Assembly: GCF_000299395.1 (NCBI RefSeq)
Contig: NC_018656.1
Location: forward strand, 124,001 to 188,000
Direction of reading: 5' to 3'
Length of the DNA stretch: 64,000 bases
Source of the DNA: Candidatus Nitrosopumilus sediminis
GTDB lineage: Archaea > Thermoproteota > Nitrososphaeria > Nitrososphaerales > Nitrosopumilaceae
Shown one piece after another: positions 1-64,000 of the stretch. Under the pieces are notes generated by a model. It made no database searches. It was not told the DNA's origin and was given only the letters and a program-made list of their open reading frames with translations. Made by a program: the position numbers and the translations under genes. Numbering within the stretch: position 1 is the stretch's first letter; the number at the start of each line of letters is the position of its first letter.

Positions 1-1
1 C

Positions 2-280
2 TATGATCCAAGCATAGAACCTGGTGGCATATTGTTTTATTCTGGAGATACGCTAAATTTTGAATCTTCATTCATAATGGCGTCTATGAGGGCATCAAAT
101 CTATATCAATTGGATTTTGAGGAGGGATTGAGTTCGCAAAAATCAATTCTTAGTGGTATAGGACGTGTTCGTGATGTAGTTCAAGGTCAGGATGGAAGTC
201 TTTATGTGATCACTTCAAATACTGATGGAAAAGGTTTTCCAGACAGTATGGATGATAAACTATTGAGGATATTGAAATAA
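2..280 (+). CDS. PQQ-dependent sugar dehydrogenase-like protein, 3' end only
   Basis: The reading frame is open from base 2, so the gene begins before the window. The last ~93 residues end in a pattern (RVRDVVQGQDGSLYVITSN, then a short tail with LLRILK) typical of the final blade of soluble glucose/sorbosone dehydrogenase-type beta-propellers, which bind PQQ and oxidise sugars or related alcohols. Only the C-terminus is visible, so substrate and secretion cannot be judged. The HMG-CoA reductase gene starts 1 nt after the stop, so the two may share a transcript. Confidence 0.7.
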   Translation, partial: YDPSIEPGGILFYSGDTLNFESSFIMASMRASNLYQLDFEEGLSSQKSILSGIGRVRDVVQGQDGSLYVITSNTDGKGFPDSMDDKLLRILK

Positions 281-281
281 G

Positions 282-1538
282 ATGCCTGATTCATCAATTT
301 CCAAATTCTTTGAAAAATCTAGAAAAGATAGACTAGACATCGTTGCAAACTTTGCCAATCTTTCAGATGAAGACATAGATGTTTTACAAAATGAAAATGG
401 TGGAATTTCTTTTGATAAAGCAGATAAAATGGTAGAAAACGCCATTGGAACATTTTCACTTCCATTAGGAATTGCAACAAATTTCAAGATAAACGGCAAA
501 GATTACATTGTTCCTATGGTCATTGAAGAACCATCCGTGATAGCCGCAGCATCAAAGGGAGCTAAAATTGCACGAATAAAGGGTGGATTTGAAGTTTCTG
601 CAAATGAATCTTTTAGCATTGGGCAAATACAGATGTTAGATGTTGATATTCCTTTAGCTATTTCACAAATTAAAAATTCTTCAAATGAACTTCTCGAACT
701 AGCAAATTCAAAAAGTAATACTTTGTCTAAAATGGGAAAAGGTGCCAAAGAAGTCTCATGTAAAGAAATTGATACTCCTTCTGGAAAAATGCTCATTGTT
801 GAATTGTTAATTGATGTTGGTGATGCGATGGGTGCCAATGTAACCAATACCATGTGTGAAGCTATTTCTCCCTTAATCGAAAAGATTACTGACGGTAGAG
901 CACTACTTCGTATTTTATCTAATTATTCTACTCGAAGAATAGCCAAAGCAAAAGCTGTATTTGAAAAAGAAGCAGTTGGAGGTGAGCAAGTAGTTGATAA
1001 CATTATTTCTGCTTTTGAATTTGCTGACAATGATGTGTATAGAGCTGTCACTCATAACAAAGGTATCATGAATGGAACTATAGCTGTTGCAAATGCTGTA
1101 GGTCAGGATAGTAGAGCCATTGAAGCTGCCGCAAATGCATATGCCGCACAATCTGGAAGATATCGCTCTTTAAGTAAGTGGAGTAAAGACAAGGACGGAA
1201 ATTTGGTTGGAATTTTGGAAATCCCACTTTCTGTAGGTATTGTAGGAGGGATTGCCAATGTTCATCCAGTAGCTAAAGTCTGTACAAAAATTCTAGGAGC
1301 TTCTTCGGCACAAGAACTAGCATGTATTATGACTGCTACTGGTCTGGCTCAAAATTATAGTGCAATTAGAGCACTTGCTACTGAAGGAATACAAAAAGGA
1401 CACATGCGACTTCATGCAAGAAATTTGGCTGCTGCAGCAGGTGCCACACCTGATCAAATCGATGATATTGTTCAGAAAATGATTAAAGAAAAGAAAATTT
1501 CACTTGATAGAGCTAAAGAATTACTTGAGCAAATTTAA
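282..1538 (+). CDS. Hydroxymethylglutaryl-CoA reductase, class II type
   Basis: Reduces HMG-CoA to mevalonate for archaeal isoprenoid lipids. At 418 aa the length is normal for a compact HMGR without membrane anchor. Visible motifs: ENAIGTFSLPLGIATNF, EEPSVIAAAS, the catalytic-Asp region DVGDAMGAN, and a C-terminal GHMRLHA with the catalytic His. The ENAIG...LPLGIATNF and EEPS segments resemble class II (Pseudomonas mevalonii type, often labelled degradative) rather than the class I enzyme of most archaea. A biosynthetic role is inferred because archaea need mevalonate. It lies directly upstream of the his operon, which has its own TATA box. Confidence 0.92.
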   Translation: MPDSSISKFFEKSRKDRLDIVANFANLSDEDIDVLQNENGGISFDKADKMVENAIGTFSLPLGIATNFKINGKDYIVPMVIEEPSVIAAASKGAKIARIKGGFEVSANESFSIGQIQMLDVDIPLAISQIKNSSNELLELANSKSNTLSKMGKGAKEVSCKEIDTPSGKMLIVELLIDVGDAMGANVTNTMCEAISPLIEKITDGRALLRILSNYSTRRIAKAKAVFEKEAVGGEQVVDNIISAFEFADNDVYRAVTHNKGIMNGTIAVANAVGQDSRAIEAAANAYAAQSGRYRSLSKWSKDKDGNLVGILEIPLSVGIVGGIANVHPVAKVCTKILGASSAQELACIMTATGLAQNYSAIRALATEGIQKGHMRLHARNLAAAAGATPDQIDDIVQKMIKEKKISLDRAKELLEQI

Positions 1539-1544
1539 ACATGC

Positions 1545-1556
1545 GATTATATACAC
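1545..1556 (+). promoter_or_regulatory. TATA box of the histidine operon
   Basis: An AT-rich GATTATATAC core lies in the 39-nt gap between HMGR and hisG. Its centre is ~27 nt before the ATG at 1578, so the transcript would be leaderless or nearly so. This also favours ATG 1578 over the upstream GTG at 1563 as the hisG start. Confidence 0.5.
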
Positions 1557-1577
1557 TAAAAAGTGAAAAAATTAAAA

Positions 1578-2555
1578 ATGTCTGAAGTAAAATTTGCTAT
1601 TCCAAAAGGAAGTTTAGAAGAGGCTACATTCAAACTATTAGAAAAATCTTGGACTAGAGTAAATCGTAAGAGTAGAACTTATCGAGTTTATCTTGATGAT
1701 CCTAGTATTGTTGTCAAAATGCTTCGCCCTCAAGAAATTCCAACATTGGTTGCAGAAGGATTGTATGATGTAGGAATAACTGGCAAGGATTGGGTGGGGG
1801 AAACAAATGCTGATGTTGAACCTATCTTAGATTTAGAATATGGTAAAATTAGATTAGTAATTGCTTTTCCTGACAAGTATCGCTACAAAAATCTTGACGA
1901 AATGATTGCAGATTATGGTAAAAAGAAAAAAACACTTAGAATTTCATCTGAATATCTTACAACAGCTTCAAAATTTCTAAAACAATCAAAATCTTACAAA
2001 AAATATTATGGTTCCAAAGATCCTCTCATTGTTACCCCTTGGGTAAGATTAGGCAATAACAAAAATGTACAAATTCATCTATCCTTTGGTGCAACTGAAG
2101 CAAAACCTCCTGAGGATGTAGATGCAATAATGGATGTAACAGAAACAGGTACAACTCTAAAACAAAATAAACTCAAAATTGTCGATGAGGTCCTAACTTC
2201 TACTGCACATTTGATTGTAAATAAAAAATCATTAAAGGATCCTAAAAAACGTGAAAAAATATTTGATATTGTAACTTTAATGCGAGGTGCAGTTCATGGC
2301 AGAAAATTCTTACACATTTACCTAAATGTTGAAGAAAAAAATCTGAAAAAACTTTTGACCCAAATGCCTTCTCTGAAAAAGCCTACAATAAGTCCATTGA
2401 GTGAGCAAGGATGGTTTGGTGTAAATACCGTCATTAAAAAAGAAGAATTTCACAAACTTATCCCTAAATTAAGGAAGATTGCTCAAGGTCTTGTAGTTCA
2501 TGAACCCCGACAAATTCTTGAACTTGAGGAGATAAAGCGTGACGAAGAAAATTGA
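1578..2555 (+). CDS. hisG: ATP phosphoribosyltransferase, long form
   Basis: First step of histidine synthesis: ATP + PRPP to phosphoribosyl-ATP. The N-terminus MSEVKFAIPKGSL is the classic HisG opening, VGITGKDWV is a conserved core motif, and DAIMDVTETGTTL is the PRPP-loop region. The ~325 aa length and C-terminal region fit the long form with the ACT-like regulatory domain that mediates histidine feedback, so no HisZ is needed. The GTG at 1563 would add five residues; I prefer ATG 1578. The stop overlaps the hisD start by one base (TGATG). Confidence 0.95.
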   Translation: MSEVKFAIPKGSLEEATFKLLEKSWTRVNRKSRTYRVYLDDPSIVVKMLRPQEIPTLVAEGLYDVGITGKDWVGETNADVEPILDLEYGKIRLVIAFPDKYRYKNLDEMIADYGKKKKTLRISSEYLTTASKFLKQSKSYKKYYGSKDPLIVTPWVRLGNNKNVQIHLSFGATEAKPPEDVDAIMDVTETGTTLKQNKLKIVDEVLTSTAHLIVNKKSLKDPKKREKIFDIVTLMRGAVHGRKFLHIYLNVEEKNLKKLLTQMPSLKKPTISPLSEQGWFGVNTVIKKEEFHKLIPKLRKIAQGLVVHEPRQILELEEIKRDEEN

Positions 2556-3826
2556 TGAGAATAATCAAAATTACTAATGTAGAAAAGTTTGCAGCAAAAA
2601 TTCTCCCAAAACAGCCTCAAAATAACAAAACTATAGTTGAATCAATCCTAAAAGATGTTAAAAAAAATGGCGATACTGCAATCAAAAAATATGAAAAAAA
2701 GTTCAGCAAGGCAAGCATTCCTTCATTACGCATATCCAAAAATGAAATTAAAAATGCATACTCTCAAGTATCAAAGACCGAACTTGATGCATTAAGATTA
2801 GCAAAAGCCAAGCTTGGAAAAACAGAATCAACTGTTAAATCATTACTAAAAAATACCACAATTAATCAAGATGGAATAAAAATCACAAAAAAATTTATTC
2901 CTATTCAAAGTGTAGGATGTTATATACCAGGCGGATTAGCAAAATATCCCAGTTCTGTAATCATGTCTGTGGTTCCAGCTAAAATTGCTGGAGTCAAAAG
3001 AATTGTAGTTGTATCTCCGCCAAACTCTGATGGAAAAATTGATCCATTAACTATCGTATCTGCTGATATTTGTGGAGCTGATGAGATTTACAAAACAGGA
3101 GGTGTACAATCAATTGCAGCATTATCTTATGGAACAAAATCAATTCCAAAAGTCGATAAAATTGTAGGTCCTGGAGGAGCATTTGTAACAGCAGCAAAAT
3201 CTTTGATTAGTGATCAAACTGGAATTGATATGCTTGCAGGTCCTACTGAATTGGGAATAATAGCAGACAACTCGGCAAACCCAAAATTTGTTGCTTTGGA
3301 TTTAATTTCTCAAGCAGAACACAGCAATGACACATTTTGCTATTTGATTACTACATCTCAAAAACTTGCAATATCTGTGAACAAAATTCTTTCTGAATTA
3401 ATTCCAAAAATCCAGAGAGGAAAAATCACAAAATTCAGTCTTAAAAATAATGGATTTATTGGAATATGTAAAAACAATTCTGATATGATAAAACTTGCAA
3501 ATATTTTGGCCCCTGAACACTTGCAAATAATGACTAAAAACCCAAAAGCCATATCTTCAAAAATTACTGCATCGGGTCTGGTTTTAATTGGAAACAACAC
3601 TCCCTCCTCAGCAAGTGACTACATTTTAGGCTCAAATCACATTTTGCCTACAAACGGATTTGGAAAAATCAGAGGCCCACTTTCGGTCTTGGACTTTATC
3701 AAGGTAAATACACAGATTTCATCATCAAAGAAATCATTATCAAAAATATCAAAACATCTCCAAGTCTTGACAAAAGCTGAAGGATTGCCTAATCACTATA
3801 AAGCAGTTAGAGGTAGATTGAATTGA
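2555..3826 (+). CDS. hisD: Histidinol dehydrogenase
   Basis: Zn-dependent enzyme oxidising L-histidinol to histidine in two NAD-linked steps. Signature segments include GCYIPGG, KIVGPGGAFVTAAK, GPTELGIIAD and LISQAEHSND, then HLQIMTKNP near the C-terminus. At 423 aa it is full length. ATG 2555 overlaps the hisG stop; an alternative TTG lies one codon upstream. Its TGA overlaps the TTG start of hisC, indicating translational coupling. Confidence 0.96.
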   Translation: MRIIKITNVEKFAAKILPKQPQNNKTIVESILKDVKKNGDTAIKKYEKKFSKASIPSLRISKNEIKNAYSQVSKTELDALRLAKAKLGKTESTVKSLLKNTTINQDGIKITKKFIPIQSVGCYIPGGLAKYPSSVIMSVVPAKIAGVKRIVVVSPPNSDGKIDPLTIVSADICGADEIYKTGGVQSIAALSYGTKSIPKVDKIVGPGGAFVTAAKSLISDQTGIDMLAGPTELGIIADNSANPKFVALDLISQAEHSNDTFCYLITTSQKLAISVNKILSELIPKIQRGKITKFSLKNNGFIGICKNNSDMIKLANILAPEHLQIMTKNPKAISSKITASGLVLIGNNTPSSASDYILGSNHILPTNGFGKIRGPLSVLDFIKVNTQISSSKKSLSKISKHLQVLTKAEGLPNHYKAVRGRLN

Positions 3827-4893
3827 AAAAAAATTGGTTTGAAGAAAAAATCACAAAATTCAATTCTATTGGAGGCTATCAAAAACCAGAACTCATTCAA
3901 GATTCGGTGAAACTTGATTCAAATGAAAATTATGTAATTCCAAAACAATTCCAAAATGATATACTTTCTTCTGCAAGAAAAAATTCTGATGTTAGAGCAT
4001 ATCCCCTTGGTGGAGTTGAAAGACTGATTGATACATTATCAAAATTTATCAAAATACCCTCTTCTATGATTGGAGTTGGAAATGGTTCTGATCAAATATT
4101 AGATTTGATTCTATCCAATTTTGCATCAAAAGAAACCAAAGTTTTAACCTCTAATCCAACGTTTGGATTCTTTGAAGAGCGTTGTAAATTGTACGGTATA
4201 CCATTAATTGCAATTCCTTTCTCTGACGATATGAAATTAGATATTACAGATTTTCTAAAACAATCTAAAAATGCAGATATTCTTTATCTTGACTCTCCAA
4301 ACAACCCTACTGGCTTCCAATTTTCAAAAAATCAATTACAAAAACTGATCAAGTCTTTTAATGGACTTGTAATAATTGATGAGGCCTATGGAGAATTTGG
4401 TGAATACACTATTTCTGACATGGTTAAAACTCAAAGTAATCTCATTGTAGTGCAGACTCTTTCAAAGTCATTTGGTTTAGCAGGAATCCGATTAGGCTAC
4501 TTCATAGCAAGTAAAAAATTCACTGAGGCCTTCATGAACGTTTTACAATACCCATACCCTCTAAGTACAATTACAATTGAATCTGGAATTGAGGCTTTGA
4601 AAAAATCAAATATTATGAAAGACACAATCGATAATATCAAAACTGAAAGAAAACGAATTATTGAGACTTTGCAGAAATATGATACATTTCAAGTATTTGA
4701 TTCCAAGGCTAATTTTGTACTTTTTGATGCACATGGCTCCTACAAGCGGGTTTATTCCGCACTATCAGAACAAGGAATCTCAATTCGTAAATTGGGAAAA
4801 ATTGGAAATCATGATGGATGCCTCAGGGTTACTATTGGCACAAAAGAAATGAATTCAAAATTCTTATTGGCAATTCGTGATTTATTGAGATGA
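3823..4893 (+). CDS. hisC: Histidinol-phosphate aminotransferase
   Basis: PLP-dependent fold type I aminotransferase making histidinol phosphate from imidazole-acetol phosphate. Motifs: LDSNENYV near the N-terminus, GNGSDQILDLI, YLDSPNNPTG, IIDEAYGEF, and the PLP-lysine region TLSKSFGLAGIRLGY. Full length (356 aa). The start is TTG within the hisD stop overlap (TTGA); no ATG is near, and the N-terminal length fits the family. It overlaps the HAD gene by 4 nt. Confidence 0.95.
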   Translation: MKKNWFEEKITKFNSIGGYQKPELIQDSVKLDSNENYVIPKQFQNDILSSARKNSDVRAYPLGGVERLIDTLSKFIKIPSSMIGVGNGSDQILDLILSNFASKETKVLTSNPTFGFFEERCKLYGIPLIAIPFSDDMKLDITDFLKQSKNADILYLDSPNNPTGFQFSKNQLQKLIKSFNGLVIIDEAYGEFGEYTISDMVKTQSNLIVVQTLSKSFGLAGIRLGYFIASKKFTEAFMNVLQYPYPLSTITIESGIEALKKSNIMKDTIDNIKTERKRIIETLQKYDTFQVFDSKANFVLFDAHGSYKRVYSALSEQGISIRKLGKIGNHDGCLRVTIGTKEMNSKFLLAIRDLLR

Positions 4894-5864
4894 CTCTGAG
4901 AAAAAAATCTGATGGAATCTATGTAGATGATTCTAAAATTGAAATTCTAAATAAAATAGATGCTGTGGTTTTTGATTGTGATGGAGTGCTAATTGATATT
5001 ACAAAGTCTTATGATTTGGCAATAATTAAAACAACTCAATATGTTCTAGAGCATTTTGCCAAAATTGATGACTCTATTCCTATTGATTTTAAAATTATTG
5101 ACGGATTCAAATCTACAGGTGGATTTAACGATGAAGTTGATTTGACATATGCTGCAATAATTTCTATAGTAGCTGCAAAGAAATTAGAAAAAGATCAAAC
5201 TAAATTCGTCTATGATGTTATAGAAAATTCTGACTCCACCGGTATTATTTCTGTAGAAAAATACATTGAAAATCTTGTTGATATTTCTGACATCAAAAAA
5301 CAGCTGTCTTATCCTGGAACTCATCATGAAAATCCACTCTATCGTATTTTTGATCAGATTTTTTATGGTCCTGAACTTTATGAAAAATTATTTCATAATA
5401 CATCTAATTTTTCTGATCCTGGATTGATTGAACAAGATGATGTGATTCTAAATGATATTTTGATTGAAAAATTGTTAAAAAAATTTAATTCAAAAATTGC
5501 TATGGTTACTGGCAGAGGAAAAGAATCTGTAAGTTATTCATTAAAATCATTATTGAATAAATTTGATTTGAATAATTCTGTGTTCCTTGAGGATGAATCT
5601 CGTGAACTTGCAAAACCAAACCCTCAACCTCTCTTAAATTCAATTAATGGAATGAATAGCACTTCTACTCTTTATGTTGGAGATTCTTTTGAGGATTTCA
5701 TAATGGCAAAAAAGACGACTGGTTTGGGACATGAAACTACATTTTGTGGAATTATTGGTACCAGTAAAAACCCCCAAGAAAAATTAAGACTATTTGAGAA
5801 AAATGACGCTATTTTGGTATTGGATTCAATCCATCTGTTACCAAAGGTATTAAATTTAGAATAA
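4890..5864 (+). CDS. HAD-superfamily phosphatase, candidate histidinol-phosphate phosphatase
   Basis: A 324-aa HAD protein with motif I VFDCDGVLIDIT (nucleophile Asp and acid Asp), motif II-like AMVTGRGKESV, a Lys in AKPNPQPLL, and motif IV-like YVGDSFEDFIMA. A long insertion after motif I forms a cap. It overlaps hisC by 4 nt and precedes hisB. The pathway needs a phosphatase acting on histidinol phosphate, and no PHP-type HisK or HisB-N domain is present here. Function is inferred from family and operon position; HAD substrate specificity cannot be read from sequence. Confidence 0.8.
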   Translation: MTLRKKSDGIYVDDSKIEILNKIDAVVFDCDGVLIDITKSYDLAIIKTTQYVLEHFAKIDDSIPIDFKIIDGFKSTGGFNDEVDLTYAAIISIVAAKKLEKDQTKFVYDVIENSDSTGIISVEKYIENLVDISDIKKQLSYPGTHHENPLYRIFDQIFYGPELYEKLFHNTSNFSDPGLIEQDDVILNDILIEKLLKKFNSKIAMVTGRGKESVSYSLKSLLNKFDLNNSVFLEDESRELAKPNPQPLLNSINGMNSTSTLYVGDSFEDFIMAKKTTGLGHETTFCGIIGTSKNPQEKLRLFEKNDAILVLDSIHLLPKVLNLE

Positions 5865-5889
5865 TACAATCACATAATCTGTGAGAAAA

Positions 5890-6477
5890 ATGGCACCACG
5901 AAAGGCATCAATTAAACGAAATACAAAGGAAACTAGTGTCAATGTATCTGTAAATTTAGACGGTACTGGAAAAACATCCATTAAAACTGGAATAAACTTT
6001 CTTGATCATTTGATTGTATCATTTGGTACACATGGAATGATGGATCTAAAAGTTGTTGCAAAATCAAATGATGGCATTGAACACCATTTGATTGAAGATA
6101 CTGCAATTACAATTGGACAAACAATTGACAAAGCATTAAGCACTAGACGTGGAATAACTAGATTTAGCTATGCTTCTGTTCCAATGGATGAATCACTTGC
6201 TGAGGCTTCAATTGATTTAGTAAAACGTCCATTTTCAAAGTTGACTTTATCTATTAAACGAAATAAAATTGAGGATGTGTCAAAAGAAGATCTTGAACAC
6301 TTTTTTCAATCTTTACTGCAAAATCTGAATAGTTGCATTCACCTTACTGTAAAGTATGGAGATAATGATCACCACAAAGTTGAAGCTGCCATTAAATCAC
6401 TTGCCGTCGCATTAAGAAATGCATCAACACAAGATAAAAAACAAAAAGGAATTCCAAGCACAAAAGGTTCAATGTAA
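5890..6477 (+). CDS. hisB: Imidazoleglycerol-phosphate dehydratase
   Basis: Dehydrates imidazole glycerol phosphate to imidazole acetol phosphate. Two copies of the Mn-binding His motif are visible: [13 protein letters not shown] with [10 protein letters not shown], and [10 protein letters not shown] with [12 protein letters not shown]. It is a monofunctional 195-aa enzyme without a fused phosphatase domain. ATG 5890 is preferred to the GTG three codons upstream because [17 protein letters not shown] is a natural N-terminus. Its TAA overlaps the hisH ATG by one base. Confidence 0.95.
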
Positions 6478-7082
6478 TGGTAAGTGTTGCAATTTTTGAT
6501 TATGGTGCTGGAAATATTTTCAGTCTGAAAAACTCTCTTGAAAAAGTAGGTGCCACAGTTGATGTAATCACTACCTTTGATAATCAAAACACATATTCTG
6601 GATTGTTACTTCCAGGGGTTGGCAACTTTGATCCTGCCATGAATAGTGTAAGGAATTATTCAAAGGTTGAATTTAGAGACTATGTTGGTAGTATGCCTGT
6701 TCTCGGAATTTGTCTTGGCATGGAAATGTTTTTTGAAAAAAGTGAAGAAGGCAAGGAGAAAGGCTTGGATGTAATTGATGGTGAAGTAATTGTTCTTCCC
6801 CCATCTATGAAGGTGCCACACATGGGATGGAATGACCTTGAAATTAAGAAACCTGGAAAAATACTTGAAGGAGTCAAAGATGGCTCTTGGGCTTATTTTG
6901 TTCATTCGTATAGAGTAAAGCCCAAGTCAAATGATGTAATCACTGCTGAATCTGATTATGGAATCAAAGTGCCTGCAGTTGTTGAGTATGAAAATTTTTT
7001 TGGTACGCAATTCCATCCTGAAAAGTCCAGTATTGTTGGAAAAATTATGCTAGAAAATTTTCTCAAAGAGTGTAAGAAATGA
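6477..7082 (+). CDS. hisH: Imidazole glycerol phosphate synthase, glutaminase subunit
   Basis: Class I glutamine amidotransferase that channels ammonia to HisF. Visible: FDYGAGNIFSL at the N-terminus, oxyanion strand PGVGNF, the nucleophile elbow GICLGMEMFF (Cys79), and the His/Glu pair in GTQFHPEKS. At 201 aa it is standard length. Overlaps hisA by 4 nt (ATGA). Confidence 0.96.
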   Translation: MVSVAIFDYGAGNIFSLKNSLEKVGATVDVITTFDNQNTYSGLLLPGVGNFDPAMNSVRNYSKVEFRDYVGSMPVLGICLGMEMFFEKSEEGKEKGLDVIDGEVIVLPPSMKVPHMGWNDLEIKKPGKILEGVKDGSWAYFVHSYRVKPKSNDVITAESDYGIKVPAVVEYENFFGTQFHPEKSSIVGKIMLENFLKECKK

Positions 7083-7786
7083 AAATAATTCCTGCCATTG
7101 ATCTGATGAATGGTCAAGTTGTAAGACTGTACAAAGGTGATCCTAAACAAAAGACTGTGTATAGCAATGATCCTGTAGATATTGCAAAACAGTGGGAATC
7201 TGCAGGCGCTGATATTCTTCATTTAGTAGATTTGGATGCTACCTTAGGAATTGGCTCCAATATTGAAATTATTAAAAAAATTCTTGACACTATATCCATT
7301 CCCATTGAAGTAGCTGGTGGTTTGCGAGATAAATCATTAGTGTTGGAAATGGCGAACCTATCAAAACGAATAGTGTTAGGAACATTGGCATTCAAAGATA
7401 AACCTCTTTTAAAATCACTATTGTCTGAATTGGGGCCTGAAAAAATAGTCATTTCAGTTGATCATAAAGATGGTGAAATTGTAATTCATGGTTGGCAAAA
7501 AGGCACCGGAATAGAATTGATTCCATCCATCAAAGAATTTCTTGAAATGGGATTTACTGAATTCCTATTAACTAATGTTAGTCGTGATGGTACACTTGAA
7601 GGGCCTGATTTAGAATTTCTAGAACAAGCTTGTAATTTACCAAATACGAACATCATTGCAAGTGGAGGCATTTCAAACATTAATGATGTTGCAGACGTTA
7701 AAGAAAAAAATGCATTTGGAGTAATTCTTGGAAAAGCACTATATGAGAAAAAAATTTCAATTGAAGAGGCAAAAAAACTATCATGA
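7079..7786 (+). CDS. hisA: ProFAR isomerase (HisA)
   Basis: (beta/alpha)8 isomerase converting ProFAR to PRFAR. The first catalytic Asp is in PAIDLMNGQVVRL, the phosphate sites are VAGGLRDKS and IASGGISN, and the second catalytic Asp follows LLTNVSRDGTLEGPD. At 235 aa it is full length. Overlaps hisF by 4 nt. Confidence 0.96.
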   Translation: MKIIPAIDLMNGQVVRLYKGDPKQKTVYSNDPVDIAKQWESAGADILHLVDLDATLGIGSNIEIIKKILDTISIPIEVAGGLRDKSLVLEMANLSKRIVLGTLAFKDKPLLKSLLSELGPEKIVISVDHKDGEIVIHGWQKGTGIELIPSIKEFLEMGFTEFLLTNVSRDGTLEGPDLEFLEQACNLPNTNIIASGGISNINDVADVKEKNAFGVILGKALYEKKISIEEAKKLS

Positions 7787-8586
7787 CACTAACTAAACGA
7801 ATCATTCCTTGTTTAGATGTAAAAAATGGACGAGTAGTTAAGGGATTGAACTTTGAATCAATCAAAGATGCAGGAGATCCCGTAGAACTAGCAGAAAAAT
7901 ATAGCAATGAAGGTGCAGATGAATTAGTATTCTTAGATATTACTGCATCTGATGAACAACGAAAAACAATCAAAGAATTGGTAAGAAAAGTTGCATCCGT
8001 TATTGATATTCCATTTACAGTAGGTGGTGGAGTAAAATCATTAGAAGATGCAAGGAATATCTTACTTAATGGGGCCGACAAGGTTGGTATCAATACCGGT
8101 GCTATAAAAAACCCCAAAATCATTACAGAATTGATGGAACTGTTTGGTAGACAGTGTGTTGTAGTAGCTGTAGATGCTAAAAGAAATTATGTCATTGATG
8201 ATTCAAAAAATATCTTTTCTGAAAATGGTCAACAATTTTGGTTTGAAGTTTTCATTTACGGTGGAAAGGAAGGGACTGGAATTGATGTAATTGACTGGGT
8301 AAAAGAGGCAGAAAAATTGGGTGCAGGTGAAATTCTTCTTACTAGTATTGATAAAGATGGAACTAAAGACGGCTATGATATTTTGCTGACTAAAAATGTC
8401 GTTGATTCAGTAACTATTCCTGTTATTGCTTCAGGTGGATGTGGCAAACCTGATGATATGGTTGATGTTTTCAAGGAATCAAATGTAGATGCAGCATTGG
8501 CTGCTTCAATATTTCACTATGAGACACATGGAGTTAATGGTGTGAAATCATATTTGAAAGAAAAAGCAATTCCTGTAAGATTATAA
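7783..8586 (+). CDS. hisF: Imidazole glycerol phosphate synthase, cyclase subunit
   Basis: (beta/alpha)8 cyclase using HisH-derived ammonia to form IGP and AICAR. Motifs: RIIPCLDVKNGRVVKG with catalytic Asp, FLDITAS, VGGGVKS, the second Asp in VVAVDAKRN, LLTSIDKDGT and IASGGCG. At 267 aa it is slightly longer than bacterial HisF (~255), with an insertion around residues 140-155. Forms the HisHF complex with the product encoded just upstream. Confidence 0.96.
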   Translation: MTLTKRIIPCLDVKNGRVVKGLNFESIKDAGDPVELAEKYSNEGADELVFLDITASDEQRKTIKELVRKVASVIDIPFTVGGGVKSLEDARNILLNGADKVGINTGAIKNPKIITELMELFGRQCVVVAVDAKRNYVIDDSKNIFSENGQQFWFEVFIYGGKEGTGIDVIDWVKEAEKLGAGEILLTSIDKDGTKDGYDILLTKNVVDSVTIPVIASGGCGKPDDMVDVFKESNVDAALAASIFHYETHGVNGVKSYLKEKAIPVRL

Positions 8587-8609
8587 TACTGATTTTTATT
8601 TTATTTAAT

Positions 8610-8936
8610 ATGGAAAAAACCATTGATGATATAGATTTTGAGAAAAGTGGTGGTCTTGTACCTGTAATTGTTCAGGATGCTAATACAAAAGACGTTTTGA
8701 CATTGGCATATACAAATAAAGAATCTTTGGAACTTGCAAAAAAATCTGGCAATTCCTGGTTTTGGAGTCGTTCTAGAAATAAACTTTGGATGAAAGGAGA
8801 AGAATCAGGCAACACACAAAAAATTAAAGAAATTTTAGTTGATTGTGATTCTGATGCAATTATCTATCTGGTTGAGCCTTCTGGACCTGCTTGTCATTTA
8901 GGTGATAAAGTCTGTTTTCACAATAATTTGAAATAA
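8610..8936 (+). CDS. hisI: Phosphoribosyl-AMP cyclohydrolase
   Basis: Third step of the pathway, a Zn-dependent hydrolysis of PR-AMP. Motifs: NSWFWSRSRNKLWMKGEESGNTQ, the metal Asp/Cys cluster in DCDSDAIIY, and ACHLGDKVCF. At 108 aa it contains only the HisI domain with no fused HisE. It follows hisF after 23 nt of T-rich sequence; an internal promoter is possible. It is the last gene of the cluster. Confidence 0.94.
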   Translation: MEKTIDDIDFEKSGGLVPVIVQDANTKDVLTLAYTNKESLELAKKSGNSWFWSRSRNKLWMKGEESGNTQKIKEILVDCDSDAIIYLVEPSGPACHLGDKVCFHNNLK

Positions 8937-8937
8937 A

Positions 8938-9513
8938 TTAACAGACTGGTTCATAAGAATCTTCATCACCTGGAAGAATTTTATCTGTTATTCTAAATTT
9001 TAGATTTTCATAATTTGTTCCTCTAAAAACTACCGTCCAATCTCCTACAAGATCATCAATTGAGCATATACCATTTTCCTTTGAGATTTGGGGTTGTATG
9101 TAATAGTTGAAAACATTTTTCTTTGAACCATCAAACGGAATCGTTTGATATACTTTGTAATGTGTATCGTTAAGTGGTCTTAGAAATGCAACTTGTCCTT
9201 TTTCATACTGTTGTAATCCACCAATAACGAGAAATATTTTCTCACCTAGTACATATTCACTACGATCAATCTGGAATGGTCCTGATGTAATCCACTCTCT
9301 TTCTTTAGGAGAATATTCATTTTCTAAATTAATTCTTTCAATCTCATCTAATTTTTTTTGTACTTCTGGTGATGTATCTTCTTCTGGCATTAACTCCCTA
9401 TCTAGTATATCTTCGACCTCCATCTGATTTGATTCTTGATTTGTTATTGCAATAATTCCTATCATTACTATTATCGCCCCAACAACAATTGGAATTACAA
9501 TCTTACCTTTCAC
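8938..9513 (-). CDS. Membrane-anchored hypothetical protein
   Basis: I do not recognise this 191-aa protein. It has an N-terminal membrane helix (residues ~4-24, IVIPIVVGAIIVMIGIIAI), a charged linker rich in Glu, then a beta-rich extracytoplasmic part with WITSGPFQIDRSEYVLGEKIF and two Cys near the C-terminus that could form a disulfide. This layout is common for thaumarchaeal surface proteins. Convergent with hisI (1-nt gap). Function unknown. Confidence 0.7.
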   Translation of the reverse strand: MKGKIVIPIVVGAIIVMIGIIAITNQESNQMEVEDILDRELMPEEDTSPEVQKKLDEIERINLENEYSPKEREWITSGPFQIDRSEYVLGEKIFLVIGGLQQYEKGQVAFLRPLNDTHYKVYQTIPFDGSKKNVFNYYIQPQISKENGICSIDDLVGDWTVVFRGTNYENLKFRITDKILPGDEDSYEPVC

Positions 9514-9644
9514 AAAAATTCTCTTACAAAAATGTCTAAAAACCTTCCTCAGAATTTATTATTTTAAAAAATTTGATTTTTGATCGTTTTACCTATCATT
9601 CCCCTTATGATTACTATTAATCATTATATTTTTTAGTGATAAAA

Positions 9645-9659
9645 TTAAGTAATACTTAA
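9645..9659. promoter_or_regulatory. Palindrome upstream of thrC, possible operator
   Basis: TTAAGT-AAT-ACTTAA is a perfect 6-bp inverted repeat with a 3-nt spacer. It lies just upstream of an AT-rich TATA-like stretch (~9673-9687) and about 42 nt before the thrC start. Size and placement suit a dimeric regulator, but none is known from the sequence, and the AT-rich background makes short palindromes fairly frequent. Confidence 0.3.
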
Positions 9660-9700
9660 CTTGATATTAGGATTTTTTATCTATATTATCAAAGGTGATA

Positions 9701-10921
9701 ATGATCTTGACTAGAACTTCACTGCAATGTAGAGAATGTAAAAAAGAGTATGATACTGCTTTCAAGTATATTTGTGATGAGTGTTTTGGTCCCCTAGATG
9801 TAAAATACAATTTTCCTACTATAACTAAGGACACTTTTACAAATCGTGATCATACGTATTGGAGATATTTTGAATTATTGCCCATAGAACAAAAATCAAA
9901 CATTGTAAGTATTGGGACAGGAATGACTCCTCTGATAAAAGCTGATAATCTTGGAAAAAAATTAGGACTAAACAATCTTTACATCAAAAATGATTCTGTA
10001 AATCCAACATTTTCATTCAAAGACAGACCAGCCGGGGTTGCAATATCCAAAGCTAAAGAATTTGGCTTGTCGGCAGTTGGTTGTGCATCCACTGGTAATT
10101 TAGCATCTGCTACTGCAGCACATGCAGCTAAAGCTGGATTGCCATGTCATGTATTTGCACCAAGTAATATTGAGATGGCAAAAATTGCTCAGGCATTATC
10201 GTATGGTGCAAACTATATCGCAGTTGATGGAACATATGATGATGCAAACACAATAGCTGCACAAATTGGTGATAGCAAAGGCATTGGTATAGTGAATATT
10301 AACATGCGCTCTCATTATGTGGAAGGCTCTAAAACATTTTCATTTGAAGTTGCAGAACAACTTGATTGGCAAGTCCCTGATCAACTGATAGTTCCAGTAG
10401 GAAGTGGTGCAATGCTTAACGCAATATGTAAAGGATTTGAAGAATTACAAACTGTATCATTACTTGATGATGTATCTAACATGCATATGGTTGCAGCTCA
10501 ACCACATGGTTGTGCACCAATAGTAGATGCATTTAAGAAAAATAACAAAGAAGTAATTCCAGTTGAGAATCCTGATACTATTGCAAAAAGTTTAGCAATT
10601 GGTGATCCTGGAGATGGAAGGTATGTTTTGAAACGCTTACAACAATACAATGGATTTGCTGAAGAATCAAACAACAAAGAAATACTTGATGCCATTTTAT
10701 TATTGGCACAAACTGAAGGAATATTTACAGAACCAGCTGGAGGAGTTTCAATATCTGTTTTACAAAAAATGGTTGAACAAGGAAAGATTGATGCAAACGA
10801 CAAAGTAGTATGTTATGTTACTGGTAATGGTCTGAAGGCAACTGAATCAATCATGGAAGTTTTAGTAAAGCCTACAGTGATGAAGGCAGACGTGAATGAA
10901 ATATCGGCGGTAGTAAACTAA
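9701..10921 (+). CDS. thrC: Threonine synthase
   Basis: PLP enzyme converting O-phosphohomoserine to threonine. An N-terminal zinc-ribbon-like segment (CRECKKEY...CDECFGPL) precedes the fold II PLP core: the Lys in NPTFSFKDRPA, phosphate loop CASTGNLASATAAHAA, VPVGSGAMLN and EPAGGVSISVL near the end. At 406 aa it is standard. ATG 9701 is preferred; a GTG lies two codons upstream, overlapping a purine-rich AAAGGTGA. Its TAA overlaps the next ATG by one base. Confidence 0.93.
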   Translation: MILTRTSLQCRECKKEYDTAFKYICDECFGPLDVKYNFPTITKDTFTNRDHTYWRYFELLPIEQKSNIVSIGTGMTPLIKADNLGKKLGLNNLYIKNDSVNPTFSFKDRPAGVAISKAKEFGLSAVGCASTGNLASATAAHAAKAGLPCHVFAPSNIEMAKIAQALSYGANYIAVDGTYDDANTIAAQIGDSKGIGIVNINMRSHYVEGSKTFSFEVAEQLDWQVPDQLIVPVGSGAMLNAICKGFEELQTVSLLDDVSNMHMVAAQPHGCAPIVDAFKKNNKEVIPVENPDTIAKSLAIGDPGDGRYVLKRLQQYNGFAEESNNKEILDAILLLAQTEGIFTEPAGGVSISVLQKMVEQGKIDANDKVVCYVTGNGLKATESIMEVLVKPTVMKADVNEISAVVN

Positions 10922-12258
10922 TGACAAATATCACATTTACAATCCCTTCTGTGCTTAATCAAAGTGGTGGCGAGAAGAAAATAGAGACTTCTGCTGACTC
11001 GTTACAAGATGCATTTATCAAAGTCTCTGAAATCATGGGTGATGATTTTAAGAGGCGCGTTTTGGAAGGTGACGGAACTCCACGCTCATTGATAAATATC
11101 TACATCAATGGAAAGAACGCAAAATTCTCTAGTGGCATGGAAACTGTTCTAAAAGACGGTGATGAGGTTTACATTTTACCTGCAGTAGCTGGTGGTTCAG
11201 AAGAACTTTCTCCAAAAGAACTAGACAAATTTTCCAGACAAGTAATGTTAGAAGAAATTGGTTATGGTGGACAATTAAAATTAAAAAATGCCAAAGTTTG
11301 TGTTGTAGGAACAGGTGGTTTGGGACATCCAATTATCTCTAGACTAGCTACAATGGGTATTGGAACTTTACGTATTGTTGACAGAGATGTAATAGAATTA
11401 TCAAATCTGCATAGACAGATGATGTTTGATGAAGATGATGTTGGCCAAGTCAAAGTTGAAGTTGCTGCAAAAAAATTACAGAAATTAAATCCTGATTGCA
11501 AAATTGAAGCACTAGCTGTATCTGTCAATGATTACACTGCATTAGAAGTTGTTGAAGGTTGTGATGTTGTAGTTGATGCACTTGATAGTGTCAATGCAAG
11601 ATACGCATTAAACAAAGCATGTGTGAAGTTTGAAATTCCTTTTGTTACAGGAGCTGCAGTTGGAACATCCGGACAAGTCTTTACTGTTATTCCAAAAAAA
11701 TCTGCATGTTACTATTGCATGTTTCCATCCCTTGATGAGGATTCCATGCCAACATGTAGTATTGAAGGTGTTCATCCGCCTATACTTTCTATTGTTGGTG
11801 CAATCGAAGTTTCAGAAGCTGTTAAAATAATTCTTGGAAAACCCCCAAATCTCTCTCAAAGAATCTTGCATATTGATTTGGAAAACCTTGATTTTAACAG
11901 TACTAGAACATTCAGAGCTGATGAATGCCCCGTTTGTGGGACAGGCAAACTAGACGTTGTTACAAAAGAAGAATTGATTTTAGAAGAATTATGTGGACGC
12001 AATCGTGGTAAGAGGACTTATTCTATTACTCCTACTGAAACATTTGATGTTGATGTAGATGCTGTAACTAGAATCGCAAAGGAAAAAGGATTCATTGTAG
12101 AAAATCAGGGTAACTTGGGACTGTCTATGAGAACTAATGACTTGTCTGTAAGTTTCATGAAAAAAGGCTCTGCAGTTGTGGTGGGACCAAAAAATGAACA
12201 AGAAGCTGTTATTTTATACAAAGAATTATTAGGCCAAACCATCAAAACAGCAAATTAA
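10921..12258 (+). CDS. Fused ubiquitin-like (MoaD/ThiS) and E1-like adenylyltransferase (ThiF/MoeB) protein
   Basis: Residues ~1-92 form a beta-grasp ubiquitin-like domain ending in LPAVAGG (Gly91-Gly92), the motif that is normally the free reactive C-terminus. Residues ~100-345 are an E1-like domain with ATP loop VVGTGGLGHP, RIVDRDVIELSNLHRQ, catalytic Cys279 in PTCSIEGVHPP, and two Zn CxxC pairs (C263/C266, C336/C339). A C-terminal ~90-aa domain follows, not rhodanese. The expected role is adenylating a beta-grasp carrier for sulfur transfer or archaeal protein modification. Translationally coupled to thrC. The target carrier is unknown. Confidence 0.88.
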   Translation: MTNITFTIPSVLNQSGGEKKIETSADSLQDAFIKVSEIMGDDFKRRVLEGDGTPRSLINIYINGKNAKFSSGMETVLKDGDEVYILPAVAGGSEELSPKELDKFSRQVMLEEIGYGGQLKLKNAKVCVVGTGGLGHPIISRLATMGIGTLRIVDRDVIELSNLHRQMMFDEDDVGQVKVEVAAKKLQKLNPDCKIEALAVSVNDYTALEVVEGCDVVVDALDSVNARYALNKACVKFEIPFVTGAAVGTSGQVFTVIPKKSACYYCMFPSLDEDSMPTCSIEGVHPPILSIVGAIEVSEAVKIILGKPPNLSQRILHIDLENLDFNSTRTFRADECPVCGTGKLDVVTKEELILEELCGRNRGKRTYSITPTETFDVDVDAVTRIAKEKGFIVENQGNLGLSMRTNDLSVSFMKKGSAVVVGPKNEQEAVILYKELLGQTIKTAN

Positions 12259-12283
12259 TTATCTACTATTTTTAATTGATTTT

Positions 12284-12723
12284 ATGAATAAAATTATATT
12301 TTTTTATTTGTTTTATTTTTAATTCCTGCAAGTTGTTCTTTTGGTGAAATTCAACCTGAATTAGAAGATGATGTCTTTATCTTTGTACAAACTACCTTAA
12401 GAAATTCCGATGGAACACTTGTAGTATATCTGGAATCTGTGAAATTCTCAGATCTTAATCTACCTGCACTAAAATCATTTTTGGATTATGAGGCAACACG
12501 AGGAAATGATCCAATTATTACTGTAGATGGGCAGAATTTTCAGGTGATAAGAAGAGTGCAATCACAATCATTTGATTCAGAAGAATTAGTTGCAAGTACC
12601 ATTCTATCTGATGCAGTTGATGGAAAAAACATCATTCTTGCAAGATTTGCTCATGATGGATATTCTACTATTCCTGGTGATACTTTGGAATCAATGTGGA
12701 CATTTGTCCGATCTGTCGCTTAG
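12284..12723 (+). pseudogene. Secreted hypothetical protein with a frameshift in the signal peptide
   Basis: The frame ending at 12723 is open back to ~12292 and reads FLFVLFLIPASCSFGE, a normal signal-peptide core, but it has no ATG, GTG or TTG upstream of an in-frame TAA. The ATG at 12284 (MNKIIFF...) lies in another frame that stops after 12 codons. Adding one T to the 7-T run at 12299-12305 would join them into one ~147-aa secreted protein. The mature part is unrecognised. Either an indel error, a real inactivation, or slippage; without it, translation could only start at GTG 12439, losing the signal peptide. Confidence 0.65.
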
Positions 12724-12899
12724 ATAATAAAACACCTACTCTCATTACAAAGAATATTACTAGAACAAACTCATATTTCAAATGATTTAGGTGTAATTGG
12801 CTGAACTCACTAACATTAACTTCTATTTTCATCCCTCATTTGGCGGCTGAATCCACATGAGCATATATTTTATTTTTACATTTCTTGAAAATGATTACT

Positions 12900-13194
12900 T
12901 TATGAAGTAGGATTCATCAAGGCTGCCCTCTCTTTGACTTTTTTGTCTATTAGAGCATTAACATACTCACCTTGTTGCACATTACAATCTCCAATATTTG
13001 CTGCAAAACCATCAAAAGTTTCTACAATACACCCAGATTCTGTAATTGCTATCACTTTCAATATATTCATCTGGAGAAACATACCACATCAGATATGCAA
13101 AAAGAGTCAACGCTCCTATAAGTATGACCCCTCCAATAATGAAAATAGATTTTTTATCTGATGTACTATTTGATTGATTATTTACTGCTGACAT
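12900..13194 (-). pseudogene. Small one-helix membrane protein split by a frameshift
   Basis: From ATG 13194 the frame gives MSAVNNQSNSTSDKK followed by one membrane helix and WYVSPDEYIE, then runs into a stop. In the +1 frame the sequence continues smoothly as VIAITESGCIVETFDGF... down to the stop at 12900-12902, with two Cys. Removing one A near 13067 yields a single ~97-aa type II membrane protein. I do not recognise the family. As with the gene just upstream, sequencing error versus real decay cannot be decided here. Confidence 0.6.
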
Positions 13195-13319
13195 AATCTA
13201 ATTGTGTCAGTTTTAAATAAAAATGAAAATGTATATTTTCAAAGATGGTTTTTAGTAAAGCAAATCATATCTAAATTCATTTTCTATCAGAATTATTTTT
13301 ACAACAAAAATTTTAGACA

Positions 13320-13547
13320 TTATGACAATTTTTCAAGAATTTCATGTTTTTTTGGTATGCCTGTAAATTCTAATTTGTCATCAATTACAATTCCTGGAGC
13401 AGTAAATATTGGATATTTCTCCAAATATTCTGGTTTTTCTGTAACATCTATGATTTCATATAAAATATTTAATTCATTTAGAATTTTTTCAACTAAATTA
13501 CAATTTCCACAAGAAGGAGTTGTCAGAATTTCTACTTTATGACTCAT
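13320..13547 (-). CDS. Small thioredoxin/glutaredoxin-like protein
   Basis: A 75-aa protein beginning MSHKVEILTTPSCGNCNLVEKIL, with a CxxC (CGNC) active site and cis-Pro in FTAPGIVIDD, the compact thioredoxin fold of the thioredoxin_3/MtTrx-like group. The upstream in-frame extension (to 13649) is rejected because it overlaps the YHS gene. Start 13547 overlaps the YHS stop, so the genes are co-translated. Likely a cytoplasmic electron donor to the CcdA-like transporter encoded upstream. Confidence 0.85.
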   Translation of the reverse strand: MSHKVEILTTPSCGNCNLVEKILNELNILYEIIDVTEKPEYLEKYPIFTAPGIVIDDKLEFTGIPKKHEILEKLS

Positions 13548-13677
13548 TTTCAAATTGCTCTGGATTATTTTCAAATGCCCATCTACAGCTAGCACAACAG
13601 AATATGTATTCTCTACCTTTATGCAATAACTTTTCTCCTTTCTCCCCAAGTTCCATTCCGCAAACAGGATCTTTCAT
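13537..13677 (-). CDS. YHS-domain miniprotein
   Basis: A 46-aa protein starting MKDPVCGMELGEKGEK, followed by a Tyr-rich strand and FCCASCRWAFENNPEQF, a complete YHS domain (DPVCGM plus CxxC). YHS/TRASH domains bind metals and accompany copper or mercury handling and heavy-metal P-type ATPases. Its ATG overlaps the TGA of the CcdA-like gene (ATGA), and it overlaps the thioredoxin-like gene by 11 nt, so this is a three-gene unit. The metal is not evident. Confidence 0.85.
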   Translation of the reverse strand: MKDPVCGMELGEKGEKLLHKGREYIFCCASCRWAFENNPEQFENES

Positions 13678-14699
13678 GCATTTATCCTCCTCAATTTACT
13701 AACCGAAAGCACAAAAATTGGACTCAAAATTAACACTGCAAATAAAGCAGGATAGAATATTTTAAAGTCTTTTCCAGAATCTCCATGTCCATGATCATGC
13801 TCTTCCATCTCAAATTCAGGAGGAATTGGAGTCATTTCAATTAAATTATTCCATCCTTGATGGATGAATGTTTCTTCATACCATTCATGACCGTCTGGAA
13901 AACCATTGATTATCAAGAAGGAACCGATGATTATCAACATCCATCCTGATGCTTTTTCTATGGATTCTCTTTTGACTGTAAGACTTTTTGTTGCATTAAT
14001 TCCTATAACTGCAAGTACTGACATCAAAATCAAAGGAATTGCTCTGCCTACACCATGCACGACACCTAATGATGCCCCTACTTCAATACTTCCAGTTCCT
14101 GCAATGTAAATTAAAAGCCAATAGAACAAAGGATTAGGACAACCTACTCCTGCATTTCCCAATAATAATCCCATGAAAAATGATTTTGTATACTCTCCAC
14201 GTTTTTGAATGAATTTAGGAGTTCCTGAATAAGATGGTAGTCTCAAAGAAATTATTTTCAATTGCGATAACCCAAAAACAAAAGCTGCAATTCCCGCTAT
14301 CAAAAACATTATAGTAGAAGCTTGATCTAATGATGCGGTTTGTCCTATTGTAGCAATTCCAATACCATATGCTGTAATAGTCAAAGTTAAACCTAAACCA
14401 AAAAGCAGAGCCATTGTTAGTCCTTTCTTGTAACCGTGTCCCATACTCAATGGAACAATAATGAACACCAAAGGTAGAGTACAAGGCAAAACAATCATGG
14501 ATAAACCTGCAACATATGCAATCATTATCCATGAAAGAAATGTGGTTTGCTCTTTTTCTTCAATTGCAAAAGTTGTCCCTAAAGAAAATATAATCCCGAT
14601 AAAGATTAACGAAAATAAAAAAATACAATTAATATCATTGATTTTTTTGCAAGTATCTCTATCGACATATCCGATGTATCTATTCTTCATATTTAACAA
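13674..14699 (-). CDS. CcdA/DsbD-type transmembrane thiol-disulfide electron transporter
   Basis: A 341-aa membrane protein with an N-terminal hydrophobic segment and six or more further helices. The paired CcdA cysteines are in IVLPCTLPLVF and GNAGVGCPNPLFYW. A charged loop with HDHGHGD precedes the last helix and could bind metal. CcdA moves electrons from cytoplasmic thioredoxin to extracytoplasmic thiols, as needed for cytochrome c or cuproprotein maturation. The downstream YHS and thioredoxin-like genes fit this. A start nine bases inside (14690) is possible. Confidence 0.85.
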   Translation of the reverse strand: MLNMKNRYIGYVDRDTCKKINDINCIFLFSLIFIGIIFSLGTTFAIEEKEQTTFLSWIMIAYVAGLSMIVLPCTLPLVFIIVPLSMGHGYKKGLTMALLFGLGLTLTITAYGIGIATIGQTASLDQASTIMFLIAGIAAFVFGLSQLKIISLRLPSYSGTPKFIQKRGEYTKSFFMGLLLGNAGVGCPNPLFYWLLIYIAGTGSIEVGASLGVVHGVGRAIPLILMSVLAVIGINATKSLTVKRESIEKASGWMLIIIGSFLIINGFPDGHEWYEETFIHQGWNNLIEMTPIPPEFEMEEHDHGHGDSGKDFKIFYPALFAVLILSPIFVLSVSKLRRINA

Positions 14700-14780
14700 G
14701 CTTTATGTTTGTAAATATTGTCGTCTTTTTTCTTTATAGTGTAAAGAAAGATTATTAGCCTTAATTCTCCCTACTAAAAT

Positions 14781-15032
14781 ATGACTGAATTCTCTTCTGA
14801 AGAAAAAACCATTCTAGTTCAATATGGGATTAAAAAATACGAGAATGAAGAAACGATCTTTGAAAAATTAAAGACAATATTACCTGAAAAAGATATTCAA
14901 AGAAATATTGACACTCTTCTTGGAACTCAAAGAGTTAGACGAATTGGCCCTGAAAATCTTCAAAATAATGAAAGTCATACTGAATTACCGGATCTTCCTG
15001 AACACCTCAAATCTATAATTGATAATCTTTAA
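14781..15032 (+). CDS. Small hypothetical protein
   Basis: An 83-aa soluble, charged protein starting MTEFSSEEKTILVQYGIKKY. No Cys, membrane segment or recognised motif. The predicted helical N-terminal half and LGTQRVRRIGPENL suggest a small winged-helix or adaptor fold, but that is a guess. It lies 40 nt before a secreted protein gene on the same strand. Confidence 0.55.
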   Translation: MTEFSSEEKTILVQYGIKKYENEETIFEKLKTILPEKDIQRNIDTLLGTQRVRRIGPENLQNNESHTELPDLPEHLKSIIDNL

Positions 15033-15072
15033 CTTGAAAAATTCTTAAACTACTATAACACATGATTTTGAT

Positions 15073-15525
15073 ATGAATAAAGTAATTTTATTTTCAGGCA
15101 TTTTAGCTTTGACTTTTATTTTAGCATTCTCAATCGGTTCTGCCTTTGCACACCCACATTCAGGTCAAATCCTCATTAATGGTCATACTCATCAACCTCA
15201 AACTGAAATCATTTCATTAGGTGGAAATATCGCACTTGAAAAATCAACTATCTTTTTCCACTCTCCTGAAGAAAACTCATTGCCATGGGCATTTGTTGAA
15301 GGGAATATTGCAAATCATGTTGAAGGATATCCAGTAATTATTCAAATTTTCAAAGAAAATGATGCAGTTCACTTTGCACAAACAAGTGTTGAGCAAGATG
15401 GTGACTATGAGTATAGATTCAGAGTATTGAATTCTGAAAATGGTGTAACCAGTAAAATATTTGATGGGGATTATCTAGTCAAAATTTTCAAGGTTGTATA
15501 CATCAATCAAGAAAATTTAATCTAG
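15073..15525 (+). CDS. Secreted hypothetical protein, His-rich N-terminus
   Basis: A 150-aa protein with a clear signal peptide (FSGILALTFILAFSIGSAFA, cleavage before HPHSGQ). The mature N-terminus carries several His (HPHSG, NGHTHQP), a possible metal site, followed by a single beta-sandwich-like domain. The 3' end overlaps the convergent radical SAM gene by 4 nt. Function unknown; extracytoplasmic location is well supported. Confidence 0.7.
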   Translation: MNKVILFSGILALTFILAFSIGSAFAHPHSGQILINGHTHQPQTEIISLGGNIALEKSTIFFHSPEENSLPWAFVEGNIANHVEGYPVIIQIFKENDAVHFAQTSVEQDGDYEYRFRVLNSENGVTSKIFDGDYLVKIFKVVYINQENLI

Positions 15526-16403
15526 AATCCACGTAATCCTTGCGGGCGTACAATCTCTGGATGTTGCTTCATCCATTCTACTTTCTCTAACATTTCTTGC
15601 TTGTCTTGAGGGAATGTCCCTTTTACTGTATATGCATTAGAACCATGATTTACTCTAAATACAATTTCGTCTTTGGTTTCAATCTGATTTATCAAATCAT
15701 AGAGTTCTTCTAATGATTCATCATCATTTATTCTGACAAATTCACCTTCATACTTGTCAATGAATTCTTGTTTGATCCCATTTTCTAAATACAGTGTTAA
15801 TGCTCCAACATAATTTGGTGAACATGCACTAATCACCTCTGCAGTTCCTTTGATGTGCTCTTTTGAATATTTTTTTCCACCCAGTCCTAAAATTACCATA
15901 CAAGACATTACATATCCTGCATCCTTTGCTTTGTTAACTGATTTGATAATTGTTTTTGCAACTGCACCTTTTGTTACTTTTTTCAGAACAATGTCTGAAC
16001 CACTTTCAATTCCTAGATAGAACATATCCAAACCTGCCTCATTCATTTTCTTTAATTCTTCAGGTGTTTTCTTTAGGATATTCATAGGCATAGCATAACA
16101 TGAAATTCTTTCAATATTTTGAAATTTTTCTCTAATGTACTTTACAATTTTAACCATATACTCTGAATCAATATTTAGTGCGTCACCATCTGCAAGAAAC
16201 ACACGTTTTGTTTCAGGCAGATAACCTGCCATCATGTCAATCTCTGCTTTAACATCATTCCACGGTCTCTCAGAATATTCTTTGGATCTATACATGTCAC
16301 AAAATGAACATTCGTTAAATGAACAACCAAGAGTCACTTGAAAGATAAGTGATCTAGCTTCTGATGGTGGCCTATACAATGGTGCATCATAATTTAACAT
16401 CAT
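15522..16403 (-). CDS. Radical SAM protein
   Basis: A 293-aa enzyme whose cluster motif is CSFNECSFCDMY, giving CX4CX2C rather than the common CX3CX2C. It continues with PETKRVFLADGDAL and DMFYLGIESGSD, typical of radical SAM cores related to the B12-independent Elp3/MiaB-like group. No extra cluster or recognition domain is visible, so the substrate is unknown. Convergent with the secreted protein gene. Confidence 0.85.
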   Translation of the reverse strand: MMLNYDAPLYRPPSEARSLIFQVTLGCSFNECSFCDMYRSKEYSERPWNDVKAEIDMMAGYLPETKRVFLADGDALNIDSEYMVKIVKYIREKFQNIERISCYAMPMNILKKTPEELKKMNEAGLDMFYLGIESGSDIVLKKVTKGAVAKTIIKSVNKAKDAGYVMSCMVILGLGGKKYSKEHIKGTAEVISACSPNYVGALTLYLENGIKQEFIDKYEGEFVRINDDESLEELYDLINQIETKDEIVFRVNHGSNAYTVKGTFPQDKQEMLEKVEWMKQHPEIVRPQGLRGF

Positions 16404-16505
16404 TTTCTAATTCATTCAAATTTGTCTGATTTGTTTTTTATACTTTCTACTTTTACCTATCTCAGAATACCTTTTAGTAGTAAATGAGAAGAACCTTCAT
16501 AAATT

Positions 16506-16808
16506 ATGGCCAACGATCCCGATGCAAAAAGACTGCTGTGGTTTGTATTTGCGGGCTCACGAGGGGGATTAAATCGGTTAAAAATAATTTCAAAATTAAA
16601 GGAAAATCCATTTAACACAAATCAATTAGCAAAGGAATTGGGTCTTGATTACAAGGCAATTCAACATCATATTAGAGTACTAGAAAAAAATAACATGATA
16701 AGCAAAGTTGGAGAAAAATACAATGTGAACTATTTTATCTCAACTTTTCTTGAAGTGAATATGGAGACATTTGAAGAAATTGAAGGAAAACTGGATAAAA
16801 GTAAATAA
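16506..16808 (+). CDS. ArsR-like winged-helix transcription regulator
   Basis: A 100-aa DNA-binding protein: GGLNRLKIISKLKENPFNTN, then the recognition helix LGLDYKAIQHHIRVLEKNNMI, a standard wHTH for archaeal ArsR-like regulators. No ligand or metal-binding Cys. It precedes two small membrane proteins on the same strand; wHTH proteins paired with multi-helix membrane proteins are common in archaea and suggest membrane-linked sensing, but no signal is evident. Confidence 0.85.
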   Translation: MANDPDAKRLLWFVFAGSRGGLNRLKIISKLKENPFNTNQLAKELGLDYKAIQHHIRVLEKNNMISKVGEKYNVNYFISTFLEVNMETFEEIEGKLDKSK

Positions 16809-16833
16809 AAGATTGACAGGTGTTTTAGACTAA

Positions 16834-17118
16834 ATGGAATCTACTTCTCTAGTATTATCTATTGTCTCGATTGCAAATATGAGTATACTTGGAATTCTAA
16901 TCTGCATATTTGGAAAAATGTATGTCAAGACTAGAGCAGAACTTCCATTGGGTATGATAGTTGTTGCAGGAATGCTATTCTTACATAATGTAATTGGTGC
17001 ATTTGCCTATTTTTCTATGGAAGAGATTTTCTCTCATGAAATTTTCCCATACATGTTAGGTGTAGGAATTGCTGAGCTTGCAGGGTTGATCATATTTTTG
17101 AAAATAACTTTGGATTAA
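16834..17118 (+). CDS. Three-helix membrane protein
   Basis: A 94-aa hydrophobic protein with three predicted helices (residues ~4-28, 38-60, 70-92) and few charged residues between them. It starts 25 nt after the wHTH regulator stop, so co-transcription is likely. No catalytic motif. It could tether or sense for the regulator, by position only. Confidence 0.7.
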   Translation: MESTSLVLSIVSIANMSILGILICIFGKMYVKTRAELPLGMIVVAGMLFLHNVIGAFAYFSMEEIFSHEIFPYMLGVGIAELAGLIIFLKITLD

Positions 17119-17153
17119 TCTTAGTTTATTTGTAACAAACAATGTTCTAATAC

Positions 17154-17597
17154 GTGTTTCAAGAATATCTAAAACTAAACAAAAATGTCCTCATAGCATT
17201 TGCTGCATCAATAATAATTTCAGCAGTAATTGCTCAAATATTATCTGATCAAGCTGATTATCTTAACACAACATATACGACGATTGCAGATTATGTGATA
17301 TATTTTTCAGTTTTTAGTTTCTTGTTTTATGTGGATAATAGAAAAAAGTATCAACTAAACTCTGGAAAAACTGATATTACAAAATTAAAAAATGATTTAA
17401 AAAAATTAATTACATCTCTTGGTATTGCTGAAATCATATACACTGCAGCTAGATGGGCATTGCAATATTATTTTCTAACAATAAACTATGATCCATATTT
17501 GGCATCAATTACATCTCAAGGAATCTCTACAATTATTTACATGATAGTGTTAAATCTAACTGTAAAGATAACAAGGTTGTATAAAGATGGAAATTAA
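17154..17597 (+). CDS. Four-helix membrane protein
   Basis: A 147-aa membrane protein with about four helices and a cytoplasmic loop DNRKKYQLNSGKTDITKLK. GTG start; MFQEYLKLNKN precedes the first helix. Its 3' end overlaps RNase HI by 11 nt, indicating co-translation. Family not recognised. Confidence 0.7.
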   Translation: MFQEYLKLNKNVLIAFAASIIISAVIAQILSDQADYLNTTYTTIADYVIYFSVFSFLFYVDNRKKYQLNSGKTDITKLKNDLKKLITSLGIAEIIYTAARWALQYYFLTINYDPYLASITSQGISTIIYMIVLNLTVKITRLYKDGN

Positions 17598-17943
17598 TAT
17601 TTACGTTGACGGTTCTGGTGGAACCAATAGTGGATATGGTTATTTTATTAAAGAAACCGGAGAATCGTTCTATGAAAAAAAACCTGACCTTACTAACAAT
17701 CAGGCGGAATATCTTGCAATAATTTCTGCATTGAACAAATACGTTGATTCAGATGAAGAAATTATCATTCACAGTGATTCCAAAAATACTGTGAATCAAT
17801 TAAATCATGAATTTGCAATAAATAATGAAGAATTAAGAAATTTGGCTAGAGAAGCATGGGAACTTATGGGAAAATTTTCAAACTTGTCTATCGTATGGAT
17901 TCCTAGGAAAGAGAATCTAGCTGGAAAAATGCTGGGAAGCTAA
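17587..17943 (+). CDS. Ribonuclease HI, archaeal short type
   Basis: A 118-aa RNase H fold: INIYVDGSGG (first Asp), NNQAEYLAIISAL (Glu), IIIHSDSKNTVNQLN (second Asp). Expected to remove RNA from RNA-DNA hybrids. The usual C-terminal Asp (as in LADKL) is replaced: the sequence reads ENLAGKMLGS with Gly. The family core is otherwise intact, and related enzymes can tolerate loss of this residue. Overlaps the membrane protein gene upstream. Confidence 0.85.
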   Translation: MEINIYVDGSGGTNSGYGYFIKETGESFYEKKPDLTNNQAEYLAIISALNKYVDSDEEIIIHSDSKNTVNQLNHEFAINNEELRNLAREAWELMGKFSNLSIVWIPRKENLAGKMLGS

Positions 17944-17973
17944 AACTAGAGATCAGAAATTTCTATGAATAAC

Positions 17974-17982
17974 TTTATTATA
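17974..17982 (+). promoter_or_regulatory. TATA box for the acyl-CoA synthetase gene
   Basis: TTTATTATA ends 23 nt before the ATG at 18006, so transcription should start at or next to the start codon. No Shine-Dalgarno sequence is seen, which fits a leaderless mRNA. Confidence 0.5.
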
Positions 17983-18005
17983 CAAAATCCTTTGATCAGT
18001 TTTAC

Positions 18006-20102
18006 ATGGCAGAATCTGTCTTTTTATCACCAAAATCAATTGCAGTAATTGGTGCATCTGACAAGAGAGGAAGTGTTGGAGCTACAATTACGTCAAATAT
18101 TATGAACGGTTTCAAAGGAACTGTTTTTCCAATTAGTCCCTCAAGGGATACTGTCTTTTACAAAAAAGCATACAAGAGTGTTTTAGATGTTCCAAAATCA
18201 ATTGATCTTGCAGTAATCGTCATTAAAAATACGTTAGTTGCACCAGTGTTAGAAGAATGTGGAAAGAAAAAAGTCAAAGGCGTTATCATTATCACAGCTG
18301 GCTTCAAAGAAGTTGATGAAGAAGGAGCTAGACGTGAACAAGAAATAAAAGATATTGCTAAAAAATACAAAATCCAAATCATCGGACCTAATTGTCTTGG
18401 TGTCATGAATCTTGATCCAAAGACAATGATGAATTCTACTTTTCTTAAAGTTACACCAAAGTCAGGAAAAATTGCATTGGTATCTCAGAGTGGCGCAATC
18501 TGTGCAGCACTAGTTGAAGATGCAAGTGCTCAAGGAATTGGTTTTTCTGCTGTTGTAAGTCTTGGAAATAAAGCTGCAATGAGTGAGGTTGACATCCTAA
18601 AAATTCTTGCAAATCATAAACAAACCAAAGTTATTGTGATGTATCTTGAAGACATGGGAGATGGTCAAGAATTCCTCAAAGTTTGTAAAAATATTACTAA
18701 AAAACTCAAAAAACCAGTACTTGTACTAAAATCTGGACGTAGTCCAGAGGGTGCAAAAGCTGCAATGTCTCATACTGGAGCTTTGATGGGTTCAGATGAA
18801 ATCTATGATGCTCTTCTTAAACAATCAGGCGCAATCAGAGTTGATACTATGGAAGAATTATTTGATTATGCAACAGCATTTTCAAAACAACCACTTCCAA
18901 CAGCAGGTGGTTTAGTTATTGTATCAAATGCTGGAGGGCCTGCAATAATTTCCACTGATGCATGTTCTAAAGCTGGAATTAGAATGGCAAAGATTGATAG
19001 TATTCGTTCAAAGATTGATGAAGTAATTCCTCCTTGGGGGAGCTCTAGAAACCCAGTTGACATTGTAGGTGATGCTGATTTTAACAGATTCCATAACGTG
19101 TTGGATCGTGTACTGAAACATCCGAAGGTAGGATCTGTGATTACTATGTGTACACCTTCTGGAACTCTGAATTATGATAAACTTGCTGAAGTTATTGTTG
19201 AAATGTCAAAGAAATACAAAAAAACAATGCTTGCAAGCTTGATGGGATTGGATGAAGGCATTACAAATAGAGAAATTTTATCCAAAGGAGATGTTCCTTA
19301 TTACACATACGCTGAAGGAGCAATTAGAACTTTAGCTGCAATGATAAAGTTTGCAATTTGGGTAAATACCAAAGAAGGAAGAATCACAAAATTCAAAGTA
19401 AACAAAGCTAAAGCAAAGAAAATTTTTGACAAAGTCAAAAAAGAAAAAAGACCCAATCTGTTAGAAGAAGAAGGACAAGAAGTTCTCAAAGCATATGGCT
19501 TACCCTTGCCTCAAAGTGCACTTGCCAAAAATGAAACAGAAGCAATAAAAATTGCCAAAAAAATTGGTTATCCTGTTGTAATGAAAATTGCATCACCTCA
19601 AATTATTCACAAGTCTGATGCTGGTGGTGTTAAAGTAAACTTGAACAATGATGCTGAAATCAAAGATGCATTCAAAACCATTATCAAAAACGCCAAAAAA
19701 TACAACAAAAATGCAGAGATCAAAGGAGTCTTGATTGTAGAGATGGTAAAAGGTGGCAAAGAACTCATTATTGGTTCAAAACTTGAACCAGGATTTGGTC
19801 CTGTAATTATGCTTGGAATGGGTGGAATCTATGTCGAAGTTCTTAAAGATGTAACATTCAAGCTTGCACCTGTAACTGATAAGGAGGCTGATGATATGAT
19901 AGCCTCAATTAAAACTCAAAAACTACTACAAGGTGTGAGAGGAGAAAAACCATCTGATATCACAAAATTATCTGAGTGTATTCAAAGACTATCCCAATTA
20001 GTTTCTGACTTTAAAGAGATTAAAGAATTAGACATGAACCCTGTTCTAGTAATGGAGAAAGGAAAAGGCTGTAGAATTCTTGATGTCAGAATTGGACTTT
20101 GA
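18006..20102 (+). CDS. ADP-forming acyl-CoA synthetase, probable 4-hydroxybutyrate-CoA ligase
   Basis: A 698-aa fused ADP-forming synthetase: CoA-binding Rossmann domain (~5-130, VIGASDKRGSVGATI), succinyl-CoA-ligase-like domain carrying the phospho-His region (AAMSHTGALMGSD), linker, and ATP-grasp domain (~470-698, GYPVVMKIASPQIIHKSDAGG). It activates an organic acid at the cost of ATP to ADP. Nitrosopumilus maritimus has such enzymes for 3-hydroxypropionate and 4-hydroxybutyrate in its energy-efficient carbon-fixation cycle; adjacency to 4-hydroxybutyryl-CoA dehydratase argues for the 4-hydroxybutyrate enzyme. Confidence 0.88.
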   Translation: MAESVFLSPKSIAVIGASDKRGSVGATITSNIMNGFKGTVFPISPSRDTVFYKKAYKSVLDVPKSIDLAVIVIKNTLVAPVLEECGKKKVKGVIIITAGFKEVDEEGARREQEIKDIAKKYKIQIIGPNCLGVMNLDPKTMMNSTFLKVTPKSGKIALVSQSGAICAALVEDASAQGIGFSAVVSLGNKAAMSEVDILKILANHKQTKVIVMYLEDMGDGQEFLKVCKNITKKLKKPVLVLKSGRSPEGAKAAMSHTGALMGSDEIYDALLKQSGAIRVDTMEELFDYATAFSKQPLPTAGGLVIVSNAGGPAIISTDACSKAGIRMAKIDSIRSKIDEVIPPWGSSRNPVDIVGDADFNRFHNVLDRVLKHPKVGSVITMCTPSGTLNYDKLAEVIVEMSKKYKKTMLASLMGLDEGITNREILSKGDVPYYTYAEGAIRTLAAMIKFAIWVNTKEGRITKFKVNKAKAKKIFDKVKKEKRPNLLEEEGQEVLKAYGLPLPQSALAKNETEAIKIAKKIGYPVVMKIASPQIIHKSDAGGVKVNLNNDAEIKDAFKTIIKNAKKYNKNAEIKGVLIVEMVKGGKELIIGSKLEPGFGPVIMLGMGGIYVEVLKDVTFKLAPVTDKEADDMIASIKTQKLLQGVRGEKPSDITKLSECIQRLSQLVSDFKEIKELDMNPVLVMEKGKGCRILDVRIGL

Positions 20103-20142
20103 TCGCAATTCATACCTAAAATTTTACTTACACTACTCTAGA

Positions 20143-20152
20143 ATATTTATAC
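20143..20152 (+). promoter_or_regulatory. TATA box for 4-hydroxybutyryl-CoA dehydratase
   Basis: ATATTTATAC ends 23 nt before ATG 20176, again the spacing of a near-leaderless transcript. Its presence means the dehydratase can be transcribed separately from the synthetase 73 nt upstream. Confidence 0.55.
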
Positions 20153-20175
20153 AACATAAAGATGAATAATGTTAC

Positions 20176-21702
20176 ATGGCTAATGTCTTGAAGACAATTA
20201 GAACAGGCGATGATTATATTGAAAGTCTTAGAGGGCGAGATCTCAAAATTTACCTCTTTGGAGAATTAATTAAAGAACCCGTGGATCATCCAATTATTAG
20301 ACCATCCATTAATGCAGTTGCAGAAACTTATGATCTTGCAGTTCGTGAAGAAGCATTAGCTTCTGCTGATTCATCAATTACTGGGTTGAAAGTTAACAGA
20401 TTTTTACACATTGCAGAAAGTGCACAAGATTTAGTATTACAAAATAAAATGCAGAGAAAGCTTGGGCAAAACACAGGAACATGTTTCCAAAGATGTGTTG
20501 GAATGGATGCATTGAACTCTTTACACTCTACTACATTTGAAATTGATGAAAAACATGGAACTGATTACCATAAGAGATTCTTAGAATTTGTAAAGATGGT
20601 GCAAAAAGAAAATCTTGTAATAGGTGGTGCCATGACTGATCCTAAAGGGGACAGAAGTAAAGGTCCTTCAGAACAAGAAGATCCTGATTTATTTACTAGA
20701 ATTGTGGAAACTGATGAGAAAGGAATCTATGTTTCAGGTGCAAAAGCGCACCAAACTGGATGTATCAATTCACATTGGATTCTTTTGATGCCAACAATCA
20801 GATTAACAGAAGCTGATAAAGACTGGGCTTTTGTTGGAGCAATTCCAGCAGATGCAAAGGGAGTCACCTACATTTACGGTAGACAATCTTGTGATACGCG
20901 AAGTATGGAAGAAGGTGACATTGACGATGGTAACGCAAAGTTTGGCGGTCAAGAAGCCTTGATAATTTTAGATAAAGTGTTTATTCCATGGGACAAAGTA
21001 TTCATGAACGGTGAATATGAATTTGCATCAATGCTTGTAGAACGATTCACATGTTATCATAGACGTAGTTACGTATGCAAAACTGGTTTAGGTGATGTGT
21101 TAATTGGAGCAGCAGCAACCATTGCAGATTATAATGGAATTCCCAAAGTATCTCACATTAAAGATAAAATTATTGAGATGACTCATCTAAATGAAACAAT
21201 ATTTGCTGCAGGTATTGCATCATCACATCAAGGACATAAAATGAAGTCTGGTGTATTTCTAAATGATGACATGCTTGCTCAAGTTTGCAAACATAATGTA
21301 ACTCGATTCCCATATGAAATTAGCAGATTGGCACAAGACATTGCTGGTGGGCTAGTAGTTACACTGCCATCTGAAAAGGACTTTAGACACCCAGAAGCTG
21401 GACCATTGCTCAAAAAATATCTTGCCGGAAGAAAAGGTGTTGATGTTGAAAATAGAATGAGAATTTTAAGATTAATTGAAAATATGACCCTTGGAAGAAA
21501 TGCAGTTGGATATCTTACAGAATCTATGCACGGTGCAGGCTCGCCCCAGGCACAAAGAATCCAAATTCAAAGACAAATGCAAGTTGGATACAAAAAGAAC
21601 TTGGCAAAGAATTTGGCTGGAATTAAAAATGATATTCAAGAACCAAATGAACCCTCTGATTACTTTAAGCGTGTATTCAAAACAAAAGATTCCGTTCTTT
21701 AA
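20176..21702 (+). CDS. 4-hydroxybutyryl-CoA dehydratase / vinylacetyl-CoA isomerase
   Basis: FAD and [4Fe-4S] enzyme converting 4-hydroxybutyryl-CoA to crotonyl-CoA, the diagnostic step of the hydroxypropionate/hydroxybutyrate cycle. Cluster ligands fit NTGTCFQRCVGMD (Cys103, Cys107) and TCYHRRSYVCKTG (His295, Cys302). Residues 195-215 (AKAHQTGCINSH) match the acyl-CoA dehydrogenase-like middle domain. At 508 aa it is standard length for the 4-HPA 3-monooxygenase-like superfamily. Follows the acyl-CoA synthetase that should make its substrate. Confidence 0.95.
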   Translation: MANVLKTIRTGDDYIESLRGRDLKIYLFGELIKEPVDHPIIRPSINAVAETYDLAVREEALASADSSITGLKVNRFLHIAESAQDLVLQNKMQRKLGQNTGTCFQRCVGMDALNSLHSTTFEIDEKHGTDYHKRFLEFVKMVQKENLVIGGAMTDPKGDRSKGPSEQEDPDLFTRIVETDEKGIYVSGAKAHQTGCINSHWILLMPTIRLTEADKDWAFVGAIPADAKGVTYIYGRQSCDTRSMEEGDIDDGNAKFGGQEALIILDKVFIPWDKVFMNGEYEFASMLVERFTCYHRRSYVCKTGLGDVLIGAAATIADYNGIPKVSHIKDKIIEMTHLNETIFAAGIASSHQGHKMKSGVFLNDDMLAQVCKHNVTRFPYEISRLAQDIAGGLVVTLPSEKDFRHPEAGPLLKKYLAGRKGVDVENRMRILRLIENMTLGRNAVGYLTESMHGAGSPQAQRIQIQRQMQVGYKKNLAKNLAGIKNDIQEPNEPSDYFKRVFKTKDSVL

Positions 21703-22586
21703 GTTAAATAATTTTCAATTTTTCTAAAATTAGTTCTTTTTAATTTCATTATTAACATAGTTGGAATTGCAATATACATTCCTACATTCATCAAAATTAC
21801 GCCAATTCCGTAACCAAATACTTCAGATTCTGATTCTGCATATGACATTACAGATAGTGTGGATAACAGTGGTGTAATTCCAATTTTTACCAATTCCTTG
21901 AATAGTGGGCTTTCTCTTTCCATGTCTGCTACATATGGTGAGAATGAATAGTAAACCTGGTTGAATCCTGCCATAAATAATGAGCCTGATTGTGTATCCA
22001 TCAACTGATTATCTCTAATTTCTCTGAGGAATTGAACTTGTGGTGCCATTTCAGAACCATATGTTGCAGTAGCAATGAGACAACCTCCGCCCTCAGTAGT
22101 ATCAACAATCCAACACTTTCCATCTATCAGTTCAGCACCTTCATCACATACCGTTTTTATTTCAATATTGTTTTCATTTGATTCTTTTACAATTAATCCC
22201 TCTAATTCTTTTTGTTGCTGTTCAATCTCTTGAGGGATTTCTTTGATATTGACAGGTTTTGTATCAATTTTTCCTTCTTCTGCCTCTTTGGTGCTTTCCT
22301 GGATTTCTAAACTATAATACATTCTACTAGCTTCAATTAATTTCTGATATCTGTCTGGCTCTGAATATAACCATAAATCATCATTATACAAATTCCCACA
22401 CAATCTTGATTCAATAGAGTGATGATGATGTTCAAAAAAATCATTTCCCATAAAATAATACAATTGATAATTTTCTTCACACCACTCTATTCCATTTAAT
22501 GTCAACCCTGCAGTATCACGAAATGGAGTTTGTGCGTATGCCGATCCAACCAAAAAAAATATTGAAAAAACAAGAAAATATTTCAA
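21699..22586 (-). CDS. Secreted CFI-box-containing protein
   Basis: A 295-aa protein with a signal peptide (FLVFSIFFLVGSAYA, then QTPFRD). Residues ~150-175 contain CDEGAELIDGKCWIVD followed by the CFI-box core GGGCLIATATYGSEMAPQV, frequent in thaumarchaeal surface proteins, where the C-terminal domain is thought to act as a processing or anchoring signal. Membrane-active helices follow near the C-terminus. Overlaps the dehydratase 3' end by 4 nt. Function unknown. Confidence 0.8.
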   Translation of the reverse strand: MKYFLVFSIFFLVGSAYAQTPFRDTAGLTLNGIEWCEENYQLYYFMGNDFFEHHHHSIESRLCGNLYNDDLWLYSEPDRYQKLIEASRMYYSLEIQESTKEAEEGKIDTKPVNIKEIPQEIEQQQKELEGLIVKESNENNIEIKTVCDEGAELIDGKCWIVDTTEGGGCLIATATYGSEMAPQVQFLREIRDNQLMDTQSGSLFMAGFNQVYYSFSPYVADMERESPLFKELVKIGITPLLSTLSVMSYAESESEVFGYGIGVILMNVGMYIAIPTMLIMKLKRTNFRKIENYLT

Positions 22587-22763
22587 TCAGGAGTTTTCTT
22601 TTCTACTACTTCATAAATGATACTACTATTGAAACTAATAATTTCTCAGTATCCTTTTTTAATAATTTTGACGTAATTATACTACCAAACAAACAGGACG
22701 ATCTATTGCACTTGTCATACGTGCATAATGTGAACCTGTTTGTCTGAATATTGGTAAAAATTA

Positions 22764-23537
22764 TTATTCTTTCTTCTTTGGATTTTCATCTCTTTCTTTA
22801 GAGTCATTTTGTTTACCTTCAATAGCTTCCTCAATGTGTTTCAATTTGTCTTCAATCTCAGATTTTTTTGCTAAATCCTCAGGACCTTCATTATCTTTTA
22901 ATTTTCCTGCCTCTTCTGTTTTTTCAATATGTTCTGAATATTCAGAATCTTTTTCAATCTTGTCAATATCTGACAATTCTTCAATAGTATCTGGATTTTC
23001 TGAATTTAATGGATCTGTAAAGGAAAGTTCTTTTTCACTTTTCTTCTTAACTACCTGTTTGACCACCATGATTCCCACAACTATTGCAATTATGACATAG
23101 TTGATTGGAGGCTTTAGTAATTGTGTAACATATCCAACTTGTGGAAGCGTGTATGCTACTTTTCCTATGTACTCTTTTTCTGTAATTGGAAAATCTGTTC
23201 CTGGAATTGATGCTGGATTTGCATCTCCTTGTGTTCTGATTGTTTTAGGATCTTCTTGAATTATTGATGCAACTCTATGCACAATAACCCTGTTATGATC
23301 TGATGGCCGATTAAAAACAATAATGTCACCAACTTCAATATCTTCAAAAGGCTCATGACCTTGAACAATTAAAACATCATAAACTTGTAAGACTGGAACC
23401 ATACTTCCACTTGCAACAACATAAAATGGATTTTGAGTTCCAAATGCAACTTGAAGACCTATCCATATTACTAAAACTCCGACACCGACAATTATGATAT
23501 CTTTGATAACTCCTTTAGGTACTGATCTTTTTGCCAA
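22764..23537 (-). CDS. Signal peptidase I, archaeal (S26B) type
   Basis: Removes signal peptides at the membrane. An N-terminal helix (~11-30) precedes the catalytic Ser45 in VASGSMVPVL; His87 is in VIVHRV and Asp105 in TQGDANPAS, the Ser-His-Asp arrangement of archaeal/ER enzymes rather than Ser-Lys. A second helix (~145-162) is followed by an unusual, highly charged ~95-aa cytoplasmic tail rich in Glu and Lys, longer than in most relatives and probably coiled or disordered. Confidence 0.93.
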   Translation of the reverse strand: MAKRSVPKGVIKDIIIVGVGVLVIWIGLQVAFGTQNPFYVVASGSMVPVLQVYDVLIVQGHEPFEDIEVGDIIVFNRPSDHNRVIVHRVASIIQEDPKTIRTQGDANPASIPGTDFPITEKEYIGKVAYTLPQVGYVTQLLKPPINYVIIAIVVGIMVVKQVVKKKSEKELSFTDPLNSENPDTIEELSDIDKIEKDSEYSEHIEKTEEAGKLKDNEGPEDLAKKSEIEDKLKHIEEAIEGKQNDSKERDENPKKKE

Positions 23538-23580
23538 TTATAATATCGCCTTTAGCATCATTGATTAAATTTACCAACTA

Positions 23581-24321
23581 TCAGATCTTGGTTCCACATT
23601 CTTCGCAGAATTTGGAGCCTTCTTTGTTTCCAAATCCACAGTTAGAGCATTTTCCTGGCTGAGTATCTTCTTGCGGATTTCCTAAAAGAACCACTTCGCC
23701 AATTTTTTTGATATTGCTCCAAGGCACGCTGCCTTCTGTACCATCTTCTTTAGTAATAACAAGAACCATTGATTGAGTAGAATCAATTCCAACTTGTTTT
23801 GCAGTTCCTATTTTGTTTGCATTCTCATCAAATACAATTTTCCCTTCAATTGAAGTGACTGAAGTTGCAGGACCTGGCTTAGTAACTGATTCTTGTGTAA
23901 CCGTTGTAGGTTGTACTACTTGTTGTGGTGTAATTTCAGATTGCGGTGCACTTTGAACTTGAGGTTCTAATGGTTTTGCACTTCCAACTTCGCCTGCTTC
24001 ATCTTCTTTTTTGAAGTCTCTGTATTCTGCAATTGAAGCATTACATGAATTACAAATGTATTGACCTCTTTCTGCAAGAATTAGATTTTCAGCAACTTCT
24101 TCATTTGGATTCTCAAATTCAATTTTTGGAGGACCTTCAAATTCTTTTTCACAAGTATTGCAAAAATGTTTAGTAATTTTTTCAGGATCTAATCTTCCAA
24201 TTGGTGCTAAAAATAGATCTGGACCTCCTAGATTGCCTTTCATTTGTTGCTCATCTGTAACGGTGGCCATAACATAACCCCCAGATCCTCGTAATTTTTT
24301 AAGTCTAAGTTCTGAACTCAT
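23581..24321 (-). CDS. Zinc-ribbon protein with PRC-barrel-like domain
   Basis: About 246 aa from MSSELRLKKLRGSGGYVM (ATG 24321, preferred to 24345). Order: N-terminal zinc-finger pair (CNTCEKEF...CNSCNASI, ~60-115), a Pro/Gln/Thr-rich linker, a beta-barrel segment (IEGKIVFDENANKIGTAKQV...VPWSNIKKIGEVVLL) resembling a PRC barrel, and a C-terminal ribbon CSNCGFGN...CEECGTKI. Probably cytoplasmic. It starts a cluster of three proteins ending in the same type of ribbon. Function unknown. Confidence 0.75.
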   Translation of the reverse strand: MSSELRLKKLRGSGGYVMATVTDEQQMKGNLGGPDLFLAPIGRLDPEKITKHFCNTCEKEFEGPPKIEFENPNEEVAENLILAERGQYICNSCNASIAEYRDFKKEDEAGEVGSAKPLEPQVQSAPQSEITPQQVVQPTTVTQESVTKPGPATSVTSIEGKIVFDENANKIGTAKQVGIDSTQSMVLVITKEDGTEGSVPWSNIKKIGEVVLLGNPQEDTQPGKCSNCGFGNKEGSKFCEECGTKI

Positions 24322-24436
24322 ATCTGAGATTTGGCAAAACGTCATTTAAGTATATATCAAAATTAATTTTCCAACAAAAAATACGGTGCTGATTCTGGTG
24401 AACGTTTTTAGGTATGTGCAATGAAATAATGATAGA

Positions 24437-24763
24437 ATGGCTGTAACACAAATTTCAGATGCAAAATCATGGGAAGTAGATGTGATAAATTCTGACATTC
24501 CTGTATTTGTAGACTTTTGGGCCGAATGGTGTGGCCCATGTAGAATGGTAGGTCCAGTAGTTGAAGAACTGGCAGCTGACTATGAAGGCAAAGTAAAATT
24601 TGTCAAGGTTAACGTTGATGAGGCCAATGAATTGGCATCAAAATACAATGTCTTTAGCATTCCAACTTTAATCATCTTAAATAAAGGTGAAATAGTTAGT
24701 CAGCAAGTAGGTGCTGCATCTAAAGAATCATACCAAGGTATGATTGATAGAGCACTTGCATAA
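24437..24763 (+). CDS. trxA: Thioredoxin
   Basis: A 108-aa classical thioredoxin: FVDFWAEWCGPCRMVGPV with active-site Cys32/Cys35 and cis-Pro in VFSIPTLIIL. Standard length, no signal peptide, so cytoplasmic. Divergent from the zinc-ribbon gene. It can serve as general disulfide reductant, possibly also feeding the CcdA system at 13.7-14.7 kb. Confidence 0.95.
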   Translation: MAVTQISDAKSWEVDVINSDIPVFVDFWAEWCGPCRMVGPVVEELAADYEGKVKFVKVNVDEANELASKYNVFSIPTLIILNKGEIVSQQVGAASKESYQGMIDRALA

Positions 24764-24831
24764 TTTCAAACACACGTTTTTCCTCTTTTTTGATCCTAAA
24801 GTAATTAATATTCCAAAAATCGAGTGAGAAT

Positions 24832-25365
24832 ATGTCATTTGGTGAAGTAGATACCCTGAACATGCTCTTTGATAAACTACAGAGTTTGTTTGATGAATCT
24901 CAGGGATACTATGAATCATTTCTAGACACAAATAACATGTACAAAAAAGGACAAATCAGTGATAAAGAATTCTTCCAAAAATTAGGTGATTATACTGTTG
25001 CGTACTCTGCATTAGAATTTCTAGCAATCAAAGTAATCTTTGAATTAAAAAAATCTATAGGATCTGGCTCTGGAAATACACAGTCTCCAGGTTTGATGCC
25101 AGGAATGGGTCAACCAGGGATGATGGCAGGTGGAATGGGACAACCACCAAGAGCCGGAACTGCACAAAATCCAGTAGGTGGGGGTCCACCTGGAATTGTT
25201 TCTGCACAGGAATCATTTGGAGATGTTGGAACTTTACCATCACCTGATCCAGCTTTGATGCCAAGACAAACAACGCAATCACAAGGTGGAAATGGATGTT
25301 CTTCATGTGGAGCATCACTTAGAGCAGGTGCAAAGTTTTGCACAAAGTGTGGCACTAAAACATAA
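24832..25365 (+). CDS. Helical zinc-ribbon protein with Gly/Met/Pro-rich linker
   Basis: A 177-aa protein: N-terminal helical domain (~1-75, FGEVDTLNMLFDKLQSLFDE), low-complexity linker GLMPGMGQPGMMAGGMGQPP, and C-terminal zinc ribbon CSSCGASLRAGAKFCTKCGT. Convergent with the next gene, which ends in a nearly identical ribbon. No enzyme motif. The linker suggests a flexible tether or assembly role. Confidence 0.75.
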   Translation: MSFGEVDTLNMLFDKLQSLFDESQGYYESFLDTNNMYKKGQISDKEFFQKLGDYTVAYSALEFLAIKVIFELKKSIGSGSGNTQSPGLMPGMGQPGMMAGGMGQPPRAGTAQNPVGGGPPGIVSAQESFGDVGTLPSPDPALMPRQTTQSQGGNGCSSCGASLRAGAKFCTKCGTKT

Positions 25366-25384
25366 AATTAGTAATCAATTTTTT

Positions 25385-25744
25385 TTATTCTTGTGTCGTT
25401 CCACATTCAGGACAGAATTTTGCAGTCGCAGAAAGACTAGTACCACATTCAGAACAAAACTTTCCACTTGAAATTTGCTCATTGTATGCATTTCCAACAA
25501 TAGCTGAACTTTTTACTGCACCAGATGGTACGTATGTTTCATCATCAATTAAGACTGGTTCAAAGTCTTGCTCTACCAAATATGTCATCATTCTTGGAAT
25601 TCCTTTTCCTTCATTTTTTGGATCTGGAACAGAGTCTCCTAACCAAAATGCAAATCTCATTAAAGTTAATTCAGGTGTAGAGAATGCTAGAGTATGCTTT
25701 GACATGTAATCTTGTGCAGCTTTTTTGCCGTCAAAAACTTCCAT
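25385..25744 (-). CDS. Zinc-ribbon protein
   Basis: A 119-aa protein with a novel N-terminal domain (KKAAQDYMSKHTLAFSTPEL) and a C-terminal ribbon FCSECGTSLSATAKFCPECG, two CxxC pairs spaced like those of the 24832-25365 and 23581-24321 genes. The shared ribbon across three neighbouring genes suggests a common partner. Function unknown. Confidence 0.75.
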   Translation of the reverse strand: MEVFDGKKAAQDYMSKHTLAFSTPELTLMRFAFWLGDSVPDPKNEGKGIPRMMTYLVEQDFEPVLIDDETYVPSGAVKSSAIVGNAYNEQISSGKFCSECGTSLSATAKFCPECGTTQE

Positions 25745-25787
25745 AATGATGATATTTTTTATTTATGTATAATAGTTTCTAGAAAAG

Positions 25788-25859
25788 TGGACCGGGAGGG
25801 AATCGCACCCTCGACATCCTCGTTGCGAACGAGGCATTATACTCCTAAACCACCGGCCC
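25788..25859 (-). tRNA. tRNA-Ala (CGC anticodon)
   Basis: The complement folds as a 72-nt cloverleaf: acceptor GGGCCGG with CCGGTCC including the G3:U70 alanine identity pair, anticodon stem CCTCG/CGAGG around loop TTCGCAA (anticodon CGC), T-arm with loop TGCGATT, discriminator A. No intron and no encoded CCA. Confidence 0.97.
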
Positions 25860-25935
25860 TCAGAGTATCTCTTTTCAGTTGTTCTTTTATTCATTTTCTC
25901 AACGCATAATAGCCTCAATCTCATAAAATTTACAG

Positions 25936-27339
25936 ATGACGTATGACACTGTAATTACTGATTCACACGTTATCCTTCCTCAAGGGATGATTGACAAAAA
26001 TATCATAATTGATGAGGGAAAAATTGTTGGATTTGCAACTGATATACCTGCATGTGATCATAAAATCAATGGTGCAGGACTAGTTTCAGTTCCCGGACCA
26101 ATTGATACTCATGTTCACTATGGAGTCTATTCTCCAATTAATGAAGCTGCAAAAACTGAATCTCATGCTGCAGCAATAGGTGGTATTACTACAATGATGC
26201 GTATGCTTAGACTAGTTGATCCTTTTTCAAGATCTTTACAACCTCAACTTGATTCTGCATCTGAAAATCATTACGTTGATTATACAATACATGCTTCTAT
26301 TTTCACACCACAGCAAATCAACGAGATGAATCTGTGTGTTGAAAAAGGAATTACATCTTTTAAAATTTACATGAATCTTGGTGGTGAAGTTGGACATGTT
26401 TACATGGATATGCCACCAAATTCTCAAAACCTTGTTGCTGCTCAAGTAGATGTTACTGATGAAATTGTAGAGCAAACAGTAAAGACTGCAGCTGAGCTTG
26501 GTTGCCCTGTATTGGTTCATGCTGAAGACTATGAATCATGTGGATGTGGAATTAAAACCGCAAAAGAAAAACATCAAGATGGATTGTCTGCATGGTCTTC
26601 TAGTCGTTCTCCAGAGTTTGAAGCTAAAGCAATCAAAACAGTATCAAAATTTGGTAGAGACTATGATTGTGTAATTTACTTTGTTCACATTGGCTCTCAG
26701 CGTGCATTAAAACAAATTGAAGAAGAGAAAAAACTTGGAACCAAAATATTTGTAGAAACATGTCCTCATTATCTGACACTATCTTATGAGAAGCAATCTG
26801 GTTATCTTGCAAAAGTAATGCCGCCAATTAGAACGGAAGATGATCGTAAGGCTGTATGGAGTGCACTGATGAATAACCAAATTGATACGATAGGTACTGA
26901 TCATGTTGCAAATCAACTCAAACTCAAACTAGGTGGAGATGATGTTTGGAGTGCTCTTGCTGGATTCCCTGGAATAGGCACAGTAATCCCAATTTTACTC
27001 AATGATGGCGTTAATCAAAACAAAATAACCTTAGAACAGTTTGTACGATTTACTAGTCAAAACGCTGCTCAAATCTTTGGAATGTATCCTCAAAAAGGAA
27101 CCTTGGAGAAAAATTCTGATGCAGATATTGTAATGTTAGATTTGAAAAAAGAAAAAACAGTAACTTCTGATCTTTTTGGCGGGTTCTCTGATTATATTGT
27201 ATATGAGGGAAGAAATCTCAAAGGCTGGCCTGTTAAAACAATTGTTCGTGGAGAAACTGTTGCTGATAACTTTGAAGTAATAGGTAAACTTGGTCATGGT
27301 AAACTAGTAGACAGAAAAATTAACTTGTTTTCAAAATAA
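25936..27339 (+). CDS. Cyclic amidohydrolase (dihydroorotase/hydantoinase family)
   Basis: A 467-aa metal-dependent amidohydrolase. Binuclear-site signatures: PGPIDTHVHYG (HxH), SFKIYMNLG (carbamylated Lys), LVHAED, IYFVHIGS and IGTDH (final Asp). The family includes dihydroorotase (pyrimidine synthesis), dihydropyrimidinase and allantoinase; length and the VHIGS segment are somewhat nearer dihydropyrimidinase/hydantoinase, but no neighbour decides the substrate. The gene follows a tRNA and stands alone. Confidence 0.85.
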   Translation: MTYDTVITDSHVILPQGMIDKNIIIDEGKIVGFATDIPACDHKINGAGLVSVPGPIDTHVHYGVYSPINEAAKTESHAAAIGGITTMMRMLRLVDPFSRSLQPQLDSASENHYVDYTIHASIFTPQQINEMNLCVEKGITSFKIYMNLGGEVGHVYMDMPPNSQNLVAAQVDVTDEIVEQTVKTAAELGCPVLVHAEDYESCGCGIKTAKEKHQDGLSAWSSSRSPEFEAKAIKTVSKFGRDYDCVIYFVHIGSQRALKQIEEEKKLGTKIFVETCPHYLTLSYEKQSGYLAKVMPPIRTEDDRKAVWSALMNNQIDTIGTDHVANQLKLKLGGDDVWSALAGFPGIGTVIPILLNDGVNQNKITLEQFVRFTSQNAAQIFGMYPQKGTLEKNSDADIVMLDLKKEKTVTSDLFGGFSDYIVYEGRNLKGWPVKTIVRGETVADNFEVIGKLGHGKLVDRKINLFSK

Positions 27340-27400
27340 CTGATTAGTAAATTTGGTTTTTTACGATTGCTTTTTAAGAGAAAAACACAAATTGTTTTTA

Positions 27401-28294
27401 TTGAAATCTCATTTTGTATTTTTTCTGGCTTTGTTGCTAACTCTTATTATCAGTCCATCGTTCTTTGACAATTCTTTTGCCCAACAAATGACTCCTCCTC
27501 AACAGTGGAAAAAATTTGCTGATATTGATATGATAACTTGTAAATCTGGATATTTATTATTACAAAAAAGTAATGGCAATCCCGTATGTGTAATGCCTTC
27601 TACATATTTGAAATTAGTTGATAGGGGATATGGTTCACATAATCAATCCATGATGGAGAAAAATCCTGAAATGATGAATCATTTGATGAACAGCATGGCA
27701 ACAAATGAGAACCTTATGTATCACTGGCATGAAATGATGCAGAAAAATCCTACCATGATGATGCAAACTATGAATGATTGGGTGTCTCAAATCAAAGCAA
27801 ATCCTGAATTGCTCAAAAACATGCTAGGACCAATGACTAGTGATCCTGAATTACGTGAAAAAATGATTCATACAATGAAGAATCATACTCAAATGGAAAA
27901 TCATCTAAAGTCTCATTCTGCATGGATGGATTCAGTTCATCAACCTATGATGGGTTCTGGAATGGGACAAGGAATGCATCAATCAGGATGTATGTGGTGT
28001 TCTGATTATGAACACTATCAAATTAACTCTCATGGAATGATGATGCATAATTCTGATAAAATGATGGATATGATTCATCATGTATGGATTAATTCTGATA
28101 TAACTAAAGATATGCATACTATGATGCTTGAAGATCCTTCTCATATGGCTATGATGTCAAACCAAATGATGGAACCTATGCTTAATGCTATAATGGATGA
28201 TGCGGATTTGCGAGAACAGATGATAGAGTTAATGTTAGAACACAAGGATTTTATGAATTCTATTAGACATGAAAATCCTCAAACAGATCACTAG
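27401..28294 (+). CDS. Secreted Met/His-rich protein with two-cysteine module
   Basis: From TTG 27401 the product is ~297 aa: signal peptide (FVFFLALLLTLIISPSFF...FAQ), a small module ITCKSGYLLLQKSNG...C...LKLVDRG, then ~220 residues with by my count 46 Met and 20 His in the mature chain, two Met-rich halves (around DPELREKMIH and DADLREQMIE), and CMWC. A longer TTG start at 27353 would spoil the signal peptide. Met/His-rich extracytoplasmic proteins often bind Cu(I)/Cu(II), apt for a copper-dependent ammonia oxidiser; that role is inferred. Confidence 0.75.
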   Translation: MKSHFVFFLALLLTLIISPSFFDNSFAQQMTPPQQWKKFADIDMITCKSGYLLLQKSNGNPVCVMPSTYLKLVDRGYGSHNQSMMEKNPEMMNHLMNSMATNENLMYHWHEMMQKNPTMMMQTMNDWVSQIKANPELLKNMLGPMTSDPELREKMIHTMKNHTQMENHLKSHSAWMDSVHQPMMGSGMGQGMHQSGCMWCSDYEHYQINSHGMMMHNSDKMMDMIHHVWINSDITKDMHTMMLEDPSHMAMMSNQMMEPMLNAIMDDADLREQMIELMLEHKDFMNSIRHENPQTDH

Positions 28295-28353
28295 TGTTTG
28301 AGTTCAAAAAATTACCGAGTGTTTTTAATTGTAAAAAATCTAAATAACTATAA

Positions 28354-29124
28354 TTGTCAAAAATTGAAAAAAAATATCGCACTGCAATAAATGATTTAAT
28401 CATTCATCTAAAAAATTCAAAATTTCTAACTGATGACAATGTAGAATCTGCATTAAGAAATATTCCAAGACATGAATTTGTTCCAGAGTCCGAATTAGAT
28501 TATGCGTATAACAATGAACCTCTGCAGATCATGAAAAATCAAACCATTTCCCAACCTGGAGTTGTTACAAGAATGACAGAATGGTTAGATGTTAGAGATG
28601 GACAAAAAATTCTAGAAATTGGTACAGGTTCAGGTTGGCAAAGTGCAATTCTTGCTTACTTGGTAGGAAAGGGAGATGTTTATTCTGTCGAACGACATCC
28701 AGAACTTGTAAAATTTGCACAAGAAAATCTGAAAAAATTAAACATTGACAATGTTCATGTAATTTTAGGTGATGGCAGTGTTGGATATACTGACAAATCA
28801 CCTTACGATAGAATAATAATTACTGCAGCATGTTCTGAAATCCCCTTGCCATTGTTTGATCAACTAAAAGAAAATGGGCTCATAATTGCACCTGTTGGTG
28901 ATTCATCACAATCATTGATTCTTCTGCAAAAGACACCCAAAGGAATTGTTGAGATTAAAAATCAACCAAAATATGTTTTTGTTCCATTACATGGAAAATT
29001 TGGAAAAAATAATTGTTTTTGTATCACTATTAAACGAATTTTATTGCGCCATAACCTACTACTGATTCTGTATCTCCTGACACATCTCCACTTGTTGCAT
29101 AGCTTAGTAATTCTCCTTTTGTAG
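28354..29124 (+). CDS. pcm: Protein-L-isoaspartate O-methyltransferase
   Basis: SAM-dependent repair of isoaspartyl residues. Motifs: FVPESELDYAYNNEPLQI, GQTISQPG-like MKNQTISQPGVVTRM, SAM loop LEIGTGSGWQSAIL, VYSVERHPELV, and FVPLHGKFG close to the normal family C-terminus. After that the frame runs on for ~40 Leu-rich residues that are antisense to the MEMO gene, a 95-nt overlap. Such proteins usually stop shortly after VPL..GK, so the tail may reflect a lost stop or an indel in the A-run at ~29003. TTG start. Confidence 0.88.
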   Translation: MSKIEKKYRTAINDLIIHLKNSKFLTDDNVESALRNIPRHEFVPESELDYAYNNEPLQIMKNQTISQPGVVTRMTEWLDVRDGQKILEIGTGSGWQSAILAYLVGKGDVYSVERHPELVKFAQENLKKLNIDNVHVILGDGSVGYTDKSPYDRIIITAACSEIPLPLFDQLKENGLIIAPVGDSSQSLILLQKTPKGIVEIKNQPKYVFVPLHGKFGKNNCFCITIKRILLRHNLLLILYLLTHLHLLHSLVILLL

Positions 29125-29860
29125 CACCCATCTTTTTACATGCAATCATTGCTGATGCCATTGCTCCATAACCACATGCAGTAACTCTTCTTTCATACAA
29201 TACCTGATAGAATCTTTCTACATTCATCTCCAAGATTGGTTCTATCAATGCTTTGTCTTGTTGATGTGCAAAAGAATTTTCTTCATAATGTGTAAAATCA
29301 GATGAGGCAACAATTATTGCATTTTTTCTTTTTGCAATTTCATATACTGCATTTCCAACATCCATAGCAGTCTTCATATCTTGCGCACGCAAAATTATAG
29401 GAAGAATTTGAAATTCATTTGAAAGCATTTCCTGTAGCATTGGGATCTGTACTTCTAGGCTGTGATCTTGAGAATGAGAATATTCATCAATTTCAATAAA
29501 CTCTGATATTTCTGCCACTTGTTTTGCTGACTCTGAATCTATACTGACCATTCCTAAAGGGGTCTGCCACTGGGAATCAATCATTGTAGCAGCATCTTTT
29601 CCTACACCAAAATGATTTGGTCCAATAATTATTGCAAGTTCTGGATTCTGAGATGAAATGGCCTTGTAAGAGTGACATGCAGTGGGTCCTGAGTACACAT
29701 ATCCTGCATGGGGACAAATAATTCCATATATTTTATCATTTGAGGTTTTAGGATTATTCCCTGGTCCATATTCGTGATCAATACAATACCTGATCATGTT
29801 TTTCAAATCCTCTTCCTTTTCAGGATAAAACTGACCTGCAACTACCGGCTCTCTGATCAT
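29030..29860 (-). CDS. MEMO1 family protein (AmmeMemoRadiSam system protein B)
   Basis: A 276-aa MEMO-like protein: MIREPVVAGQFYP opening, GIICPHAGYVYSGPTA, IIGPNHFG, EVQIPMLQ, and VASSDFTHYE. The fold relates to class III extradiol dioxygenases and keeps metal-binding His. It lies 21 nt downstream of AMMECR1, and a matching radical SAM gene is divergently adjacent, the arrangement known as the AmmeMemoRadiSam system, whose product is still unsettled. Confidence 0.93.
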   Translation of the reverse strand: MIREPVVAGQFYPEKEEDLKNMIRYCIDHEYGPGNNPKTSNDKIYGIICPHAGYVYSGPTACHSYKAISSQNPELAIIIGPNHFGVGKDAATMIDSQWQTPLGMVSIDSESAKQVAEISEFIEIDEYSHSQDHSLEVQIPMLQEMLSNEFQILPIILRAQDMKTAMDVGNAVYEIAKRKNAIIVASSDFTHYEENSFAHQQDKALIEPILEMNVERFYQVLYERRVTACGYGAMASAMIACKKMGATKGELLSYATSGDVSGDTESVVGYGAIKFV

Positions 29861-29881
29861 TGTTTTGTTTAGTTTGTTATT

Positions 29882-30502
29882 TTATAAAAAATCATCAGAT
29901 GATTCTCTGATGATTGTTCCATTGGGGGTCTCTTCTTTGAAAATTACTCCTTGGAATCTTGAGATTTTAGTGTCTTTATCTTTCCATACATACTTCTCTA
30001 GTCCTGCTTTCTGACATGTATGTTCAAGAAATTCCTCTACGTCCCATCCATATTCGGTTGGAACTTGTGGTAATAACAAACCTGATGAATATGAATTCTC
30101 TACAATCAATCCATCTCTACCAACTTTGATCTCTTTGAGGTATTCTGTGGATTTCTCTACTTTGATTTCAACAGGTGGAGTGAGAACTGTAATCTCAAAA
30201 GTAATCTTGTCTAATTCATCAGCATTTACAGGACTGAATCGTGTATCTTGCGTTGCAGCAGATATTGCTGCATCAATTAGTCCTTCTGATAGTTTCTTTA
30301 CAGGAAGAGGATATCCGATGCACCCTCTCAGTGAATCCTGTTTATTTAATGTTACAAAAACCCCAGAACTAAAATCAAATTTAGCATCAAATGCTGTATC
30401 ATGAATTTTTGAATTATTTCTTAAAAATTCAGTGACTGCTTTTCTTGCCATTTTTACCAATTCTTTTCCATCAGAATCGGAAAACTCCTTTGATTCTTTC
30501 AT
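29882..30502 (-). CDS. AMMECR1-domain protein (AmmeMemoRadiSam system protein A)
   Basis: A 206-aa single-domain AMMECR1 protein: GVFVTLNKQDSLRGCIGYPLP with the LRGCIG signature, DTRFSPVNADEL, VGRDGLIVE, GLLLPQVPTEYGWD and an FQGVIF end. The domain is shared from archaea to humans, with no firmly assigned reaction. It is co-oriented with the MEMO gene and divergent, only 34 nt away, from the radical SAM gene, so the promoters must overlap. Confidence 0.94.
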   Translation of the reverse strand: MKESKEFSDSDGKELVKMARKAVTEFLRNNSKIHDTAFDAKFDFSSGVFVTLNKQDSLRGCIGYPLPVKKLSEGLIDAAISAATQDTRFSPVNADELDKITFEITVLTPPVEIKVEKSTEYLKEIKVGRDGLIVENSYSSGLLLPQVPTEYGWDVEEFLEHTCQKAGLEKYVWKDKDTKISRFQGVIFKEETPNGTIIRESSDDFL

Positions 30503-30536
30503 ATTTGTTAAATATGTTAAAACATAATAAAAAACA

Positions 30537-31607
30537 TTGACGACTATACTTGGAAAAGAAGCCGAACTTTATGAAACACTTCCTAATGATAAGGTAAAGT
30601 GTACAGCTTGTGCACGATATTGTGAGATTGGCAAAGGCCAAATTGGTTTATGTGGAATTCGAGGAAATGAAAATGGTAAACTGCAGTTATACGCCTATGG
30701 TAAGGTGATCTCAGGTCATGTTGATCCAATTGAGAAAAAACCATTAATTCACTATTATCCTGGCAGTAAAGTATACTCTATTGCTACAACAGGGTGTAAT
30801 TGGCTCTGTAGATACTGTCAAAATTCTGATATTAGTCAGCGCAGAACTGTTGAGGGCATTGATATGACCCCCGATGAAGTTGCAAATACTGCAGTAAAAT
30901 ATGGTGCACATGGAATCGCATATACCTATAATGAACCATCTATCTTCATTGAATTTGCACGTGACTGTGGAATTGCTGCAAGAAAGAAAGGATTGTTCAA
31001 TGTTTTTGTCTCAAATGGATATGATACTCCTGAATCAGTTTCAATGATGAATGAATTCCTTGATGGAATTACTGTTGATTTTAAAGGAAGCGCAGAAAAA
31101 GAGTTCACTAGAAAATTCATAGGAGTGCCTGATCCCCAACCTATCTTTGACACTCTCTTAGAAATTAGAGATAAAACAAAAATCCATGTAGAGATTACTG
31201 ACTTGATTGTTCCCAAAGTAGGAGATGATTTGGAGCATGCAAGAAAACTTTCAAAATTCATTTATGATGAATTTGGACCAGAAATGCCAATCCACTTCTT
31301 GAGATTTCATCCTGATTACAAAATGATGGAGTATCCTAGCACACCTGTAGAGACTTTGGAAAAGCATTATCAAGTTGCAAAAGATGTAGGATTAAAGTAT
31401 GTGTACCTTGGAAATGTTCCTGGCCATAAATGGGAACACACCTACTGCTCTGAATGCAACAAAATAGTTGTAAATCGTTACGGATTCAGTATTAGGGAGT
31501 GGCATCTTGACAAGAACAATTGCTGTGAATTTTGTGGAAATACTATTCCTATAGAGGGTAAGTTACAAGAAGGCTACAAGCAAGATCGTTTTCAGTTTGT
31601 GTCTTAG
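30537..31607 (+). CDS. AmmeMemoRadiSam system radical SAM enzyme
   Basis: A 356-aa radical SAM protein related to pyruvate-formate-lyase activating enzymes: N-terminal Cys set (CTACARYCEIGKGQIGLCG), SAM cluster CNWLCRYCQN (Cys87, 91, 94), IAYTYNEPSIFIEFA, HFLRFHPDY, and a C-terminal zinc-ribbon-like part (CSECNKIV...CCEFCG). TTG start at 30537. The partner genes AMMECR1 and MEMO1 lie divergently next door. It is proposed to generate a radical modification with them; the substrate is unknown. Confidence 0.94.
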   Translation: MTTILGKEAELYETLPNDKVKCTACARYCEIGKGQIGLCGIRGNENGKLQLYAYGKVISGHVDPIEKKPLIHYYPGSKVYSIATTGCNWLCRYCQNSDISQRRTVEGIDMTPDEVANTAVKYGAHGIAYTYNEPSIFIEFARDCGIAARKKGLFNVFVSNGYDTPESVSMMNEFLDGITVDFKGSAEKEFTRKFIGVPDPQPIFDTLLEIRDKTKIHVEITDLIVPKVGDDLEHARKLSKFIYDEFGPEMPIHFLRFHPDYKMMEYPSTPVETLEKHYQVAKDVGLKYVYLGNVPGHKWEHTYCSECNKIVVNRYGFSIREWHLDKNNCCEFCGNTIPIEGKLQEGYKQDRFQFVS

Positions 31608-31640
31608 ATTAGTAATTACAAAAACAAAAAAAAAATAAAG

Positions 31641-32114
31641 TTACTGAACAGTTATGGATTTTTTCTTTTGAGGAGATGTTGGTTTGTTTTTTGGAAGAGT
31701 TACATCTAAAACTCCATCAGTTAGTTTTGCCTTTACTTTTCCAGGAATGACTTTTTCAGATAGTGGTATGGTCTGATAATATGACATACTGTGTCTTTCC
31801 TTTCTCAAATAGTTCTTCTTTTTCTCTTCCTCTTTATGCTCTCCTGTTACTTCAATTGAATTGTCTGTAACATTGAGTTTGATCTCATTTTTCTTCAATC
31901 CAGGCATGTTCATCTTCATACGAAGTTGGTTTCCTTCGTCAATCACATCGCATCCAGTTTCATGCAATTTTGGAAATGATGAAAAATCTATTCTTGGAAA
32001 TGAAGAAAATGATTTTTCTAAATCTCTCCTAAAATTGTCAAAAATCCTGTCAAATTCTGAAACACCCGATTTTGCTGGTGTTGATGCTAGTTTTTTTACA
32101 GGTTTTTTTGCCAT
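31641..32114 (-). CDS. Small heat shock protein Hsp20
   Basis: Start MAKKPVKKLASTPAK (ATG 32114) is preferred to an upstream ATG that adds 16 odd residues. The alpha-crystallin domain spans ~45-145 (MNMPGLKKNEIKLNVTDN, YYQTIPLSEKVIPGKVKAKL, DGVLDVTLPK), with a Lys-rich C-terminal tail carrying ITV as the IxI/V oligomerisation motif. ATP-independent holdase in the cytoplasm. Stand-alone gene. Confidence 0.93.
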   Translation of the reverse strand: MAKKPVKKLASTPAKSGVSEFDRIFDNFRRDLEKSFSSFPRIDFSSFPKLHETGCDVIDEGNQLRMKMNMPGLKKNEIKLNVTDNSIEVTGEHKEEEKKKNYLRKERHSMSYYQTIPLSEKVIPGKVKAKLTDGVLDVTLPKNKPTSPQKKKSITVQ

Positions 32115-32212
32115 GAAATGTAAAATGATACATTGTTTATCAATAGATTCCACAATTCTCAAAAATGAAAATTAGTAATTTTGATGATTTACAGTAGTTG
32201 AAATTTTAATCA

Positions 32213-33049
32213 TTATATGCTAATTTGAGGATTAAAGATCTGTTCTACTAATTTTTGCAAGTTCTTTATCCTTTTTTGAGAAATTCCTGTTATTCTGGAA
32301 ATTCTTTTTTCATCATATCTCAAAATGTCTTTTGCAACCATCATGTTACTTTCAGAAAAAATTCTCAATTCATTTTTCGATAAATTAAGAATTGTAATGG
32401 GATACAAATTGTATTTTTCTATAATTTTTTCAAGACCATTTGCTCCTGGATATCTCCAAGAAAAAATCTGCTGTCCTATGCATTTTGCATATTTTTTTGC
32501 ATGATTTGAGACTTGAGTATTGCAGAAAATTACTTCTCCTGAAAATTTTGGTTGCAAATCAAGAAACCTTGCATGTGTGTATAATGATTCTTTTAACCCA
32601 ACATATGCTCCACGAATAGAATGATATTTACATTCAATTAGGAATTTCTTGTCGTTTTTTCTTCCTATTAGATCAATTTCATGCATTGCACATTTTCCTG
32701 AAATTTTCGATCTTACTCCTAATACATGATAATCATAATATTCTAAAATTGATGCAATATAATTTTCAAATGCAAATCCTGCAGGACCCATTTTCATTAT
32801 TGCGTTTTTTAATTGATATCTCTGGTGTAAAGCTTTGAGACCTTTTTCCTCAGAAATAGCACGAAGAACTTTTTTGTAAACGTCATTTGAGGTCATATCT
32901 CGATATACTTCAGATTTGACTTTTTTTAGAATTCTTTTTGCAGTGTGTCTACTAGCTCCTGCTCTGATACATGTACTAAGAATCTTATTTTCATTAAATC
33001 GAACTCTGCTTCCATTTGCTTTATAGATGAAGAATTTTCTAGGAGCTAT
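32213..33049 (-). CDS. ATP-cone plus restriction endonuclease-like protein, no canonical start codon
   Basis: The C-terminal part from ~120 aa on is an Mrr-like nuclease core with CAMHEIDLIG and FLIECKYHS (D...ExK). Upstream of the first ATG (32896) the frame stays open and encodes a clear ATP-cone, FIYKANGSRVRFNENKILS...VYRDMTSNDVYKKVL, so starting at 32896 would cut a domain in half. No ATG, GTG or TTG precedes it; an ATA at 33049-33047 would give IAPRKFF..., right after an in-frame TAA. Full product ~278 aa. Probably nucleotide-regulated DNA cleavage or repair. Confidence 0.75.
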   Translation of the reverse strand: MAPRKFFIYKANGSRVRFNENKILSTCIRAGASRHTAKRILKKVKSEVYRDMTSNDVYKKVLRAISEEKGLKALHQRYQLKNAIMKMGPAGFAFENYIASILEYYDYHVLGVRSKISGKCAMHEIDLIGRKNDKKFLIECKYHSIRGAYVGLKESLYTHARFLDLQPKFSGEVIFCNTQVSNHAKKYAKCIGQQIFSWRYPGANGLEKIIEKYNLYPITILNLSKNELRIFSESNMMVAKDILRYDEKRISRITGISQKRIKNLQKLVEQIFNPQISI

Positions 33050-33175
33050 GTTTTAGTTAAATTCCAAGTAAATTAATCCTTTACTTTAGGGTTATTTTTT
33101 ATGACTTTGATTGCGTTTAATCTTAGTTTTATATGAAAAGTAAATTTTAAGTCTAAAGAAATTTCTAAATAATTT

Positions 33176-33325
33176 GTGAGTGAGTCAAGATATCTTTCAT
33201 CATTAAAAAATAAAGAATTCTTAATACTGAATAAATTATGTTCTAATTCAATTTCTTCTACGGATAAAGAACTATTGGAGAAGGAACTAAAAGAACTTCG
33301 TTCAGAGATTGAAAAATTAAGGTAG
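33176..33325 (+). CDS. Small coiled-coil protein
   Basis: GTG start gives a 49-aa product beginning MSESRYLSSLKNKEFLILN and ending in a heptad-like stretch DKELLEKELKELRSEIEKLR. Only 4 nt separate it from the next miniprotein. Unrecognised; supported by amphipathic heptads and tight spacing only. Confidence 0.5.
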   Translation: MSESRYLSSLKNKEFLILNKLCSNSISSTDKELLEKELKELRSEIEKLR

Positions 33326-33329
33326 TATT

Positions 33330-33461
33330 TTGACAGAATGGATGTGCCATATTTGTCTTAAAAGAGGAAAAATGAAAAAAATGGATAGATTGTATTTGTG
33401 TAAAACATGTTTTGATAAAGTTACAGAGATGCTAAAAACAAAATCTTCAAAAAATAAATAA
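33330..33461 (+). CDS. Zinc-ribbon miniprotein
   Basis: TTG 33330 gives 43 aa (an ATG at 33342 would give 39) with two CxxC knuckles, MCHICLKRGKM and LCKTCFDK, then a Lys-rich tail. Likely binds one zinc. It pairs with the coiled-coil gene just upstream and is convergent with the cupredoxin gene. Confidence 0.6.
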   Translation: MTEWMCHICLKRGKMKKMDRLYLCKTCFDKVTEMLKTKSSKNK

Positions 33462-33465
33462 AAAA

Positions 33466-34044
33466 TTATTTTACAATGACTGAAGCATTAGCCCAAGGGT
33501 GTATCATACAAAAATAGTCATATTCTCCCAATTCTTCAAATTTGAACGAGAAAGTCTCATCTGACAATATGAGTCCACTATCAAATTGTTTGTCTGGACC
33601 ACTGACAATATTTCCACTTGTAACAGTATGTGCAGAAGAATCATCATTTCTCCAAATCACCTCTCCTCCTTTGAAAATTATTAGTGTTGAAGGATCATAA
33701 CACTTGTCTCCATCTTCACAGCCAGGAACACTGGTACCTGTTGGGATAATGACTAGTCTTGATGGAAGTTTTGATGTCGTAAATTCTTTGGCCTCTTCTC
33801 CAATCTCTTTTGCCTCCTTTACCACTTGTTTTGTCTTTTCAGTAACTTTGTCCATTACCTGAGAGCCTGATTTTGCAAGTTCTTGGATTTTTTCGCTAGT
33901 TTCCTTTGTAGCCTCTTTTATTGGTACTGCTGTCTTTTCTATGGTGACAGGAATATCTGCAGGACTCCCAGTTGCTAAAAAACCCAAGGCAATAGATACT
34001 ATTACAATTGTAACTATGATTCCAGCCTTGTCTATAGATGTCAT
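33466..34044 (-). CDS. Membrane-anchored cupredoxin lacking the axial Met
   Basis: A 192-aa protein: N-terminal membrane helix (~8-26), a long Lys/Glu helical linker (~43-90), then a plastocyanin-like domain (~95-192). Type 1 copper ligands are visible as His139 (DSSAHTVTSG), Cys179 and His182 (YFCMIHPWA). The usual axial Met at Cys+6 is Ala185. Thaumarchaea use many blue copper proteins as extracytoplasmic electron carriers; a missing axial ligand would alter the potential. An additional Cys pair (109/115) may form a disulfide. Confidence 0.88.
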   Translation of the reverse strand: MTSIDKAGIIVTIVIVSIALGFLATGSPADIPVTIEKTAVPIKEATKETSEKIQELAKSGSQVMDKVTEKTKQVVKEAKEIGEEAKEFTTSKLPSRLVIIPTGTSVPGCEDGDKCYDPSTLIIFKGGEVIWRNDDSSAHTVTSGNIVSGPDKQFDSGLILSDETFSFKFEELGEYDYFCMIHPWANASVIVK

Positions 34045-34140
34045 AGTATTGATTATTGATTTGAATAAAAAAACAAGTATCTAATTGTCAGAAATGATAA
34101 TGTCTGACTAGTTTAACTACCAAGAATATGATCTAAAATC

Positions 34141-34263
34141 ATGGTGTCCGATAATTTCTGTCATTGTGGTTCATGTGGGCATGAAAAAATTGATGAATGT
34201 TACACAAAACAATGTGCCTGCTGTCTAACAGACCATCAAGGTCCATTTAGCAAGAACAGATGA
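34141..34263 (+). CDS. Cys/His-rich miniprotein
   Basis: A 40-aa ORF: MVSDNFCHCGSCGHEKIDE then CYTKQCACCLTDHQGPF. Seven Cys and three His in 40 residues argue for a folded metal-binding peptide. The start may be ATG 34141 or the following GTG. No neighbour indicates function. Confidence 0.55.
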   Translation: MVSDNFCHCGSCGHEKIDECYTKQCACCLTDHQGPFSKNR

Positions 34264-34330
34264 TCAAAAATTTTCATCCGATAAAATAATATGTAAAAAT
34301 TATTTGTATTATTCTGAAAAAACTTTAGTT

Positions 34331-35005
34331 CTAAATAATGTCAAATTTACCATTTTCTTTGGCTTTGTAAATGATATCTGGTTTTCTCAAAAATATCCCT
34401 GATTCTAAAACCCCTGCAGTCTGTTTGATTTTTTGAGTTAATGCTTTGGGATTCTTTATCGTTCCAAAATCACAATCTAAAACTATATTTCCATTTTCTG
34501 TAAAGAATGGATAACCTCTATCAAGTGAACGGATTTCTGCATCTCCTCCGAGTTTTTTAATCGAATTAGTAACAGAGTTTCTTGCTAAAGGATGAATTTC
34601 AACTGGAACAGTTCTAGTAAAGTTTTTTACAAATTTTGTTTTGTCTGCCATTACCACCACTTTTTTTGCAAGACTAAACAAAATATTTTCTCTTAGTAAT
34701 GCTCCTCCACCACCTTTGATTACGTATTTTTGAGAATCAATTTGGTCTGCACCATCAAACACTACATCGATATATTCCACTTGATCAGCTTCTACAAGCG
34801 GAATTCTTCCTTTTTCAGCAATTAATTTAATTTGTAATGACGTTGGCACACCTCTAACGTTGTAGCCTTTTAGTTTGATTAGTTTTGCAAGTGATTTTAC
34901 AAGTGCAGTTGCTGCACGTCCACTGCCTAACCCAATAACATAATCATCTTTTACAAATTTTAACGCGTCACTTGATAATGCCTTAATGGCATCATCATAT
35001 GTCAA
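34331..35005 (-). CDS. rpiA: Ribose-5-phosphate isomerase A
   Basis: Interconverts ribose-5-P and ribulose-5-P. Motifs: GLGSGRAATALVKSLA phosphate loop, DVVFDGADQID with catalytic Asp, VIKGGGGALLREN with Glu/Lys, and VVMADKTKFV. At 224 aa it is normal. The ATG abuts the stop of the coiled-coil gene, making it the last gene of an LSm-eL37 operon. Confidence 0.95.
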   Translation of the reverse strand: MTYDDAIKALSSDALKFVKDDYVIGLGSGRAATALVKSLAKLIKLKGYNVRGVPTSLQIKLIAEKGRIPLVEADQVEYIDVVFDGADQIDSQKYVIKGGGGALLRENILFSLAKKVVVMADKTKFVKNFTRTVPVEIHPLARNSVTNSIKKLGGDAEIRSLDRGYPFFTENGNIVLDCDFGTIKNPKALTQKIKQTAGVLESGIFLRKPDIIYKAKENGKFDII

Positions 35006-35959
35006 TTATTCTACCTCTGCTTGATCCAGTTTTGATAATACTTTCATGATGTCACCTTTGATTTTGTCCAAATCATCTGCATCATCATCAAAGTCATCAT
35101 CTGATGTAACTGGTTTCTCCTTAATTGGTTCTGGAAGTGCCTTGTGCTCATTAATTTTTGCGACTTCTTTGTTAATGTCAGGTTTAGTCTCAAGTTTGGT
35201 TTCAGGTTTTGCTGTTACAGATTGGATGATCTCAATTTTATCTTCAATTTTTGGCTTTGGTTGTATAATTTCTTGAACAATGTCTTCTTTTGGTTTGATT
35301 GCTTCTGTTGGGGCTATTCTTGCTTGTGGCATTGGTTTTACAATCTGTTTTGCCTCTTCAAATAATGGGAATTTTGGTTCTTTTCTTGAAATGTTTGTAA
35401 GAGTAGTTAATTCAAATGATTGTCTTGATTTTGTTGGAGGGATCTCAATTGGCTCCATCTTGTCTTCTTTTGGTTTGTCAAAGTTGAATGCATTGGATTT
35501 TTTCTGCTTTGTTTCTTGTTTTACTTCTGGAACTTTTACGTTTGGCGTTTCAACCTTGGCACTTAACATCTTTGATGATAATTCATATAATCTGTCATCT
35601 AATTTTGATAATTTTTGATCCATCAATGTAATCAAGCCATCTCCAACTGGGCCCAAATCTGGATGATTACTTGCTTGCTCAAGTTTCTCTAACTTAGCTA
35701 GTACAATTCCTAACTGGTGTTGATACTTTAGCAGTAACTTATCTTTTTGAATTTTAGAAAATTCAGAATCTGCTTGATATAATCTTGAAATGGTTTTAGT
35801 TAGAATATCTTTTTCAATTTTTAATGAACTGATTTGACTTTTGATGTGTGAACTTGCTCCTAGACTGAGCAACTGATTTTTGTCTCTTGGCATTTTACGG
35901 ACGGCAGCAGCTGTAGCAACACCTGCTAATGAACTAAGAATTAAAACAATTTCTTGCAT
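35006..35959 (-). CDS. Coiled-coil protein with hydrophobic N-terminus
   Basis: A 317-aa protein of unknown function. Residues 1-20 (QEIVLILSSLAGVATAAAV) are hydrophobic and may insert in the membrane. Residues ~40-135 are helical with heptads (Ile/Leu/Lys-rich), and ~145-300 are a disordered Lys/Glu/Pro tail rich in EP and KP. It is sandwiched without gaps between eL37 and rpiA, so expression is tied to translation genes. Could be a membrane-linked scaffold. Confidence 0.7.
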   Translation of the reverse strand: MQEIVLILSSLAGVATAAAVRKMPRDKNQLLSLGASSHIKSQISSLKIEKDILTKTISRLYQADSEFSKIQKDKLLLKYQHQLGIVLAKLEKLEQASNHPDLGPVGDGLITLMDQKLSKLDDRLYELSSKMLSAKVETPNVKVPEVKQETKQKKSNAFNFDKPKEDKMEPIEIPPTKSRQSFELTTLTNISRKEPKFPLFEEAKQIVKPMPQARIAPTEAIKPKEDIVQEIIQPKPKIEDKIEIIQSVTAKPETKLETKPDINKEVAKINEHKALPEPIKEKPVTSDDDFDDDADDLDKIKGDIMKVLSKLDQAEVE

Positions 35960-36127
35960 CTATGTATACCATTTAATCCAGGAATACTTTCTGCGTTTAG
36001 CCTCTGGGAATCCACAACTTGCACATTCATGGTGACGTTTGTGAAGGGAGTTCTTACCACATCGTCTACATCTGATGTGAACTTTCTTCTTTGTAAAACC
36101 ACCCATAGAAGTTGTACCTTTAGTCAT
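35960..36127 (-). CDS. rpl37e: 50S ribosomal protein eL37
   Basis: A 55-aa [23 protein letters not shown], then [14 protein letters not shown] and [19 protein letters not shown], the eL37 zinc ribbon (two CxxC) with the typical basic tail. It binds rRNA in the large subunit. It follows LSm by 10 nt, a pairing common in archaea, and its TAG directly touches the next ATG. Confidence 0.95.
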
Positions 36128-36137
36128 TGCAAATCAC

Positions 36138-36374
36138 CTAATTCTGTGCTGGTGGAGGAGATATCATTACTACATTGTCTCCTCTAACTACAATGCTTCC
36201 GAGGCTTTTAGAATCGCCTTCAGCAGGAATTTCCTCTGAAGAATCGAGTAGCAGGTTCATGTGTTGATCAAAACCAAGAAGATTGCCTCTAATGGTCTTG
36301 TTTCCTTTGAGTTTTATCAATACGACTTGATTAATACTCTCATCCAATACTTTTACTGCCATATCAACGGACAT
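36138..36374 (-). CDS. LSm/Sm-like RNA-binding protein
   Basis: About 78 aa with the Sm1 motif ([29 protein letters not shown]) and Sm2 motif ([15 protein letters not shown]). Forms a heptameric ring binding U-rich RNA. ATG 36374 is chosen; a TTG one codon upstream and an ATG at 36362 are alternatives. First gene of the operon with eL37. Confidence 0.94.
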
Positions 36375-36432
36375 CAATAATCACTTATTGACTAGGATAT
36401 CGAGGCGTTATATTAAATTTCCATTGGTGAAA

Positions 36433-37155
36433 CTATGAGCTATGCTCAGTAAGGCAAGTTTGACACTTTTTTCCGAGATTTTTGACGATTTCAGCTAAAA
36501 TTACTTGTCCTTCTCTCTTTGTAGCTTTTGTAGGATCCCCCCAAATTCCATTTTTGGTAGCTTTTGGAAATGATTGATTTGCTAGTTTTCCAATCTTTGC
36601 TATTTGTTGCTTTGTCATTCCATCTGTGATTAGTCCTTTCTTTGCTAAATTCATTTTTACATTTTTTGAAATTGCCAACATTAGAGATGTTTCGACAAAC
36701 CCTGCATGGTCAAACTCTCTTTGCATAAAATGCCAATATGATAGTGAAAATACCTTTAGTTTATTTTTTGAGATTTTCTTGAGTTTTACATCTAAATTCT
36801 TAATTGGTTTTAGATTCCCATGATGTCCATTAATAATGAAAACTTTTTTGATGTTGTTTGATAACAATGATGAACACAAATCTGTAAGAACTGTACGCAG
36901 AGTTGATTCTCTAATACTCAAATTAAAAAATGGTGCATGTTCGTATGAAACACCGTAATTTAATGTAGGAAGTAAAAGATAGCCATTTTTTTCAGAGATT
37001 TTCTTTGCAACCTCAGTTACAATATCTGAATCAGTTGATACTGGTAAATGTGGACCATGCTGTTCTATTGAGCCTACAGGAATTACTGCCACTTGTTTTT
37101 TTGCTGATATTGTTTTTCTAAGAATCGGATCAAACTGAGTTTTGATATCTGTCAT
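36433..37155 (-). CDS. Creatininase family amidohydrolase, possible ArfB-type deformylase
   Basis: A 240-aa protein: VIPVGSIEQHGPHLPVSTDSD and IINGHHGNLKPI are the metal-binding signatures of the creatininase fold. In archaea one branch, ArfB, removes formate from the formylamino-pyrimidine intermediate of riboflavin/F420 synthesis. The adjacent gene is a formyl-group enzyme, loosely compatible. Substrate is inferred, not shown. Confidence 0.85.
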   Translation of the reverse strand: MTDIKTQFDPILRKTISAKKQVAVIPVGSIEQHGPHLPVSTDSDIVTEVAKKISEKNGYLLLPTLNYGVSYEHAPFFNLSIRESTLRTVLTDLCSSLLSNNIKKVFIINGHHGNLKPIKNLDVKLKKISKNKLKVFSLSYWHFMQREFDHAGFVETSLMLAISKNVKMNLAKKGLITDGMTKQQIAKIGKLANQSFPKATKNGIWGDPTKATKREGQVILAEIVKNLGKKCQTCLTEHSS

Positions 37156-37164
37156 TTAATTCAC

Positions 37165-38028
37165 TTATTTGATGTGAACTTTTCTCCAGCGAACTTCAAG
37201 TTTGTTTTCTAAATGCATTTTCATTGCTTTGAGTAACGTATCTGCCTCTAGCTTTTGTCCCTTTGCCTTTATTTTTTCTAATGTATCATTTGGATCTACC
37301 TTGAACGAATCTTGAAAAATTATTGGTCCTTGATCAAGGTTTTCTGTTACATAGTGAGATGTAACACCGACAATCTTTGTACCTCTTTCATAAGCTTGTG
37401 CATAGGCTAAAGCTCCTGGAAATGCAGGAAGCAATGATGGGTGAATGTTAATTATTCTGTTTGGGTATCTCCAAACAAAGTTAGGGCTAAGAATTCGCAT
37501 GTATCTTGCAAGTGAGATCAAATCAATATCATACTTCTTGCAAATTTGGATAATTTTTTCTTCTGCTTTATCTTGAATTTTATCTTCTATTGCAACAAAA
37601 GGAATCTTTGCTTTTTTTGCTAGTGGTGCTAATGTTTTTTCAGTACCTATAATTACTGAAATTTTTCCTTTTAGCGATTTTGCATTTGCAAGAATTGTTT
37701 CAAGACATAGTGGTTCCTTAGTTACTAGCACTGCAATATTTTTCTGCGAATTTGTTTCGTGGTGTGTACTGACATCCATTTTCTCTTTTTTGGCAAGACT
37801 CTGAATGTCTAAATCAAATTTTTTGACATCTATTGTTTTTGAAAAAGATACTTCTAGATACATACCGAAAAGACCTTTGATTACATTTTGATTTACTTTC
37901 TCGATGTTTCCGCCTTTGGAGAATGCAAAATTGGTAAAAGTAGCTACAATTCCCTCTCTATCTTTACCTACTACTGTAATACCAACTACTGTCTTTTTCA
38001 TGACTTTGTTTGCTGAAGATTTTCTCAT
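37165..38028 (-). CDS. Formyltetrahydrofolate deformylase-like protein (ACT + formyltransferase domains)
   Basis: A 287-aa protein with an N-terminal ACT domain (~10-90, VVGITVVGKDREGIVATFTN) and a C-terminal formyl-transferase domain with IINIHPSLLPAFPGA (active-site His) and YVTENLDQGPII (Asp). This is the PurU layout; a glycinamide formyltransferase role cannot be excluded. ATG 38028 or 38001 (MKKTVVGITV) may be the start. It is followed after 9 nt by the creatininase-family gene. Confidence 0.85.
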   Translation of the reverse strand: MRKSSANKVMKKTVVGITVVGKDREGIVATFTNFAFSKGGNIEKVNQNVIKGLFGMYLEVSFSKTIDVKKFDLDIQSLAKKEKMDVSTHHETNSQKNIAVLVTKEPLCLETILANAKSLKGKISVIIGTEKTLAPLAKKAKIPFVAIEDKIQDKAEEKIIQICKKYDIDLISLARYMRILSPNFVWRYPNRIINIHPSLLPAFPGALAYAQAYERGTKIVGVTSHYVTENLDQGPIIFQDSFKVDPNDTLEKIKAKGQKLEADTLLKAMKMHLENKLEVRWRKVHIK

Positions 38029-38056
38029 TATTAATCATTCACAGAAATTCAAATGG

Positions 38057-38141
38057 TGCGGGAGGTGGGATTTGAACCCACGAAATCCTAAGATATAGGG
38101 TCCTAAGCCCTACGCCTTTGACCAGGCTGGGCGACTCCCGC
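38057..38141 (-). tRNA. tRNA-Leu (TAG anticodon)
   Basis: The complement folds as an 85-nt class II tRNA: acceptor GCGGGAG/CTCCCGC, D-stem GCC/GGC, anticodon stem TAGGG/CCCTA with loop CTTAGGA (anticodon TAG), an extended variable arm, T-arm GTGGG-TTCAAAT-CCCAC, discriminator A. No intron or CCA encoded. Confidence 0.97.
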
Positions 38142-38188
38142 AACGGATTTGCCATTAAACACAAATTTATCTATTATTGCACAGTATT

Positions 38189-39538
38189 GTGGCGAAATTT
38201 TTTGGAACAAATGGAATTCGTGGAGTCTTCGATGAAGATTTTACATTAGAATTCGTTCATGATATGACACTTGCAATTGGAACATATTTTGAAAAAGGAT
38301 CTGTATTGATAGGATATGATGGACGAGAATCTAGTCCTGTTATTTGTAAAGTTGTAAGTTCTGCTTTAAATTCAATAGGAATTGATTGTAATGTTGCAGG
38401 ACTTGTACCAACTCCTTGTTTAGAATATGCAGTGAAGAGCTTAGGATATTCTGGAGGAATAATGATTACAGCATCCCACAATCCACCACAATACAATGGT
38501 ATCAAGCCTTGTGCCAAAGACGGTGTAGAGATTTCACGTGAAGATGAATTAATTATTGAGGAAATTTATTTACAAAAAAGCTGGCTCAAAAAACCTGATT
38601 CATGGGGAAAAACTGGAACTGAAAACAGAGCAATTGAAACATATCTACAAGGAATTATTTCACATATTGATTCTAAACTAGTAGAATCTAAACATTTCAA
38701 AGTTGTTTTAGATTTAGGTAATGGTGCACAAGCAGTAACTGCTCCTAACTTTTGTGAAATACTTGGATGTGAAACATTTTTAGTAAATCCTAAAATTGAT
38801 GGGACATTTCCAGGACGTGGATCAGAACCAACGCCACAAAATCTTTCTGAACTTTCAAAAACTGTACAAGAAAATAATGCAGATGTAGGAATTGCATTTG
38901 ACGGAGATGGAGACCGAAGTATTTTTTGTGATAACAATGGTGATATCTTGACTGGAGATAAATCTGCACTAGTACTTAGCCAACACATTCTAAAGAAAAA
39001 TCCAAACTCTCTAGTTGTAACTTGTTTGAATTCTAGTTCTAACATTGAAGTTTTAGCTAAAAAATTTAATTCCAAAGTTATTAGAACCAAAGTAGGAAGC
39101 GTTGAAGTCTCAAGAAAAATGGTTCCAACTGGGGCACTGATTGGGTTTGAAGAAAATGGTGGCTACATGTTTGGAAAACACAATCAAGTCAGAGATGGCT
39201 GTATGACTTTGGCATTGATGCTTGACTTGCTAGCAACATCTGGAAAAACTCTTGCTGAAGAGATTGATGATCTACCTCCTTCTTTTACTACCAAAGACAA
39301 GGTCTCATGTCCTGCCCAAAAAGTTCCAAAACTAATTTCTGCTCTAAAGGAGGAATTTCCAAACGCTGACACTTCTGATGGAATCAAAATAACAATTGAT
39401 CCCAGAAACTGGGTAATGATTAGACCCAGCGGAACAGAACCTATTGTTAGAGTATATGCAGAAGCTGAAAGTCAGGAGAAATTGGATACTTTGATGTCTG
39501 AATATCTTGAAAAAGTCAGCTCAACAATTTCCAGATAA
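38189..39538 (+). CDS. glmM: Phosphoglucosamine mutase / phosphomannomutase family
   Basis: A 449-aa alpha-D-phosphohexomutase. GTG 38189 gives MAKFFGTNGIRGVFDEDF, the family N-terminus. The phosphoserine loop is IMITASHNPPQ (Ser96), the metal loop GIAFDGDGDRSI, sugar loop GFEENGGYMFG, and phosphate loop RPSGTEPIVR. FGTNGIRG favours the GlmM branch (GlcN-6-P to GlcN-1-P) for N-glycan or surface sugar synthesis, but PMM/PGM activity is also possible. Confidence 0.9.
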   Translation: MAKFFGTNGIRGVFDEDFTLEFVHDMTLAIGTYFEKGSVLIGYDGRESSPVICKVVSSALNSIGIDCNVAGLVPTPCLEYAVKSLGYSGGIMITASHNPPQYNGIKPCAKDGVEISREDELIIEEIYLQKSWLKKPDSWGKTGTENRAIETYLQGIISHIDSKLVESKHFKVVLDLGNGAQAVTAPNFCEILGCETFLVNPKIDGTFPGRGSEPTPQNLSELSKTVQENNADVGIAFDGDGDRSIFCDNNGDILTGDKSALVLSQHILKKNPNSLVVTCLNSSSNIEVLAKKFNSKVIRTKVGSVEVSRKMVPTGALIGFEENGGYMFGKHNQVRDGCMTLALMLDLLATSGKTLAEEIDDLPPSFTTKDKVSCPAQKVPKLISALKEEFPNADTSDGIKITIDPRNWVMIRPSGTEPIVRVYAEAESQEKLDTLMSEYLEKVSSTISR

Positions 39539-39570
39539 CACTTTTAAAACCAAACTCAACGAAGGATAGA

Positions 39571-39600
39571 ATGGAGAATGAACCCCTAGGGTGACGAAGT
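39571..39600 (+). promoter_or_regulatory. Hairpin with kink-turn-like GA pairs and mini-ORF in the eL8 leader
   Basis: A TATA-like CTTTTAAAAC at ~39541-39550 predicts a transcript starting near 39571. The ~30-nt leader contains ACCC-CTA-GGGT (39582-39592) flanked by GA on each side (39580-39581 and 39593-39594) and a 3-nt AAT before the first GA, the elements of a kink-turn/kink-loop. The same bases form an 8-codon ORF, ATG 39571 to TGA 39594. eL8/L7Ae binds kink-turns, so autoregulation is possible. The outer (C) stem is weak, a single G-C pair. Confidence 0.4.
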
Positions 39601-39987
39601 ATGGGAAAATCATATTATGTTAAATTTGAGACGCCAGAAGACCTCGTAAATCCAATCTTAGAGGCTGTTAGAGTAGCATCAACTAGCGGTAAAGTCAAGA
39701 AAGGAACCAACGAAGCAACAAAGGCAATTGAACGTGGTACTAGTAAACTAATTGTAATCGCTGAAGATGTTGAACCACCAGAGGTAGTTGCCCATCTTCC
39801 AATTTTATGTGAAGAACAAGGTGCAGCATATGCATTTGTTCCAAGCAAACAGGAATTAGGCAAATCTTTAGGTATTGATATTACTTCAGCCGCTGCAGCA
39901 ATTTTGGATGCAGGTGATGCACAACACATTGTAGACCAAGTTGTATCATCCATAGCTAAAATTAAAGGCGGTAAGACCGAAGAATGA
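39601..39987 (+). CDS. rpl7ae: 50S ribosomal protein eL8 (L7Ae)
   Basis: A 128-aa L7Ae/L30e fold: [43 protein letters not shown] and [16 protein letters not shown]. It binds kink-turns in 23S rRNA, box C/D and H/ACA RNPs and RNase P. First gene of the conserved eL8-eS28-eL24-Ndk-aIF5B operon; overlaps eS28 by 4 nt. Confidence 0.97.
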
Positions 39988-40196
39988 GTCAAAACGCTGA
40001 AGAAGTAGTTCAATCTGAAATTATTCAAATTGTTGGTAGGACCGGCATTGCTGGTGAAGTAATTCAAGTTAGAGTTAAAGTTCTTACTGGTAAGGATAAA
40101 GGAAGAATTCTTACAAGAAACGTTAAAGGTTCTGTTAGATCAGGAGAAATTCTAATGCTAAGAGAAACTGAAAGGGAAGCAAAGAAGATCAAATAG
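39984..40196 (+). CDS. rps28e: 30S ribosomal protein eS28
   Basis: A 70-aa OB-fold protein: [35 protein letters not shown] and the C-terminal [12 protein letters not shown]. Translationally coupled to eL8. Confidence 0.96.
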
Positions 40197-40204
40197 GTGT
40201 TTAG

Positions 40205-40405
40205 ATGAGTCTTTTAGTTAAACCATGTAATTTCTGTGATAGACCAGTAGCAAAAGGATCTGGTACTATGCTTGCAAAAAACGATGGAACTGTACTATGG
40301 TTCTGTTCTGCAAAATGTAAAAAGAATGCACTAGTCCTAAAACGTGATCCAAGAAAACTAAAATGGACAAAAAAATACGTTAAAGGCGGAATTAGAAAGA
40401 AATAG
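40205..40405 (+). CDS. rpl24e: 50S ribosomal protein eL24
   Basis: A 66-aa zinc ribbon: CNFCDRPVAKGSGTMLAKND then WFCSAKCKKNALVLKRDPRK, matching archaeal eL24. Starts 8 nt after eS28. Confidence 0.96.
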   Translation: MSLLVKPCNFCDRPVAKGSGTMLAKNDGTVLWFCSAKCKKNALVLKRDPRKLKWTKKYVKGGIRKK

Positions 40406-40407
40406 AA

Positions 40408-40809
40408 TTGACTGAACAATCATTATTCATTGTAAAACCAGATGCCGTAGCTAGAAATCTAGTAGGTGAAGTAATTACAAGATTTGAGAAAAAAGGATTC
40501 AAACTTTTGAAACTAAAGATGTTTACATTTACTCAAGCACAAGCTGAAAATTTCTATGGTGTACACAAAGACAAACCATTCTTTGGAGAACTAACATCAT
40601 TTATCACATCAGGACCTGTTGTAGCTGCAATCATTGAAGGAAACAATGCAATTGCAACTACCAGAATTATGATTGGCGCAACAAAATCATTTGAGGCAGA
40701 GCCCGGCTCCATTAGAGGAGACTTTGGATTAGGATTTAGCGAAAATATTATTCACGCATCAGATTCACAAGAAAGTTTTGATCACGAATCGAGGGTAGCA
40801 TTTGAGTGA
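40408..40809 (+). CDS. ndk: Nucleoside diphosphate kinase
   Basis: A 133-aa NDK transferring gamma-phosphate among NTPs/dNTPs. Motifs: TEQSLFIVKPDAVARNLVGE, FYGVHKDKPFFGEL, GSIRGDFG and active-site His in ENIIHASDSQES. TTG start 2 nt after the eL24 stop. Length is slightly under the usual ~140-150 aa but all motifs are present. Confidence 0.96.
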   Translation: MTEQSLFIVKPDAVARNLVGEVITRFEKKGFKLLKLKMFTFTQAQAENFYGVHKDKPFFGELTSFITSGPVVAAIIEGNNAIATTRIMIGATKSFEAEPGSIRGDFGLGFSENIIHASDSQESFDHESRVAFE

Positions 40810-40815
40810 TCTGAT

Positions 40816-42597
40816 TTGCAAATTCGTCAGCCCATAGTGGCAGTTCTTGGTCACGTAGACTCTGGAAAAACATCTCTTTTAGATAGAATTCGCGGAACGG
40901 GTGTTCAAGGCAGAGAAGCAGGTGGAATTACTCAACATATTGGTGCAAGTTTTCTTCCAACTGAGACGATTAAAGAAATGTGTGGACCCCTATACAAAAA
41001 ACTCGAGCAGGCTGAAAACAAAGTTCCTGGAATTTTAGTTATTGATACACCAGGACACGAGGTCTTTACAAATCTGCGTTCTAGAGGTGGCTCTGCAGCA
41101 GACATTGCAATTTTAGTAGTTGATGTTAATCGTGGATTCCAACCGCAAACAAACGAAAGTTTGAAAATCTTGCAAAGCAGAAAGGTGCCATTTGTTGTTG
41201 CATTAAACAAATGTGATCAAATATCTGGATGGAGAAAGTCTGAAACCCAATTCATTTCTCAGGCAATCAAAGAACAAGATGCATCAATTCAAGCCGATTT
41301 AGATCAAAAAATCTATGATGTTGTTGGAACTCTTTCTATTCTAGGATACAAGTCTGAAGCATTTTATCGTGTAGAAGATTTCAAATCAGAAATTGCAATA
41401 GTTCCAATCTCTGCTCGCTCTGGAGTTGGAATTCCTGAATTGCTCAGTGTTTTGGTTGGTTTAACTCAACAGTATCTTCAAAAAAGACTCAACCAAGATG
41501 AAAAAGAACCACGCGGTATAGTACTTGAGGTAAAAGACGAAGTAGGACTCGGACAGACTGCAAATATAATTTTAATTGATGGAATAATAAGAAAAGAAGA
41601 CAGTATTGTTGTTGCAAAACGCGATGCTGTAATTGTTACAAAACCTAAAGCGTTACTTTTACCAAAACCTCTTGATGAAATGCGTGATCCACGTGACAAA
41701 TTCAAACCAGTTCCTCAAGTAGAGGCAGCGGCTGGTTTGAAAATTGCATCCCCAGATCTTGAAGGTGTTCTTCCAGGAAGTACTCTTTATGTTGCAAGAA
41801 ATAATGAAGAGATTGAAAAATATACCAAACTGATCGAATCTGAAATGAAATCAGTATTTGTTGATACTGAAACAAATGGAGTTATTCTAAAATGTGATAC
41901 TATAGGCTCACTTGAGGCCATAATGGAGATGCTAAAGCGCTCACAAGTTCCTGTCTCTAAAGCAGACATTGGTCCTGTAACAAGACGAGATGTGATTGAA
42001 GCTAAAGCTATAAAAGAAAAAGATAGACATCTTGGAGTTGTTCTGGCATTTAATGTCAAGATATTACCTGATGCAAAAGAGGAATCAGAAACAAACCACA
42101 TCAAATTATTTGAAGATAAAGTAATCTACAGCTTAATTGACAACTATAATGCTTGGGTGGAAGAAGATTCTGCAAATGAAGAAGATGCAATGTTTGCAGA
42201 GCTTACACCAATATCAAAATTTACCTTTATGAAAGGAATGGTATTTCGTAACAACAATCCTGCAGTGTTTGGTGTACGGGTTGATGTTGGAAACCTCAAA
42301 CACAAAATCCCATTTATGAATATGAAAGGACACAAAGTAGGATATATTCACCAACTGCAACTAGACAAAAAGACTGTATCTTCTGCAAAAGCAGGAGATG
42401 AGGTTGCATGTTCTGTAAAAGATGTTACAATAGGGAGACAAATCTTTGAAGAAGAAGTATACTATACGTTTCCACCATCACATGAGGCAAAACAAATCTT
42501 GAAAAAATTCATGCACAAGCTTAGTCCTGAAGAACAAGAAGTATTCAACGATATAGTTAGAATTCAACGAGAGATAGAACCTGTGTATGCTTACTAA
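40816..42597 (+). CDS. infB: Translation initiation factor aIF5B
   Basis: A 593-aa GTPase promoting subunit joining. G-motifs: GHVDSGKTSLLD, GGITQHIGA, DTPGHEVF, LNKCDQI. Then domains II, III and IV, including RNNNPAVFGVRVDVG in the domain IV beta-barrel. TTG start 6 nt after ndk (MQIRQPIVAVLGHVD). Archaeal length, without the eukaryotic N-terminal extension. Last gene of the operon. Confidence 0.96.
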   Translation: MQIRQPIVAVLGHVDSGKTSLLDRIRGTGVQGREAGGITQHIGASFLPTETIKEMCGPLYKKLEQAENKVPGILVIDTPGHEVFTNLRSRGGSAADIAILVVDVNRGFQPQTNESLKILQSRKVPFVVALNKCDQISGWRKSETQFISQAIKEQDASIQADLDQKIYDVVGTLSILGYKSEAFYRVEDFKSEIAIVPISARSGVGIPELLSVLVGLTQQYLQKRLNQDEKEPRGIVLEVKDEVGLGQTANIILIDGIIRKEDSIVVAKRDAVIVTKPKALLLPKPLDEMRDPRDKFKPVPQVEAAAGLKIASPDLEGVLPGSTLYVARNNEEIEKYTKLIESEMKSVFVDTETNGVILKCDTIGSLEAIMEMLKRSQVPVSKADIGPVTRRDVIEAKAIKEKDRHLGVVLAFNVKILPDAKEESETNHIKLFEDKVIYSLIDNYNAWVEEDSANEEDAMFAELTPISKFTFMKGMVFRNNNPAVFGVRVDVGNLKHKIPFMNMKGHKVGYIHQLQLDKKTVSSAKAGDEVACSVKDVTIGRQIFEEEVYYTFPPSHEAKQILKKFMHKLSPEEQEVFNDIVRIQREIEPVYAY

Positions 42598-42629
42598 TGT
42601 TACTTGAAAATTACAAATATCTTTTTTAA

Positions 42630-43094
42630 TTACTGTGAATGCTTTTTACAAATCATATGAATTCCAGGAGCTCCTACTGCCCCCATCATTTTATCAACTA
42701 TTTGTCCAGACTTGAACATGATAAATGTTGGAATTGATTGTACTGCAAATCTCATTGAGATGTTTTGATTTTGATCAACATTAACTCTTGCAAATTTCAC
42801 ATTTGGGTATTTCTTTGAGAGGCTCTCAAATACAGGATGCATTGATTTGCATGGTCCACACCACTCTGCCCAAAAATCTACCAATGTTGGATTCTCAGCA
42901 GATACTATTTGGTCAAAATTAGACTCGTTCAAATCTATTATTCCAGGCTCGATTTTGGGCTCATTTTTTGGTTTGAGCATCTCCTCCATCTTTCTCTGCA
43001 TAATTTTGGCAATTTCTGGGTCTTCAGACAATATGTATTGACTATATTTTCTACTAAAAAATCTATGTTGAGGGTGATGATGGTTGTTGTTCAT
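42630..43094 (-). CDS. Thioredoxin with N-terminal extension
   Basis: A 154-aa protein whose C-terminal ~105 residues are a thioredoxin (LVDFWAEWCGPCKSMHPV, Cys79/Cys82; cis-Pro in VQSIPTFIMF). The N-terminal ~50 residues are His-, Lys- and Met-rich (MNNNHHHPQH) and helical, not seen in simple thioredoxins. The 5' end overlaps the zinc-ribbon gene by 32 nt, so a downstream start is possible. Confidence 0.9.
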   Translation of the reverse strand: MNNNHHHPQHRFFSRKYSQYILSEDPEIAKIMQRKMEEMLKPKNEPKIEPGIIDLNESNFDQIVSAENPTLVDFWAEWCGPCKSMHPVFESLSKKYPNVKFARVNVDQNQNISMRFAVQSIPTFIMFKSGQIVDKMMGAVGAPGIHMICKKHSQ

Positions 43095-43233
43095 CAGCTG
43101 ATTTTACAGGAATCGATTCAAATCTTCGCGAATTGCAAATGGGACATTGATCAATGTATTTTGTAAAACTAACAGACGTATATGCAATTCCACAATCTCC
43201 GCAAATTCTGAGATTTCTACTTAATTTCCCCAT
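43063..43233 (-). CDS. Zinc-ribbon miniprotein upstream of thioredoxin
   Basis: A 56-aa ORF: MGKLSRNLRICGDCGIAYTS, then YIDQCPICNSRRFES, with two CxxC knuckles ~15 residues apart and a Ser/Pro/Gln tail. It overlaps the thioredoxin start by 32 nt in another frame, suggesting co-translation. Possibly a redox-sensitive zinc protein; no family name. Confidence 0.65.
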   Translation of the reverse strand: MGKLSRNLRICGDCGIAYTSVSFTKYIDQCPICNSRRFESIPVKSADEQQPSSPST

Positions 43234-43280
43234 TTATTGTACTCAAAATGTATTGTGATTAAAACTTAACTTTGCAATCG

Positions 43281-44693
43281 TTACCAAAATTGCCACCATG
43301 GCTTTTCTTTTACTTTTGTTTTGCCAATGATTTCACAAACTTTACCAATCAATTCTGTCCCTTCACCACATTGACCATATTCTATTTCATCAAAAATTGT
43401 ACATACATTTCCAATCAATCTTGTCCCTTCACCGCATTGACCAAAATCTGGCTCTTTGATTTCTGGCTCATCTAATCCGACTGCCTCATAAATTGTCATT
43501 TTGGGATAGTTTTCATCAAACCATTTCTTGTATGTTGTTTCCTTGTTGTATCTATCAACATAATACTGTGGATCCAAATTTGGATCAACAAATGGGGCTA
43601 ATGTTTTTGGCTCATCTAATCCGACTGCCTCATAAATTGAAGAATATTGTGAATAGTTTTCATCAAACCATTTCTTGTAACTTGCCTCGTTGTTGTATCT
43701 ATCAACATAACTCTGTGGATCTTTAGTTTCATCTACAAATGCAGCTGGAATAAGTAATGGCTCATCTAATCCGACTGCCTCATAAATTGAAGAATATTGT
43801 GAATAGTTTTCATCAAACCATTTCTTGTAACTTGCCTCGTTGTTGTATCTATCAACATAACTCTGTGGATCTTTAGTTTCATCTACAAATGATGCAACTT
43901 TTAATTCGTTAGAATCCACGACTGGTTTATCTGGGCATTTCCCATTTACCGGTTCAAAACCTTGAGGACAAACAATTTCTTTTGGCTCTGGTTCAACATA
44001 TGCCTGTTTCACAGTAATGGTGATGTTTTCTCTGTCTTCCTGACTTCCTTTCTTAACTATGATGTCAAAATTATAATGCACGTCTTGAATATTTCCATGC
44101 GATTTTGATGGAGTCCATACAAATTTTCCAGTTTTAGGATCTATGGTAGCCCCTGCAGGTTCATTATCCAAACTAAAAATTGCGTCTTTTATTGAATCAT
44201 CTGTAAGACTAGCAGTAAATGTTATGGTTTTTTCAACTTCAACTATTTTATCTGAAATTCCTTTTAGTTGTAACACAACACTAGGAACTTCAAATACTTT
44301 CTTTCCATCAAATTCTAGTAGTATAGATGTTCCATTGACTTCTCTCTGACTGTCTGTAAATGCTGTGGCATTGTAAATCCCTTCATTATCAAAGAATAAT
44401 GAAACAGCTCTTGGAATTACATCAAATTCGCCATCAGTTGTTGTAGGATCTGATAACATTCCTCGATAATCCCCAGTTTGATCACGAATTATCACATAAA
44501 CAATTTCTCGCCCATCCTGGGTTCCAATAATCTTAAAATTTTCATCAATTGTGTAAAAACTCTTTTCCAACGAAAGTGATGTGACATCTGCATGTACAGG
44601 AATAATCATTAAAAGAATTAATGAAAATATAGACCACAATCCTAATTTTGTTTTCACAATATTGTTTTTGATCTTATGTCTTTTAAAAAACAC
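43281..44693 (-). CDS. Secreted repeat protein with Ig-like domain
   Basis: A 470-aa protein: N-terminal hydrophobic segment (WSIFSLILLMIIPVHA), beta domain, then a cadherin/Ig-like domain (~150-230, with DPKTGKFVWTPSKSHG). The mid-C-terminal part has three ~48-50-aa repeats built on DPQSYVDRYNNEASYKKWFD and SIYEAVGLDEP; the first two are identical over 45 residues. Between and after are CPQGFEPVNGKCPDK and two CGEG..LIG..C loops, ending in WWQFW. Surface-exposed, probably binding or structural. Confidence 0.8.
   Translation of the reverse strand: MFFKRHKIKNNIVKTKLGLWSIFSLILLMIIPVHADVTSLSLEKSFYTIDENFKIIGTQDGREIVYVIIRDQTGDYRGMLSDPTTTDGEFDVIPRAVSLFFDNEGIYNATAFTDSQREVNGTSILLEFDGKKVFEVPSVVLQLKGISDKIVEVEKTITFTASLTDDSIKDAIFSLDNEPAGATIDPKTGKFVWTPSKSHGNIQDVHYNFDIIVKKGSQEDRENITITVKQAYVEPEPKEIVCPQGFEPVNGKCPDKPVVDSNELKVASFVDETKDPQSYVDRYNNEASYKKWFDENYSQYSSIYEAVGLDEPLLIPAAFVDETKDPQSYVDRYNNEASYKKWFDENYSQYSSIYEAVGLDEPKTLAPFVDPNLDPQYYVDRYNKETTYKKWFDENYPKMTIYEAVGLDEPEIKEPDFGQCGEGTRLIGNVCTIFDEIEYGQCGEGTELIGKVCEIIGKTKVKEKPWWQFW
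43465..43891 (-). repeat. Tandem intragenic repeat, ~150 bp x 3
   Basis: Segments starting at 43465, 43609 and 43759 repeat with spacing of 144 and 150 bp. Copies 43609-43741 and 43759-43891 are identical over 133 bp; the 43465 copy has diverged and lost two codons. The identity at silent sites indicates recent duplication or gene conversion inside the surface-protein gene. Confidence 0.95.
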
Positions 44694-44736
44694 GTATAAT
44701 TTGTTCTATGGAATGACTAAGAATTATTTACAATCT

Positions 44737-45153
44737 TTACAGATCAAGTAAAAATCGCATATAGACACCGTTATTTTGCCTAATTTCCATATCGTAAAAT
44801 GTGGGGGCTTTGATTTCCACTTTAAAATTGTGTTTTTTCACATCTAATGGCTCTCCGAATGCTGTTGCCTCAATTTTATATTCGCCATTCTTTTTAATCT
44901 CAAATTCTATTCTTTTGATTGCAAACCCTTCAGTAATTAGTATGAATGGGATCTCTTCTAGCCAACTAAACAAAAGATAACGAACATCTTTTCCATTTGC
45001 AGAGAATTTTTTTTGGTCCTTTTCTTCTACTTTATCTTGGTCTAATGTTAAATTGATTTCCGCATCAGCAGCCACTGCAAATGCTTCTTTGAGGTCTTTT
45101 GCTATGACTTCAATTATTGCGTCAGTTGCATGATCTAAAAACTTGTAACTCAA
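44737..45153 (-). CDS. Archease
   Basis: A 138-aa archease: YKFLDHATDAIIEVIAKDLKEAF opening with the metal-site Asp/His, DVRYLLFSWLEEIPFILI core, and a C-terminus DMEIRQNNGVYMRFLLDL. It activates the RtcB tRNA ligase used after intron removal. rtcB is not in this window. Confidence 0.94.
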   Translation of the reverse strand: MSYKFLDHATDAIIEVIAKDLKEAFAVAADAEINLTLDQDKVEEKDQKKFSANGKDVRYLLFSWLEEIPFILITEGFAIKRIEFEIKKNGEYKIEATAFGEPLDVKKHNFKVEIKAPTFYDMEIRQNNGVYMRFLLDL

Positions 45154-45194
45154 TTGAAAATTTGTAATCTTTCTGATTATTAATTTAGGTGGTA

Positions 45195-45560
45195 CTACTC
45201 TGCCTTTTCATCCATCTCTATAATTCCAAACATGTTTCCTTCGGTATCTGTACATTGTGCAAACCATCCGACTTTTGATATTGCCATTTTGGGAATGATC
45301 AAATGTCCTCCATTTCCAGTAATCTTTTTTACAAATTCATCAATTGATGGAACGTTTATCGTATTGGTCATTCCAATCTGCCCTGGTATTCTCTTTGACA
45401 TTCCTCCATCAATTCCGGGCTCTTTTGTTCCTGTCTTTGCTATCCAGTAATCCATAGGACCATCCCATTTTTCAAATTTCCAATCAAACACATCTCTGTA
45501 GAATTTTTGTGCTCTTTCTGGATTGTCTACTGGAATATCAAAATGAGAAATTCTTGGCAT
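45195..45560 (-). CDS. VOC family (glyoxalase-like) protein
   Basis: A 121-aa two-module VOC protein: ISHFDIPVDNPERAQKFYRDVFDW and DTEGNMFGIIEMDEK. Typical of small glyoxalase/bleomycin-resistance proteins; metal ligands fit His5 and the C-terminal Glu. Substrate unknown. Confidence 0.88.
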   Translation of the reverse strand: MPRISHFDIPVDNPERAQKFYRDVFDWKFEKWDGPMDYWIAKTGTKEPGIDGGMSKRIPGQIGMTNTINVPSIDEFVKKITGNGGHLIIPKMAISKVGWFAQCTDTEGNMFGIIEMDEKAE

Positions 45561-45651
45561 GTATTTTTGATTAAACTAAATTATTTAAAACAATCTTTAT
45601 CTTTTTTAGAATTTCACTATTTTAAAATTAGAAAACAATATTGTTCTTTTC

Positions 45652-46602
45652 ATGAAAGCCACATGTTTTGATGGAAAAAACATGAGATATGAAGAGAACT
45701 ACCCTGAACCAAATACTGGGGAAGTAATAGTTAGAGTCAATTTGGCAGGAATTTGTGGAACTGACTTGGAAATTCTAGATGGCTATATGACATATGACGG
45801 AATTTTAGGTCACGAGTTTGTGGGAACTGTTGAAAAAGCAGACAATTTTGATTTGATTGGAAAACGTGTCGTCGGTGAGATCAATGCTGGTTGTGGAGCA
45901 TGTGAATCATGTCAAAAAGGAATGGATAGACACTGTCCTAACAGAACAGTTCTTGGAATTTTGAAAAGGGATGGGGCATTTGCTGAATTTCTTTCGTTAC
46001 CTGAAAAGAACCTGCATGTAATACCTGATAATATAACTGATGAACAAGCAGTCTTTGTTGAACCATTAGCTGCTGCATTTGAAATAAAGGAACAAGTATC
46101 ACTGCAACCGCAATGGAGAGTTGCAGTTGTCGGTGATGGACGATTAGCTCAGTTAATTATACGGGTTCTAAAATTGACATGTCCAAACATTACATGTTTT
46201 GGTAAACACAAAAACAAACTTGAGAGTTTGATAAACATTGGAGTTAAAATAAAAATAGGTATTGAAAAGTCTGATGAACAATCTTTTGACTTGGTAGTAG
46301 AAGCTACTGGAAGTAATTCTGGATTTGCAGACACTATGAAATTGATAAAGCCTCGTGGGACTGTAATTTTAAAATCCACTATTGCATCAAGGGAAAACCT
46401 TGACTTGACTCCTACAATAATCAATGAGATTACTTTGATTGGTTCTCGCTGTGGATTGTTCAAACCTGCAATTGATGCACTTGCAACAGGTGTGGTTTCA
46501 GTTGATTCTATGATAGATTCTACCTATCCTTTGGAAAAGTTTTCAGAAGCTATTGAACATGCAAAAAAACCTGACACTCTGAAAGTTTTTCTCAAACCTT
46601 GA
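45652..46602 (+). CDS. Zinc-dependent MDR alcohol dehydrogenase
   Basis: A 316-aa medium-chain dehydrogenase: catalytic zinc in NLAGICGTDLEI and GHEFVG, structural zinc loop CGACESCQKGMDRHC with four Cys, EPLAAAFEI, and a Rossmann part with VVGDGRLAQLI. Slightly short (usual ~340). Oxidises an alcohol or sugar alcohol with NAD(P); the branch resembles threonine/sorbitol dehydrogenases but the substrate is not evident. Confidence 0.88.
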   Translation: MKATCFDGKNMRYEENYPEPNTGEVIVRVNLAGICGTDLEILDGYMTYDGILGHEFVGTVEKADNFDLIGKRVVGEINAGCGACESCQKGMDRHCPNRTVLGILKRDGAFAEFLSLPEKNLHVIPDNITDEQAVFVEPLAAAFEIKEQVSLQPQWRVAVVGDGRLAQLIIRVLKLTCPNITCFGKHKNKLESLINIGVKIKIGIEKSDEQSFDLVVEATGSNSGFADTMKLIKPRGTVILKSTIASRENLDLTPTIINEITLIGSRCGLFKPAIDALATGVVSVDSMIDSTYPLEKFSEAIEHAKKPDTLKVFLKP

Positions 46603-46680
46603 TTTTTGTATAAAATATGACTAGTATATCGTAATTTTTACTCGTAAGGTAATTTAGTAGGATTTCATTGCCAGAAGCAA

Positions 46681-47229
46681 ATGGAACCCTTTGATTCTCT
46701 TCTTATATGGATTGCAGATTTCTTAGGGGAGCATCTTTACGAGGGAATATTTCTAGCAGCCTTACTTGAGACCATAGTACCCCCAATTCCAACTTTGGCA
46801 ATATTTCCAACTGCAGGCTTTCTGGCATCTCAGCAGGGTGTGACTTTGATTGGATTAATTCCGATGATTATTCTAGGTGCAATTGGAGCCACTATTGGAA
46901 CATCGGCTATCTATCTAATTGCATTAAAACTTGGACGTGTTGTTTTACTTCGTTATCTGAGATTTGTTAAAGTAAATGACAAAAAATTAGAGCGAGTTGA
47001 AATATGGTTTGAGAAATATGGTGACAAAGCAGTATTCTTAGGAAGAATGGTTCCCTTGATGAGGGAAATGATTTCAATTCCTGCAGGATTACTCAAAATG
47101 AAAATTCCAAAATTTGTATTATACACATTTGGCGGTTCATGTGTTTGGTCAAGTGGAACTATTTTATCTGGATATTATTTTGGAGCCGCAATTGGTCTTA
47201 GCACTAGTGCAATAACACCATTGCCTTAA
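46681..47229 (+). CDS. DedA family membrane protein
   Basis: A 182-aa integral membrane protein with the DedA/SNARE-associated motif: ETIVPPIPTLAIFPTAGFLA, then GRMVPLMREMISIPAGLLKM (conserved GR..P..R), and four to five helices. DedA proteins act in lipid scrambling or membrane homeostasis. A stem-loop lies beyond the stop. Confidence 0.92.
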   Translation: MEPFDSLLIWIADFLGEHLYEGIFLAALLETIVPPIPTLAIFPTAGFLASQQGVTLIGLIPMIILGAIGATIGTSAIYLIALKLGRVVLLRYLRFVKVNDKKLERVEIWFEKYGDKAVFLGRMVPLMREMISIPAGLLKMKIPKFVLYTFGGSCVWSSGTILSGYYFGAAIGLSTSAITPLP

Positions 47230-47287
47230 ATATCAAAAAAACCCTATCATAATTAACATCCTGATTGTTTTGTTGGATGATGGCAGG

Positions 47288-47321
47288 AATTCTTCAATAC
47301 TCCCCTAGTAGTTGAAGAATT
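47288..47321. terminator. Inverted repeat between convergent genes, possible bidirectional terminator
   Basis: AATTCTTCAA (47288-47297) and TTGAAGAATT (47312-47321) are perfect complements. The inner TACT/AGTA can extend the stem to ~14 bp with one bulge. It sits between the ends of dedA (47229) and DUF72 (47328), followed by T-rich sequence on the plus strand. Confidence 0.45.
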
Positions 47322-47327
47322 TCTGTT

Positions 47328-48119
47328 TTAAAAGTTACCCAAAGTCTTTTGTTTTTTTTCATCCCAAATTAATTCCTGCATGCCAAGTTGCATTCTCAAA
47401 GAATTTGCAGTATCTGGACCAAATCCTTCAAAGTGATTGTTTGCCATTACCATTGCAAGTGGAATGTTTTCTATTTTTTCTAGTTTTTTTGCCCAACTTG
47501 AAATAAGACTGTCTTTGTTTTTTATAACTTTACCAAATTCTGAATCTGGTATAGAACGATCTCCAATCAATCTAATGTATAGATAGTCTGATGTAATTGG
47601 CATTGGATTGTCCACTCCTATAACTTCATTCCATACAAGACAGTGTTTATTTTGTTTCAGATATGTGATTGCATCTTCTGAAAACCAAGATTCATGTCTT
47701 CCTTCAATAGGATACATAAAATCATTAGGAAGTAAATCAAAAAGTTCCCCTAATCTTGGTTTTGCCTCTTCAAATGACAATGATGGAGGCAACTGTAAAA
47801 CTAGAGCTGAAACTTTTTCATAAATTGGAGAAAGAGAAGCCAAAAATGAAAAAACTTCTGAATTTACCCTATCTAATCTCTTTTCATGTGTGATAATTGA
47901 TGGAAATTTTGCTGTAAATCTAAAATGTCTTGGAGTATCTATATTCCACCTCCTTACAATCTCCTGAGCTGGAATTCTATAAAACGTGGAGTTTATTTCA
48001 GTAATTTCAAAAAGCTGAGAATAATATTTTAGCCATTCTGAACTCTTTAGATTTCTTGGATAAAATGTTCCTGACCATCCTTGATAGCTCCAACCAGTAC
48101 ATCCAATCTTGATATTCAT
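47328..48119 (-). CDS. DUF72 (YecE-like) protein
   Basis: ATG 48119 gives MNIKIGCTGWSYQGWSGTFYP, the standard DUF72 N-terminus; an upstream start at 48215 would read through the structured intergenic element and is rejected. Further motifs: FEITEINSTFYRIPA, FRFTAKFPSIITHEKRL, MYPIEGRHESW and NNHFEGFGPDTA. TIM-barrel family of unknown activity. Confidence 0.93.
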   Translation of the reverse strand: MNIKIGCTGWSYQGWSGTFYPRNLKSSEWLKYYSQLFEITEINSTFYRIPAQEIVRRWNIDTPRHFRFTAKFPSIITHEKRLDRVNSEVFSFLASLSPIYEKVSALVLQLPPSLSFEEAKPRLGELFDLLPNDFMYPIEGRHESWFSEDAITYLKQNKHCLVWNEVIGVDNPMPITSDYLYIRLIGDRSIPDSEFGKVIKNKDSLISSWAKKLEKIENIPLAMVMANNHFEGFGPDTANSLRMQLGMQELIWDEKKQKTLGNF

Positions 48120-48150
48120 GGTATGGTTTGATTTAATACATTTTAAAAAT

Positions 48151-48256
48151 TTGAAAGCTGACCGGCGCGGATTAACCTTTACACAGTCCTGCTGTATGCT
48201 CAGACCGGTAAACAATTACCAGTATTCAGACAATAGGAAATTGTGTCAGCTTTCAA
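48151..48256. ncRNA. Strongly structured intergenic element, unidentified
   Basis: A 106-nt element closed by a perfect 12-bp inverted repeat, TTGAAAGCTGAC (48151-48162) with GTCAGCTTTCAA (48245-48256). Inside are three perfect short hairpins: ACAG-TCCTG-CTGT, GGTAA-ACAA-TTACC and ACAAT-AGGAA-ATTGT, giving a multibranch fold. ACCGG near the 5' end can also pair with CCGGT inside, an alternative pairing. It is much richer in G+C than its flanks. No tRNA, 5S, SRP or TPP-switch features were recognised. Strand is undecided. A small transposon relic with 12-bp ends is the main alternative. Confidence 0.55.
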
Positions 48257-48303
48257 TTGTATTATACACAGTTATCAAATAAAAAGGAGATCCTAATCCT
48301 TAT

Positions 48304-48969
48304 TTAATCCGATATTTTTGTTAATTTCTTTGCTTTTGCAAATACTGCAGACCACTGAGTCCAGGAAAGCCTACCTGTCTGAGTGTTTTGTTTTGATGGA
48401 TGATATGATGTTAGAATTTTGAAATTTTTGTATTTGAATAATTTGCCATGTCCAAACTTTTCTGGTTTTACACCATACAATTTACAAGTTGCATCATATG
48501 CTATTTTTCCAAGACAAAGTATAGTTGTAATGTTTTTTAGAATTTCCTTTTCCTGCTCTAAAAATCCAAAACAAGTTTCCATCTCTTCTCTTGTGGGTTT
48601 GTTTTGAGGCGGGGCACATCTTACTGCTGCAGTAATGTATGCATTGTATAAGAACAAACCATCGTCTGCAGTATGACTAGTTGGAATGGATGCAAATCCG
48701 TGCTTGTACATTACTTTGGCAAGCCAGTCTCCTGATGAATCTCCTGTAAACATTCTACCTGTTCTGTTTCCACCATGAGCTGCTGGAGCTAACCCAACAA
48801 TCAGTAATTTAGCCTTGATATCCCCAAATCCTGATAGGGGTTTACCATAATATTTCTCCTCTTTGAATCGTTTTACCTTATTTTTTGCAACATCTCTGAT
48901 ATACACTGATAATCTGGGACACTTTTGACATCTGGCAATTTTTTTGTTTAATGATTGAATTGTCTTCAA
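48304..48969 (-). CDS. Uracil-DNA glycosylase, family 5 (UDGb)
   Basis: A 221-aa Fe-S glycosylase removing uracil and other deaminated bases. CQKCPRL and the later CAPPQNKPTREEMETC provide cluster Cys. The motif GLAPAAHGGNRTGRMFTGD with Ala rather than Glu/Asp at the catalytic position is the family 5 signature, and SYHPSKQNTQTGR is motif 2. Confidence 0.92.
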   Translation of the reverse strand: MKTIQSLNKKIARCQKCPRLSVYIRDVAKNKVKRFKEEKYYGKPLSGFGDIKAKLLIVGLAPAAHGGNRTGRMFTGDSSGDWLAKVMYKHGFASIPTSHTADDGLFLYNAYITAAVRCAPPQNKPTREEMETCFGFLEQEKEILKNITTILCLGKIAYDATCKLYGVKPEKFGHGKLFKYKNFKILTSYHPSKQNTQTGRLSWTQWSAVFAKAKKLTKISD

Positions 48970-49006
48970 TTTTTATTTTGTTTTAGTTTATTCTAAATTA
49001 TTGTTT

Positions 49007-49237
49007 TTATGTAAACTTGTCAGTAAACACTACCTTGTCCAATGAAAGTTGTCCTCCACGTTGCATTGCAGGCTTTGTTTGCTTTCCAATTTCCATTAAC
49101 ATTGAAATAACATGATCCTCTGGTAAATTGATAATTTTAGATACCTTTTGAGTATCGAACCCTATCATTGGGTTTGAATCATATCCAATAGATTTTGCAG
49201 CTAGCATGATTAAATTAATCTGATGAATAATTTTCAA
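49007..49237 (-). pseudogene. C-terminal remnant of a nitroreductase-family gene
   Basis: The 76-aa frame NLIMLAAKSIGYDSNPMIGFD...INLPEDHVISMLMEIGKQ...RGGQLSLDKVVF matches the last third of FMN-dependent nitroreductases. The first two thirds (RRSIR motif, FMN loops) are absent upstream: 49238-49453 holds only a 35-codon ORF unlike a nitroreductase, starting MKYIGRTKLDHGVV. So this is a truncated relic, though short expression cannot be excluded. Otherwise 49238-49453 shows nothing I recognise. Confidence 0.7.
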
Positions 49238-49453
49238 TAAAACAGGACTCTATGTTGCCAGAACTATTTTGGTAGTGTATGACAACTCCGTGGTCTAGTT
49301 TTGTTCTTCCAATGTATTTCATAATGTCTAATGTAATTTTTTTTACTTAACAAAATGCGTGTTCAAATGTTACACCTACTTGTGGTTTATGTCCAAATTA
49401 ATTCCAAATGACTCTATCTATGATACTGTTACATATTTTGAAAATAACTACTA

Positions 49454-50956
49454 ATGATGCGCAAGGCTTTTAACAAATTAACTAATAAATTGATTATCGT
49501 GGGAACAATTAACACATTATTCTTATTTTCAGTATTAGTATTAGGTATGGTATCTTATCCCGGCTCTAATCTCATTTCAATTGATGACGATGGTCCAAAT
49601 ACATCATTTCTAATTGCATTTGCCGATTCTCATGATGAAGATGTAGAAGATGAACTTGAAGAAGAAATTGAAATTGAAGTGGAAGTAGAAGATGGATTTG
49701 CAAAAATTAAAGTTGAGATTAATGATGAAGAATCAAAATTTGAAATTGAATGGATTGATGAACAAACAACCATTGATGAAATTGTCACCTTAACTGGTTT
49801 AACTGAAGATCAAGTCTCAAGTGTGATAACATTTGAAATAGAATCCGAAGAAGATGATGAGGAAAATGAATCTAAACAATCTAAAAAAGACGAGAAACTA
49901 ACCAAAGCACAAGAGAAACGAGACGAGAAACTAACCAAAGCACAAGAGAAACGAGACGAGAAACAAGCTAGAAACGCAGAAAAGTTTGCTGAGCGAGAAG
50001 CAAAACTAGCTGAAAAGGCCCAATTTTCAGAACAAAGGGCAAACAAAATCATTGAAGATCTAGAACAAAAAATCCAAAAAATGGAAAAACGTCTTCAAAA
50101 ATTATTAGAAAAATATGAAAGCGGAGAATACTTTGGAAATCTCAAAAATAAAGACACTGTAACTAAATCATTTACACTTTCCTTTGATGGAGGAGCCTCT
50201 GAAATTGGTAATTCATTAAATACTCAAACACTAAATGGACAATTATTTTTAGAAAATCAAGTTACTGGTGATAAGGCCAAAAAGTTCCGTGTAACAGGTG
50301 GTGAAATATCAATTGGTGAAGAAGACATTTATGATATTGTCTTTGGTAAAGCAAGACTATCCTCATCTGGATCTGGTGGAGATAAAGATTCCATGGTTGT
50401 AATTGCACAAGTATCCAATACTGGTGAAATTAGAACTTTGAAACTAAACATCAACTTATCTGAAGAATTTAACTCTGATACTGAATCAGCTGATATTGAA
50501 ATTCTATCTCCCCAAAGTAAAATTGCAAGCCAATGGTTCCTCAGTGGAATTGGTGACTTGGGACTAACTGAGTCTGAAGAAACCGGTACATCAGAATCTG
50601 GTAATATAGAAGATGATACAAACAATGATTCAGAAATTGATATTCCAACTGATGATATTCCAATTATTACAACACTAACAGTTTCGACTCCAACTAATGT
50701 TTACTTTTCAGGTGATGACATTATAATTTCAGGTACTGTTTTGGATATCCATGAAGGAACACCTGTAATTCTTCAAACAGTTACAGATTCTGATAGAGTT
50801 GATATTGCACAAATTGATGTAAATTCTGACGGTACATTCACACATACAATTTTAGCTGATGGATCATTATGGGTAAGTGGCACATACACCATAAAGGCAT
50901 TTTATGGTGCAAATAATTTCGCTGAAACAACTTTCGAGTTTATCGCTTCATCCTAG
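49454..50956 (+). CDS. Secreted acidic coiled-coil protein with Ig-like C-terminus
   Basis: A ~500-aa protein: N-terminal signal/anchor (IIVGTINTLFLFSVLVLGMV) then FADSHDEDVEDE, a strongly acidic domain (~60-150), a Lys/Glu helix with a perfectly repeated DEKLTKAQEKR (~146-200), a beta domain (~230-350, TKSFTLSFDGGASEIGNS), a Ser/Asp/Thr linker, and an Ig-like domain (VSTPTNVYFSGDDIIISGTV...TFEFIAS). Resembles thaumarchaeal surface proteins. The start is ATG 49454 or the next ATG. Confidence 0.78.
   Translation: MMRKAFNKLTNKLIIVGTINTLFLFSVLVLGMVSYPGSNLISIDDDGPNTSFLIAFADSHDEDVEDELEEEIEIEVEVEDGFAKIKVEINDEESKFEIEWIDEQTTIDEIVTLTGLTEDQVSSVITFEIESEEDDEENESKQSKKDEKLTKAQEKRDEKLTKAQEKRDEKQARNAEKFAEREAKLAEKAQFSEQRANKIIEDLEQKIQKMEKRLQKLLEKYESGEYFGNLKNKDTVTKSFTLSFDGGASEIGNSLNTQTLNGQLFLENQVTGDKAKKFRVTGGEISIGEEDIYDIVFGKARLSSSGSGGDKDSMVVIAQVSNTGEIRTLKLNINLSEEFNSDTESADIEILSPQSKIASQWFLSGIGDLGLTESEETGTSESGNIEDDTNNDSEIDIPTDDIPIITTLTVSTPTNVYFSGDDIIISGTVLDIHEGTPVILQTVTDSDRVDIAQIDVNSDGTFTHTILADGSLWVSGTYTIKAFYGANNFAETTFEFIASS
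49889..49954 (+). repeat. 33-bp exact tandem duplication
   Basis: Bases 49889-49921 are repeated exactly at 49922-49954, encoding DEKLTKAQEKR twice in frame; a third partial copy (DEKQARNAEK) follows. It extends the coiled coil of the secreted protein. Confidence 0.95.
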
Positions 50957-51050
50957 ACACAAATTAGCCTCAAAAATCAAATCTTATGTAATAATACTTA
51001 CTATGATCTGATCCGTTATTCTTTATATTAAAAGAATTGAAATATTTGTA

Positions 51051-52595
51051 ATGAAAAGCACACAACTTCTAAGCGTTGTTTTTTCACTGATCATGTTTAC
51101 CGGTGTAACTGCTGGAAATATAGCATTTGCAGAATCAGATGATATCATTGATAGTTTTGAAGACTGTGTTGAAGCTGGATATCCAATAATGGAATCTTTT
51201 CCAGAACAATGCATGACTGATGATGGTACAGTCTTTGTAAATGATGATAATGACAAACATGGTCTTGATGACAGATTAGAAAAATTCTGTGAAATGAATG
51301 ATGAAGAAAAACGTCAATTATTTGCAGACTATCATAGACTAGAACAATTTGCAGAAAGATTACTCAATTACTGTGAAATGTCTGAAGAGGACAGAGAAGA
51401 TGCAATTGACAAATTCATTAGAGAACACTTTCCTGGAGAACGCGATTTTGATCTTGATGACTTGCTTGATAGATACTGTGAACTAAATGATGAAGAAAAA
51501 CGTCAATTACTAGCAGATCATCCACGACTGGCAGAATTTTCAGATAGATTGACAAACTACTGTGAAATGTCTGAAGAAGAACAAGATGTAATTGATGAAC
51601 TAATCGAAAAGCATGGAAATACAATCAGAGCAGAACTCAGAGATTATTATAAAGACTATGTCATGGATTACAAAAAAGACATGAGAGAGCATCTGGAAAA
51701 CTACTGTGAAATGTCTGATGAAGACAGAAAAGCATTTGTTACAAAACATGGTAAAGCAGAAGATCGTGTAGAGAAAATGAACACTTACTGTTCATTAGAT
51801 GAATATGATAGAATAAATTTCATTGAAGAACATAAGGATGAATACAAAGCATACATGAAAGATAAGATGACTGACAATATGTACATGAATTATGATAAGT
51901 TTTGTAAATTAACTGATGCAGAACTTGCAGCAAGTACTTTTGATGCAGAATTTGTTTATAATGCATCTAAATGGTGTGAAATGACATCTGAAGAGCGAGA
52001 AGAATACAAGAAAGAACATCATGACAACAAAATGTATGATTTTGATGGAATGTCAGACAAAGCAAAACATCACATGTCTGATGTTGCAAAAACCAAACTA
52101 TCTGAAAATTCTGATCGTCTAAAGGCTATGATCATGTACAAACATGACATCTCTGATGAGAGACATGAGGAAATCAGAATGAAATACGAAGAAAAACATG
52201 ATGATCTAGACGAGAGAAAGTCTGAACTCAAAATGAAGTTCAAAAATCATATGGTATCTATGAAAATTAACATGTCTGATGAACGCAAATCTACAATTCA
52301 TGATAGAGTAGCTGAGATGAAAGCCTTCAAGTCAGAACTCCGTGAAAGATCTTCAGAACTAACTTATGAGGAAAAACAACAACTCAGAGAAGAATTCATT
52401 GAAAAGGCAAAAGACATGCAACTAGCATGGATTTCTCCACGTATGCAAATGACTGCTGGCATTGATGCTACAGAAGTTGAATGTCGTGAAGGATACAGTC
52501 TTGTAATGAAAGCATCAAACGGTGTAGCAATGTGCCTCAAAGCAGATTCAGCACTTAAGATGATAGATAGAGGAATTATAATTCCTGCTAACTAA
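51051..52595 (+). CDS. Secreted Cys-repeat helical protein with C-terminal two-cysteine module
   Basis: A 514-aa protein: signal peptide (SVVFSLIMFTGVTAGNIAFA), a short module DCVEAGYPIMESFPEQCMTDDG, then about eight helical units each carrying an aromatic-Cys-Glu core (FCEMNDEEKR, YCEMSEEDRE, YCELNDEEKR, YCEMSEEEQD, YCEMSDEDRK, YCSLDEYDR, FCKLTDAEL, WCEMTSEERE), a long charged helical part, and a final module ECREGYSLVMKASNG...CL...LKMIDRG. Regular single Cys per helix suggests metal binding or disulfide chains. Unknown family; extracytoplasmic. Confidence 0.78.
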   Translation: MKSTQLLSVVFSLIMFTGVTAGNIAFAESDDIIDSFEDCVEAGYPIMESFPEQCMTDDGTVFVNDDNDKHGLDDRLEKFCEMNDEEKRQLFADYHRLEQFAERLLNYCEMSEEDREDAIDKFIREHFPGERDFDLDDLLDRYCELNDEEKRQLLADHPRLAEFSDRLTNYCEMSEEEQDVIDELIEKHGNTIRAELRDYYKDYVMDYKKDMREHLENYCEMSDEDRKAFVTKHGKAEDRVEKMNTYCSLDEYDRINFIEEHKDEYKAYMKDKMTDNMYMNYDKFCKLTDAELAASTFDAEFVYNASKWCEMTSEEREEYKKEHHDNKMYDFDGMSDKAKHHMSDVAKTKLSENSDRLKAMIMYKHDISDERHEEIRMKYEEKHDDLDERKSELKMKFKNHMVSMKINMSDERKSTIHDRVAEMKAFKSELRERSSELTYEEKQQLREEFIEKAKDMQLAWISPRMQMTAGIDATEVECREGYSLVMKASNGVAMCLKADSALKMIDRGIIIPAN

Positions 52596-52656
52596 TCTTT
52601 TTCTTTTTAATGTGCTACAGCTAGGGTTGATTAAAAAATTGCCTAGTTCTGCATAG

Positions 52657-52833
52657 TTACACTTCTTTGATTAATGATTTAATGCCTGCAATATTTTCTG
52701 CATTGAGTTCTATCTCCTTATGATCAGATAGGACATGTTCTGTAACTTTACTCATCAATTCTTCTTCAGATTCTGCAGTTGCAGACCATGAACAGTCTTT
52801 TCCTGCATCTGAGCAGCTAATGCTTTTTACCAT
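52657..52833 (-). CDS. DUF1059 family small protein
   Basis: A 58-aa ORF in the 52596-52916 gap: MVKSISCSDAGKDCSWSATA, then ESEEELMSKVTEHVLSDHKE, matching the C..AG.DC.W / E..EL...V..H pattern of DUF1059. Function unknown. The rest of the gap holds nothing I recognise. Confidence 0.85.
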   Translation of the reverse strand: MVKSISCSDAGKDCSWSATAESEEELMSKVTEHVLSDHKEIELNAENIAGIKSLIKEV

Positions 52834-52916
52834 AAAATAATATGTTCTGAGAGATATTTATTTCATATTCAAAAATTACAGAAAGATCTAAATCAATAAT
52901 ATGTATCTATAATACA

Positions 52917-53186
52917 TTGAATAAAGAAATTGAGGAGAAAATTCAATCTATAATCTTTGAAACCTTTCAAGATCAAGAATCTGAATGGATTAGTTATTTT
53001 CAGCACAAAGCAGAGCAAATGCATTTGGACAAGAAATCTTTCTTTATTGGCATGATGTATCCAATGGTCACAAAAAATCTTGAGAAAAACAATATTCACA
53101 TCAGAATAAAGTCAGATTCTTGGGGAGATCATGAAAATGAGAAAATCAATTCAATGCTGATTCAATTATATGAAAAATATGTGTAA
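52917..53186 (+). CDS. Small hypothetical protein
   Basis: TTG start; 89 aa, soluble, with mixed charge (MNKEIEEKIQSIIFETFQDQE). No known motif. Divergent from the DUF1059 gene. Confidence 0.55.
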   Translation: MNKEIEEKIQSIIFETFQDQESEWISYFQHKAEQMHLDKKSFFIGMMYPMVTKNLEKNNIHIRIKSDSWGDHENEKINSMLIQLYEKYV

Positions 53187-53260
53187 TTTTTGATCATATC
53201 ATTTGATTTATCTTGCTGATTAGAGTATAGCAGAATATTTTATTTGAAAAATTAAAAATA

Positions 53261-53647
53261 TCAAGATCCCATCATGCCAACCATCTTTGGCATTTCTCGA
53301 TATGATTTACTAACAAAAATATCATTATCTGCACTAATCATCACAAATTGCATAGAGTTTTCAGGAGGTGGCGAAACAATAATTTTTTGACCTGCTTTGA
53401 TAGTACCCAAATCAAGAGTATCCCCATCACCAAAATTTACGCGTACATTAGTTAATGAATATGAGCCTGTGTTTTGAATTGTAACACGCCCCATTACAAA
53501 CAAGCTTTGTTTGTCTAAAACTGGATCAACAAAAATATCATAATCTTGAGTAGTCACAGATAATTTTAAAATATCCATGCCAAAAATTATGCCCATTATT
53601 ATAATTGCTCCAATCCCTATACCAATGATCATTGTATACTTATTCAA
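53261..53647 (-). CDS. Membrane-anchored beta-domain protein
   Basis: A 128-aa protein: N-terminal helix (TMIIGIGIGAIIIMGIIFGM) and a single extracytoplasmic beta-sandwich (FVMGRVTIQNTGSYSLTNVR, LDLGTIKAGQKIIVSPPPE) like the small Ig-type domains of thaumarchaeal surface proteins. Ends in a Met/Gly tail. Function unknown. Confidence 0.7.
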   Translation of the reverse strand: MNKYTMIIGIGIGAIIIMGIIFGMDILKLSVTTQDYDIFVDPVLDKQSLFVMGRVTIQNTGSYSLTNVRVNFGDGDTLDLGTIKAGQKIIVSPPPENSMQFVMISADNDIFVSKSYREMPKMVGMMGS

Positions 53648-53719
53648 TAATCAGATCTTATTTTTCTAATAATTAAAAATTTTATTTAGAAATAAATTTA
53701 AAATTTATTTTAAAATAGA

Positions 53720-53814
53720 TAGTAATCAAAGCCAAGTAGTTATCCCTTGACAACTCTCTGTTGTGGCTCAAACATCAACTCTGATCCCTCAATGTTCTTA
53801 CTAGTTGATTACTA
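53720..53814. ncRNA. Second structured intergenic element, unidentified
   Basis: Within the 334-nt gap 53648-53981 a perfect 10-bp inverted repeat, TAGTAATCAA (53720-53729) with TTGATTACTA (53805-53814), encloses AGCCA/TGGCT (53730-53734 with 53764-53768), an inner CAAC-TCTCT-GTTG hairpin, and AACAT/ATGTT (53771-53775 with 53792-53796), a three-way junction. ATCAACT/AGTTGAT is a competing pairing. Flanks are almost pure A/T. No family recognised and strand undecided. Nothing else is seen in this gap except promoter-like A/T before 53982. Confidence 0.45.
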
Positions 53815-53981
53815 CCTGTGACATGTATGTAATTATGAAATAAAAATAATATCATAATGATCATGAAAATTTGTTTATTTTATTACCAAATCTTGTACGA
53901 AATTTCACATATTACATTTGGTAATATTCAATGTTGACAATTTAATTATGGTTTTAATGATAGACTACTAGTTGATAAAAC

Positions 53982-54341
53982 ATGTCTAGTGAATCCTTGA
54001 ATCAAAAATGTAAACTGTTGTTGAAAGAACCTGAAATTCGTTTTGCTGGATTTTTGGACATGATGGGGAACCTTGTTGAAGGTTCATTTTCAGATGGAGT
54101 TAAGCCTCTAAAAGACGAATCAGAGAGAAAAAAAATGTTCATTGAAGCAGTTTTAAGAATTAGGACTAGGCAAGATTTTGATGAAAATCTGGGGCCAGTA
54201 GAATATGCTGCTGCAAGAAGAAAGAATGTGGTTACTTTTACTTTCTTGTATGGTGATAAAGTTCTCTTTATCTCTGCAGAACCTAATGTGGATATTGATA
54301 AAACCGCTCAAAAAATTATGCGTTTATGCTCTACGTCCTAG
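53982..54341 (+). CDS. Conserved thaumarchaeal protein, DUF6659-like
   Basis: A 119-aa soluble protein: IRFAGFLDMMGNLVEGSFSD, GPVEYAAARRKNVVTFTF and VLFISAEPNVDIDKT. The fold looks like the roadblock/profilin-like small domains that occur in many thaumarchaeal copies and may act in signalling. The assignment is from memory of the family pattern. Overlaps the convergent Mut7-C gene by 18 nt. Confidence 0.7.
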   Translation: MSSESLNQKCKLLLKEPEIRFAGFLDMMGNLVEGSFSDGVKPLKDESERKKMFIEAVLRIRTRQDFDENLGPVEYAAARRKNVVTFTFLYGDKVLFISAEPNVDIDKTAQKIMRLCSTS

Positions 54342-54806
54342 TTTTATCTTTTCTAGAAATTCTTGCATCTTTTTGATATGCGTTCCTTCCCAATAGATTT
54401 GATCACAGTTATTACACTTCCAAAATTTATCATTAAATTCTGAAACTTTTTGTGGGATTTTATCTGAAATATTTGATTTGTCAATTTGTGATGTTAGAGA
54501 GTTACATTTTGTGCATCTTGCTCTGTCTCCAGAAACGGCATCCAATTCTAAAGAAATTTGCTCAAGAATTTCTAAGAATTGTTCAATTTCATTTTCCTTA
54601 GTTATATGAACAGAAATTATTCCTTGCTTTTTTGCTTTTATAATTAACTCTCTGTCTTTTGAAATAATTATCCTTTGTTCGTTTTTTGCTTTTTTAATTA
54701 ATTCTAAATCATCAATATTCGATTTGTATTCCGAATCATATCCAAATATTTGTAATTTTCTTGCAATATTGCCAAGCATTGCATCAACAAGAAATAACAA
54801 TTTCAT
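54324..54806 (-). CDS. Mut7-C RNase-domain protein
   Basis: A 160-aa protein: N-terminal PIN-like part (FLVDAMLGNIARKLQIFGYD, IIISKDRELI with acidic residues) and a C-terminal zinc ribbon (CTKCNSL...CNNCDQIYWEGTH). This is the Mut7-C arrangement found in archaeal stand-alone proteins, expected to cleave RNA. Confidence 0.9.
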   Translation of the reverse strand: MKLLFLVDAMLGNIARKLQIFGYDSEYKSNIDDLELIKKAKNEQRIIISKDRELIIKAKKQGIISVHITKENEIEQFLEILEQISLELDAVSGDRARCTKCNSLTSQIDKSNISDKIPQKVSEFNDKFWKCNNCDQIYWEGTHIKKMQEFLEKIKLGRRA

Positions 54807-54840
54807 CTCCTTTAGATTCTGTTAGATATGAGATCTTTTT

Positions 54841-54927
54841 TCACAATCTCCACAATATACTCATGATGCCATAAAATGCAATAATTGAAATTATTATCAC
54901 TATTACTCCTTTCGTTGAATCTTTCAT
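54841..54927 (-). CDS. One-helix membrane miniprotein
   Basis: A 28-aa ORF: MKDSTKGVIVIIISIIAFYG then IMSILWRL. A single hydrophobic helix with a short charged N-terminus, like many archaeal membrane micropeptides. It lies alone between Mut7-C and the Cys protein. Support is only its membrane-helix composition. Confidence 0.4.
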   Translation of the reverse strand: MKDSTKGVIVIIISIIAFYGIMSILWRL

Positions 54928-54970
54928 AATCAAAAACAACAAATCAAATACTTTAGCTTGTTGCAAATTC

Positions 54971-55177
54971 TCACTTGTGTTTGCCTATAAAGCACTGCTT
55001 GCAAATTTTACTGCATACTCTTGTTTTCAAAAATACTGTTTGCTTTTCGGTTAATCTTCCATGTTGTATGAGGTTGAGCAGTTCTTCACCTTCTATAGTT
55101 TCAAAGTTTACTTTACAATCACATTCTGAACATTGACAATCAAGTATTGAGCCCAATACGATACAAACTCCAAACAA
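54971..55177 (-). CDS. Cys-rich small protein
   Basis: Up to 68 aa with LDCQCSECDCKVNF and RVCSKICKQCFIGKHK, eight Cys in two clusters suited to zinc or Fe-S binding. The start is uncertain: TTG 55177 or TTG 55156; the conserved-looking part begins at DCQCSEC. Function unknown. Confidence 0.6.
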   Translation of the reverse strand: MFGVCIVLGSILDCQCSECDCKVNFETIEGEELLNLIQHGRLTEKQTVFLKTRVCSKICKQCFIGKHK

Positions 55178-55189
55178 TCTTAAAAATAA

Positions 55190-55352
55190 TTAATTTTTAC
55201 CTTTCAAGCCAGGATCTTCATATCTTTTCAAAATCTCCAAATTTAACCAGCAACTGTTACATGTTGTTGGCATATCTTTTACCTCTTCATGTGATAGGGT
55301 GATTCTGATGACAAATTTTACAGGTAAAATATTCTGTAATTAATTCTGACAT
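55190..55352 (-). pseudogene. Zinc-finger miniprotein split by a frameshift
   Basis: ATG 55352 gives MSELITEYFTCKICHQNHPI then stops (TGA). One base on, the frame HEEVKDMPTTCNSCWLNL...LKGKN continues to a TAA at 55190-55192. Joined, this is a ~53-aa protein with CKIC and CNSC knuckles, a sensible zinc finger. The split falls between the knuckles. Error or decay cannot be distinguished. Confidence 0.55.
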
Positions 55353-55397
55353 GAGGAAATCTCACAATTATTCTAAAGCATCACTACACAATGTGAA

Positions 55398-55583
55398 TTA
55401 GACTCCAAATGAATTGGATTTTTTCTCACATTTTGGACAATTTAGTCCTCTTGTCTCAAGGCCACATTTTCTGCAATACACATCAATCCCTGCAACATCG
55501 CGTGGATTGGTCTTTGCAATTTTTACAATCAAGATCGCTACTATCAAAACTCCTATTGCAATTCCAATGTATGCAAGTACCAT
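55398..55583 (-). CDS. Membrane-anchored zinc-ribbon miniprotein
   Basis: A 61-aa protein: helix AYIGIAIGVLIVAILIVKIA and a cytoplasmic ribbon CRKCGLETRGLNCPKCEKK. Fits a small membrane-tethered zinc protein. Neighbouring genes give no clue. Confidence 0.65.
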   Translation of the reverse strand: MVLAYIGIAIGVLIVAILIVKIAKTNPRDVAGIDVYCRKCGLETRGLNCPKCEKKSNSFGV

Positions 55584-55618
55584 GTATTCAATAGTACGTC
55601 ATATCTTAAAAACTAATT

Positions 55619-55837
55619 TCATACAGTCAAAACATACTTGTTTGCCAAAATTCTCTTTATATCTTCTAAATATTGTCGCTTTGTGCTGCTGACAAATCTC
55701 CAACGTGCTTCCATTTCATCTTCTAATCTTTCATATACCAAATCAATCTCTTCCCCTGCATCTATCTCTCTTTTTGCAACAACCATTAGTTCTTGCAGTC
55801 GAAGTTTTTTTCTCCAAGTGTGAGCACAATCGACCAT
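55619..55837 (-). CDS. Small helical hypothetical protein
   Basis: A 72-aa charged helical protein (MVDCAHTWRKKLRLQELM, EEIDLVYERLEDEMEARWRF). No motif recognised. Same strand as the membrane protein upstream. Confidence 0.6.
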   Translation of the reverse strand: MVDCAHTWRKKLRLQELMVVAKREIDAGEEIDLVYERLEDEMEARWRFVSSTKRQYLEDIKRILANKYVLTV

Positions 55838-55896
55838 AATTTTTCTTTGAATTATTACCTAAAAGGATCACTATTCATTGGAACTGTTTTGTATAA

Positions 55897-56616
55897 TCAA
55901 ACGAAGATGTCTTTTCCAGAAATTATTTTACTACTTTTTGGTATGTCATGAATTTCAAGTTCTTCTAAATATTTCAACTGCTCTGAAACTAACTCTGAAT
56001 TACCAAACGAAATCAAAATTCTATCGTTATGTCTTATCTCATAGAGATTTATGTTTGGAAAAGATTTACCATTTATCAAAAATACCATGGTGTTTTCCGA
56101 ATCAGTACAGTACTCTCTTGTATCTGCTTCATACCTTAAAACAATGCATTCAGGTGTGATCTCTAGTCCAAATGACGCAAAAAGCATATCCAATGGAACA
56201 TCAGTTGCGTGCTTGTGAATCAAATATGAGTTGTCATTTTCAAAATGGATGTATTTGCTTTGAATCTGAAACTGAGGATGGGAAAAATCAATTTTATCTC
56301 CGTTGATAAATACTGCCAATGCTGCATGTGCATGTTCACTTCCAAACTGTCCAACACCGTAGTGTTCTACCATCTTCTCCTCTAGCGTCTTAAATGCAGT
56401 ATTATCTAAAATCTGTGAATCAATCTCACTTTGATTTAGAAAATAATATGTAAAGACTCCAGCAGCAACTAGTACAAAGGCTATTCCAAAAATGGCAAGT
56501 GCCTTGCTTTTTGATTTTAATTCTATTTCAGGTTCGAAATATGCCGAATTACTTTCATCTATTCTTCCTGGAAGACTAAAATCAGAATCTTCCTTTGGTA
56601 AAACCTTCTCAGTCAA
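55897..56616 (-). CDS. Membrane-anchored protein with His-rich extracytoplasmic domain
   Basis: A 239-aa protein: ~40-residue cytoplasmic N-terminus, one helix (ALAIFGIAFVLVAAGVFTYY), then a domain with FGSEHAHAALAVFINGDKID, KYIHFEND, YLIHKHATDVPLDMLF and VFLINGKSFPNIN. The EHAHA and IHKHAT His clusters suggest metal binding. The pattern resembles conserved archaeal membrane proteins without assigned function. Confidence 0.7.
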   Translation of the reverse strand: MTEKVLPKEDSDFSLPGRIDESNSAYFEPEIELKSKSKALAIFGIAFVLVAAGVFTYYFLNQSEIDSQILDNTAFKTLEEKMVEHYGVGQFGSEHAHAALAVFINGDKIDFSHPQFQIQSKYIHFENDNSYLIHKHATDVPLDMLFASFGLEITPECIVLRYEADTREYCTDSENTMVFLINGKSFPNINLYEIRHNDRILISFGNSELVSEQLKYLEELEIHDIPKSSKIISGKDIFV

Positions 56617-56663
56617 GTAATGCTGGTAATTGTTTTATCGTATAAATTTCCATGTCTGAATTT

Positions 56664-57653
56664 TTATCTGTATTCTCCACCACAATCCCCAATTATATCA
56701 AACAAGTCATTTGATTTAGCAGTTATGCTGTTTATTGATGAGATGTCTTGCGAGTCTAGTTTTAGATCAAAGACTTTGGAATTGTCATCTCTATGTTCTA
56801 CAATTCCAAGTCTTGCGCCTATGATTACTCCTACAACTTGTGGTTTGTCTAACACAAATCGTGTTGCAACGTTTGCGATACTACAGTTGTGTTTTTGTGC
56901 AATGTTGTTTAGCACAGATAACAACTCTTGGAACAATTGCCATCCTCCCCACACATCTATCATGTTTTTGTATTTTTGAAGACTAGCTGTGATTAGGTTG
57001 CCCCTGTGTGGCTCATCTGCTCCTAGATATTTTTCAGAGAAGAACCCTCCAAGTAATGTACCATAAGATAGAATTTGAATTCCATGCTTTGCAAAAAATG
57101 GAGCCATCAGTTTATCTGGCCTTTGATCTAAAATGGAATACTGAACTTGGTTTGAAACAATTTGATATCCTTGCTCTTTCATAATTTTCACTCGCTCAGT
57201 ATCAAAGTTTGTGAGTCCAATGTGCCTGATTTTATTTTCATTTTGTAATTTTGACAAGTTATTCAATGCATCCAGATAACTTGGATCATTGTAATCCCAC
57301 CAATGAAACTGAAGCAAATCAATACAGTCTGTATCCATTTTTTGCAATGACTGCTCAATATGGTGAGATACTATGCTGTTGCTCATTGGTCCTGGATTTG
57401 GAACGAATTTTGTTAATGCTTGAAATTTTCTCTCTGTTCCAATTTTTCTTCTAAATTCTCCAATTAATGATTCTGCAGGACCGTAAATGTCTGCCAAATC
57501 CCATGTTGTAAATCCTGCATCTTGATATTTTTCCATATCTTCTATTGCAGATTTTGAATCAATCTGACCGTGACCTCCTGCAACCTGCCACATTCCATTA
57601 ACAATTCTGCAAATTTCAAGGTCCACCGCAAGAATTGTTTTCTCAATTTGCAT
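56664..57653 (-). CDS. Aldo/keto reductase family protein
   Basis: A 329-aa TIM-barrel oxidoreductase: FTTWDLADIYGPAESLIGEF (Asp/Tyr), Lys in FQALTKFVPNPG, LLQFHWWDYNDPSYLDAL (His region), and VGVIIGARLGIVEHRDDN (NADPH loop). Substrate unknown. No operon partner. Confidence 0.9.
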   Translation of the reverse strand: MQIEKTILAVDLEICRIVNGMWQVAGGHGQIDSKSAIEDMEKYQDAGFTTWDLADIYGPAESLIGEFRRKIGTERKFQALTKFVPNPGPMSNSIVSHHIEQSLQKMDTDCIDLLQFHWWDYNDPSYLDALNNLSKLQNENKIRHIGLTNFDTERVKIMKEQGYQIVSNQVQYSILDQRPDKLMAPFFAKHGIQILSYGTLLGGFFSEKYLGADEPHRGNLITASLQKYKNMIDVWGGWQLFQELLSVLNNIAQKHNCSIANVATRFVLDKPQVVGVIIGARLGIVEHRDDNSKVFDLKLDSQDISSINSITAKSNDLFDIIGDCGGEYR

Positions 57654-57736
57654 GATTTGATGATATTTTTCTTTGAAATAATAGTTTACTTGGCTAATAT
57701 TGAAGAAAACAATCTTAGCAATGGTAGAATATTATT

Positions 57737-58294
57737 TTGGATCTAGTAAGGAGTGCTGAATTATTTGCAAAAAACAAACATGCAGGACAGTTTAAAATAG
57801 ATGGAATCACCCCTTATTCAAAACATCTCGATGATGTGGTGAATAGACTCAAAAGTTTGGGTGTGATTGACAAGCAATTGCTATGTGCAGGATGGCTTCA
57901 TGATACAATAGAGAACACTGATACCACTTTTGATAACTTGTATGAACAATTTGAAAGTGAGATTACAGTAATAGTTTCATCACTATCTAAAGATATGACT
58001 TTGCCTAGAAAAAAACGAGAGCAAGCATATGTGATTCAACTCAAAGAAGCATCATTTAATGCAAAACTACTCAAGCTTTGTGATATTTCGGCAAACTTGA
58101 GTGATTTGAAAAACTATGAAGCATCAAAATCAAAAAAACTACGTCAAGTAAAACAAAAAAGACATTATATGAGCATCATCAAAAATGATCTGATAGGTAA
58201 TCCAAACTATCCTTATGTTCAATCCCTTATAGAAAGTGCAAACTTAATTTTCATAAAGTATGGTCAAAGGCCATTATCGATTAAATCAAAATGA
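57737..58294 (+). CDS. HD-domain hydrolase, Mesh1/SpoT-hydrolase-like
   Basis: A 185-aa HD protein: AELFAKNKHAGQF, ITPYSKHLDDVV, CAGWLHDTIENTDTTFDNLY (HD pair and the following ED-like motif), and KLCDISANLSDLK. This matches the hydrolase half of RelA/SpoT and animal Mesh1, which cleave (p)ppGpp or NADPH phosphate. There is no synthetase domain. TTG start. Activity is inferred; archaea generally lack a RelA-type synthetase. Confidence 0.82.
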   Translation: MDLVRSAELFAKNKHAGQFKIDGITPYSKHLDDVVNRLKSLGVIDKQLLCAGWLHDTIENTDTTFDNLYEQFESEITVIVSSLSKDMTLPRKKREQAYVIQLKEASFNAKLLKLCDISANLSDLKNYEASKSKKLRQVKQKRHYMSIIKNDLIGNPNYPYVQSLIESANLIFIKYGQRPLSIKSK

Positions 58295-58349
58295 AACCCG
58301 CCTTGAATCTATTCAATAATCTTAAATTCTTAAATTTTATAGGAAAATT

Positions 58350-58748
58350 ATGACTGAAAATCAAGACTCTAACATATTTGAAGAAATTAATAAAAAATAT
58401 TTCACAGAACTTGAACACACAGTTCCTCATATTCAACAAACATTATTTGATTTACAAAATGAATGTTACAAATCTTGGAGACATGCAGTGGATTCAAACA
58501 CCTCACTATACACAGAATTTCTGTCAAGTTCAGGATACAAAATACCAAAGGCAGCAAAAGAAATTCTAAACACAATGGGCGAAGAAACAACAAAGTATCG
58601 TACAGTATGCAACAAACTTGCAATTTCAAATATTGAATATACGAAAAATATGACTAAAACATGGAATGATAATGCAGATGCATTTGTAGAGTTGAACAGA
58701 AAAATAATGCACTACTGGCTATCTGCATTCTCTCTAAAAAGAAGCTAA
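58350..58748 (+). CDS. Helical protein, possibly phasin-like
   Basis: A 132-aa helical, hydrophilic protein (MTENQDSNIFEEINKKYFTE, HIQQTLFDLQNECYKSW, YTKNMTKTWNDNADAFVEL). Amphipathic helices without motifs resemble phasins or PhaE-like proteins, known in thaumarchaea that make polyhydroxyalkanoate, but no pha gene is nearby. Low certainty about function. Confidence 0.6.
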   Translation: MTENQDSNIFEEINKKYFTELEHTVPHIQQTLFDLQNECYKSWRHAVDSNTSLYTEFLSSSGYKIPKAAKEILNTMGEETTKYRTVCNKLAISNIEYTKNMTKTWNDNADAFVELNRKIMHYWLSAFSLKRS

Positions 58749-58849
58749 TCTAATATTACAACAGCAATAATTGCAACTAGACTTCCAATAATGGCAAAAA
58801 CTGCCATCTTGCTTTTCTCACTCCATCCTTCTTTTACAGTTACTCTCAT
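58745..58849 (-). CDS. One-helix membrane miniprotein
   Basis: A 34-aa ORF: MRVTVKEGWSEKSK then MAVFAIIGSLVAIIAVVILD, a charged N-terminus and one helix. Overlaps the convergent phasin-like gene by 4 nt. Same design as the 54841-54927 peptide. Evidence is composition and a clean start only. Confidence 0.45.
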   Translation of the reverse strand: MRVTVKEGWSEKSKMAVFAIIGSLVAIIAVVILD

Positions 58850-58941
58850 GTTGATATTCTCCAAATTCTTTGTGTTCAATTAAGCCTATTGCCCATTATC
58901 ACAGAAATATCTAAATCACTACTCTCTAACATCTAATCATC

Positions 58942-60225
58942 TTGGAACTACCACGTGGAATGAAAGATTTTGAGGGTGAAGAAAATGCAAACATTGAACA
59001 CATTAGGTCACATTTCAAGAAGTTATCAAATTTGTATGGATTTTCATTTATGGATCCCTCGCCAATTGAATTACTTTCTACATTGGAGACAAAATCTGGT
59101 CCTGGAATTCGTGATGAGATTTATTATTTCAAAGATAAGGGGGATAGAGAAGTGGCATTACGTTTTGACTTTACGATGGGACTCACAAGATATGCATCAT
59201 CTCAGAAGTCAATGAAGCTTCCAGCAAAAATCTCAGCATTTGGTGGGGTATTTCGATATGACGAGCCACAAAAGGGAAGATACAGATACTTTCACCAGTG
59301 GGATATTGAAATTTATGGCAAAGCCAGCCTTGAATCAGAAGCTGAAATCATAGAAATTACATCTAGATTGTTTGATTCTCTGTTACTCAAAGACATCACA
59401 ATTGATATCAACCATCGTAATCTTGTAGAATCTTACATCAACAAAGTATTTGATTCAAAGGATCCAGAATTAGTTGCAGATATTTTGCGTGCAGTTGACA
59501 AAATTGCAAAAAAATCAAAAGAGCAAATCCTGACGGAGTTTCAAGAGAAAGGATACGAAACTAAAAAACTAGAAAAAATTCTAGAGTTCTCACAAATCAA
59601 AGGAACTATACACGAAGTAGAAAAAGCATTTGATGTTTCCCAACTAGAATCTTGGGATGAACTCAAAGCATTAATTGACTCACTAGAGAACAGAGGAGTT
59701 TCAAACATTAGAATTAATTTCGGAATTGTGAGAGGATTAGATTACTATTCAGGAATTGTCTTTGAGGTATTTGATAAAAATTCAAAACTTGGTGCATTAG
59801 CTGGTGGAGGGAGATATGATACACTAACTAAAGCATTTGGTAGAGAAGACATTGGTGCAACAGGAGTTGCAGGTGGTGTTGAAAGAATAATGCTAACAAT
59901 GCAAGAGCAAAAAATAATTCCTGAATCAAAACAAAGTAGAATTGCAGTATTATACATCAATGAAGAGATGCAAAAAGTTGCACATTCTATTACATCATTA
60001 TTACGACTCAATAATATTCCAACTGACATTGATTTGGCAGGACGTAACATGAAAAAACAAATGGATATTGCAACAAATGCAAAGTTTGCAATAATTGTAG
60101 GGCCACAAGAACTAGAAAATGGAAATGTTGTTCTCAAGGATATGGTAAACGGAACCGAGGGAACTATCTCATTAGAAAAACTGACTGAAGATCCAAAATC
60201 TATTCTTAATTTAGAAACGCTCTAG
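58942..60225 (+). CDS. hisS: Histidyl-tRNA synthetase
   Basis: A 427-aa class II synthetase: ELPRGMKDFEGEE N-terminus, motif 2 FRYDEPQKGRYRYFHQWDIE, histidine motif RGLDYYSGIVFEVF, motif 3 ALAGGGRYDTL, GVAGGVERIML, and the C-terminal anticodon-binding domain (~335-425). TTG start. The 3' end overlaps the aIF6 gene by 20 nt, convergent. Confidence 0.96.
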   Translation: MELPRGMKDFEGEENANIEHIRSHFKKLSNLYGFSFMDPSPIELLSTLETKSGPGIRDEIYYFKDKGDREVALRFDFTMGLTRYASSQKSMKLPAKISAFGGVFRYDEPQKGRYRYFHQWDIEIYGKASLESEAEIIEITSRLFDSLLLKDITIDINHRNLVESYINKVFDSKDPELVADILRAVDKIAKKSKEQILTEFQEKGYETKKLEKILEFSQIKGTIHEVEKAFDVSQLESWDELKALIDSLENRGVSNIRINFGIVRGLDYYSGIVFEVFDKNSKLGALAGGGRYDTLTKAFGREDIGATGVAGGVERIMLTMQEQKIIPESKQSRIAVLYINEEMQKVAHSITSLLRLNNIPTDIDLAGRNMKKQMDIATNAKFAIIVGPQELENGNVVLKDMVNGTEGTISLEKLTEDPKSILNLETL

Positions 60226-60871
60226 TTAACATCATGATCTCAGGCCCACTAGTCAAAGAACCCACAACTACACAGTGATCATTTACCAAAATGCCTGATG
60301 ATACATATGGAATACCATTATTGATTGAACACTGTTCTATTTTTACGCCTAGCACATTTGCTATGGTCTTCATGTCTTCCTCATTTGCTTCAGGATGGAT
60401 GGCAGCACCTGAATTATTTGCAACAAGAACAACTCCTGTCTGATTGAACCCTGAAATTTTTTTCTGAATTACTTCTACTCCCAAAACATCTGAAATTGTT
60501 TGACAATCCTGTTTTGATAACCATGGAGATACAACTGCCCCCTTGTCATTTGCACAGATTACATTTCCAAGTGCATTAAATTTTGTATCTAGGACTCCAA
60601 CTTCTAAATCAGTTTCTGCTTTCAAATAATCAAATTCATTTTGGTAAGCTGTAGTTGGTAGTAAAACTCCTTTATTGTTCATTACTGACAATGCTCCAAT
60701 TAATCTTGTATTTGCAATTGCAGTGTGATGAATTTCAATATCTAGATATTTTGCAAGTTTGTCAGCTTTGGTTTTAGCAAATCCCATTGGGACTAACCCA
60801 ATACTATTGTTAACACTGATGTACACTCCAAGGTTAGGTCCTCTATACACATCAAACTTGATAATATCCAT
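60206..60871 (-). CDS. Translation factor aIF6
   Basis: A 221-aa pentein-fold protein: FDVYRGPNLGVYISVN, TRLIGALSVMNNKGVLLPTT, FNALGNVICANDKGAVVSPW, VLVANNSGAAIHPEANEED and NDHCVVVGSLTSGPEIMML. It keeps 50S subunits dissociated until maturation ends. Normal archaeal length. Confidence 0.95.
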   Translation of the reverse strand: MDIIKFDVYRGPNLGVYISVNNSIGLVPMGFAKTKADKLAKYLDIEIHHTAIANTRLIGALSVMNNKGVLLPTTAYQNEFDYLKAETDLEVGVLDTKFNALGNVICANDKGAVVSPWLSKQDCQTISDVLGVEVIQKKISGFNQTGVVLVANNSGAAIHPEANEEDMKTIANVLGVKIEQCSINNGIPYVSSGILVNDHCVVVGSLTSGPEIMMLTRAFLN

Positions 60872-60963
60872 ATCCAGAGAATTGATCTTTGATCGTTATG
60901 AACGTAAGGAAATTCCCCTTCGTAATTGATCGATTATTCACTTATCGGCAAATTGCATATCTA

Positions 60964-60980
60964 TCTAGCTTTAAATAATA
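60964..60980 (+). promoter_or_regulatory. Core promoter of the first ferredoxin
   Basis: TCTAGCTTTAAATAATA contains a TATA box and ends 20 nt before ATG 61000. The identical 17-nt sequence occurs at the same distance before the second ferredoxin (61579-61595). Confidence 0.65.
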
Positions 60981-60981
60981 A

Positions 60982-61509
<528 letters not shown>

Positions 61510-61578
61510 TCCTTTGAATCTAAACCTGAAAATTTTTGATTTTTATATTATTTTTGAATTTAGTCCACACTAATTTTG

Positions 61579-61595
61579 TCTAGCTTTAAATAATA
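61579..61595 (+). promoter_or_regulatory. Core promoter of the second ferredoxin
   Basis: The same 17-nt TCTAGCTTTAAATAATA as at 60964-60980, again ending 20 nt before the ATG (61615). The match across an otherwise different intergenic sequence suggests shared control or a duplication that kept the promoter. Confidence 0.65.
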
Positions 61596-61614
61596 TTCTA
61601 AAATATTGTATTGT

Positions 61615-62163
61615 ATGGCAGACTTAGTAATACCAGAAGATTTTTGTCACAACGATGTAAAACCAAAAGGAAAAACAAGCCACTCTGATGGTGAGAATTT
61701 CCATTGGATTTGGGGTGAAGGAAATCCAAATGGTGCCGCATTCTCAAACGATGATGTAAAAGCAGCCTATGAAGCAAGAGGAGAAAAACAAGTTCCTCTA
61801 GGAATTCATGGCACTACTGTTGCAGTCGATTGGGATTCTTGTGTAGCAGCTGGATCATGCATGAGTGTATGTCCAGTCCAAACATTCCAATGGTACAGAA
61901 CTGAAAAAGATATTCCAGCTGAAAAATGCTTGGGAGAAACTTTTGATGGTACTGGCAAGACAGAACAAGACGAAAGATTAGATTATACAGACAAATCACA
62001 ACCAATCAGAGAACATGATTGTACAGTTTGTATGGCTTGTCAAGAGATCTGTCCTGAAGGAGCAATTCGTATCGAATCTGCTAACCAAGAATGGCACGAG
62101 AAAGCAGCCGGAACATATGTACTTATGAAATCTGGTTCTGAAAACCCACACGCACACGATTAA
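61615..62163 (+). CDS. Dicluster ferredoxin paralogue
   Basis: About 182 aa from ATG 61615 (MADLVIPEDF; a TTG at 61606 is less likely). Same design as the upstream ferredoxin: NFHWIWGEGNPN extension, CVAAGSCMSVCPVQTF and CTVCMACQEICPEGA, with QVPLGI/VPLG and [10 protein letters not shown] shared. The tail is longer and ends NPHAHD. Cluster I has Ala-Gly where the first copy has Asp-Gly. Tandem duplication with divergence. Confidence 0.92.
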   Translation: MADLVIPEDFCHNDVKPKGKTSHSDGENFHWIWGEGNPNGAAFSNDDVKAAYEARGEKQVPLGIHGTTVAVDWDSCVAAGSCMSVCPVQTFQWYRTEKDIPAEKCLGETFDGTGKTEQDERLDYTDKSQPIREHDCTVCMACQEICPEGAIRIESANQEWHEKAAGTYVLMKSGSENPHAHD

Positions 62164-62238
62164 AAAGAATTTTTTTCTTTTTTCTTATTTTTCTATTTTA
62201 CCTCAACAGATTTTAACCGCTATTATCCAAGAATTTTT

Positions 62239-62322
62239 GCAGAGGTCGCCTAGCTCGGTAGGGCGCGGGCCTTGAGAGCCTGTGTGCGCAAGCATACGGG
62301 GGTTCAAATCCCTCTCTCTGCG
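62239..62322 (+). tRNA. tRNA-Ser (TGA anticodon)
   Basis: An 84-nt class II tRNA: acceptor GCAGAGG/TCTCTGC, D-stem GCCT/GGGC, anticodon stem CGGGC/GCCTG with loop CTTGAGA (anticodon TGA), a long variable arm with GCAA loop, T-arm GGGGG-TTCAAAT-CCCTC, discriminator G. No CCA encoded, no intron. Confidence 0.97.
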
Positions 62323-62325
62323 TTT

Positions 62326-63285
62326 TTAATTTTCTACTTTAGCTAGTTCTGCTAACATTGCAGATAATTGAATTTCAGAATTTGCTCCAACTAGAACTCT
62401 ATAATCATACTTTGCAATTATTTCAAGAATATCTGCAAGTTTGTCATGCTTTGATTTGAATACTGCAGAGTTTAGATATTTTAAAAAGTCTGATTCTGAC
62501 ATTCCATAAACTTTGATTAATTCAATCATCTTTTCTCTAGCTTCAGGTACTTTTCCAGAAAGTGCAATTTTTAGAACTTCATCAACATCAGTAGTTTTTG
62601 TCAATCCTGCAGAAGACTTTACATGCTCTTCTGTAATTGCACCAAGACTGGCAGTTGCCTGCAAAAGATTGATTGCATGTCTTAGGTCTCCTTCTGAATA
62701 ATCATATATTGCTTTGAGTCCCTTTTTGTCTGATTTCACCTTCTCATTTTCGGCAATTTCTTCCAGTCTTGCAATCACGTCTTCTTCTGGAATTGATGTG
62801 AACTTGAATGTGGCACATCGACTTTGAATTGGGTCGATAATTTTTGAAATATTGTTAGCGATGAAAATGAATCTACAAATTTTTGCAGTATCTTCTATAA
62901 TTCGTCTTAATGCTGTTTGAGCGTCTGCAGTCATCTCATCTGCTTCATCTAATATGATTATCTTGAAGGGTACCTCCCCCATCCCTGCAAATCTAGAGAA
63001 TTTCTTTACTTTTTCTCTGACCATTCCTATACCTCTTTCATCAGATGCATTTAGCTCTAGTGTATAGTCCTTAGCATAATCTCCTAAAATCTGTCTTGAA
63101 ATGCATAACGCGACTGTAGTCTTTCCAACTCCTGCAGACCCTGAAAACATCAAATGCGGCATATCTGTTGGATCTTTGATCAAAGCCTCTAGACTTCCAA
63201 TAATTTCCGTTTGATTAACAACTTCAGAAAGTTTCATTGGTCGATACTTTTCTACCCACATTCCAGTTGCAATCATGTGTACCAA
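62326..63285 (-). CDS. rfcS: Replication factor C small subunit
   Basis: A ~319-aa AAA+ clamp loader subunit: MWVEKYRPMKLSEVV, Walker A FSGSAGVGKTTVAL, Walker B KIIILDEADEMT, SRC motif IDPIQSRCATFKF and a C-terminal collar. Loads PCNA with RFC large subunit. Start 63285 or the internal ATG 63276 (MIATGMWVEK). Divergent from the GINS gene, so two replication genes share one intergenic region. Confidence 0.95.
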   Translation of the reverse strand: MVHMIATGMWVEKYRPMKLSEVVNQTEIIGSLEALIKDPTDMPHLMFSGSAGVGKTTVALCISRQILGDYAKDYTLELNASDERGIGMVREKVKKFSRFAGMGEVPFKIIILDEADEMTADAQTALRRIIEDTAKICRFIFIANNISKIIDPIQSRCATFKFTSIPEEDVIARLEEIAENEKVKSDKKGLKAIYDYSEGDLRHAINLLQATASLGAITEEHVKSSAGLTKTTDVDEVLKIALSGKVPEAREKMIELIKVYGMSESDFLKYLNSAVFKSKHDKLADILEIIAKYDYRVLVGANSEIQLSAMLAELAKVEN

Positions 63286-63366
63286 TGACTAAATCCCTTT
63301 AATAAATCCGAATTGGTTATTGTGATATCCTATATCTTAAAATCAAAACTGTGCATAATCATGCCC

Positions 63367-63463
63367 GATCAGCCTGTGATTAATTAGGATCAATTGATCT
63401 CACTAAATTGTTAACAGAATTGATCGATCCGGTACTTGAGGATCTAAATCAGATTAAGTGATC
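63367..63463. promoter_or_regulatory. GATC-rich repeat cluster before the GINS gene
   Basis: Seven GATC sites lie in 97 nt (63367, 63388, 63396, 63422, 63426, 63441, 63460), including the 12-bp palindrome GATCAATTGATC (63388-63399). AATTGATC occurs twice and TGATCTCA twice, the last 4 nt before the GINS start. The density far exceeds chance in this AT-rich DNA. Could be a regulator-binding array or methylation-dependent element; an origin is possible but no cdc6/orc1 gene is seen here. Confidence 0.45.
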
Positions 63464-63467
63464 TCAA

Positions 63468-63998
63468 ATGGAAATAGATAAAATAGAAAAAGTTCATTCG
63501 ATTGGATACCGCCTAAAGGATGCTAAGGTTACGATAAATAGAGATTTCAAGTATAATGTGGCTGGAATGAAAATTGAAGGCACACAAGGTGATACAAACA
63601 ATATGCCTCAATGGATAGGAAAAATTCTTACAGATAACAAAATTGGCACATTAGATTCTCCAGACATGATCACTCAATTAAAACAAGCACTATCTAAAGA
63701 AAAGATGGTTGGAGAATATCAAATCTCTACACTTGATCCTCACTTTTACATTAAACTAAAAGAATCCATGAAAGAATTGAATCGCGATGATTTTGATAAA
63801 GTTGAAAGTATGATGTTGGAATTGTTTAGAATGAGAAGAGGCAAACTAGTGAAGATTGCAGACTCTATCAAACTAAACTCAGAACTATACAACAAACTAA
63901 CTGTTGAGGAGAATGTTTTCTACAAAACAATCCATGATAACAGTATAGAGTTTGAAAAACAAATAAGAGGAGAAAGAAATGAGCACAGCTCAAGCTAG
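63468..63998 (+). CDS. DNA replication complex GINS subunit
   Basis: A 176-aa protein whose C-terminal half carries LLELFRMRRGKLVKIADSIK-like sequence (MLELFRMRRGKLVKIA), the helical A-domain hallmark of GINS proteins, preceded by a small beta domain. GINS joins MCM and GAN/RecJ-like proteins in the CMG helicase. The following overlapping ORF fits an mcm gene, and rfcS is divergent. Whether it is Gins51 or Gins23 type was not settled. Confidence 0.78.
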   Translation: MEIDKIEKVHSIGYRLKDAKVTINRDFKYNVAGMKIEGTQGDTNNMPQWIGKILTDNKIGTLDSPDMITQLKQALSKEKMVGEYQISTLDPHFYIKLKESMKELNRDDFDKVESMMLELFRMRRGKLVKIADSIKLNSELYNKLTVEENVFYKTIHDNSIEFEKQIRGERNEHSSS

Positions 63999-64000
63999 CA
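63979..64000 (+). CDS. Start of a downstream gene, probably MCM helicase
   Basis: ATG 63979 opens a frame (MSTAQAS) overlapping the GINS 3' end by 20 nt and running off the window. gins and mcm genes are adjacent in several archaea, so MCM is a guess from context; only seven codons are visible. Confidence 0.35.

Follow-up and report, generated by a model that had tools for sequence, protein, structure and literature searches.

Among the described RNAs that come close to the one reported here is Tan1 (Thalassoarchaea ncRNA 1), a 229-nt RNA detected by RNA-seq in Euryarchaeota MG-II (PMC5069720). Lineage-specific candidate structured RNAs, many of which are thought to be trans-acting, were also found by covariation by Weinberg et al. 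2010, whose text names no motif from Nitrosopumilus or Cenarchaeum (PMC2864571). The archaeal SRP RNA (RF01857) is, in turn, a stand-alone structured RNA. In this work, we describe a structured RNA, called type A, from Candidatus Nitrosopumilus sediminis. Like Tan1, it is structured, apparently stand-alone, without an assigned function and found in a marine archaeal lineage (PMC5069720); Tan1 was detected by RNA-seq whereas type A RNA is known from sequence, with far more comparative evidence, and the two are compared by description only. With the candidates of Weinberg et al. 2010 it shares both its discovery by covariation and the lack of an assigned function (PMC2864571), but most of those motifs are held in Rfam, where type A RNA has no match. 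It is also a third of the length of the archaeal SRP RNA and does not match RF01857. The new family belongs, broadly, with other lineage-specific stand-alone ncRNAs, and it was previously uncatalogued: it lies outside Rfam, and comparison with known families turned up no homology. A search of the open-access literature returned no report of this RNA.

Results

The window analyzed is a stretch of 64,000 nucleotides (contig NC_018656.1, positions 124,001 to 188,000). Type A RNA lies at window positions 48151-48256, between two genes named from Pfam, UDG (48304-48969) and DUF72 (47328-48119), both encoded on the strand of the RNA. Its sense is the minus strand (48256-48151, about 105 nt). The minus strand folds at -36.3 kcal/mol (z -4.5) and the plus strand at -31.7 kcal/mol (z -3.3), each relative to 200 dinucleotide shuffles; all 200 fold worse than the real element on either strand, and the minus strand folds better than the plus strand. 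Covariance model R2 matches the element end to end, at exactly 48151-48256 on the minus strand, with 104.3 bits. The perfect 12-bp closing stem that an earlier note had described is present (TTGAAAGCTGAC / GTCAGCTTTCAA at 48151-48162 / 48245-48256). BLAST searches returned one strong copy in the genome itself and about 45 clear relatives in the Nitrosopumilaceae.

The same note had also judged the element to be neither a tRNA nor any other recognized RNA, and rightly so. With Rfam 15, no family reached its gathering threshold at the locus in the window or at the loci of ten divergent members, only tRNAs being matched elsewhere, and a relaxed-threshold scan of the locus gave only matches far below gathering scores. 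The archaeal SRP RNA model RF01857 had no match at the locus; the SRP RNA of this genome lies elsewhere (104.7 bits). Type A RNA bears a faint resemblance to archaeal SRP RNA in GUUUACC-GGUC.

Covariation was analyzed first of all in alignment A1, which contains 38 relatives aligned on sequence only. In A1, 96.3% of cells are paired, compared with 34-40% in slid versions, and double changes occur in 42 cells, compared with 11.3 in shuffles. Covariance model R1, built from A1, recovered far more divergent members and yielded a 96-sequence alignment with compensatory double changes in 27 of its 34 pairs, closing stem included; this larger alignment is fitted to the model, and A1 is the cleaner test, though less variable. 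Parsimony on a tree of these RNAs gave double changes in about 83 cases and pairing-preserving single changes in 150, against 61 breaks. Compensatory changes beyond those of the controls, the mark of a structured ncRNA, were thus found, and the covariance model of Nitrosopumilaceae homologues that the earlier note had proposed reveals them strongly.

The predicted fold is a three-way junction composed of a closing stem (P1), a short hairpin (P2) and a long arm (P3), all given here on the minus strand. P1 is a covarying helix of 10 conserved bp (5′ arm, 48245-48254; 3′ arm, 48153-48162), so that 10 of the 12 stem pairs in the window are the conserved ones and the window species has two extra pairs. 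Nine of the 10 P1 pairs show double changes in the 96-sequence alignment, the arms changing in step (GCUGAC/GUCAGC to GCCAAC/GUUGGC). P2 (ACAAU-UUCCU-AUUGU, 48230-48244) is conserved in sequence, with 93.8% of cells paired and double changes in three of five pairs in the same alignment; because it varies little, it is less well supported than P1 and P3. P3 (48169-48220) includes UUUAC (48208-48212) paired with GUAAA (48178-48182) and has double changes in 15 of 19 pairs in this larger alignment (A2); all seven double-changed pairs of the close-relative alignment are within this arm. Its tip, GC-AUACA-GC (48191-48199), has the family consensus GC-NUAC-NN-GC, with the UAC conserved at 95-100% among 42 representatives. 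Among unpaired residues, conservation is highest at this UAC, in the P2 loop and, within the P3 internal loop, on its AG side. Conservation across the family is absent from the linkers, which are the longest unpaired stretches.

Three internal hairpins had been proposed earlier, one of which, ACAAU/AUUGU in RNA sense, is part of the conserved fold as P2. The other two are not conserved. ACAG/CUGU has 73% of cells paired, no covariation, and does no better than shuffles. GGUAA/UUACC fails across the wider family despite 89.5% of cells paired in close relatives, as two of the three inner pairs scored are open in 51 and in 65 of the 95 sequences, and it is outcompeted by the long-range pairing of UUUAC with GUAAA. 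Alignment likewise confines the suggested ACCGG/CCGGT alternative pairing to the window species and a few neighbors. Pairing between the P2 loop and AGGAU was likewise rejected, since in the alignment the two sides do not change in concert within the genus.

Upstream of the RNA, a TATA-like box TTTTTATT (48278-48285, minus strand) is preceded by a GATC element (48289-48292, minus strand). In nearly all of the 96 copies a T-rich TATA-like box lies about 26 nt upstream of the stem with GATC ahead of it; T occupies positions -27 to -25 in 85-93% of these copies, and in close relatives the box is found 25-28 nt before the stem. The distance from the box to the base of P1 is that of an archaeal promoter. 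GATC recurs in most type A and type B copies (type B is described below) and is possibly a BRE-type element. GATC+TTTTTATT is not a motif of promoters in general: it had four matches in the genome and its reversed control also four, and by eye the three tRNA genes of the window do not carry it. Downstream, many copies have a T-run after the stem; in the window it directly follows P1 (48145-48149, minus strand) and is a putative terminator. Transcription would begin at the 5′ G of P1 and end at this T-run, and the product, about 105 nt long, would be stable, both of its ends being closed off in P1. A second TATA-like sequence, TTTTTAAAA, overlaps the T-run (window 48142-48149, minus strand) and precedes the DUF72 start codon (48119) by about 26 nt, a spacing found in the type A copies of this genus. 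It is therefore probable that DUF72 is transcribed from a promoter of its own, as a leaderless mRNA.

Using R2 at E <= 0.01, homologues were found in 103 of 250 Nitrosopumilaceae genomes (about 40%), belonging to six of the 22 genera. Outside the family, there was no match in a 398-genome sample of the phylum, and a 400-genome class sample searched with R1 agrees; E-values are rough and the search filters lose weak matches, which makes these absences provisional. Records with the exact 5′ pattern were mostly Nitrosopumilus and Nitrosarchaeum MAGs, and the exact core patterns had no match in a viral contig collection. A pattern match in a Methanospirillaceae record (L150) was rejected as a homologue. 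The RNA was not detected in most genomes of the family, among them complete genomes from this genus (G088 and G108), so either it is dispensable or the models miss copies. Three loci with DUF72 and no known RNA gave nothing under unfiltered model scoring. Most genomes with the RNA have one copy, and some have three to five diverged copies.

Weaker model matches disclosed about 21 related RNAs, named type B. Their P1 differs (GAAGACAGA/UCUGUCUUC), their core is that of type A (UCGUGUUAC...GCAUAC...GUAAAGGAU) and their promoter is of the same kind (GATCTGCTTTATTATT). Alignment A3, of type B and divergent type A sequences, covaries, the P2 region being misaligned for type B. Type B is often beside type A and divergently oriented: at one locus (L180) both lie between UDG and DUF72, with type A toward DUF72 and type B toward UDG, and at another (L009) both are upstream of DUF72, also divergent. 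One probable type B copy of the window genome lies outside the window (contig 1362130-1362228; 27.4 bits, E 0.026). That copy, in locus L203, sits inside a gap, unusually long at about 1.6 kb, that has no ORF of at least 80 aa. In genus g16, a divergent group (L185, L186 and L187) has GACACAACAUAGAGGCCUGUGUUGUU replacing P2 and a changed P3 tip; it is possibly a third subfamily.

In this genus, DUF72 usually follows the RNA directly, and the opposite side is occupied by UDG or other genes. In other genera it adjoins unrelated genes, away from DUF72. The copies provide no clue to function through their gene context. Small Lrp/AsnC-like proteins, named from sequence by eye, are encoded near several copies (L083, L088, L093, L095, L099, L109, L135, L136 and L137); such genes are common in the group and their proximity may be due to chance. 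In G155 (contig C21, 35374-36160), DUF72 is split in two and carries one in-frame stop.

Discussion

Taken together, these results indicate that the 106-base stretch is almost certainly a real stand-alone structured RNA gene. Of the options that the earlier note had raised, it is the stand-alone ncRNA that is strongly supported: the predicted promoter keeps a fixed distance, base changes compensate for one another, the gene context varies and the paralogues have diverged. The gene thus has a predicted promoter of its own and is independent of its neighbor.

That note had also considered a cis-acting leader or switch of DUF72. In this genus the RNA commonly stops about 32 nt short of the DUF72 start codon, as such a leader would. 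However, (i) in G153 the RNA is intact (L020, 116.8 bits) and the DUF72 that follows it (L020 1640-2520) is a pseudogene full of stops, (ii) at two further loci (L018 and L034) DUF72 is missing and the RNA kept, (iii) a genome search found the RNA absent from the DUF72 loci of genera such as g15, (iv) in other genera the RNA is beside other genes, and (v) it has its own predicted promoter and likely terminator. Neither the steady position nor the co-conservation with a gene that characterizes a riboswitch or mRNA leader was observed. These observations contradict the leader, which is already refuted as a general explanation and which we regard as scarcely credible. G117 shows the opposite situation: its copy at the usual site beside DUF72 (L050 2048-2153) is degenerate, with 31 bits, and a copy elsewhere (L124) is sound, which represents the birth and death of copies.

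A relic of a MITE-like mobile element with 12-bp inverted ends was the other option. Inverted ends are indeed present, locations differ among lineages, and some genomes hold up to five copies. A mobile element would be expected as dispersed near-identical copies flanked by target-site duplications, and the copies found are few and diverged: in the window genome, where further copies had been suggested as a check, there is one strong BLAST copy plus the probable type B copy, not many dispersed ones. Besides, most genomes have a single copy and many share the same location, the promoter is conserved and travels along with the RNA, covariation affects all helices, internal ones included, with the arms covarying instead of decaying, and by eye no target-site duplication is evident at the window copy. 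A MITE-like origin is therefore unlikely.

As to function, the stand-alone RNA might be a drifted guide for rRNA modification, of box C/D or H/ACA-like type. Diverged multi-copy small RNAs in an archaeon would suit such a role, and some members contain CUGA. Nevertheless, the 96-sequence alignment has no conserved boxes of the C/D kind (RUGAUGA near the 5′ end and CUGA near the 3′ end), the CUGA is lost in other genera, and the 3′ ends are P1 sequence without the conserved ACA that an H/ACA RNA would have (ACA/ANA three bases from the 3′ end). Complementarity to rRNA, which H/ACA guide pockets would require, was no better than in shuffles: the longest match to the organism's own rRNA is 13 nt, the shuffles having a mean of 13.3 and 69 of 100 being as good. 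The guide-RNA reading is already largely refuted, and we consider it improbable.

We favor, with even confidence for and against, a mode in which type A RNA is bound by protein and works in trans, as a regulator or a scaffold. This mode fits best with short conserved loops set in a defined fold and with diverged paralogues of the same core. The candidate protein site would combine the P3 internal loop with the GC-NUAC-NN-GC tip, as few other unpaired residues are so well conserved in paralogues that otherwise differ; the conserved P2 loop may touch a partner, and type B, whose core is the same, would be a sister RNA. The main rival is a base-pairing regulatory sRNA in which the P2 loop, containing UCC, or the P3 tip would be the seed for mRNAs, the fold serving mainly for stability. 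A stand-alone gene with diverged paralogues agrees with this rival too, as does the presence of two short, unpaired and conserved segments, the P2 loop and the tip. The longest unpaired stretches, the linkers, are nevertheless not conserved across the family, and we deem a base-pairing sRNA rather unlikely, if worth serious attention. As for the family as a whole, it is tempting to speculate, with somewhat less than even confidence, that types A and B are two branches of one Nitrosopumilaceae-specific family, and that this family forms a new kind of ribonucleoprotein or regulatory system in archaea. Its copies would be duplicated, relocated and specialized, with the P3 core and the GATC-TATA promoter kept in common.

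The Nitrosopumilaceae are among the most abundant archaea of the sea, where much of the ammonia oxidation is their work. With covariation behind it, the family lends itself to modelling and to an immediate search of existing metatranscriptomes, and cultured strains gain a defined target for testing RNA-based regulation in the Nitrosopumilaceae.
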